Positions 1 to 37,875 of a DNA stretch of 37,875 nt are shown here, one piece after another (within the stretch, counting starts at the first letter, position 1; each line of letters begins with the position of its first letter). Below the pieces are notes generated by a model. It did not search any database, was not told the origin of the DNA, and saw only the letters and a list, made by a program, of their open reading frames with translations. Position numbers and translations under genes: made by a program. Source of the stretch: Verrucomicrobiota bacterium (GTDB lineage Bacteria > Verrucomicrobiota > Verrucomicrobiia > Limisphaerales > JADLHS01); assembly GCA_025350905.1 (NCBI GenBank), contig JANXWY010000428.1:1-37875 (forward strand). The letters run 5' to 3'.

Positions 1-872
1 ACCCAATAGCGTTTCATGCCCGGCTCGAGATACGGGTTGACCATCACGACCTTGGTCCCGAGCAGCTTCGCTTCGTGGAGATACTTGGTGGCAACCGGTT
101 GATCGTTGGCCGGATTCGCGCCAAAAAAAATAATGAGGTCAGTACCGTACCAATCCTTGTAACTGCAGGTCGTGGCGGAAACCCCGACGGCGTGTTTCAT
201 TGCCGTGGTCGAGGGCGCATGGCAGAGCCGGGCGGCATTGTCCACGTTGTTCGATCCCAGAAAGCGGGTGACCTTCTGCGCCATGTAATAAATTTCATTC
301 GTGATGCCTCGGGAAGTCAGGAACATCGCCCAACGTTTGGGGTCGGTGACGCGAAGCTTTTCGGCGATGCGACGAAACGCCTCGTCCCAGGAAATGCGCC
401 GAAAACCGGGCGCGTTCTTTTCGCGCAGCATCGGATACGGGAGGCGGCCTAGTTCGCGCAGCTGGGCGTTATCGAATGGGAGCGCCGAACTCCGGTTCGG
501 CGCGTGGGTACCGTTTGGTTCGCGCCGATTCGGAGCCCGACGTTCCGCCGCGAGCCGGGCACTCAATTTTGCCACGTCTTCGAGCAAACTGACATCCAGC
601 TCCGGCATGGTATTGAGCCGAAGCAGATTTAGTCGCGTCATGCAGAGATGAACGCCGGGGATGGTCCAATCATGAAATCCGGCCACGCCCAGGGCGCAAC
701 CGTCGCAGACGCCGCGGCTCAAAACCTTCCAGGCGTACGGCAGGTTGTCCCGGTTTTTCCAGAGGATGCCCGCCATGTCGCGGAAATGCTTCGGCTTGAT
801 CTGGCCCAAACCGAACGGCACGGCGGACTTCATCTTGTCCGTCCAGCTTCTTTGGAATTGGTGAGAGGCCAT
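1..872 (-). CDS. FdhF/YdeP family molybdopterin oxidoreductase, N-terminal part (3' end beyond window)
   Basis: Manual reverse-strand translation from ATG at 872 is open to position 1: [69 protein letters not shown]...[17 protein letters not shown]...[48 protein letters not shown]. It is missing from the ORF track, probably because it has no stop inside the window. Confidence 0.88.
482..503. repeat. Perfect palindrome GCGCCGAAC-TCCG-GTTCGGCGC inside the oxidoreductase CDS
   Basis: 9-bp perfect inverted arms around a 4-nt loop; translated as part of the low-complexity stretch [22 protein letters not shown]. Confidence 0.75.
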
Positions 873-910
873 TCGTTAACTCAAGCCATTCGGCAATGTA
901 CACTTCTCGC

Positions 911-981
911 AGCCCCAGCGGGGCGACATATTTATAGTCATGCGGGTTTAAGAAACATTAAAGCTCCGTCAGGAGCGACAT
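911..981. repeat. Paired short palindromes, each followed by GACAT
   Basis: AGCCCCagcGGGGCGACAT (911-929) and AGCTCCgtcaGGAGCGACAT (962-981) in the intergenic gap. Confidence 0.75.
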
Positions 982-1181
982 CTAAGTTGTTATGCCATCA
1001 GTTGTGGACGCATCCTGACCGTGCCCCCCGAAACGAGCGGGCTTGGCGTTGGGAGAGTTCCGCCTGTACGCGGCCCGTGGTGGCAGCCCGCCGAAACCGC
1101 CTGGCGGCGGGAATCCGAACGGAGGAAGTGTCAGGGTGCGCCCGGCCGGAGACGGTCGTGGTCCAGCTGCCCGGAAACAAA

Positions 1182-2066
1182 TCAGAGCGGGCTCGGTTGC
1201 CTACCCTTGAAGGTCAATTCGGCAATGCCGGACTTGTCGAGTTCACCCAAACCATTCGCCACCATCCGATCGTATTGCTTCTTGGTGGCCGTCGCCAGCG
1301 GCAGGCTGAGGCCTTGCGCCTTGCCGAGTTTGAGCGCAATGCCAGAATCCTTGGCGGCGTGAGCGGCGGAAAAGAAACAGGCGTGGTCGCGCTTCTGCAT
1401 GTCTTCGCCGTCGGTCCGCAGCACGCCGGAGTTCGCCCCGGTCTGGGAAAACACTTCGCGCAGGATGGTAAGATCCAGCCCCAAAGCGGCCCCCAGCCCG
1501 AGCCCCTCGGCCAGCCCGGCGGTATTGATGTTCATGACCATGTTCACCAACGCCTTGACCTGTGCGGCCGTACCCGCCGTCCCGATATAACGATTCGACG
1601 CGCTCAGCTTTTCGAGAATGGGTTTCGCGCGTTCAAACGCCTCCGGTTTGCCCCCGCACATCAAATAGAGCGTGCCTTCGCGCGCCTGGGTGATGCTGGA
1701 GGCCATGCACGCTTCGAGCGTTTGGGCGCCCGCCTTCTCTGCCTTGGTTTCCACCCAGACATGAACCTCCGGGGTGACGGTGGCGCAGTTGATGAATAGC
1801 TTACCGCGCGAACGGTTCAGCAGGCCGCCGCTGTAAATTGCCTTCATCGCTTTGTCATCCGTCACCACGGTAATAATGACGTCGGAAAGTTTGGTCACCT
1901 CTTTAAGCTCCGGGCAGGCGGGGCAGCCCAATTCCTGGGCGAGCGCCGATGCGGCCGCCGGGTTGACATCATAAACCGCAGCGATTTCGTAGTTACTTTC
2001 TTTCAACCGGCGCGCCATGTTGCTGCCCATCCGACCGACGCCGACGAAGCCAATTTTTTCAGCCAT
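1182..2066 (-). CDS. NAD(P)-dependent oxidoreductase, 3-hydroxyisobutyrate dehydrogenase family
   Basis: N-terminal GFVGVGRMGSNMARRL Rossmann motif and the NAD-binding/C-terminal domain architecture of the HIBADH family. Confidence 0.9.
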   Translation of the reverse strand: MAEKIGFVGVGRMGSNMARRLKESNYEIAAVYDVNPAAASALAQELGCPACPELKEVTKLSDVIITVVTDDKAMKAIYSGGLLNRSRGKLFINCATVTPEVHVWVETKAEKAGAQTLEACMASSITQAREGTLYLMCGGKPEAFERAKPILEKLSASNRYIGTAGTAAQVKALVNMVMNINTAGLAEGLGLGAALGLDLTILREVFSQTGANSGVLRTDGEDMQKRDHACFFSAAHAAKDSGIALKLGKAQGLSLPLATATKKQYDRMVANGLGELDKSGIAELTFKGRQPSPL

Positions 2067-2401
2067 AATATTATCCGGGTTGTGGTTGCTATGTTCACCG
2101 CGGACGGCTGCCGTTCAGCCACGCCCGCCCAGTTTTGGAAATGCCGTTACAGCCTAAACAGTGGCGCCCGCGCGTGGCACGACATTTTTGACGTTTTTTT
2201 CGAGCCGCATGGTGAACTCCCCCAAGCTTTTTTGGTAATAACTTTGAAGGCACAGCAACACAAACCAGAAGCCGGAATATACTGATAAATCCCTGGGATA
2301 GGCGATACAGCTGGGAACTAGCCTGCAGCGCTGCGCTGCGCCGCGATTCTCCCTCTCCGGCGGCGGCACGGCCGTTGAATTAGGCGCTGGTGCCGGGTTC
2401 T

Positions 2402-2476
2402 TAATCTTAATCGTAATCTTACTCTTAATCTCGGTGTGGCGGGAAGATTATGATTAAGAGCAAGATTAAGATTACG
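2402..2476. repeat. Imperfect inverted repeat built from AATCTT-like hexamers
   Basis: Left arm CTTAATCGTAATCTTACTCTTAATC and reverse complement of right arm CGTAATCTTAATCTTGCTCTTAATC match at about 22/25 positions. Confidence 0.8.
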
Positions 2477-2667
2477 AACGGCTTGGCGTTGCTGCGTCCA
2501 AACGCTCAATTCAACGGCAGTGCACCCTGACCCTCTCCCCTTCCGAAGGGGCGAGGGAAGCGGACGCCGAAGAGTAGTCTATCCCACGCACTTGGCGGTA
2601 TGTCACCCCACGTCATAACGGAGCGACCCGACGGGAACGGGCGGGGAGCGGTGAGGCTCTGGCAACT

Positions 2668-2756
2668 GGGAGTGCCGGCATCCCGGACGGCGAGCGGCTT
2701 CGAGCGGTGCCCACTTCGAAAAAATGGAAATCGCCGGCAGGGATGCCGGCGCTCCC
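2668..2756. repeat. Inverted repeat GGGAGTGCCGGCATCCC / GGGATGCCGGCGCTCCC
   Basis: Arms at 2668-2684 and 2740-2756, complementary at 16/17 positions. Confidence 0.8.
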
Positions 2757-2762
2757 AGGATC

Positions 2763-2798
2763 GTCGGTTCATTTTCGCCTGTCGGTTCATTTTCGCCC
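2763..2798. repeat. 18-bp tandem duplication (GTCGGTTCATTTTCGCCY)x2
   Basis: Direct inspection; 17/18 identical. Confidence 0.85.
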
Positions 2799-2835
2799 TG
2801 ACAACCTGGCCCCCGTTTTCCTACCCTTAGCGCTC

Positions 2836-3603
2836 GTGAACAAACGCCCACTGATTCTGGTTTCTGCTGGCATCGAAACCAAGGGCTCGGAGTTCGGCGA
2901 CCAATCGCTGAGTCTTTCCCTCGCGTATGAGCGGGCGTTGCTGGGCGCCGGCATGATTCCGCTCGTCCTCCCCACGGCGGCCACTCGGGAGGTGATCGCC
3001 GAGTGCGTTCGACGTACCGACGGCGTGTTGCTCACCGGTGGCGAAGACGTGAATCCGGATTTGTATGCGAAGCGAATCCCGGCCCGACTGCGACGCACGG
3101 TAATTTTGACGCCGGACGGCGGCGCTCGCGATTTACGCGAGGTATTGCTGGTGGCGGAAGTTTTTCGCCAGCGCAAGCCGTTGCTCGCGATCTGCCGCGG
3201 ACTGCAGGTATTGAATGTGGCCCTGGGCGGGACGCTGGTGCTGGATATTTCCCGGCAAGTCCGTGGTGCCCTGAACCACCGCCGCGTGGACCGGCGGTCG
3301 GCCAAGGTTCACGAAGTAAGTTTGACACCGGATACGTTGCTCGCCAAGATTACGGGCAAGCGAAAGCTGGATGTGAACAGCACGCACCACCAAGCGGTGG
3401 ATAAAGTGGCAACGGAGCTGAGCGTGGCGGCGCGGAGCGCCGACGGTGTGATTGAGGCCGTGGAATTGAAAGCGCCCACCGCCCGCCGGGTGCCGTTCCT
3501 GTTGGGCGTGCAGTTTCATCCAGAACGGTTGGCGGATCGCCACCCGGAACACCAGGCCATATTTGCTGCGTTCGCCAGAGCTTGCGTGCGGAAACACCGG
3601 TGA
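2836..3603 (+). CDS. Gamma-glutamyl-gamma-aminobutyrate hydrolase family protein (peptidase C26)
   Basis: LLTGGEDVNPDLY, LLAICRGLQVLNVALGGTL (nucleophile Cys) and GVQFHPE motifs. GTG start at 2836 chosen because the upstream part of the 2707 ORF is repeat DNA. Confidence 0.87.
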   Translation: MNKRPLILVSAGIETKGSEFGDQSLSLSLAYERALLGAGMIPLVLPTAATREVIAECVRRTDGVLLTGGEDVNPDLYAKRIPARLRRTVILTPDGGARDLREVLLVAEVFRQRKPLLAICRGLQVLNVALGGTLVLDISRQVRGALNHRRVDRRSAKVHEVSLTPDTLLAKITGKRKLDVNSTHHQAVDKVATELSVAARSADGVIEAVELKAPTARRVPFLLGVQFHPERLADRHPEHQAIFAAFARACVRKHR

Positions 3604-3610
3604 AGAATCT

Positions 3611-4957
3611 ATGAAGGGTAAAGTTCTACTTGTTGACGATGAACCGAGCTTGCGGGATCTCGTGACGGCCGTTATCCAGCGCGATTTTCAGGTGACGGAG
3701 GCCGAAAGCGGCGCCGCCCTGCAAAAAGCTTTTGCTGACGCGCAACCGGACGTCGTCGTGCTGGATGTGAAACTCCGGGACGCCAACGGCCTCGAACTGC
3801 TACCCCTCATCAAGAAGCGCTGGCCAGACACCGAAGTGATCATGCTCACGGGCGAAGGCACGATGGCAATGGCGATGGAAGCCGGCCGGCTCGGCGCTTA
3901 CACCTTTCTTTCCAAACCGTTCGAGACGGAAAAACTGCTCGCCGACGTGAAATGCGCCTTCGACCGGAAACAGCAGAACCAGGAAAACACCGCCCTGCGC
4001 CGCGCGCTCGAAACCATGAGCGGCAATACCTCGCCCGTCTTCCGCAGCGCGGAAATGCAGGACGTGGTCCGCACCATCGAACGCATCGCGCCCAATGATG
4101 TCACCATCCTCATCACCGGCGAAAGCGGCACCGGCAAGGAAGTCATCGCGGACTTGATCCACGCCATGAGCCCGCGCAGCAAGGGGCGCATCATCAAGAT
4201 CAACTGCGCCGCCCTCCCCCGCGAACTGATCGAAAGCGAATTGTTCGGCTCGAAAAAAGGGGCGTTCACCGGAGCGAACACCGATCGCGACGGGCTGTTC
4301 CGGCAGGCCGAGGGGGGACCGTTGTTTCTCGATGAAATTTCCGAGATGCCCATTGACACGCAGAGCAAGCTGCTGCGGGTGTTGCAGGATCAGGAAGTCC
4401 GCCCGGTCGGCGGCACGGTCAGCTACAAAACCAATTGTCGGCTGGTCGCCGCCACCAATCGCGATCCCGAACTCGCCATCAAAGAGGGCAAGCTGCGCGA
4501 GGATTTATTTTACCGCATCAGCGCCATCTCCGTGAACCTCCCGCCGTTGCGCGACCGCCGCGACGACATCATGCCGCTGGCAAACGCCTTTTTGAAGCGC
4601 TTCGCCGGCCAGGCCAACCGCGCGATTCGCGGTTTCACACCAGCCGCCATTGACCGGCTGACGGCTTTCGACTGGCCCGGAAACATTCGCCAGTTGCAGA
4701 ACGAGATTCAGCGCGCCGTGCTGCTTTCGGAAGGCGACATGATTGACGCCACGGACTTTTCCGTCACGCGGGCCCGGCCGGACAACGTTGATTCGCAGGA
4801 TACCAACTTCACGCTCCTCGAAGGCGTGGAGCGCAATGCCATTGTGCAGATGCTCAAGGAGACCAACGGCAACAAGCTCGAGGCCGCCAAACGCCTCGGC
4901 ATCGGCCGTCAGACGCTCTACAACAAGATCAAGGCGTACGGCATCGAGGTCTTGTAA
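3611..4957 (+). CDS. Sigma-54-dependent response regulator (NtrC family)
   Basis: Receiver domain (LLVDDEPSLR, DVVVLDVKL), Walker A GESGTGKE, GAFTGA loop, C-terminal Fis-type HTH (LEAAKRLGIGRQTLYNKIKAYGI). Confidence 0.95.
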   Translation: MKGKVLLVDDEPSLRDLVTAVIQRDFQVTEAESGAALQKAFADAQPDVVVLDVKLRDANGLELLPLIKKRWPDTEVIMLTGEGTMAMAMEAGRLGAYTFLSKPFETEKLLADVKCAFDRKQQNQENTALRRALETMSGNTSPVFRSAEMQDVVRTIERIAPNDVTILITGESGTGKEVIADLIHAMSPRSKGRIIKINCAALPRELIESELFGSKKGAFTGANTDRDGLFRQAEGGPLFLDEISEMPIDTQSKLLRVLQDQEVRPVGGTVSYKTNCRLVAATNRDPELAIKEGKLREDLFYRISAISVNLPPLRDRRDDIMPLANAFLKRFAGQANRAIRGFTPAAIDRLTAFDWPGNIRQLQNEIQRAVLLSEGDMIDATDFSVTRARPDNVDSQDTNFTLLEGVERNAIVQMLKETNGNKLEAAKRLGIGRQTLYNKIKAYGIEVL

Positions 4958-5192
4958 CGTCGATTTGCGATCCGCCGGATGGCGCATTGGCAACCGCGCG
5001 ATTATTAGCGCGTTCGTGGCCGACGGCCAGCCGGCCAGAAGCAGAGCACCATCGGGTGCTACTCCGGGACTGCTCGCTGCGAGTCAAAGCCAAAGCTGAT
5101 TTGCCGATCGGGAATTGATTTCTCCCACTCGCAATCGACTCCCTACGGTCTTAGCGTTGAATTCCGGCACTGGTTCGCGCAGCATCCCAGCC

Positions 5193-7037
5193 ATGAAATC
5201 GTTTTCGCTGCCGCTCGCACTCGCCCTGCTCAGCGTGCTCGCGTGGCCAACCATCGCCGCGCCGGACGCAACCGCGACCAGGCCGAACTTCATTTTTATC
5301 CTCATCGACGACCTCGGGTACCGGGACCTCGGCTGCTACGGCAGCAAGTTCTATCGCACGCCGAACCTGGACCGCCTGGCGGCGCAAGGCATGAAGTTCA
5401 CGGACGCCTACGCCGCGGGCCCCGTGTGTTCGCCGACGCGCGCCAGCATTCTCACGGGAAAATATCCGGCGCGACTGCAACTCACCGACTGGCTACCCGG
5501 CCGGCCGGACCGCCCCGACCAACGGCTGGCGCGGCCAGTTTTTCGCCAGGAATTGGCGCGGGAGGAAGTCACTCTCGCCGAGAAACTGAAGGCCGCCGGC
5601 TACGTCACAGCGCATGTCGGCAAATGGCATCTCGGGGGCGAAGGCTACGGTCCGCAGCAACAGGGCTTCGACAGTAACATTGCCGGCGACGCCACGGGAA
5701 CGCCACTGAGTTACTTCGCGCCGTTCAAGGGCAAGGGTCGCGACGGGCAGGAACGATTCATGCCGGGGCTGGAATCGGCGAAAGACGGCGAGTATTTGAC
5801 CGACCGACTCACCACCGAGGCCGAGAGAATCATCGAGACGAATCGGGACCAGCCGTTTTTCCTCTACCTCGCGCATTACGCCGTGCACACGCCGCTCACC
5901 GCCAAGCCCGACTACGTGTCGCGATATCCCGCGGTGACCAACACGCCGGGTCAACAGACGAACGTGATTTACGCCGCCATGGTGGAGAGTGTTGACGAAA
6001 GTGTGGGCCGCATCTTGAAAAAACTGGACGAGTTGAAGCTCGCGGAAAGTACCGTCGTCATTTTCACGTCCGACAATGGCGGACTGGCCACTAGTGAGGG
6101 ACCGAACACACCCGCGACCAGCAATGCGCCGTTGCGCGAGGGCAAAGGCTGGCTGTACGAAGGTGGACTGCGCGTGCCGTTGCTAGCCCGCTGGCCCGGC
6201 ATCATTCCGGCGGCCAGCACGAACGGGACGCCGGTGTGCAGCGTGGATTTTTTCCCGACCCTGCTCGACCTCGCCGGCGTGAAAACGGCGGCCAATGAAA
6301 TCGTCGACGGCGTCAGTCTCGTTCCGTTGTTGAAACAGACCGGCGGCATTCCCGCGCGCCCGCTGTTTTGGCACTACCCGCACTATGCGAACCAGGGCAG
6401 CAAACCGGGCGGCGTGGTTCGGGAGGATGATTTCAAACTCATCGAGTTTTACGAAACGGGACGGGTGGAGTTGTTCGATCTGCAACACGATTTCCGCGAA
6501 AACCAAAACCTGGCCGAAGACCCGGCGCAGGCCGGGCGCGTGAAGACGCTGCGCGCAAAATTGGACGACTGGCGCAACGCAATCGGCGCGCAAATGATGC
6601 CCCCAAACCCGGCTTACCATCCCAGCCCCCAAGCCGCGGACGGGAGCATCACCCTGATGGCCGAGCACGCGGATGTGCACGGAGTGATGTTGCGTTACGA
6701 ACCTCTGCCCCACAAACATACTTTGGGCTTCTGGGTAAACCCGAACGATTGGGCGCATTGGGAATTCGAGGTCCGGCAACCAGGCCGGTTCACGACGGAA
6801 ATAACTTACGGCTGCGGCACCGGTAGTGGCGGCAGCGAAGTTGAGTTTGCCGTCGAGGCGCAGCGGCTGCGGTTCCTGGTCGAGGCCACCGGCGGGTTTC
6901 AAGCTTTCGTGAAACGCGACATTGGCGAGTTCAGTTTCGACCAACCCGGCCGTTACACTTTGACGGTGAAGGCGAAATCCAAGCCCGGCCCGGCGGTGAT
7001 GGATTTGCCGCAGGTGAAGTTAACGCCTGTAAAATGA
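5193..7037 (+). CDS. Secreted arylsulfatase-type sulfatase
   Basis: Signal peptide MKSFSLPLALALLSVLAWPTIAA; RPNFIFILIDDLGYRDLGCYGS; formylglycine motif CSPTRASILTGKYPAR. Confidence 0.93.
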   Translation: MKSFSLPLALALLSVLAWPTIAAPDATATRPNFIFILIDDLGYRDLGCYGSKFYRTPNLDRLAAQGMKFTDAYAAGPVCSPTRASILTGKYPARLQLTDWLPGRPDRPDQRLARPVFRQELAREEVTLAEKLKAAGYVTAHVGKWHLGGEGYGPQQQGFDSNIAGDATGTPLSYFAPFKGKGRDGQERFMPGLESAKDGEYLTDRLTTEAERIIETNRDQPFFLYLAHYAVHTPLTAKPDYVSRYPAVTNTPGQQTNVIYAAMVESVDESVGRILKKLDELKLAESTVVIFTSDNGGLATSEGPNTPATSNAPLREGKGWLYEGGLRVPLLARWPGIIPAASTNGTPVCSVDFFPTLLDLAGVKTAANEIVDGVSLVPLLKQTGGIPARPLFWHYPHYANQGSKPGGVVREDDFKLIEFYETGRVELFDLQHDFRENQNLAEDPAQAGRVKTLRAKLDDWRNAIGAQMMPPNPAYHPSPQAADGSITLMAEHADVHGVMLRYEPLPHKHTLGFWVNPNDWAHWEFEVRQPGRFTTEITYGCGTGSGGSEVEFAVEAQRLRFLVEATGGFQAFVKRDIGEFSFDQPGRYTLTVKAKSKPGPAVMDLPQVKLTPVK

Positions 7038-7101
7038 CGCGCCGACCGACCGAATTAAAATTCAGGCTGCCAACCCGACGCGGCGACCAATCAAACGAAC
7101 C

Positions 7102-8604
7102 ATGCCACTCCAAACGCCACTTCATCACCGCGTTTTTCTGAAACGCCTGCTGGCCACGGCGATCTTCTCGGCCGTGCTCGGCGTCCAGGGCGAAGTCGTG
7201 GATCTGGGTTCGCGGCGCGAGTTGTTCGTGGACCGGTGGTTGATCGATTCGATGCGGGGTGTCGAATTGCGTCTGCACGAACCGCGCGACGAAGGCGAGG
7301 TCTTGCGCTTTGATCAGCCGTGGGAAGGAATTCACTGCGGCTATGGCACCCTGATTCACGACGGCGACCGGTTCCGAGTTTATTACCGGGGCATGCCGGC
7401 GGGCGTGGTGGACGGCACCGACGGCGAGGTCACATGTGTGGCCGAATCCGCCGATGGCCGCCGCTGGATAAAACCGGAGCTCGGATTATTTGAGGTCCGC
7501 GGGACCAAGGCGAACAACGTGGTGCTCGCTGGGGATCCGCCGTTCTCGCACAACTTCAGCCCGTTCCTCGATACCCGGCCAGGCTGCCCGCCGGAGCAGC
7601 GCTACAAGGCGTTGGCGGGAATCTCCAAGAGCGGGCTCCTGGCCTTCGTCTCGGCGGACGGCCTGTATTGGCGTAAATTGCGCGACACGGCGGTCATTCC
7701 CGAAAAGGCGCCGTTCAAATTCGCGTGGATGTTCGATTCACAGAACGTCGCGTTTTGGTCGCCGGCGGAGAAAAAATATGTCTGCTATTTTCGCGTGTGG
7801 GAGGGCGTCCGCCGCATCGGTCGGACGGAGAGCAGCGACTTTGTAACCTGGAATGAGCCCGTTTTAATGGAGCAAGTGACGGAGGGTCAACCTTCGCCGG
7901 TCGAAGAACTTTATACGAACCAGACCGATCCATATTTCCGCGCGCCTCAACTCTACCTGGCCGTTGCGGCTCGCTTTGTTCCCGGGAGGCAAGCCATCAG
8001 TGACGCGGAAGCCCGGGCGCTCCACGTGGCCCCAGGCTACGAGAAGGACGTGTCCGACGCTGTCCTGATGACCACCCGCGGCGGCCATGTTTACGACCGC
8101 ACGTTTCTGAGTTCCTTCATTCGCCCGGGCATCGGCGCCCGTAACTGGGTCTCGCGGAGTAATTATCCCGCGCTTGGAATCGTGCAAACGAGTCCGACCG
8201 AAATGTCCCTGTACATGAACCAGGACTACGCCCAGCCCACGGCGCACCTGCAGCGCTACTCGCTACGGCTCGATGGGTTCGCCTCGGTCCAAGCTCCCTA
8301 TGCCGGCGGCGAACTCCGCACCAAGCCGCTGCGGTTCACGGGCGACCGGTTGGAACTTAACTTCGCCACCTCCGCCGCCGGATCGATTCGCGTCGAGTTG
8401 CAGGATGAGGCGGGCGAACCCATCCGGGGTTTCACGGCGGGCGATTGCGTGGAAGTGGTCGGCAATGAAATCGCGCGCCTCATTCGTTGGAAAGGGGGCG
8501 CGGACGTTTCCCGTTTCGCGGGCCAGACCGTTCGCCTGCGATTCGTCATGATGGACTCTGACCTCTACTCGTTGCGTTTTATCACGTCGCCAACGGAGAA
8601 ATAG
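7102..8604 (+). CDS. Secreted GH32/43-like beta-propeller hypothetical protein
   Basis: Long ORF with signal-like N-terminus; VDLGSRRELFVDRWLIDSMRGVELRLHEP... start typical of planctomycete/verrucomicrobial glycosidase-like hypothetical proteins. Family assignment is from memory. Confidence 0.75.
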   Translation: MPLQTPLHHRVFLKRLLATAIFSAVLGVQGEVVDLGSRRELFVDRWLIDSMRGVELRLHEPRDEGEVLRFDQPWEGIHCGYGTLIHDGDRFRVYYRGMPAGVVDGTDGEVTCVAESADGRRWIKPELGLFEVRGTKANNVVLAGDPPFSHNFSPFLDTRPGCPPEQRYKALAGISKSGLLAFVSADGLYWRKLRDTAVIPEKAPFKFAWMFDSQNVAFWSPAEKKYVCYFRVWEGVRRIGRTESSDFVTWNEPVLMEQVTEGQPSPVEELYTNQTDPYFRAPQLYLAVAARFVPGRQAISDAEARALHVAPGYEKDVSDAVLMTTRGGHVYDRTFLSSFIRPGIGARNWVSRSNYPALGIVQTSPTEMSLYMNQDYAQPTAHLQRYSLRLDGFASVQAPYAGGELRTKPLRFTGDRLELNFATSAAGSIRVELQDEAGEPIRGFTAGDCVEVVGNEIARLIRWKGGADVSRFAGQTVRLRFVMMDSDLYSLRFITSPTEK

Positions 8605-8627
8605 CCGCAGTTTAGGTTTAGTCGGGT

Positions 8628-8990
8628 ATGCACCAAACATCCAATCCAAGTCGGGGGAGGCAATCCAATTCCACCCAACGGCGTCTGAGCTGGTTGGTCG
8701 TCGCGGCCGGAGTATGTGGCGTGGTTGTCCTCCACTCCGCGCTTTTCTTGATCCTTTATCGCGCCCGAGTGGTGAGTGACTGGCCCGTGGCGCGTTTCGA
8801 CTCGGTGGTGTTCGGTCTACCGTTTCTCCTGGCTTACAGCGCGTTTGCGTATCTGCTCTCACGATCCTCTTTGCTATCCGCGTCCAGTCCTGGACGACGC
8901 GTTTTGTTCATCCTTCCGTTATCGCTGGTCGTCAGTTTCTTTTCGTTCTGGTGCAGTTTGCTATTGCCCTTCAACCTCTATGGCACTTGA
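8628..8990 (+). CDS. Small predicted membrane protein, unknown function
   Basis: 120-aa ORF with about three hydrophobic segments (LVVAAGVCGVVVLHSALFLILY, FGLPFLLAYSAFAYLL, VLFILPLSLVVSFFSFWCSLLLPF). Confidence 0.55.
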   Translation: MHQTSNPSRGRQSNSTQRRLSWLVVAAGVCGVVVLHSALFLILYRARVVSDWPVARFDSVVFGLPFLLAYSAFAYLLSRSSLLSASSPGRRVLFILPLSLVVSFFSFWCSLLLPFNLYGT

Positions 8991-9395
8991 TTTTTGGTTA
9001 GTCCCATTCCATGACTGCGCGTGAAGAATCCTTCCTGAAATGGTCCCAGACAGTCACTGCAGGTTTGCTTGTTCTGGGAGGTGGCGGCGCGGACGGGGCT
9101 GAGGCGACGAAAGGCATAGGTAAGGGATTGGAAACTTCGGCGCCGGAATTCACCGTGAAACTGGAAGCCGTGAGGAAACACGACGCTGGCGATTTTCTAG
9201 GTTTCATCCACGCGTAGCAGCCCTGCCCAGCCCCGGCCAGACCCAGCCGGCGATCCTGATAGCGGAAGGCACAACCTGGATCGCCCGGATCATTTGGAGC
9301 AAACCTAACCGACTGGTTTCGCCGCTTGCCAACGAGAAGTGACAGCCGTCGGTTGCCGTAAAATGGACCGACTCCGGGGCGGGAAAAATCGGCGG

Positions 9396-10202
9396 CTAAT
9401 CGTAACCCGTATGCACATCGCCGCCCGTGTTGGGCTGGTCGGTGTTCAATTTACCATCCGGGCCATAGCTGAACCAATTCGGGTCATAGCGGCGAGACGG
9501 CGGCTGGGAGTTTTGACGGAAAGCGACCTTGAAGCTGGCGGCATGAAAATCACCATAGATCGCATTGATCGTCGGCTGATTGGTGGGATAGCGATCATTC
9601 AAGCGCTTGTAGTGGTAGTCAAAATCCTCGTGATAGACCACCTGGGCGGACGGCTTGCAAAAACCCGAATCTTTGAGACCCGGAAATTGACAGGTATTCC
9701 ACCAGATGACGAAGCGATAGCGATAGGAAGTGAAATCACTGTCCTTTACGGGATCCGACGGCTTTTGCACCTTGTCGCTGGGACACCAAAAGGAACGATG
9801 GTTCCCCACGTTCAACAACTTCGCCACGCCGCCATAGGTGTCGGTCTGGGGCACGCTGTTGGCGGCCGAGGCATAATCGCCGGCCTTGGCTCCGAAACTG
9901 AGCGCCGAGGGAATCTTGCCCTGATTGCCATCCGTGTAGAGCGCCAAGGCCAGGCCGATCTGTTTCAAGTTGTTCAGGCAGGAGACGCCTTGTGCCTTGT
10001 TCTTGGCTTTTGAAAGTGCCGGCAACAACATGGCCGCCAGGATGGCAATAATGGCAATCACCACCAGCAACTCGATCAACGTAAATCCCGCTTTCCCGAC
10101 ACTAACTTGCGAGCCAAAACGATGGGGACGTGGACGCTTGTCGCGGCAGATTTTCATTGGTACTGGCCCTATCATTCTAGCTCCGCTTGGTGAACGCAAC
10201 AA
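9396..10202 (-). CDS. Type II secretion/type IV pilin-like prepilin (N-terminal methylation motif protein)
   Basis: [60 protein letters not shown]. Confidence 0.92.
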
Positions 10203-10489
10203 AAACCTTACCCATTTTTTTGCTGGCTGGTAGCAGGAAGATTGACCCTCCTGACGCTATGCCGGCTGTCGGCAGCGCTGGCTTTTACGCAACCGATTTC
10301 GCCAACCGCCGGCTTTGATTCCCAATTCTGGTCCGGCGACATTCTGAATCGCCTGGAAACGCGCCGGATCGGAGATCGGCGCTCGGCAAGTAAACGACGA
10401 GCGGCGGCCGCATCAAGTTGCAACCCCGCCCGCCAAGCCCGGAATTCATTCTTGAGCGCTTCGTCTGCCTGAGGCAATGTGCTGTAGCG

Positions 10490-11842
10490 ATGCCACCTAA
10501 TTTAATGCGGTTGCTCGCCGGCGTTTTCGTCGGCGGGGCGGTCCTCCACGCGGCGGCGCAGGTCAACTGGCCGCAGTTCCGGGGCGATCAATCACTCGGC
10601 GTGGCTACCAACCAAAATCTGCCCACGACCTGGAGTCCCACGCAAAATATCGCCTGGAAAACCGCGGTGCCCGGGTTCGGCTGGTCTTCGCCGGTGGTTT
10701 GGGGCGACCAGATTTTTATCACGTCCGTCGTCCGGGATGGCGACGTCGAGCCGCCCAAGAAAGGACTCTATTTTGGCGGCGAACGGCGGACGCCGTCCAC
10801 AAACACTCAGCATTGGATGGTTTTCAGTTTCGATTGGCAGACGGGCAAAACCAACTGGGCGAAGGAAGTCCACGCCGCCGCCCCCGCCACCTCTGTTCAT
10901 TTGAAAAATACCTACGCCTCGGAAACGCCGGTGACCGACGGGGAACACGTTTACGCTTACTTCGGAAACCTTGGACTTTTCTGTCTCGATCGGGACGGCA
11001 AGGAAGTGTGGTCGCAAAAACTGGGGCCATTCAAGACGCGGGCCGGCTGGGGCACCGCCGCCTCGCCCGTGTTGCACCGGGATCGAATCTTCATCGTCAA
11101 TGACAACGACGAAAAATCCTTTCTCGTCGCGTTCAACAAAAAGACGGGCGAACAACTCTGGCGCGTCGAGCGCGATGAGAAGAGCAACTGGGCCACGCCG
11201 TTCGTCTGGGAAAACGGACAGCGCACCGAGTTAATCGTGCCCGGCACCAAGCGCGTTCGCTCCTACGATCTCGACGGTAAACTGCTCTGGGAATTCGGCG
11301 GGATGTCCTCCATTGTCATTCCGACACCGTTCGCGAAATTCGGGTTGCTCTATGTCTGTTCCGGTTATGTCGGCGACAAAACCCGCCCGGTGTTTGCCAT
11401 TCGGCCAGGGGCAACCGGGGACATCAGCCTCAAAGACGGTGAAATTAGCAATCCATTCATCGCGTGGTACGAAAAAACCGCCGCGCCGTACAATCCCTCG
11501 CCCCTTGTCTATGGCGATTACTTCTACGTGTTGTTTGATTTCGGTTTTCTAAGCTGTCGCGACGCCCGGTCCGGCAAGGAGATTTACGATAAGCAGCGCA
11601 TCAACCTCGAAGGAACTTCCGGTTTCACTGCCTCGCCGTGGGCGTACGGCGACAAGATTTTTTGCCTGAGCGAGGAGGGTGACACGTTCGTGTTCCAAGC
11701 CGGCTCGGACTACAAATTGATCGGCAAGAATAGTCTGGGCGAAATGTGCATGGCCACGCCGGCAATCGCCCGGGACAGCCTCCTCCTCCGTACGGCCGGC
11801 AATCTTTATCGCATCAGAAATGTCGCAACGGCGAGCCCCTAG
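10490..11842 (+). CDS. PQQ-binding-like beta-propeller repeat protein
   Basis: NWPQFRGDQSLGVATNQNLPTTWSPTQNIAWKTAVPGFGWSSPVVWGDQIFIT and repeated propeller blades; signal peptide after MPPNLMRLLAGVFVGG. Confidence 0.88.
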   Translation: MPPNLMRLLAGVFVGGAVLHAAAQVNWPQFRGDQSLGVATNQNLPTTWSPTQNIAWKTAVPGFGWSSPVVWGDQIFITSVVRDGDVEPPKKGLYFGGERRTPSTNTQHWMVFSFDWQTGKTNWAKEVHAAAPATSVHLKNTYASETPVTDGEHVYAYFGNLGLFCLDRDGKEVWSQKLGPFKTRAGWGTAASPVLHRDRIFIVNDNDEKSFLVAFNKKTGEQLWRVERDEKSNWATPFVWENGQRTELIVPGTKRVRSYDLDGKLLWEFGGMSSIVIPTPFAKFGLLYVCSGYVGDKTRPVFAIRPGATGDISLKDGEISNPFIAWYEKTAAPYNPSPLVYGDYFYVLFDFGFLSCRDARSGKEIYDKQRINLEGTSGFTASPWAYGDKIFCLSEEGDTFVFQAGSDYKLIGKNSLGEMCMATPAIARDSLLLRTAGNLYRIRNVATASP

Positions 11843-11985
11843 CTCGACCTCGAGCGAGGCCACCAACCCCCGATCGCTCCACGACCGGCGCCGAAAGATT
11901 TGCCACGGCGAGTCGTAGCCAGCCCTACCCGGGCAAAGCGTTGTGGCGATGGAACGGCAACCTGGGCCTTACTGGATGCCGCACC

Positions 11986-13356
11986 TTACAGCAAGGACTG
12001 CGGCGCAGTTTCCAGCGGGGCGACGGCCGCCAACGTTTTTCCGTCGGCGCCGCCGCCGAGTTCGGCGAGCCGCTCGCCCGCCGGTCGCACCCGCGATTGA
12101 AAACTCGCCGACGCCTTGTTGTACGCATCGTTGGCTTTTTCCAGGCCATCGCGGATCCGTTCGAAATGTTCGGTGAATGTCACCACCCGCGCATAAAGTT
12201 CCCGAGCCGATTCGGCGATCTTCTGGGCGTTCTCCGTTTGCGCGTGTTGCTGCCAGCTCACGCTCACCGACCGCAACAGCGCGATGAGGGATGCCGGTGT
12301 CGCCAGCAGGATTCGCTTGTTGGCCGCCCAAACGATCAGGTCGCGGTCGCCTTCAAGCGCCGCGCTGAACAGGGATTCCGCCGGCAGAAACAACACCACG
12401 TAATCCAGCGCCTGGGGGAACTGGCGCGGATAGTCCCGGTCGGCCAGGGCCTTGATCGTGGCTTTGAGTTTGCCCGCGTGGGCGGCGAGCGATTCGGCCC
12501 GCTTCGTGGGATCGGCCACTTCGAGCGCACTGAGAAAATCCAACTCCGGTACTTTCGCATCCACGATGATGAATCGATCGCCCGGCAATCGCACAATGAG
12601 ATCGGGACGTTTATCCGCGTCATCCCCGGACTTCTGCTCGGTGAAATCGCAATGCGCGCTCATGCCCGCCGCCTCGACCACCCGCCGCAACGTCTCCTCC
12701 CCCCAGCGCCCGCGCGCTTGATTCGACTTGAGCACGGACCGGAATTGCGCGGTCTCGACGGCCAATAACTGGGAGGAAGCAGCGAGCGCCGTGAGTTGTT
12801 CCTTCACTTTGCCCAGCGAGTCGGCTTGGGCCGTCTCACTTTGTTGAAGGCGCTTCTGGTAGGTGTCCAGCTGTTGCTTGAGTGGTTCGACCAAGCCTTT
12901 GATCGCCTCCTGTCGCTGCGCGAGGTCACCCTTGGCCGTCTCCTGAAATTTGCCAAAGCTTTGCTCTGCCAGGCGCAGGAACTCCGGCGCCGTTTGCTTG
13001 AGCGCATCGGCGCTCAAAGCTTTGAAGGCCTCGCGCAAATCCACCAGCGCCTTCGCCTGCGACTCTCGGGCGTCCGCCAACGCGCGTTCATGCAGCGCCC
13101 GTTGATCCGCCAGCAGTCGTTCCGCGCTCGTTTGATTAGCCTGGGCGGTGGCGAGCGAGGTCTTGATTCCGACCAGTTCGGCGCGACTCTGGCTCAACTC
13201 GCCTTCCCGTTGGGTGAGCTGCTGCCGGAGCTCTTGCTCCAACCGCTGGTCCGCCGGAGCGGCCACCTGCTTGCCGCGCGCGAGCAACCAGCCGATGAGC
13301 AGGCCGAGACCGCCACCGACCAGGAATGCGAGCAAAAGTTGGAATCCAAGCGGCAT
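11986..13356 (-). CDS. rmuC: DNA recombination protein RmuC
   Basis: N-terminal TM, coiled coil, then ARGRWGEETLRRVVEAAGMSAHCDFTEQKS, RPDLIVRLPGDRFIIVDAKVPELDFL, VVLFLPAESLFSAAL. Confidence 0.95.
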   Translation of the reverse strand: MPLGFQLLLAFLVGGGLGLLIGWLLARGKQVAAPADQRLEQELRQQLTQREGELSQSRAELVGIKTSLATAQANQTSAERLLADQRALHERALADARESQAKALVDLREAFKALSADALKQTAPEFLRLAEQSFGKFQETAKGDLAQRQEAIKGLVEPLKQQLDTYQKRLQQSETAQADSLGKVKEQLTALAASSQLLAVETAQFRSVLKSNQARGRWGEETLRRVVEAAGMSAHCDFTEQKSGDDADKRPDLIVRLPGDRFIIVDAKVPELDFLSALEVADPTKRAESLAAHAGKLKATIKALADRDYPRQFPQALDYVVLFLPAESLFSAALEGDRDLIVWAANKRILLATPASLIALLRSVSVSWQQHAQTENAQKIAESARELYARVVTFTEHFERIRDGLEKANDAYNKASASFQSRVRPAGERLAELGGGADGKTLAAVAPLETAPQSLL

Positions 13357-13368
13357 TGTTTTTTTATC

Positions 13369-13448
13369 GTAGGAGACAACGTGAGGCGGCTATGACTTTC
13401 CTCTGCCCTCCGACTTCTGCGTTTGAGCCTCCTTACGTCGGCTGCGAC
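13369..13448. repeat. Imperfect inverted repeat, about 23-bp arms, between rmuC and ridA
   Basis: GTAGGAGACAACGTGAGGCGGCT (13369-13391) versus AGCCTCCTTACGTCGGCTGCGAC (13426-13448). Confidence 0.65.
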
Positions 13449-13454
13449 AAATGA

Positions 13455-13838
13455 TTAAAAGTGCGCCACGATTTCGATCTCCACGCTTGCGCCCTTGGGC
13501 AGTGCGGCGACCTGGATCGTTGAACGCGCCGGAAAATCACCCGTGAAATATTTGGCGTAAATCTCGTTCATGCCCGCGAAGTTCGCGAGGTCGGTCAGGA
13601 ACACCGTACTTTTCACCACGTTCGCGAAGGTCAGCTTCTGGTCGTCGAGAATCGCCTTCACATTTTCCAGCACGCGCTCGGTTTGCACCTTGATGTCGCC
13701 GGCAACCAAATTGCCGTCGGCCGGGCTGATGGGAATCTGTCCGGCGCAAAACAACAGGTCACCGACGCGCACGGCATGGTTATACGGCCCGACGGCCGTG
13801 GGTGATTTCGCAGGTTTGATGATGGTTTTAGTAGCCAT
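13455..13838 (-). CDS. ridA: RidA family protein (reactive intermediate/imine deaminase)
   Basis: PTAVGPYNHAVRVGDLLFCAGQIPISP...RVLENVKAILDDQKLTFANVVKSTVFLTDLANFAGMNEIYAKYF...ARSTIQVAALPKGASVEIEIVAHF. Confidence 0.94.
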   Translation of the reverse strand: MATKTIIKPAKSPTAVGPYNHAVRVGDLLFCAGQIPISPADGNLVAGDIKVQTERVLENVKAILDDQKLTFANVVKSTVFLTDLANFAGMNEIYAKYFTGDFPARSTIQVAALPKGASVEIEIVAHF

Positions 13839-13928
13839 AAAGTTCGCTCAGATTGAACTGGATGCGGTGAAGCGGTGGCAAGATTAAACGTACCAGCCGC
13901 CCCAGCCATGTGGCGCGGGATATGGGAT

Positions 13929-14702
13929 TCATTCCGCGCCAGGCGGGCCGACACGTTCGGCGATCTGGTAGCGGATCATTCGCTTTTTCATCCAGCGCAC
14001 GGCCAGCAGATCGCCAAAGGATTTGAACAATCGATTCCACACGCCGTAATGAGCCTCGCCCGCCGTGCGCGGGTGATGACGGATGGCGACCTCCGCGACG
14101 GTGAAGCCTTCCATCTTGATGAGCGTCGGCAGAAAACGATGCGCGCCGTTGAAGAACTTGACGTCTGCGATGCATTCGCGTTTGAAGGCGCGGTAACAAC
14201 ACCCGGCGTCGCTGATTGTTTCACCGGAGAGTTGATTCCGCACCCAGTTGGCAATCTTGGACGAGGCAATCCGGATGAAATTATCGCCGTGGCGCCGGGC
14301 GGCGACGCGCGAACCGCAGACGCAATCGGCCCGTTGCAAACCGGCCAGCAGGTTCGGCAAATCCGCGGGGTCATTCTGTAAATCCGCGTCGAGCGTGACG
14401 ATTATGTCTCCTTGCGCGGCCTTCATGCCGGCCCAGAGCGCCGCCGATTGCCCGGATTGGCGGGTGAAGCGCTGGGCGCGCAAGCGCGGTTCGGTCGCCG
14501 CGATTTTTTGCAGCAAGGCCCAACTGCCATCACTGCTGGCATCATCCGTGACGAGAATTTCGAACGGCCGCCCCAAAGGATTGAGCGCCGCACCAATGGC
14601 CGCGACCAGCGGTTGCAAATTATCCTGTTCGTTGTGGCACGGCAGTACGACGCTGATCTCAACCATGTTGGTGACGTTCATCCGGAATTCGGCTGCGGAC
14701 AT
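13929..14702 (-). CDS. Glycosyltransferase family 2 (DPM1/ArnC-like)
   Basis: ISVVLPCHNEQDNLQPLVAAI, ILVTDDASSDGSW, DIIVTLDADLQNDPADLPNLL, DAGCCYRAFKRE. Confidence 0.93.
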   Translation of the reverse strand: MSAAEFRMNVTNMVEISVVLPCHNEQDNLQPLVAAIGAALNPLGRPFEILVTDDASSDGSWALLQKIAATEPRLRAQRFTRQSGQSAALWAGMKAAQGDIIVTLDADLQNDPADLPNLLAGLQRADCVCGSRVAARRHGDNFIRIASSKIANWVRNQLSGETISDAGCCYRAFKRECIADVKFFNGAHRFLPTLIKMEGFTVAEVAIRHHPRTAGEAHYGVWNRLFKSFGDLLAVRWMKKRMIRYQIAERVGPPGAE

Positions 14703-14865
14703 CTTGCTGCCAGCGCTTTGCTGGGGGCAAGCGCAGATTCAACGGCCGGGCCGGGCTTTTGCCGCGCCAGTGCGCCCCAACGTTGCCCAGAATTTTTTTG
14801 ACAAGTCCGCAGGAATAGTGTTTCCTTCTCCCCGACGGAATGAAAACTGCGATTAATAAAATGCA

Positions 14866-15004
14866 AAAGCCGATGTGCGTCGGCGGGTGTACGTCCCGAT
14901 GGACGCGTCACTCTCTCGGCTTTGGCATCGCGGGCTTGAGTTCCTGATTAACGAACCCAACTTTTTCAAGAAACCCGCGATTGCCAGTCAATCGCGGGTT
15001 TTTT
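14866..15004 (+). promoter_or_regulatory. Candidate transcription attenuator/riboswitch-like leader RNA upstream of orphan gene
   Basis: 5' long hairpin closed by AAAGCCGA (14866-14873)/TCGGCTTT (14916-14923). Antiterminator-type pairing GGC-ATCGCGGG-CTTGA (14924-14939) with TCAAG-aaa-CCCGCGAT-t-GCC (14966-14985) is mutually exclusive with the terminator stem 14972-15000. No known riboswitch class recognised. Confidence 0.7.
14972..15004 (+). terminator. Rho-independent terminator
   Basis: AACCCGCGATTG-CCAGT-CAATCGCGGGTT, 12-bp perfect stem, 5-nt loop, followed by TTTTGTTTG. Confidence 0.92.
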
Positions 15005-15046
15005 GTTTGTATCCAAGAGAATCAACCAGTTTCAGCGAAAGGAAAA

Positions 15047-15394
15047 ATGATGAAGACGAACGACAACCGGAGCGCGACACCATTCGCTCCGGCGACGCTA
15101 TTGGCGCCGCCCGGACTCGCGGGCGGGGCGTTCCGGGGAATGGCCGCGACGGAGCTGGACCAGCTCAAGAACCGCTTGCTCGCCCGGGAGCTGGACCGCA
15201 CCACCAACCTCGAACAGAACGTAGGTTTACAACGCGCCGCCAATGACGCCGCCGCGCTCGCATGGCTCACCCCGTACCCGCTGCTGCTCTTACCGGTGCT
15301 CTTCGAGGAAAAGGCGCGGGCGGCGCGGCTCAAGGTTGGCCGCCAAGCCCTCATCCGGGAACGCAGCACCGGTTTGCTGTCGCTGGCCGAATGA
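15047..15394 (+). CDS. Hypothetical protein (115 aa) downstream of the attenuator
   Basis: RBS-like AAAGGA just before ATGATG; MMKTNDNRSATPFAPATLLAPPGLAGG...ELDQLKNRLLARELDRTTNLEQNVGLQRAANDAAALAWLTPYPLLLLPVLFEEKARAARLKVGRQALIRERSTGLLSLAE. Confidence 0.65.
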   Translation: MMKTNDNRSATPFAPATLLAPPGLAGGAFRGMAATELDQLKNRLLARELDRTTNLEQNVGLQRAANDAAALAWLTPYPLLLLPVLFEEKARAARLKVGRQALIRERSTGLLSLAE

Positions 15395-15446
15395 ACCCGG
15401 GCCCAAGAATTCCACGCCCTGCGGCAGGAAGTAGTCCGATCGGGCT

Positions 15447-15477
15447 GGGAGCGGCGTTTCGCCCGCCGCTCCCTTTT
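15447..15477 (+). terminator. Rho-independent terminator after the orphan gene
   Basis: GGGAGCGGCG-TTTCGCC-CGCCGCTCCC-TTTT, 10-bp perfect stem. Confidence 0.75.
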
Positions 15478-15621
15478 GCCCTCGGGCGATTCGAGGCCGA
15501 TCGGCCGCAACTCGGCAATTCTCATTTTGCGCCGGAGCGCGGCTGTGTCGGCCTCGACCAGCCGCACTCCTCAAGATGAAAAACACTGCCGCCACCGGGA
15601 TTTGATTGACCAGAATTCGAT

Positions 15622-16905
15622 TTGCCGCAAATGCTTGCTGCCATGCCCGACGCTGTCATTGCACCCAACCCTTGGATGATGTTGCCCTTTGGTATCTTGC
15701 TCGGGGCCATCGCGCTGGCGCCGTTGTGGTTTGCGGACTGGTGGGCCAAACATTACGCGAAAGTCACCGGCGCCCTCGCCGCCGTGACGCTGGGCTATTA
15801 CTTGTTCGACCTGCACGCCGGTCCGCGCGTGCTCGCCGTGGCGCACGAATATGTGAGCTTCATTGCGCTCATTGGCGCGCTGTTCGTGGTGGCGGGTGGC
15901 ATCCATATCTCGGTCAAAGGCGAAGCGACCCCTTGGGTGAACGTGATGTTTCTACTGTTTGGCGCGGGGTTGGCGAATGTGCTGGGCACAACCGGGGCTT
16001 CGATGCTGCTGATTCGACCTTGGATGCGGATGAACAAGTACCGGGTCACCGCGCATCACATTGTCTTTTTCATTTTCATTATTTCCAACGTGGGCGGCTG
16101 CCTGACGCCGATCGGCGATCCGCCGTTATTCCTCGGCTTCTTGAAAGGGATCCCCTTTTGGTGGGTGGCGGAGCACTGCTGGCCGATGTGGGCGACCGGC
16201 GTGGGTATCTTATTGGCCATGTTTTTCGTGGTGGACAGCTTGAATTTTCGCCGGGCGCCGCAGCCGATTCGCGAAAGGGAAACCGCGCGCGAGCATTGGC
16301 GGATTGATGGGTGGCCCAACGTTGGTTTTCTGGCGGCGATTCTGGGTGCCGTGTTCATCAAAGAACCATTGTTTTTGCGCGAGGCCCTCATGGTGGCAGC
16401 GGCGATGGGTTCTTACTTTACCACGGGAAAGCCAGTGCATGCGGCCAACCATTTCAATTTTCATCCCATCCGGGAAGTGGCCATTCTGTTTCTCGGCATC
16501 TTCGCCACGATGATGCCAGCGTTGGATTGGTTGCAGCTCAATGCCGCGAAACTGGGCGCGCCGACGCCCGCCTTTTTCTTCTGGGGCAGCGGCGGCCTTT
16601 CCAGCGTGCTCGACAACGCGCCGACCTATTTGAGCTTTCTGAGCGCCTTGATGGGGGCGGCGCAGGATTCGAACATGCAACACCTGCTGTCGACGCAAGC
16701 CGCCAATCTGGTCGCCATCAGCGTGGGCGCGGTGTTTTTCGGCGCGAATACCTACATCGGCAACGGCCCGAATTTCATGGTCAAGGCCATCGCCGACCAG
16801 CAAAAAGTCCGGACCCCAACCTTCCTGGGCTACCTATTCCGGTTCACGCTGCCGTTCATGGGCCCGATGTTATTGGTCGTTTGGTGGCGGTTCTTCCGGG
16901 GCTAA
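15622..16905 (+). CDS. Sodium:proton antiporter, NhaD/CitMHS-like
   Basis: Polytopic membrane protein; GGCLTPIGDPPLFLGFLKGIPFWW, SVLDNAPTYLSFL, GAVFFGANTYIGNGPNFMVKAIA. Start could be 15622, 15634 or 15643. Confidence 0.88.
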   Translation: MPQMLAAMPDAVIAPNPWMMLPFGILLGAIALAPLWFADWWAKHYAKVTGALAAVTLGYYLFDLHAGPRVLAVAHEYVSFIALIGALFVVAGGIHISVKGEATPWVNVMFLLFGAGLANVLGTTGASMLLIRPWMRMNKYRVTAHHIVFFIFIISNVGGCLTPIGDPPLFLGFLKGIPFWWVAEHCWPMWATGVGILLAMFFVVDSLNFRRAPQPIRERETAREHWRIDGWPNVGFLAAILGAVFIKEPLFLREALMVAAAMGSYFTTGKPVHAANHFNFHPIREVAILFLGIFATMMPALDWLQLNAAKLGAPTPAFFFWGSGGLSSVLDNAPTYLSFLSALMGAAQDSNMQHLLSTQAANLVAISVGAVFFGANTYIGNGPNFMVKAIADQQKVRTPTFLGYLFRFTLPFMGPMLLVVWWRFFRG

Positions 16906-16951
16906 AGATTTTCTCGAACCCAACCATGCCAAGCTGGTAACCTAATGTTTT

Positions 16952-18628
16952 ATGAGTGAGACCCCGACGTCACCGAAGCCAACGCACAACGAGATCATCA
17001 AGGCGGCGATCCCAACCCTCGCCGGCACCATTGCGGCCACGCTCGCGGATCCGAAGGCCGACCACTTCTCCGAGGACGACAATCAGTTCCTCAAGTTTCA
17101 CGGCTCGTATCAGCAGGACGATCGTGACCTGCGCAAGACGGGCAAAAAATACATCATGATGATCCGGGGTCGGATTCCGGGTGGGGTGATGACGGCCAGG
17201 CAATGGTGCGTGTTCGACGAGCTCGCGACGACGTACGGCAATAATACGCTGCGCATCACCACCCGGCAGAGCATCCAGTTCCACGGCGTGCTCAAGGGAA
17301 ATCTGCGACCGCTCATCAAAAGGATTAACGACTCGCTCCTCTCCACTCTCGCCGCCTGCGGGGATGTAAACCGCAACGTCCTCGCCCCGCCGACCCCCGC
17401 TTACACCCAGGCGCGCGAACAGGTTTTCCAAGATTGCCACCAAGTCGCGCTGGCGCTCGCACCCCAGACCAAGGCGTATCACTCGATCTGGATTGATGGC
17501 GTGCAACTCGACAACGAGGACGCGGTGAACCAGAACTTTGTGGACCCGCTCTACGGCAAAACTTATCTGCCGCGGAAATTCAAAATCGCGTTCGTCATTC
17601 CACCGGTGAACGACCTGGACGTTTTCACCAACTGCCTCGGCTTCATCGCCGTCGTCGAGAACGATCAGCTCGTCGGTTACAACCTCGCGGTCGGCGGCGG
17701 CATGGGACGCAGCCATGGGAACACTGTGACGTACCCGCGCCTCGCGGATGTGATTGGCTTTTTCCCGCCGGACAAACTTGTGGCCGTGGCAAAAGCGGTG
17801 TTGACGATTCATCGCGATTTCGGCGACCGCACCGACCGCAAGCACGCCCGGCTGAAATATGTCGTCGCCGAGCGCGGCGTGGATTTCATGCGCGCCGAAG
17901 TGAACCAGCGCGCCGGCCTCACGCTGGCCGCTGCGCGGCCCTATCGGTTCACGACGATGAGTGATCTCTACGGTTGGCGGAAGGCGGTGGATGGCACTTG
18001 GTTCCTCGGCCTGTTCGTCGAGATGGGTCGCGTGAAGGACGCGCAAAAAACCGCACTGCGCCAGGTGGCGGAAAAATGTGCCGGCATCGAGTTCCGTTTG
18101 TCGGCGAATCAAAACGTGATTCTGGCAAACGTGACGGAAGCCGACAAAACCGTCATCAATGCGCTGCTGGCGGCGCACGGAGTGAAGACGGAAAATCAGG
18201 CGTCGGTGTTGCTCGCCGCCTCGATGGCGTGCCCCGCCCTGCCCACCTGCGGCCTGGCCCTGGCGGAATCCGAACGCATGTTGCCCGGTTTGATCGAGCG
18301 CCTTGAAAAACTCTGCGCCGACCTCGGCCTCGGCGGCGAGGAAATCATCATCCGCTCGACCGGTTGTCCGAACGGGTGCGCCCGACCGTACATGGCGGAG
18401 ATCGCGTTCGTTGGCAAAGCGCCCGGCCGCTATCAAGTCTGGCTCGGCGGCAATGCGTCCGGCACGCGCCTCAACCGCGTCTGGAAAGACATGATGAAAG
18501 ACGCCGACATCGAAAACGAACTCCGCCCCGTGCTCGCGCAATACGCCAAGGAACGTAATGGCAACGAACGTTTCGGCGACTGGTGCGACCGGGAGTTGCT
18601 GAAGGAGCCGGCCACTGCAACCCGCTAG
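16952..18628 (+). CDS. cysI: Assimilatory sulfite reductase hemoprotein (nitrite/sulfite reductase family)
   Basis: LRITTRQSIQFHGVLKGNL, CGDVNRNV, MACPALPTCGLALAESER, RSTGCPNGCARPYMAEIAFVGKAPGRYQVWLGG (siroheme/4Fe-4S ligands). Confidence 0.93.
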   Translation: MSETPTSPKPTHNEIIKAAIPTLAGTIAATLADPKADHFSEDDNQFLKFHGSYQQDDRDLRKTGKKYIMMIRGRIPGGVMTARQWCVFDELATTYGNNTLRITTRQSIQFHGVLKGNLRPLIKRINDSLLSTLAACGDVNRNVLAPPTPAYTQAREQVFQDCHQVALALAPQTKAYHSIWIDGVQLDNEDAVNQNFVDPLYGKTYLPRKFKIAFVIPPVNDLDVFTNCLGFIAVVENDQLVGYNLAVGGGMGRSHGNTVTYPRLADVIGFFPPDKLVAVAKAVLTIHRDFGDRTDRKHARLKYVVAERGVDFMRAEVNQRAGLTLAAARPYRFTTMSDLYGWRKAVDGTWFLGLFVEMGRVKDAQKTALRQVAEKCAGIEFRLSANQNVILANVTEADKTVINALLAAHGVKTENQASVLLAASMACPALPTCGLALAESERMLPGLIERLEKLCADLGLGGEEIIIRSTGCPNGCARPYMAEIAFVGKAPGRYQVWLGGNASGTRLNRVWKDMMKDADIENELRPVLAQYAKERNGNERFGDWCDRELLKEPATATR

Positions 18629-18635
18629 CGCCATC

Positions 18636-18926
18636 ATGTCGGCCGGTCAAATCGCCAAAGCCAACGCCGAGTTGCGACCCCAGTCCGCACTCGACCGCGG
18701 GAATTCGTTTTCATTAGCACTCGGCTTCAGCCGGGTGAATCGCACGACGAAAGCGGGGAACGGTTTCAACCGTTTTCCGCGCGCCACCCCAACCAAGCCG
18801 TTAAAACGGCTGGGCCGTCGCACGCACCTTTTCACCGGGCTGAAGCCCGGTGCTAATGAGAGTCCGCTTGAAATTGCGTCGGCCGGTATCGCCGAAGCCA
18901 GGTCAACCCAAGCCAGGAGATTTTGA
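18636..18926 (+). pseudogene. cysH-like N-terminal remnant disrupted by a composite palindromic element
   Basis: MSAGQIAKANAELRPQSALD aligns with CysH MTADQITKANVELRNQSALE (14/20 aa); then about 165 bp of palindromic repeat; then SPLEIASAGIAEAR, similar to CysH SALEIVKWAIAQAR; then stop. Confidence 0.65.
18704..18864. repeat. Composite palindromic (MITE/REP-like) element
   Basis: Terminal inverted repeat TTTTCATTAGCACTCGGCTTCAGCCGGGTGAA ... TTCACCGGGCTGAAGCCCGGTGCTAATGA, with internal palindromes GAACGGTTTCAACCGTTTTC and AGCCGTTAAAACGGCT. Confidence 0.8.
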
Positions 18927-19204
18927 ATTTGAACTGGGTTGAACAACTGACGCCGGAGCCAAGAGTCAAATGGAATGATCGCTCGCGAGAGCCGTTCCAG
19001 CTCTTCAAGACCGTTGACGAAGAACTGGCGGCGACCACGGCGTTCTGGCGCAAGCGGACTCCGCTTGAGCGCCTGGAGTATTTGGAACCTACGCGCTGCG
19101 TGATCTATGGTGAAGCAGTCGTGAACGCGAAGTTGATTCGTTGCTACGGTTGGAGAAAACGGATCGAGGACGAATACGACCCAAAGAACATCGTTTATTT
19201 TTGA
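18923..19204 (+). CDS. Small hypothetical protein
   Basis: 93-aa ORF (TTG start) MNLNWVEQLTPEPRVKWNDRSREPFQLFKTVDEELAATTAFWRKRTPLERLEYLEPTRCVIYGEAVVNAKLIRCYGW...; resembles small X-RTPLERLE- proteins often found near toxin/nucleotidyltransferase modules (from memory). Confidence 0.6.
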   Translation: MNLNWVEQLTPEPRVKWNDRSREPFQLFKTVDEELAATTAFWRKRTPLERLEYLEPTRCVIYGEAVVNAKLIRCYGWRKRIEDEYDPKNIVYF

Positions 19205-19213
19205 AACTGAATC

Positions 19214-19876
19214 ATGACGGCCGACCAAATTACTAAAGCCAACGTCGAACTCCGGAACCAGTCCGCGCTCGAAATCGTAAAGTGGGCCATCGCGCAGGCC
19301 CGAGGCCGCGCCGTGGTTTCCACGAATTATCGCCCGTATGAAGCGGTCGTCCTGCATCTGGCCACCCAGGCGCAGCCGGACATCCCGGTGCTGTGGGCCG
19401 ACCACGGTTACAATCGCCCCGCGACTTACCTCCATGCCGAGCAGTTGAAGCAGTTGCTCAAATTGAACCTGAAAGCGTACGTGCCGAAGATGACGCCCGC
19501 CCATCGCGATGCGATCCACGGCCCGATTCCGACGACCGATCAGGAGGAAGCGTTGAAGGAGTTCAGCGCAGTAATGAAACTCGAACCCTTTCAGCGGGGC
19601 ATGAAAGAACTCGCGCCCACAGTCTGGATCACGGCGTTGCGCAAAGTGCAAAACCCCAACCGGGCGGAGCTCGACATCGTTTCTGAAGACCGAAACTTCA
19701 AATCAGTTAAAGTCAGTCCAGTCTTCTACTGGAGCGACGCCGAGATGGAAGCTTACCTCAAACAACACCACCTGCCCAACGAGTGGGATTACTTCGATCC
19801 CGCGAAAGCCGACGAGAAGCGCGAATGCGGCCTGCACGCGGCCTGGGGCGGGGAAAAGATGGGGTCGGGGATTTGA
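19214..19876 (+). CDS. cysH: Phosphoadenylyl-sulfate reductase
   Basis: PAPS-reductase-type fold with C-terminal catalytic KRECGLHAAWGGE motif; position between cysI and cysD. Confidence 0.9.
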   Translation: MTADQITKANVELRNQSALEIVKWAIAQARGRAVVSTNYRPYEAVVLHLATQAQPDIPVLWADHGYNRPATYLHAEQLKQLLKLNLKAYVPKMTPAHRDAIHGPIPTTDQEEALKEFSAVMKLEPFQRGMKELAPTVWITALRKVQNPNRAELDIVSEDRNFKSVKVSPVFYWSDAEMEAYLKQHHLPNEWDYFDPAKADEKRECGLHAAWGGEKMGSGI

Positions 19877-20009
19877 GCGCTGACGAATCTGCTTCAAATC
19901 GGCACCCGATCGGGCAGACTCACCGACGGCTGGCTTGAATCGATCCGGCAGCGACCCATGAACAATCCAAGCTCCCGGGCCGAAGCCGCCAAACCCTGAT
20001 AACTTTTTC

Positions 20010-20912
20010 ATGAGTTCGTATCATTTGGATCATTTGCAATATCTGGAAACGGAGGCGATTCACGTCATGCGGGAAGTCGCCGGTGAATTTGAGCGCCCAG
20101 CCCTGCTCTTCTCCGGCGGCAAGGATTCCATCTGCCTGCTGCGACTGGCGGAAAAGGCGTTCCGCCCGTGCGATCTGCCGCTGCCGTTTCTCAACATCGA
20201 AACCGGTCACGAGTTTCCGGAGTTGATCGCATTTCGCGACCGACGGGCGCAGGAGCTGGGCGCAAAGCTGATCGTCCGCACCGTCGAGGAGGCCATCAAG
20301 CAAGGACAGGCGCACGTGTCGCCCGGGGAGATCAGCCGCAATCGCCTGCAAACCCCGGTGCTGCTGGGGGCGATTGAAGAATTTCGTTTTGACTGTTGCA
20401 TCGGCGGCGCGCGCCGCGATGAAGAAAAGGCGCGGGCCAAAGAACGTTTTTTCAGTTTCCGCGACGCTTTCGGCCAGTGGGATCCCAAAAATCAGCGACC
20501 GGAGATTTGGAATCTTTACAACGCCCGCGTGAATCCCGGCGAACACATGCGCGCGTTTCCGCTGTCGAACTGGACGGAGATGGACGTTTGGGAATACATC
20601 AAGCGCGAGCAACTCGAAGTCCCCACGATCTATTTTAGTCACAAGCGGCAATGCGTCCGCCGCGGCGGACAGTGGCTGGCGGTTTCCGACATCCTGCCGC
20701 CGAAAGCCAACGAACCGGTGAAGGAAATGGTGGTCCGTGTGCGCACCATCGGCGACATTATCAGCACCGGCATGGTGGAATCGCCCGCCGATTCCGTGGA
20801 CGACATCATCGCCGAAATCGCCGCCGCGCGCGTGACCGAACGCGGCTCGCGGGCCGACGACAAGTCGTCGGAAGCCGCGATGGAAGATCGCAAGAAAGCG
20901 GGATATTTCTAA
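20010..20912 (+). CDS. cysD: Sulfate adenylyltransferase subunit 2
   Basis: LLFSGGKDSICLLRLAEKAF, GGARRDEEKARAKERFFSFRD, NWTEMDVWEYIKREQLEVPTIYFSHKR. Confidence 0.96.
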   Translation: MSSYHLDHLQYLETEAIHVMREVAGEFERPALLFSGGKDSICLLRLAEKAFRPCDLPLPFLNIETGHEFPELIAFRDRRAQELGAKLIVRTVEEAIKQGQAHVSPGEISRNRLQTPVLLGAIEEFRFDCCIGGARRDEEKARAKERFFSFRDAFGQWDPKNQRPEIWNLYNARVNPGEHMRAFPLSNWTEMDVWEYIKREQLEVPTIYFSHKRQCVRRGGQWLAVSDILPPKANEPVKEMVVRVRTIGDIISTGMVESPADSVDDIIAEIAAARVTERGSRADDKSSEAAMEDRKKAGYF

Positions 20913-20952
20913 CCCTTGCCGCGCGTCAAGGCTGCACTTACACTTTTGGCAA

Positions 20953-21168
20953 ATGAGTCAGACAATTACAGTCCGGCTGAACAAAGAGCTTTCCACCTGG
21001 CTGGAACGAACGGCGGCCCGCATTGGGGTTTCCCAGGGCCAGATTGTCCGCGAACAACTGGAGAAGGCCAAATCCACCAAAGCGGACAAGCCGTTCATGC
21101 GGCTGGCGGGAATCATGAAGGGCCCCAAGGATTTGTCCCAGCGTAAAGGTTATGCCGCCAAAACATGA
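20953..21168 (+). CDS. Ribbon-helix-helix antitoxin (VapB/CopG-like)
   Basis: MSQTITVRLNKELSTWLERTAARIGVSQGQIVREQLEKA; overlaps the start of the PIN ORF by 4 nt. Confidence 0.82.
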   Translation: MSQTITVRLNKELSTWLERTAARIGVSQGQIVREQLEKAKSTKADKPFMRLAGIMKGPKDLSQRKGYAAKT

Positions 21169-21566
21169 TTGGGATCGCCGACACGGGACTGCTGGTAGCG
21201 TTTATCAATCGTGGCGACAAACACCATGAATGGGCCGTAAACCTGGCCGGCCAATTGACGGGACCACTGCTCACCTGTGAATCCGTGCTGTCCGAATGCG
21301 CTTTTCATACGAATGCCAAGTACGTCTTTGAATTGCTGCGGTTGGAAATGGTCACTTTGAGTTTTGATTGCAACGATCACCTGTCTCAATTAGAAGCTTT
21401 AGCCACGCGCTACGCTGATCAGCGCCCCGACTTCGCCGACTGATGCCTCATCCGCATGAGCGAACTGTTCCCCAACCATCCCGTCATTACTGTTGACCGC
21501 GAAGATTTCCGCGTGTACCGGCGCAACAAACGCGAAGCCATTCCGTTAATTTGCCCACCAGAATAA
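21165..21566 (+). pseudogene. PIN-domain toxin (VapC) with an in-frame TGA at codon 93
   Basis: MIGIADTGLLVAFINRGDKHHEWA...RYADQRPDFAD-[TGA 21441-21443]-CLIRMSELFPNHPVITVDREDFRVYRRNKREAIPLICPPE-TAA. The same frame gives a standard ~133-aa PIN protein with conserved catalytic-region motifs on both sides of the TGA. Confidence 0.85.
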
Positions 21567-21579
21567 CGCCCTTTTCTCC

Positions 21580-22899
21580 ATGCCCCACTCGCCTCATCCC
21601 ATCGAAATTCTCCGCTTCAACACCTGCGGCTCGGTCGACGACGGCAAGTCCACGCTCATCGGCCGGCTGCTGTACGACTCGAAGTCGCTGATGGAAGATC
21701 AGATCGAGGCGCTCGAACGCTCGGCCGACATCACCGGCGGCGGCCAGATTAACCTGGCAAACCTCACCGACGGCCTGCGCGCGGAACGGGAGCAGGGCAT
21801 CACCATTGACGTCGCCTACCGCTACTTCGCCACGCCGCGCCGCAAGTTCATCGTCGCCGACACGCCGGGCCATGTGCAGTACACCCGCAACATGGTCACC
21901 GGTTCATCCACCGCCAACCTGGCCGTCGTCCTGGTGGACGCGCGCCAGGGCGTGATCGAACAAAGCCGTCGGCACACGTTTATCGCGGCCATGCTGGGGA
22001 TTCCGCACCTCGTCATCGCGGTAAACAAGATGGATTTAGTGGATTGGAATCGCGAGCGCTTCCTCGAAATCCGCGATCAGTTCGAGGATTTCCTGCCGCT
22101 GCTCGACGTGTTCAAGGACGTGAAGTTTATCCCCTTGAGCGCGCTGAACGGGGACAACGTGGTGGACGCCTCCAAACACACGCCGTGGTACGAAGGCCCG
22201 ACGTTGCTCGGGCATCTGGAAAACGTCCACATTGCGAGCGACTGGAACCTGAGTGCCTTTCGCTTTCCCGTACAATGGGTGAATCGCCCGAATAATCCGA
22301 CCGATAAAAAGCTCCATGATTTCCGGGGCTTGAGCGGACAGCTCGCCGGCGGGGTGGTGAAAGTCGGCCAGAAAGTCATGGTATTACCCAGTGGCCTCAA
22401 GAGTACGGTGAAGGAAATCTGGACGCTCGCCGGCCCGCTGGCGCAGGCGTTCTGCCCGCAATCGGTTACGCTCGTCCTGGAACACGACCTCGACATCAGC
22501 CGGGGCGACATGATCGTCGGCCTGGAAAATCTTCCGGGCATGAACACCGAACTGCACGCGCGCGTTTCCTGGATGCACCCGCGCCCGCTGCAGGCAGGCC
22601 GGAAATTTTTCCTCAAGCACACCACCCAAACGGTGCAAGCGATCGTGACGGCGCTGGAAAGCCGGGTCAACATCCACAACTTCGAAAGCGAACCCGCCCC
22701 GGGCGAACTCGCCTTGAACGACTTGGGTGAAATCCGCCTGAAAACCTCCAAGCCGCTGGTGTTCGACGGCTACACCGCGAACCGGCTAACGGGCTCGTTC
22801 ATTCTCATCGAACAGGGAACAAACGCGACCGTGGCGGCGGGCATGTTGTTTCCCCCACTGGAAGTCGTGAAGCCGGAGTACAACGACTTCGCAATCTGA
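21580..22899 (+). CDS. cysN: Sulfate adenylyltransferase subunit 1 (GTPase)
   Basis: FNTCGSVDDGKSTLIGRLLYDSK, EREQGITIDVAYRYF, ADTPGHVQYTRNMVTGSS, AVNKMDLVDW. Confidence 0.96.
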   Translation: MPHSPHPIEILRFNTCGSVDDGKSTLIGRLLYDSKSLMEDQIEALERSADITGGGQINLANLTDGLRAEREQGITIDVAYRYFATPRRKFIVADTPGHVQYTRNMVTGSSTANLAVVLVDARQGVIEQSRRHTFIAAMLGIPHLVIAVNKMDLVDWNRERFLEIRDQFEDFLPLLDVFKDVKFIPLSALNGDNVVDASKHTPWYEGPTLLGHLENVHIASDWNLSAFRFPVQWVNRPNNPTDKKLHDFRGLSGQLAGGVVKVGQKVMVLPSGLKSTVKEIWTLAGPLAQAFCPQSVTLVLEHDLDISRGDMIVGLENLPGMNTELHARVSWMHPRPLQAGRKFFLKHTTQTVQAIVTALESRVNIHNFESEPAPGELALNDLGEIRLKTSKPLVFDGYTANRLTGSFILIEQGTNATVAAGMLFPPLEVVKPEYNDFAI

Positions 22900-22942
22900 T
22901 CCAGCGAGCGCGCAACATTCACAGATTAACCGCGGATCACGC

Positions 22943-23200
22943 CTAGTCCCTAGCCGCAATTGCGGCCGCCTGCCCCGAGTAGACCGCCCCGGCTTCTGGA
23001 CCGAACGGCCGGGGCGACCAATTGCCCTGGGCGTTTTGCGGTGGTTCGAGCCGCGTCGGTATCATTGGCGGCGAACTCACGGTGACAATTCCCTGCCGAT
23101 GCGGCAGTGCATCACACACTTCGCACGGCAACGGATCGGCATCGCGCAGTTCATCGGCGTATTCGCGCGGCACTTGATTCCTGAAATGACGGCACGTCAT
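22943..23200 (-). CDS. Hypothetical protein (weak)
   Basis: 85-aa ORF in an otherwise empty gap; no family recognised. Confidence 0.2.
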   Translation of the reverse strand: MTCRHFRNQVPREYADELRDADPLPCEVCDALPHRQGIVTVSSPPMIPTRLEPPQNAQGNWSPRPFGPEAGAVYSGQAAAIAARD

Positions 23201-23526
23201 ACGTACTTATTCTAGCAACGCCAGGTGACAAACGCGTGACCGCGAGGTGAATTCGCCGCGACGGCCCCCCCCGGCCCCGGTGGTTGCCGACACCAGCAAC
23301 ATGGGGCTGCGGTCGCCCCGGCCGCTGCGGATTTCCCCGACCAGCCCAGACGCACGAACTTCCGGCTCCGAGCTTCCGGTTGCTCGACGCGACGGGCCCG
23401 AAGCCATGCGGCGACAAAATCGTGCGCCGTAAGTTGGGGAAGCGGTGAACGCCGCCACCCCTCGTCTCGCACCGCCGCGGAAATGGATTGGCTTTCTGGA
23501 CGGCGCTCGGTTTACATTGCGTCGCC

Positions 23527-24927
23527 ATGCCAGAAAAGAGTGTGAACGAAATTCCGCGCGACCTGCGGCCGCTTTTCACCAAGGGCAATGATGCGCTGGC
23601 CCGGGAGAATTTTGATTACGCGATTGCCCTCTTCCACCAGGTGCTGGCGCGGGAACCGGCGGTTTTTGAATGCCGCCGGGCGCTGCGGAAATCGCAGTTG
23701 GGCAAGGCGGACGCCAAGGGTGGGGCCGGATTCTTCAAGAAGGTTTTCAGCAGCGCCGGGTCGGCGCCGCAAGTGGCCAAGGCGCAGATGGCACTGGGCA
23801 AAAACCCAGCGGAAGCCATGGCCATCGCCGAGCAGGTGTTGGATACCGACCCGACCAACTCCGGCGCGCACAAGGTGATCGTCGAGGCGGCGACAGCCTT
23901 GGAAATGCCGCAGACGATCGTCATGTCGCTGGAAATGCTCGTCAAGAATTCACCCAAAGACAAAGCGTTTGCGATCCAGTTGGCCAACGCGCTCGCAGAC
24001 ATTGGCAACGTGAAACGTGCCGAGCAAGTCCTGACCGAACCGCTGCAGCTGTTCCCCGGCGACGCCGACCTCGCACAGGCCCTGAAGAATATTTCCGCGC
24101 GGCGCACCCTGGCCGAAGGCGGTTACAACGAACTGGCCACGGGCGAAGGTTCCTATCGCGACATCCTGCGCAACGAGGAGGAAGCCGTGGAGCTGGAACA
24201 GGGCCAGCGCGTCCACAAAACCGAGGATACGGCCGAGCGCCTGATTGCCGAATACGAAGCACGCCTCGGGAAGGAGCCGAACCAGCCCAAACTGCTCCGT
24301 TCGCTGGCTGAGCTTTACACCCAGAAAAAGCAGTTCGACCGGGCGCTGAGTTATTACGAGCGACTCAAAGTCACCGACCAGGGTGCGGACGCCGGACTGG
24401 ACCGGGCCATCGCCGAGACCAACGTGCGCCGGTTTGAGCACCAAGTCGAACAGCTCGATGTGGCCGCCCCGGACTACGCCGAGCGAGCGGCGCTGATCCA
24501 GGCGGAGAAACTCGCGTTCCAGGTCGCCGAATGTCAAAAGCGGGTGGAGAAATACCCCACCGACCTGGCCATCCGGTACGAAATGGGTGTGCTCAATTTT
24601 CAGGCCGGCAAGATCGGGGAAGCGATTGCGGAATTTCAGAAAGCGCAGAGCAATCCGCACAAGCGCCTCCCCGCGATGAATTATCTCGCGCAATGTTTCG
24701 CGAAGCGGAAGATGTTTGACCTCGCCGCCAAGACCCTGCAAAACGCGATCAAGGAAAAGCTGGCATTTGACGATGAGAAGAAGGAGCTGATCTACAACCT
24801 TGGCTGCGTCTTTGAGAACATGGGCAAGAAAGAAGACGCCATCGAACAGTTCAAACTTATCTACGAAGTGGACAGCAGTTACAAGGACGTCGGACCGAAA
24901 GTGGAAGCCTATTACGCAGGGCAGTAG
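23527..24927 (+). CDS. Tetratricopeptide repeat protein
   Basis: Repeated TPR-like helices (NDALARENFDYAIALFHQVLAREP, ELYTQKKQFDRALSYYERLK, GKIGEAIAEFQKAQSNP, GCVFENMGKKEDAIEQFKLIYEVD). ATG 23527 preferred. Confidence 0.88.
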   Translation: MPEKSVNEIPRDLRPLFTKGNDALARENFDYAIALFHQVLAREPAVFECRRALRKSQLGKADAKGGAGFFKKVFSSAGSAPQVAKAQMALGKNPAEAMAIAEQVLDTDPTNSGAHKVIVEAATALEMPQTIVMSLEMLVKNSPKDKAFAIQLANALADIGNVKRAEQVLTEPLQLFPGDADLAQALKNISARRTLAEGGYNELATGEGSYRDILRNEEEAVELEQGQRVHKTEDTAERLIAEYEARLGKEPNQPKLLRSLAELYTQKKQFDRALSYYERLKVTDQGADAGLDRAIAETNVRRFEHQVEQLDVAAPDYAERAALIQAEKLAFQVAECQKRVEKYPTDLAIRYEMGVLNFQAGKIGEAIAEFQKAQSNPHKRLPAMNYLAQCFAKRKMFDLAAKTLQNAIKEKLAFDDEKKELIYNLGCVFENMGKKEDAIEQFKLIYEVDSSYKDVGPKVEAYYAGQ

Positions 24928-25227
24928 CGAAAAGGCCTGATTCAGCTAGCCAGACTTCCGCCTCTCTACGCAGGCGGCATAAACATTTCGATGTTCTCTT
25001 CTAAATTGTGATGTCTCAGCCCCCCCGCCCGGGACTTGGTCGCCAATCACTCCGGCAAACGTCAGACGGAGAGCGGATCGGGGTAGGGTCGGAAAAACAA
25101 ATCGCAAAGACCGTCCTGCCGAAAAAGCCGAAGCGGCGTAGCGAGATCTCCTGTACCTTGGCCGCGGATTCGTTCAACCCGGGAATGCAATTAACCCTCG
25201 GCTGCGCTCCGGGTTAACTACATAACT

Positions 25228-25599
25228 TCAGGTGTTAGGTGCCGGTGCGTGAATAACCATAATCTCAAGCCACTCGTTTTTCGGTGAAAAATAAAAAACC
25301 GCGTAAAGGCTTACCGAATCCTGCCAAAAATGAGTAATGCCTAACGTCGGATAATGGTCGCCGCCAGGACCGAGCCGACAAAATAAACGAAAATGCAGAC
25401 AAAGCCGGTCAATCCGGACACCCGTCGCTCGCTTCAAAGTGCCATCTGCAACCATCGCGTCCAGCTTCTTTTGGTCAACTCGCAAATACTCGTCCTGATG
25501 TCTCGATGCGTATCCGAGCAAACCAAGTCCCGCGAATAAAACCTCCGGGAACTTATTCTCCGGCGTCTCGTGATTCAATTCTTGGTCTTCCCATCGCAT
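25228..25599 (-). CDS. Hypothetical protein, cassette-like ORF
   Basis: 123-aa ORF MRWEDQELNHETPENKFPEVLFAGLGLLGYASRHQDEYLRVDQKKLDAM...; bounded by GTTAGGTGCC/GGCACCTAAC inverted repeats. Confidence 0.6.
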   Translation of the reverse strand: MRWEDQELNHETPENKFPEVLFAGLGLLGYASRHQDEYLRVDQKKLDAMVADGTLKRATGVRIDRLCLHFRLFCRLGPGGDHYPTLGITHFWQDSVSLYAVFYFSPKNEWLEIMVIHAPAPNT

Positions 25600-25621
25600 A
25601 AAAATCTCGAAGGCACCTAAC
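25234..25621. repeat. 10-bp perfect inverted repeats flanking the cassette-like ORF
   Basis: GTTAGGTGCC (25234-25243) and GGCACCTAAC (25612-25621). Confidence 0.8.
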
Positions 25622-25638
25622 GAATAATATAGGTAATC

Positions 25639-25705
25639 CGAAGTTATTCATGGGCTGGTGGCGTGCGGTGCGGAAAGCGCCCGCCGCAGACCGTGAATAA
25701 CTTCG
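25639..25705. repeat. 12-bp perfect inverted repeat, 67-bp span
   Basis: CGAAGTTATTCA (25639-25650) and TGAATAACTTCG (25694-25705). Confidence 0.85.
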
Positions 25706-25780
25706 TCGCCGCAAAAAAGTTTGTGGCCCGATTCGGATGGTGCAGCCCGTAGGTTTTCACTATCCATGTTGCTTGGTTTT

Positions 25781-25938
25781 CCCGCCCCGGCGGGTCAGGT
25801 CTGCTAACGACCAGTCGTCGTAACGACTTTGAACTTACGACCGACCCGCCGGGCGGGGCTTGACCCTCTAACGACTACTCCAGAGGGCGTCGCTGTTGTC
25901 CGAACGACTCTTCTATATTGGCGTCGCTGGGTCAAGCC
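25781..25938. repeat. Overlapping inverted repeats with recurrent TAACGAC motifs
   Basis: CCCGCCCCGGCGGGTC (25781-25796)/GACCCGCCGGGCGGGG (25843-25858), 14/16; GGCTTGACCC (25857-25866)/GGGTCAAGCC (25929-25938), perfect. Confidence 0.75.
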
Positions 25939-25981
25939 TGCGGGAAACCCAAAACCAAAACCCCAACGCGATTTAGACGTT

Positions 25982-26329
25982 TCACACTCCGCTCATGGTG
26001 AACAAAACCCTGACAGCCCAAAATGACAGTAACGATCCCAGAGTCACCGGTAGTAAAGTGGCAGCCAACGCCCACCACTCAAGCATTCCAAATTGGCCAC
26101 GCTTTCGAGCCGCCACCAAAATCATGCCACCTGCGAAACATATCGCCGGAGTCAGAGTCACCGTGAGCATCCACAGTAAAGGGGTCGCCGACCAATCACT
26201 TCTGAACCCGCTGGTCGCGAAATAAATGCAGGCGCTGAGATGCCACAGAGCTGAACAAGTAATCAACGCCATCGAAAGCGCGGAGGTAGAAACTCGACCG
26301 CGAAGAATAGCATCCTCTGTTGTGTTCAT
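25982..26329 (-). CDS. Hypothetical membrane protein (115 aa)
   Basis: About four hydrophobic segments (ALSMALITCSALWHLSACIYFA, TPLLWMLTVTLTPAICFAGGMILVA, LEWWALAATLLPVTLGSLLSFWAVRVLF). Confidence 0.6.
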   Translation of the reverse strand: MNTTEDAILRGRVSTSALSMALITCSALWHLSACIYFATSGFRSDWSATPLLWMLTVTLTPAICFAGGMILVAARKRGQFGMLEWWALAATLLPVTLGSLLSFWAVRVLFTMSGV

Positions 26330-26602
26330 ATTGTTTTTGAAAGTGTAGCTGACAATTGCTCACGCGCGCAATCGGCCTGACAGTTATTCGGGCGCAAGTT
26401 GCGGACTATCATGAATGGCATAACAAGCTTCCACTTCAGGCTTCCTTTCCGCATCAACAGGGTTGATAGGTTTTCACCCATGAATATTGAACCAGGAAAA
26501 ACCGCACGTCGTCTGGGCCCGCGGCTCCCAAATCCCAAGGCAGAGCAAGGAGCTGGCCGGAAGCGTCCGTTGGCCCGGTGACAGCGAGCCTGTCCGCGAG
26601 GC

Positions 26603-27547
26603 TTAACGATCCCGCTTCAAAAGAAATTCCGCCAGCGCTTCGAGGGCAACGGCCCGGCCCTGGAACGGCTTCAAAGCGGCGAACGCTTTGGCGGTCAATT
26701 CCGCCGCAATCTTGCGCGATCGCGCCAGCCCGATAATCGAAGGGTAAGTGGCCTTCTGCGCTTTCGTGTCCTTACCCGCGGTTTTGCCGAGCTGCTCGCT
26801 CGTTTGCGTGACGTCGAGGATGTCGTCAATCACCTGGAACGCGAGCCCGACCTGGTAGCCGAAGTCGGTGAGTGCTTGAAGTTGCGCGGCGGAGCAGTTC
26901 GCACTCATGCCGCCGAGCCGGGCGGAGCAACAAAGCAGGGCGGACGTCTTGCGTTCGTGAATGTATTTCAAATGCGCGGCAGAAGTTTTCTTGCCTTCAC
27001 CTTCGAGATCGGCCACCTGCCCCGCGATGAGTTGGAGCGAGCCGGAGGCTTTCGCGATTTCCAGAATCAGATCGCGATGCGAATAACGCGGCCAGCCTTT
27101 CGCCTGCGCGGCAATCTCAAACGCCTGAGTCAATAGCGCGTCGCCGGCCAGCACGGCAATGCCTTCCCCAAAGACTTTGTGGTTGGTCGGTTTGCCCCGA
27201 CGGAAATCGTCATTGTCCATCGCGGGCAGGTCGTCATGCACCAACGAATAGGTGTGAATGCACTCGACGGCGCAAGCCAGCGGCAGGGCGTCGGCCTCAT
27301 GTCCGCCGCAAGCTTCCGCCGCCGCGAGGACGAGGGCGGGCCGCATCCGTTTGCCGCCGGCGAACAGTGAATAGCGCATGGCGCGGTGGATCGTGGCGGG
27401 CTTGGCTTTTTCCGACGGCAGAAACCGGTCCATCGCGGCGTTGACAGCGACGGTGCGCGTTTCGAGGTACGACGCCAGATCGAAGGCTGGAGGGCGGACG
27501 GCTGATCTCTGACTTCTGACTTCTGACTTCTGGTTTATACGCGGCAT
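26603..27547 (-). CDS. ispA: Polyprenyl (farnesyl/geranylgeranyl) diphosphate synthase
   Basis: FARM/SARM motifs DDLPAMDNDDFRRGKPTNHKVFGE and FQVIDDILDVTQTSEQLGKTAGKD; GGKRMRPALVLAAAEACGG. N-terminus uncertain (repeat-encoded NQKSEVRSQRSAVRPP). Confidence 0.93.
   Translation of the reverse strand: MPRINQKSEVRSQRSAVRPPAFDLASYLETRTVAVNAAMDRFLPSEKAKPATIHRAMRYSLFAGGKRMRPALVLAAAEACGGHEADALPLACAVECIHTYSLVHDDLPAMDNDDFRRGKPTNHKVFGEGIAVLAGDALLTQAFEIAAQAKGWPRYSHRDLILEIAKASGSLQLIAGQVADLEGEGKKTSAAHLKYIHERKTSALLCCSARLGGMSANCSAAQLQALTDFGYQVGLAFQVIDDILDVTQTSEQLGKTAGKDTKAQKATYPSIIGLARSRKIAAELTAKAFAALKPFQGRAVALEALAEFLLKRDR
27507..27533. repeat. Heptamer tandem repeat (TTCTGAC)n, about 3.8 copies
   Basis: CTCTGAC-TTCTGAC-TTCTGAC-TTCTGG at the ispA 5' end. 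Confidence 0.85.
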
Positions 27548-27659
27548 GGGGCGGTTGTTTTAGGAAAATGCGGCACCGCGCGCAAGTTGATTGTTTTTTG
27601 TATTGCGCCTGGGCCGGCGTTGGTTACTCTGTCGCGCTCGATTCGGACTGATTAAAACT

Positions 27660-27914
27660 GTGAACGCTGAACTCTGCAAAAAAGCTCTGGAAAAGGTTGG
27701 CAACCCCAACGTACTCATCAATCTGGTCTCGCGCCGCGTGCGCCAGCTCAACTCCGGCGGCGGCGGCTCGAACCGTCCCTTGATCGCGGATGCCACCAAC
27801 CTCGGCATGGCGGATGTGGCCTTGCGCGAGATTATTGAGGAGAAGATTGGCTGGGATTTGCCCGAGCCCGTGGAACTCACCCGGCCCATGCCCAAGAAGC
27901 GCAAGAAGCACTGA
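27660..27914 (+). CDS. rpoZ: DNA-directed RNA polymerase subunit omega
   Basis: NVLINLVSRRVRQLNSGGGGSNRPLIADATNLGMADVALREIIEEKIGWDLPE; GTG start; adjacent to smpB. Confidence 0.85.
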   Translation: MNAELCKKALEKVGNPNVLINLVSRRVRQLNSGGGGSNRPLIADATNLGMADVALREIIEEKIGWDLPEPVELTRPMPKKRKKH

Positions 27915-27940
27915 GCCGCGACAATCAACTTGATTAAGCG

Positions 27941-27966
27941 CAGCCAGAGGAATCACCCTCTGGCTG
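27941..27966 (+). promoter_or_regulatory. Hairpin immediately upstream of smpB
   Basis: CAGCCAGAGG-AATCAC-CCTCTGGCTG, 10-bp perfect stem, ends 9 nt before the smpB ATG. Confidence 0.7.
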
Positions 27967-27975
27967 TTGCCGTTT

Positions 27976-28422
27976 ATGGCTGACATCGTTAAAAACGCAA
28001 AAGCCCGCCGCGATTACCAGATCCTCGAAACCTTCGAGGCCGGGATTGTCTTGCACGGGACGGAGGTGAAGGCGTTGCGCGCCGGCAAAGGCCAGATTGC
28101 CGATGCCTACGCCCGGGTGGAACACCACGAAGTTTTTCTGCACAACGCGCACATTGACGAATACTCGCACGGGAATCTCCAGAACCATCAGCCCAAGGCC
28201 GCGCGCAAGCTGCTGCTGCATAAATCGGAAATCCGTAAGCTGTTTGAACTGGCGTCGGTCAAAGGCAACGCGCTCATTCCGCTGGCGTTTTACTGGAAGA
28301 ATGGCCGGGTGAAAGTCTCGATCGGGGTCGGCAAAGGCAAGGCGGTATTCGACAAGCGGGAAGATTTGAAGCGGCAGGAGGCCGAGCGCGAAATGAAACG
28401 CGCCACGCAGCGACGTCGGTGA
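27976..28422 (+). CDS. smpB: SsrA-binding protein SmpB
   Basis: KNAKARRDYQILETFEAGIVLHGTEVKALRAGKGQIADAYARVEHHEVFLHNAHIDEY...RKLLLHKSEIRKLF...KRATQRRR. Confidence 0.97.
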   Translation: MADIVKNAKARRDYQILETFEAGIVLHGTEVKALRAGKGQIADAYARVEHHEVFLHNAHIDEYSHGNLQNHQPKAARKLLLHKSEIRKLFELASVKGNALIPLAFYWKNGRVKVSIGVGKGKAVFDKREDLKRQEAEREMKRATQRRR

Positions 28423-28670
28423 GTCGCTCGTCCGCGGGACAACCGTGGCCCCAGGACCAGGTCGCCGGCACCATGCCCCGCGCGGAAGATCGAATTATCT
28501 GGGGCCTCGCGCGTCCAAACTCAGCACCGGACGGCTTCGCCAACCCGAGTCACGTCCCGTCGCTCTGGAAAGGGTCACTCACAAATAAAAAAAATGTTTC
28601 TAGCGCTTGAGTTCGTTGCTTCATTTAGGCGACAATTCGTTGCCGAACAATGCAGCAAGGATTGCCCGAC

Positions 28671-30788
28671 ATGCTAAGACTGAGCCTGATTACCGTCACG
28701 CTGGTACTCCTCACGGGTTGCCAGCGACCAAAACCGCAAACGAAACAAACGGCGTCGAAATCAGGACCCAAGCCCGCGGCCACGGTTGTGGCCCAACCGC
28801 CCGCTGCGACCGTTGCCCCAACGAATCCGCCGGCGGCCTTGGCCACCCTCCCACCGGCAGCCACCCTCCCACCGGCAGCCACCCCGCCACCGGCAACCAA
28901 TCCTCCCGCGTCGATTTTACCCACGAGCACGCCCCCCGCCCCGCCGCCCAACGGGTTGTTGGACACCGGAAAGGTTGAGTACGACCCGGTTTATGATTCG
29001 GAAATCAAGGAAGTATTCCGACTGGCGAACAAGAATGAGTGGGAGGAAGCGCGAGCGAAGTCGGCCGGGTTGGTGCAGTTCAATCCCACTAACGCGATGT
29101 TGCTCCGACTCAATACGTGGGTGGTCCAGCAAGGAAAGAAACGGCGGGAACAAGCCCTCGAGGACGAGATTCGCAACATCGACGCCAAGAATGCCACCTT
29201 CAATCCCACCGCCATCGACCTGATCACGGAAAAAAAAGACCACGGCCTGCCGGCCCGCAAGGACGTGCGCGACGCGATTGACCTCATTGAAAGCAAGCCG
29301 TGGATTCCCAAGAATTTCGGCAAAACCATCCTCGAACAAGGACCGCTATTCGATTTTGATGCCGCCAAAGGGCCGATGGGCAAGGTGCTCGAGAAGGAAG
29401 TTTCCATTCACCTCGACAACGTTCCATTTGAAACCGTAATCATGAATCTGAGCCAGTCCTCCGGGGTCAACATCGTGGCGGACAAGACCCTGCCGGCTTT
29501 GACGAACCGGCTCACGATCAATCTGGACAAGGTCAAGCTGGGCGAGTTTTTCAAATACGTCGGCCGCAATTACGAAGTTCAGTTTCAGGTCGGCCAGGAT
29601 CTCGTTTGGATGATTGATACCAAGAGCACCAATCGACTGATGGAGGAAGTGCGGTTTTACAAATTGCGGAAGGGGTTCGTGCTGCCGGCGGTGCTCGGGT
29701 CGGAGGACATGACGCGGGCGACGGTCACGGCGGCGACGGTGACGACGGTCACGGAGAGCCAGAAGTTCAAGAAATTCGTCAACGACGAAGCGCCCCCCCT
29801 CCCATCCATCGAGCGCGCCATCACGAACATGTTCACCGGCTCGAAATTCATGATCGATTATGAACGCAACCTGATCATGGCGCGCGGCTCGATCGAGCAA
29901 TTGGACGTGCTGGAGAAGATCATCAAGGAATTCGACCAACCCATCCAACAGGTGTTGATCGAGGCGCGGTTCATCACCCTGTCCAAAGGGGCATTCATGC
30001 AACTGGGCGTTTTGTGGGAAACGGGTCGACCCACGGATGGAGCCCGGCTGCCTCAGGACTTCACCGGTCTGGTCGGCAACCAGAATCTGCAGAACCTTGG
30101 CCTTGGAATTCAGTACACGTTTACGAATATTTTCAACCAATCAACGCTCACCGCCACCATCAGCGCGCTCGAGCAAAGCGGCGAAGGCCAGACCTTGAGC
30201 GCGCCGCGGCTGACCGTCATTAACAATCGCCCGGCCACCATCAACGACGGCAAGGTGCAGTACTACTACGAAGAGTATCAGGTCCAACAATCGGTGGGCC
30301 AGTACGTCACCGCCTCTTCGTGGGTGCCCTCGGGCAAGCCCACCAAAATCACATCAGGCGCTTCACTGAACGTGATGGCCAGTATCGCGGGGGACGGCCG
30401 GCATATTCTGCTCGCACTCAATCCCAGCGTGAAAACCGATGTGGAGGTAAAACCCTACGGTACGATCTACAGCTACAGTGCGACCGGCGTACCACAAAAC
30501 TCCTTTGAAATCAAATTGCCGGAATATCGCACGCAAGACTTGGCCACGCGCGTCGTGGTCAAGTCCGGTGAGACCGTGGCCATGGGGGGCGTTTTGGAAC
30601 GCCAGACCACCGAGTTGGTCGAGTCCGTACCGGTCCTGGGCAGCCTGCCCTATATTGGCGTGTTGTTTCGTCGCCGGACCGCCATCGACACCCCCCGCTA
30701 CTTGCTGGTCTTCGTAACCGCCACCATTCTGAACGACTCCGGGGATGGCGTCATCTTCGAGGACGCCGGCAGTACCAAACCCAAGTAA
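28671..30788 (+). CDS. Type IV pilus secretin lipoprotein (Amuc_1098-like family)
   Basis: Lipobox LVLLTGC; proline-rich linker; secretin domain VLIEARFITLSKGAFMQLGVLWE, SGEGQTLSAPRLTVINNRPATINDG, VPVLGSLPYIGVLFRRR. Confidence 0.9.
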   Translation: MLRLSLITVTLVLLTGCQRPKPQTKQTASKSGPKPAATVVAQPPAATVAPTNPPAALATLPPAATLPPAATPPPATNPPASILPTSTPPAPPPNGLLDTGKVEYDPVYDSEIKEVFRLANKNEWEEARAKSAGLVQFNPTNAMLLRLNTWVVQQGKKRREQALEDEIRNIDAKNATFNPTAIDLITEKKDHGLPARKDVRDAIDLIESKPWIPKNFGKTILEQGPLFDFDAAKGPMGKVLEKEVSIHLDNVPFETVIMNLSQSSGVNIVADKTLPALTNRLTINLDKVKLGEFFKYVGRNYEVQFQVGQDLVWMIDTKSTNRLMEEVRFYKLRKGFVLPAVLGSEDMTRATVTAATVTTVTESQKFKKFVNDEAPPLPSIERAITNMFTGSKFMIDYERNLIMARGSIEQLDVLEKIIKEFDQPIQQVLIEARFITLSKGAFMQLGVLWETGRPTDGARLPQDFTGLVGNQNLQNLGLGIQYTFTNIFNQSTLTATISALEQSGEGQTLSAPRLTVINNRPATINDGKVQYYYEEYQVQQSVGQYVTASSWVPSGKPTKITSGASLNVMASIAGDGRHILLALNPSVKTDVEVKPYGTIYSYSATGVPQNSFEIKLPEYRTQDLATRVVVKSGETVAMGGVLERQTTELVESVPVLGSLPYIGVLFRRRTAIDTPRYLLVFVTATILNDSGDGVIFEDAGSTKPK
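28845..28898. repeat. 18-bp tandem repeat x3 in secretin linker (TLPPAA units)
   Basis: ACCCTCCCACCGGCAGCC x2 then ACCCCGCCACCGGCAACC. Confidence 0.88.
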
Positions 30789-30789
30789 C

Positions 30790-32577
30790 GTGACGTCCGC
30801 GCCATTCATCCGCAAGCCGCGCGGCCTTGAGCCACCCATTCGCCGCGTGCTCGCCGTGGACCCGGGCAGTCGCTGCGTCCGCCTGCTGCTGTTGGAAAGT
30901 CGCTTTGGTAAACTTCGCCTGTGCCGGCAGGAGGCGATTGACCTGCAAGAGGAGGGGCTGGTTTCTGCCGAGGAACTCCAGGCGCACATGCAGGCCACGG
31001 TGGCCCACTGGGGGCGACCGCCGCTTGCCTTGGCACTGCCGCAGCAAATCGCGGTCTCGCAGATTGTGGACTTGCCGCCGGTGCCCGACGCGGAAGCCCG
31101 TCTGCTTATTGAAGCGGAAACCGTCAAACTCGGCGGCGTGAGCGAGAGCGTAATGGTTTACGACTTCGCCCGCGTGCCCCTGCTGGCGGAGAACCGGCAG
31201 AGCTTTTGGGTTACATTTTGCCAGGAAGGTGAAATCCAATCCCGGATCACGCTGCTCGGCCTCGACCATCAGGAATTTCGCGAAATCACGACCTCAGCCA
31301 ATGCGTTGCTGACGGCGTGGCACGCCGCCCGACCCGGCCCGCGCGACGCGGTGCTGGTCCACGCGGGCGCCCAAAACACCACGCTGGTTGCCATCCGCCA
31401 AGGCGTGGGGGTATTTGCCTCGAGTTTCCCAATGGCGGGTGATTTTTTTACCCGGGCCATCGCGCGGCTGGGGCGCGTCTCCCTGGTGGCGGCCGAAGGT
31501 CTCAAGCGCAGCACCAATCTTTTTACCGGCGAGAAAACGCTGTCCGGCTTTGCGGAAATCGTCGATGGCTGGGCGGCGGAGTTGAAGCGACAACTGAGTG
31601 AGTGGCATGGGACCGCCCTCGACCCGGCCGGCGAATTTGTTGCCACCGGCGGCGCGTTCGAGCAACCCGGCCTGCGCGATTATCTCGCCCGGCACGCGGG
31701 CCTTAAATTTCAACCCTGGCCCACCAGTAACGCGCCGGCCGCGTTGCTGCCGGCGCGGGGTTTTGAGATCGCCCTCGGCGCGGCGTTGCAGGCTCTGGGG
31801 CAAGGCCGTCAACCCGCCTCGCTGCTCCCGGCAAGCCGGCGGCTGGCCTGGAAAAAGCACCTCAGTCGGCAACGGCTGGAGTTTCTCAATGCACTCTTGC
31901 TGGCCGCGTGTTTCGTGGCGCTGACGCTCGGCATCTGGCAACGACTCAACCTGATTGAAAGCAAACAGGCATTGACGATCAAAGTGCAAGCCGGCCTGGG
32001 CGTCGTGCAGGAAAACAGCAGCCTGACCCGTGAATTATTGAGCGGGTACGTTGAGCTCCGCCCACTGTTTGAACGCCAGCAAGCCACGGTGGACACCTTG
32101 CAGGCGCTGGCCCTGCTGCAAGCGGCGCGGAGCAATCACGGCTGGTGGTGCGTGCTGATCGCCGACCAGCAAAGTTACTTCGCGGCGCCGATCACGATCC
32201 CGACCGCGACCACGAACAAACCCGTGACCGAGGCGGCGGCCGGCGAGTTCTGGCCCCGGCGGCGCGAGCTTACCAATGCCGCGCCGGCGCGGCCCGGACT
32301 GATTGCGGAATTGTGTGTGCCCGAGGATGCGGACGCGGCGCGCACCACGCTGAGCCTGGTCGTTAACAGTCTGAAAAAATCCCCGGTGTTCGAGCGGGTG
32401 GATCTGCTGTCGGAAGATCTCCGCCGCGTGGTGGCGGACCCGAAGGTGATTCTACCGGAGCGCCACTTTGCCCTCGCGCTGGATTTTGCGACGACGGAAT
32501 TTCAAGCGGCCCCCGTCCGCGCCGGACGTCCGCTGCCGGGGGGGCGTTTCCCGGCCAAGACCGGTCCAGCACCTTGA
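30790..32577 (+). CDS. PilM-like type IV pilus assembly protein (Amuc_1101-like)
   Basis: Actin-like ATPase start RRVLAVDPGSRCVRLLLLESRFGKLRL, central GDFFTRAIARLG, C-terminal TM and periplasmic region; GTG start directly after secretin stop. Confidence 0.82.
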   Translation: MTSAPFIRKPRGLEPPIRRVLAVDPGSRCVRLLLLESRFGKLRLCRQEAIDLQEEGLVSAEELQAHMQATVAHWGRPPLALALPQQIAVSQIVDLPPVPDAEARLLIEAETVKLGGVSESVMVYDFARVPLLAENRQSFWVTFCQEGEIQSRITLLGLDHQEFREITTSANALLTAWHAARPGPRDAVLVHAGAQNTTLVAIRQGVGVFASSFPMAGDFFTRAIARLGRVSLVAAEGLKRSTNLFTGEKTLSGFAEIVDGWAAELKRQLSEWHGTALDPAGEFVATGGAFEQPGLRDYLARHAGLKFQPWPTSNAPAALLPARGFEIALGAALQALGQGRQPASLLPASRRLAWKKHLSRQRLEFLNALLLAACFVALTLGIWQRLNLIESKQALTIKVQAGLGVVQENSSLTRELLSGYVELRPLFERQQATVDTLQALALLQAARSNHGWWCVLIADQQSYFAAPITIPTATTNKPVTEAAAGEFWPRRRELTNAAPARPGLIAELCVPEDADAARTTLSLVVNSLKKSPVFERVDLLSEDLRRVVADPKVILPERHFALALDFATTEFQAAPVRAGRPLPGGRFPAKTGPAP

Positions 32578-32581
32578 CCTG

Positions 32582-33400
32582 ATGCGACTCGATCCTGAAA
32601 CCCGGCGCCGCAGCATCCTCCCGCTCCTCGGGGGCGTGCTGGGGTTGATCTATCTTTTTGCCTTCATACCGCTCGATCGCAAGGCCGAAAGTCTCGACGC
32701 GCCGCTCGATCAATCCTGGCGCCGGCTCGCCGCCGCGCTCGGCCAGACCAACGCGCTCACCTTGGATTTCGTGAGCCTGACCAACCAGTTCAAGGAAACG
32801 CGCACCGCTCTGGCCGCGTTCGAAAACGCACGCAAACAGGCTCAGGCGCGGGTCGAATTGGACGAAGCTTTGCGGGCAGAACTGAGCGCGCCGTTCCAGC
32901 TCGTGGATTACCAAAATGAGGCCGGGCGGCGGATGGACGTGCTCACGCGACTGGCCAAGCAGGAAAGCGTAGTGCTGGAACCAGCCGTCCTCACCGGCTT
33001 CCCGGAGCAGTCCACCGAAGTGAGAGAACCCGCCTTGCTCTGGGCCGAACTGGCATTCTTGGATAACTTGTTGACGACGGCCATCCACGCCAAGGTGGCC
33101 ACCATCCATTTCATCGGCGCCCAGATGCCGCTGACCAATACCCCGCCCGCCATCAACGGCCGTGCGCTCGCCGGGCTGCCGATGCAAATCGAGTTGACCG
33201 GTGCAATTGCCAATGTTGCCCGCTTTTTGCAGACCTTGCCGTTGCGCGCGGATGAAATCGAGGCCGCGGGTCTGCCCGCCTCGTCGACGAACAAGCCCGC
33301 CTTGTTCATTGACCGGATCAAGCTGCGCAAACAAGCGCCCGAGAAACCGGACGAAGTGCGCCTCTCGTTGCGCGTGGTGGGATTTGTGTTCCAGAAATGA
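32582..33400 (+). CDS. Amuc_1100-like/PilO-like pilus-associated protein
   Basis: N-terminal TM (ILPLLGGVLGLIYLFAFIPL), coiled coil, C-terminal PilO-like domain; syntenic between PilM-like and PilB ATPase genes. Confidence 0.72.
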   Translation: MRLDPETRRRSILPLLGGVLGLIYLFAFIPLDRKAESLDAPLDQSWRRLAAALGQTNALTLDFVSLTNQFKETRTALAAFENARKQAQARVELDEALRAELSAPFQLVDYQNEAGRRMDVLTRLAKQESVVLEPAVLTGFPEQSTEVREPALLWAELAFLDNLLTTAIHAKVATIHFIGAQMPLTNTPPAINGRALAGLPMQIELTGAIANVARFLQTLPLRADEIEAAGLPASSTNKPALFIDRIKLRKQAPEKPDEVRLSLRVVGFVFQK

Positions 33401-33419
33401 AACGACACCCGGAGCGGCC

Positions 33420-33962
33420 ATGTTGAGCGAAACCCTGAGAAGTCGCTGGTTTTCCACCAGCCTGCATGCGGGCCTGTGGGTGCTGCTCTTGCTCGTGGTC
33501 ATCGGCAGTGGCATTGGCGGCGGCGCGCCCCGATTTCGGGAGGCGGTAGCGAACCCGACCACGGTGACTACGCCGGTACCAGTAGCGCAACTGGAACGAC
33601 TTTTCCGTCGCCTCCCCCTTCCGAAGGGCTTGGCGGATCCCGCCACCTTGAATTTGTTCACGACCACCTACTTCGTTCCGCCCCCGACCCCCACCCCAAC
33701 GTTGCCCCCGCCGCCGCCGCCGCCGACCACGCAGAAGATCGAACTGACCTATCAGGGTTTCTATCGCACTGGCGACGGGCCGAAATATGCGCTCGTTCGC
33801 TTGGGTGAAAAATTGGTGGGGGTCCCAGTGGGGGGAATCGTAATAACGAATTTAATTGTGGTGGAGGCGACTTGGCAAACTCTGACGCTGACAAACACGG
33901 CGGTTCAGACCAATGTCCTTACCTTGAATACAAAGCAAGTAGTCGAGGTACCCCTCAAATGA
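33420..33962 (+). CDS. Amuc_1099-like/PilP-like periplasmic pilus protein
   Basis: TM plus Pro-rich linker (PPPTPTPTLPPPPPPPTTQ) then small beta domain IELTYQGFYRTGDGPKYALVRLGEKLVGVPVGG; stop overlaps next start (ATGA). Confidence 0.72.
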   Translation: MLSETLRSRWFSTSLHAGLWVLLLLVVIGSGIGGGAPRFREAVANPTTVTTPVPVAQLERLFRRLPLPKGLADPATLNLFTTTYFVPPPTPTPTLPPPPPPPTTQKIELTYQGFYRTGDGPKYALVRLGEKLVGVPVGGIVITNLIVVEATWQTLTLTNTAVQTNVLTLNTKQVVEVPLK

Positions 33963-35704
33963 CTCCAGACTCCTGCCCCGCCCCAAGGGAAGTGGGCGAC
34001 CTGTTGGTCGCCCAAGGCAAGCTGACCGCGCCTCAGCTCGAACAAGTGCGCCGCCGCCAGAAACGACTCAACCTGGCGCAGCACCGGGCCATTGTGGACT
34101 TGAATTTCGCTTCCGAGGAGGACACCTGGCGGGCCCTCGCCGAGGTCAGCCACTTCGAGTTCGTGGACCCAACCACCTTCGAACTCAAACGTGAGACGCT
34201 TGAGTTGGTCCCGATCAAACTCATTTTCCATCACCACATGTTGCCGATCGCAGGCGATGCCCAGTCGATCACTTTGGCCTTTAGCGAACCGCCGCGGCAG
34301 ATGGAGATCGGCAATCTCCGCTTGCTGCTCAACCAGCGCTTCCAATTGGTGCTCGCCACGCCGAGCGCGATTCACGCCGTCATCAAGAAGCATTTTGGCC
34401 TCGGCGCCGAAACGATTCAGCGCCTGCGCGAGGAACGCGGCGGGGTGGAACTCGACCGCGAGATTGTGTTCGATGTGCAGGGCAAGGCCACCGATTCCGC
34501 GATCGAAGCGACCATCTCGGCGTTCGTGGACCAGATTTTGCAGGAGGCGTTGCGCCTGCGGGCCACCGACATCCATCTCGAGCCGTATACCAATACCATC
34601 CGCCTGCGCTACCGGGTGGATGGCATTTTGGAAACCGTGCCGGTGCCGGCGGACATGCGCAATCTGCATCTGGCCGTCGTGTCGCGCCTTAAGATCATGG
34701 CCGGGCTGAACATTTCAGAAAAGCGGCTGCCCCACGATGGCCGGATTGCCATGAAAACCGGGGACGAAGAATACGACCTGCGCGTTTCCATCGTGCCGAC
34801 CAAACACGGCGAGGCGGTGGCCCTGCGACTTCTGGGCCGGCAAAACCTGTTCCTCGATCTGGGCCAGTTGGGCATGGAGCCGGCGCATGAGTCCGTCTTT
34901 ACGCAGCTCACCCAATTACCGCAAGGGCTGGTGCTGCTCACCGGCCCGACCGGCAGCGGTAAAACCACCACCCTCTACGCTGCCCTGGCGCAAGCCAACG
35001 ACGAAGGCCGTAAGATCATCACGTTTGAGGACCCCATCGAATATCAGCTCGATGGCACCGTTCAAATTCAGGTGCGCGATCAGATTGGCCTGACGTTCGC
35101 CGCCGGACTGCGCTCGGTGTTGCGCCACGATCCGGATGTGGTGCTGGTGGGTGAAGTGCGCGATTTCGAGACGGCGGAGATTGCCATTCGCGCCGCGCAA
35201 ACGGGACATTTGGTTTTTTCCACCCTGCACACCAACGACAGCATCAGTTCGGTGACGCGCCTGCTGGAAATGAAAATCGAACCCTATCTCGTCGCCGCCT
35301 CGCTCGTGTGCAGCATTTCGCAACGCCTCGCGCGGCGCATTTGCCGGCATTGCGCGGAGCCGGACCCGGCGGTTGCGCCCGGCGTGGCCAATGAAATGGC
35401 CAAAGCGCTGGGACTGGAAGGCGACGCGGTGAAGGCCTGGCGTGGACGCGGATGCGTCGAGTGCAACCAGAAGGGCTATCGGGGGCGCGTGGCGATTTAC
35501 GAGATGTTCCTGGTAAACGAAGCCATCGCCGACCTCATCCAGCCTGGGGTGAAGACCAGTCAACTGCGGGACGCCGCCCGCAAACTCGGCTGGCGTTCGA
35601 TGCGCGAAAATGCCTGGCAAAAAGTGCAGGCCGGGGTGATCCCGATCGCGGAGCAGGAACGCTGGACACGCATGATTGACCCGGGGATCCTAAAACCACG
35701 CTGA
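33959..35704 (+). CDS. GspE/PilB family type II secretion/type IV pilus assembly ATPase
   Basis: Walker A LLTGPTGSGKTTTLYAAL, Asp box ITFEDPIEYQL, Walker B DPDVVLVGEVRD, tetracysteine CRHC...CVEC. Confidence 0.96.
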   Translation: MTPDSCPAPREVGDLLVAQGKLTAPQLEQVRRRQKRLNLAQHRAIVDLNFASEEDTWRALAEVSHFEFVDPTTFELKRETLELVPIKLIFHHHMLPIAGDAQSITLAFSEPPRQMEIGNLRLLLNQRFQLVLATPSAIHAVIKKHFGLGAETIQRLREERGGVELDREIVFDVQGKATDSAIEATISAFVDQILQEALRLRATDIHLEPYTNTIRLRYRVDGILETVPVPADMRNLHLAVVSRLKIMAGLNISEKRLPHDGRIAMKTGDEEYDLRVSIVPTKHGEAVALRLLGRQNLFLDLGQLGMEPAHESVFTQLTQLPQGLVLLTGPTGSGKTTTLYAALAQANDEGRKIITFEDPIEYQLDGTVQIQVRDQIGLTFAAGLRSVLRHDPDVVLVGEVRDFETAEIAIRAAQTGHLVFSTLHTNDSISSVTRLLEMKIEPYLVAASLVCSISQRLARRICRHCAEPDPAVAPGVANEMAKALGLEGDAVKAWRGRGCVECNQKGYRGRVAIYEMFLVNEAIADLIQPGVKTSQLRDAARKLGWRSMRENAWQKVQAGVIPIAEQERWTRMIDPGILKPR

Positions 35705-35784
35705 AGCTAAACTCGCGTCCGCGCGGACCGAGCTGGCGCCGCGGCCACAAATCACAACACCACGACCGCCCCTACCGTCCCGGC

Positions 35785-36057
35785 TTAACCCTTGGCTTTG
35801 ATGGCTTCGGGCTTCTTCCAAGTGCGCTTGGGGGCTTTGGTGACGAGGCCCTTCTTCAGCGCCCGGGTGGAAACACGGATGTAGCGCACTTCGCCATTGA
35901 TCAGCGCTTTGACGCGCTGAAGATTGGGCAGAAACTTGCGCTTGGTAATGGCGGTGATGTGCGTGCCGATACCGCCGAGCTTTTTCGCCTTACCACTGCG
36001 CCAGATGATGCTGCCCTTGCGAGGGCCGACACCGGTAATTTCACAAATTCTTGCCAT
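35785..36057 (-). CDS. rpmB: 50S ribosomal protein L28
   Basis: MARICEITGVGPRKGSIIWRSGKAKKLGGIGTHITAITKRKFLPNLQRVKALINGEVRYIRVSTRALKKGLV. Confidence 0.92.
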   Translation of the reverse strand: MARICEITGVGPRKGSIIWRSGKAKKLGGIGTHITAITKRKFLPNLQRVKALINGEVRYIRVSTRALKKGLVTKAPKRTWKKPEAIKAKG

Positions 36058-36180
36058 ATAAATCCTGTTCCAAAATAAGGACGCATAGCCTAGCCACCGC
36101 GCGCCGGATGGCAAGCGCTATTTGGTAAAAAACACGCGCCCGCACCCGCGCGCATAATTTCTGGCGGCAGCCCAATCCGG

Positions 36181-37875
36181 TCATTGCGCCCGCCCGAATT
36201 TCCGCTCCAGTTCGCGGTAATTCATTTCGATGAGCGTCGGTCGGCCATGCGGACAGGTGTACGGCATGGCGCACCGGCGCAAATCTTCGACGAGATTTTC
36301 CAGTTCCCGGCCCGCCAGCGGATCGTTGGCTTTCACGGCGTGGCGACAGACCGTTTTGGCGACGACGTGTTCGCCCAGGCGCGCGGAATTCACGTCCAGC
36401 CCGGCCGCTTTCAACTCGTCCACCAGGTTGAGCGCGAAGCTCCGCGCGTCCGCCACCTTCACGAACGGCGGCAGCGCATCGAGCAGAAATGTCCGCTCGC
36501 CAAACTCACTCAAACCCACCCCCAATCGCGTCAAGGTCGCCAGCTGGCCCCGCAGGAAATTCGCGTCGCGCGGCGAGAGCTCGAGGGTTTCGGGCAACAA
36601 AAGCCGTTGCGCAGGCGATTGCGCGCCGCGTTCTAATCGCTCCAGCATTTGCTCGAACAAGATCCGTTCGTGCGCGGCATGTTGATCCAAGAGGACCATT
36701 CCGCGATCCGATTCCAGCACCACGTAAAGTTTGCCGACCACGCCGACCAGGCGGAGCGGCACGCTCAGCAGCGGTGCGGCGGAGGGCGGAGGGCGTACGG
36801 GAGAAGGCGGAAGCGTTTCGATCGGTGGATCGGTGGGATGGCCGACTGCGATATCGGCTGAAACTCCGATGGTTGTTGAACGGGTGGATTGACTCCCAGC
36901 CGCGGGTGAACTGGAGGCAAATCCCATTTGCAATGGCGCTTGTTGCAACGCCGGCGAAACCACGTTCGCCGACGGCAGAGCGAAGTTGGGCAAATTGCGC
37001 GTTTCCGGCGGCGGTAAAATTGGCAGCGGGGGTTCGATGGGACGGGGGCGGTTGGCGGTTGACGGCGGATAGCTTTCCTTCGGCACCGCCGGTGAATGGA
37101 ATTTAAGCAACGCGTCCCGCACACCCTGCGCTACGCTGCGACGCACGTCGCCTTCGCGATGAAACTTAACCTCCCGTTTGGACGGATGGATGTTCACGTC
37201 CACGGCGGCGGGATCAATTTCCAGAAACAAGCAACCCACCGGATAGCGGCCCTTCATCAAGGCCGTGTGATAACCCTCGAGCAAGGCAAAGTTGACTCCG
37301 CGGTTCTCCACCGGACGGCGATTGACGAACACGAATTGATCCTCGCGCGTGGCGCGGGAAACCCCCGGCGTACCGATCAATCCCCAGAGCCGGAAGCGCG
37401 TGGAGACCGGCGCCACCGGCGCAGGGGACGGCTCGTTCCTCGGGGACGCGGTTTCGAAGGTATCCGGGCCCTGAATTTCCCGGGGTTCGAGGAACTCGGT
37501 GGTGAACTCCACCGGCAACAACCTGGCCTCGCCGAGCAATGCCCGCAGCCGTTCGCGCAAGGCAACGAGCTTTTCGGCAGCGCCCGGCCCGCTTTTGTGG
37601 GCGACCAGTTGCCAGATGGTGCGCCCGTCCTTGACGAAGGTGAAGGCCACTTCCGGAAAGGCCAACGCGGCTAGCGTGAGATAATGCTGCACATGCGCCG
37701 CCTCGGTTTCCTCCGTGCGCATGAACTTGCGCCGCGCGGGTAGATTGAAAAATAACGAGCGCACCTCCACGCTCGTGCCCGGCGCGCTGCCCGCGGCTTT
37801 GACTTCGATGATTTTCCCGCCGTTGACAATCACCTGCGTGCCCTCGGGCAAAACGTCATCGCGCTCGCGCGTTGT
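36181..37875 (-). CDS. mutL: DNA mismatch repair protein MutL (5' end beyond window)
   Basis: GTSVEVRSLFFNLPARRKFMRTEETEAAHVQHYLT, VFVNRRPVENRGV, DVNIHPSKREVKFHRE, GMVLLDQHAAHERILFE, CRHAVKANDPL, CPHGRPTLIEM. Confidence 0.97.
   Translation of the reverse strand, partial: TTRERDDVLPEGTQVIVNGGKIIEVKAAGSAPGTSVEVRSLFFNLPARRKFMRTEETEAAHVQHYLTLAALAFPEVAFTFVKDGRTIWQLVAHKSGPGAAEKLVALRERLRALLGEARLLPVEFTTEFLEPREIQGPDTFETASPRNEPSPAPVAPVSTRFRLWGLIGTPGVSRATREDQFVFVNRRPVENRGVNFALLEGYHTALMKGRYPVGCLFLEIDPAAVDVNIHPSKREVKFHREGDVRRSVAQGVRDALLKFHSPAVPKESYPPSTANRPRPIEPPLPILPPPETRNLPNFALPSANVVSPALQQAPLQMGFASSSPAAGSQSTRSTTIGVSADIAVGHPTDPPIETLPPSPVRPPPSAAPLLSVPLRLVGVVGKLYVVLESDRGMVLLDQHAAHERILFEQMLERLERGAQSPAQRLLLPETLELSPRDANFLRGQLATLTRLGVGLSEFGERTFLLDALPPFVKVADARSFALNLVDELKAAGLDVNSARLGEHVVAKTVCRHAVKANDPLAGRELENLVEDLRRCAMPYTCPHGRPTLIEMNYRELERKFGRAQ

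Follow-up and report, generated by a model that had tools for sequence, protein, structure and literature searches.

A candidate ribosome-controlled attenuator with a leader peptide of mixed composition upstream of a small-protein gene in the Limisphaerales

The window, i.e. the whole stretch of 37,875 nucleotides from a verrucomicrobial contig (JANXWY010000428.1), carries a three-stranded RNA switch in front of a small gene. This switch probably acts as a transcription attenuator under ribosome control, with many amino acids being sampled simultaneously. The leader open reading frame (ORF), the alternation among the strands A, B and C, their geometry, the promoter and the one-of-each composition of the leader peptide are well supported by comparison of the homologous sequences. 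From these we infer ribosome stalling as the trigger, shortage of amino acids or charged tRNAs as the signal and an action of the small protein in that stress. With less assurance, we also lean towards a general shortage sensor that consists of leader mRNA and ribosome only, in which about one codon each for Trp, His and Cys at free positions, and at least one codon for most other amino acids except Asp, Glu and Tyr, would turn on one small protein.

Locus layout and distribution

All elements lie on the forward strand. The putative promoter (14798–14826), read from the sequence, comprises a −35 box TTGACA (14798–14803), a 17-nt spacer and a −10 box TTTCCT (14821–14826), the latter being below the bar of a generic promoter scan. 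Its layout is repeated before 49 homologous leaders, with TTGACA in nearly all of them and a median of 14 nt between the −10 box and the start codon. In the window the start codon follows 13 nt beyond the −10 box, and with a promoter so near the leader ORF (14840–14947; 35 codons, MKTAINKMQKPMCVGGCTSRWTRHSLGFGIAGLSS followed by the stop) is almost leaderless, without room for a Shine-Dalgarno site. The original prediction had missed this ORF. The ORF contains both the nested hairpin P1 (14875–14908), a possible pause hairpin with a conserved inner stem, and, in its last codons, strand A, the 5′ arm of the antiterminator (conserved core GGCATCGCGGG, 14924–14934). Strand B (CCCGCGATTGCC, 14974–14985), the partner of either A or C, is located 26 nt past the leader stop codon and is followed by strand C with its U run (14989–15004), the 3′ arm of an intrinsic terminator. 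The strings named originally were all found at their positions, namely AAAGCCGA at 14866–14873, TCGGCTTT at 14916–14923, A at 14927–14939, B at 14966–14983 and C at 14989–15004.

The regulated small gene (15047–15394) probably starts at 15050, with a Shine-Dalgarno-like AAAGGA just upstream. A possible terminator behind it (15447–15477), read from the sequence as a 10-pair hairpin and a TTTT run that is under the threshold of the terminator scan, suggests a one-gene unit and separates the small gene from the next gene, which encodes a CitMHS_2 transporter (15622–16905). A CitMHS_2 gene likewise follows the small gene in roughly one third of those loci whose flanking sequence is long enough. 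Further downstream, the window holds a sulfate assimilation cluster (16952–22899) with a sulfite/nitrite reductase, two PAPS-reductase-domain proteins of CysH- and CysD-like appearance and a CysN-like GTPase, as well as small ORFs at 18923–19204 and 20953–21168. A sulfur (cys operon) control, prompted by the Cys codons of the leader and the downstream sulfite and PAPS reductase genes, was rejected because those genes do not adjoin the leader in relatives.

The small gene, formerly regarded as an orphan, belongs to a family present in 38 of 57 sampled genomes of relatives, and further members were found in 27 loci titled Verrucomicrobia, Limisphaerales or Pedosphaera. Nearly all homologs are preceded by the same layout of promoter, ORF of 30–40 codons, hairpin, strand A, stop codon, strand B and strand C. 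A covariance model of the leader matched 152 of the 293 genomes of the order Limisphaerales at E ≤ 0.001, a set whose weakest matches include some other attenuators or leaders, and 125 of 320 genomes at E ≤ 1e-9; the small gene was located behind each of the best 30 matches. Outside the order it was not seen in the class-wide sample.

The product of about 113 residues is helical, and three helices were predicted by AlphaFold2 (pLDDT 80.8). Pfam and NCBIfam yielded no family for the window protein, no family was common to more than 2 of 49 members of the small-protein family, and a PDB fold search with the model gave no significant match. Relative to background, the protein contains little Cys (0.13), Met (0.22), Ile (0.30) and His (0.36). 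Such a composition would be expedient for a protein made under shortage, with the caveat that a compositional bias is usual in small helical proteins. Distant paralogs without this leader (L180, L181 and L186; L182 and L183) constitute a helical stress-related domain family lacking a Pfam entry. Their genes either immediately precede thioredoxin-like genes or are flanked by those of an apparent TetR regulator and an efflux lipoprotein. A related leader (MNLSTVKCVSTVNHASMGDFAMWVCVSVIERPVGGGGRSR) is present at about 170–320 of locus L100, where no small-gene homolog was detected; a transporter-like ORF, probably of the MATE type, lies about 300 nt downstream of it.

Leader ORF and alternative RNA folds

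Frame, start and stop of the leader ORF are kept through in-frame indels in the homologs. Of 40 anchored leaders, which represent six length classes, 38 have a distance from the start codon to strand A that is divisible by three, whereas the spacer between the stop codon and strand B (22–32 nt in relatives) does not vary in threes and takes every value of that range. One leader (L022) breaks the frame and another (L026) shortens the tail, and both still stop right at A. The leader stop codon of the window is positioned 9–12 nt past strand A, depending on the end chosen for A; in 39 of 42 homologous leaders it lies 8–11 nt past the end of the A core, and strand B begins 22–31 nt behind it. With this geometry, a ribosome at the stop codon would mask A. 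Conservation of the frame and the stop, with a spacing in threes up to A only, points to the ribosome, not a ligand, as the natural switch. Substitutions in 11 close pairs of leaders numbered 31, 36 and 68 at the three codon positions, a third-position excess (68 of 135), and the codon changes were synonymous in 40 and non-synonymous in 76 cases. As a rough pair count only of the leader peptide dN/dS, these numbers may be taken as modest support for selection at the peptide level.

The leader RNA folds with −68.3 kcal/mol, compared with −48.2 ± 4.1 kcal/mol for shuffled sequences (z −4.9). The B:C helix, with 17 pairs, was the sole terminator-like site on the forward strand in a scan of 14700–15700. 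The complementarity of A to B in the window was matched by none of 200 shuffled A strands, and among 49 homologous leaders the majority likewise surpassed shuffled A. Among 42 homologous leaders, 99.8% of the B:C cells were paired, and six of the pairs had changed on both sides. For A:B, where compensatory changes occur too, the share was 89.8%; slid-register controls were paired in about 30–48% for whole structures. In L026, B, A and C are altered together, as read from the sequences, and this concerted change along with the conservation of both A:B and B:C indicates that B truly has two partners. The mutual exclusion of the A/B and B/C folds proposed in the original prediction thus held, both pairings (14924–15004) being kept across the Limisphaerales, with compensatory changes in A:B as well as in B:C among the homologous leaders, for which it had suggested a covariation check. 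The pairing of strand A was borne out, but not its extent, since the CTTGA/TCAAG extension beyond the conserved core is not general. According to folding estimates, A:B would form in transcripts that reach just to B (mean 0.81) and B:C would prevail in the full-length transcript (0.84). A 1:2 protector stem sequestering A was not indicated, the pre-pairing of A being 0.72 versus 0.69 with shuffled upstream sequence.

Hairpin P1 is only moderately conserved (69% and 81% of cells paired) and varies in sequence and length; several pairs of its inner stem display changes on both sides. Neither an invariant loop core nor a conserved aptamer core was found in it among the homologous leaders, and the outer stem of AAAGCCGA, a part of the hairpin as first described, is not general among them. 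A W-x-R stretch within the leader (TGGCANCG in many leaders; about 14897–14905 in the window) resembles strand A; judging by its letters it could possibly pair weakly with B, which makes it a candidate second antiterminator arm. That the 5′ domain falls outside the known classes agrees with the Rfam search of the window, in which no family, T-box included, reached the gathering threshold. The best sub-threshold match was Thr_leader on the forward strand (22.3 bits versus a cut-off of 55), and such weak leader matches were rejected as terminator-driven and far under the cut-offs.

Amino acid composition of the leader peptides

Composition was evaluated in 97 leaders for column shuffles, which remove relatedness only in part, and in 102 distinct leaders for the joint count of Trp, Cys and His. 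With about 34 residues, a leader contains on average 16.9 distinct amino acids (97 leaders). Column shuffling lowers this number to 15.4 (z 12.9); real proteins reach 14.7 and the other forward frames 14.1–14.6. Trp, Cys and His are present in 91, 92 and 93 of the 97 leaders, respectively (70, 73 and 67 expected from column shuffles). Exactly one Trp occurs in 80 and one His in 82 of them, against 44 and 38 in the shuffles. In the forward frames +1 and +2, subject to the same descent and RNA constraints as the leader frame, the excess of these three residues is about zero. All three occur together in 87 of the 102 distinct leaders, but the share is only 4% in real 34-mers and 20% in shuffled leaders. 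About 15% of the leaders are without one of Trp, Cys or His; the worst exceptions are L005 and L017, and Trp is missing in L032, L039 and L044. In a held-out test with the prediction fixed beforehand, 14 of 16 unseen leaders carried all three residues, and inspection by eye of L197, skipped by the automatic scan, likewise revealed one of each. The last seven codons hold 1 of 105 Trp and 1 of 110 His; the side prediction of none in these codons was broken by one unseen leader (L207).

No run of a single amino acid exists in these leaders, and Trp, Cys and His are mostly present and located upstream of A. Many leaders have one Trp at a conserved place, and Cys is often found just before strand A. 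An internal Met is nearly always present, and His and internal Met are kept as evenly as Trp and Cys. Part of the evenness of Trp is due to descent, since this residue is mostly found at one position. Within a clade of 29 leaders, exactly one Trp is present in 29 and exactly one Cys in 27, while Trp, Cys and His occupy 3, 8 and 5 columns, respectively. Trp and Cys may also exchange places, e.g. NGY-AIW-RC becoming NGW-AIC-R(A/D/Y), and Cys shifts between the sister leaders L040/L041 and L128/L134. On the tree of the downstream protein such moves fall between close relatives, and the exchange from Trp to Cys appears in two separate lineages (L009, L056).

Upstream of strand A, the leader ORFs of the whole set hardly ever use codons for Asp, Glu and Tyr, the exceptions including D/E in L024/L206, and the dinucleotide GA accounts for 1.3% in codon positions 1–2 versus 8.8% across codon boundaries. 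Cysteine enrichment alone (3.9% versus 1.0% in proteins) was dismissed as evidence, its level being near that of random codons. A fixed C-terminal arrest motif of the SecM or TnaC type was not found among the leaders; the GIVGG conserved at the C-terminus is prescribed by strand A as well.

Proposed mechanism and relation to known systems

In the proposed mechanism, RNA polymerase would initiate a few nucleotides upstream of the start codon, with a ribosome trailing it through the 35-codon leader ORF. When all codons are read promptly, the ribosome at the stop codon would cover strand A, B would pair with C and transcription would end (OFF). When a charged tRNA is scarce, the ribosome would wait upstream, leaving A free to pair with B, so that the terminator would be blocked and the small gene transcribed (ON). 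As the leader encodes Trp, Cys, His, an internal Met and most other residues except Asp, Glu and Tyr, shortage of any of several amino acids could trigger the switch. Because a protector stem is lacking, a stall anywhere before A would expose A, and hence the position of a control codon would hardly matter. The drifting positions of Trp, Cys and His and the one-of-each composition favour such a many-amino-acid sensor. Next to the codon runs of known attenuators, a lone Trp or Cys codon may stall the ribosome weakly.

An ordinary terminator with chance complementarity can hardly be credited: intrinsic terminators are common, but this reading is refuted by the three-way conservation of A, B and C, and it is at odds with the occurrence of matches in 152 of the 293 Limisphaerales genomes (at E ≤ 0.001, some other leaders included) and with the small gene behind all 30 best ones. 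The original prediction had spoken of a riboswitch or other attenuator, and the two exclusive folds before a gene sustain the attenuator. A ligand-binding riboswitch, in which the 5′ nested hairpin would be an aptamer shifting the A/B/C pairing, is formally conceivable as a new class given that Rfam offers no match; it is nonetheless very unlikely, for the hairpin is contained in a frame-conserved ORF, is variable and without a large invariant core, and its outer stem is not general. The conserved leader ORF upstream of the small-gene relatives throughout the order argues for a leader-peptide attenuator instead.

Among the readings that involve the ribosome, a leader attenuator for Trp or Cys only, with few control codons because these amino acids are rare, would explain the conserved place of Trp in many leaders and the Cys just before A. 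We consider it improbable, as His and internal Met are kept just as evenly, Trp and Cys swap and move, some leaders lack one of the two, and codon runs of the kind seen in Leu and Val leaders of this order are missing. An arrest by the nascent peptide or by a ribosome-binding drug, with Trp, Cys and His mattering in some other way, would share the regulatory logic of the erm, msr and bmrCD leaders and would fit the distant paralogs beside apparent TetR and efflux genes; yet it is unlikely too, since no fixed arrest motif exists beyond what strand A imposes on the peptide, the key residues shift in position and drug sensing needs no joint presence of Trp, Cys and His. A sensor of tRNA damage, stalled by the loss of any of many tRNAs to anticodon nucleases of toxins or phage conflict, would use the same one-of-each composition and stall-anywhere design, but no linked defence genes were noted and Tyr and Asp codons are absent, which leaves this reading with little probability.

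Literature searches, in which few subscription journals were covered, returned no description of the element or of a leader for many amino acids. If the many-amino-acid reading is true, the element would be a general shortage detector that needs no protein sensor. Such a leader would predict the amino acids that the order Limisphaerales treats as limiting, and it would provide a testable signal for a small-protein family widespread in an uncultured group. Composition statistics of leaders can also expose attenuators that are missed by scans for codon runs.

The attenuators described so far respond to a single amino acid or to a few related ones via codon runs. The attenuators of amino acid operons (trp, his, leu, thr and ilv; Leu_leader, Thr_leader, His_leader and Trp_leader in Rfam) resemble the present element in their short translated ORF, in the one strand shared by antiterminator and terminator and in the decisive position of the ribosome. 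In our case, however, Trp, Cys, His and Met each occur at drifting places in lieu of a single-residue run, the leader precedes one small gene and no biosynthetic operon, and it scores below all Rfam gathering cut-offs. Unlike classic trp- or his-type leaders, it also seems to lack a 1:2 protector stem and has its stop codon 3′ of strand A. The order also harbours classic attenuators of the same build; Leu-rich ones precede leuA-like and cimA-like genes and Val-rich ones ilvB-like genes, these names being a reading of the protein sequences (L060 1510–1640, from the same genome as the window, contig C382; L091, L094, L095, L097, L102 and L092; L093 and L099). Several of their start codons directly follow the −10 box. 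The model match in L060 (C382:2732–2865) was discarded as a second copy of the element, for it adjoins a Leu-rich leader before a leuA-like gene and represents a positive control.

T-box riboswitches respond to uncharged tRNA by antitermination; here a presumably translated ORF would be used instead, in line with the missing T-box match. In the ermC/ermB, msrD and bmrCD leaders, stalling of a ribosome in the leader ORF opens expression (PMC8274638, PMC10314930, PMC4191407). These leaders need a drug and a particular stall site, whereas no such fixed site is present here. Multivalent attenuation is known from the ilvGMEDA and thr leaders, which respond to two or three related amino acids via codon runs. 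The present leaders would be similar in that one leader answers to more than one amino acid, but they comprise about 17 amino acids, the scarce ones about once each.
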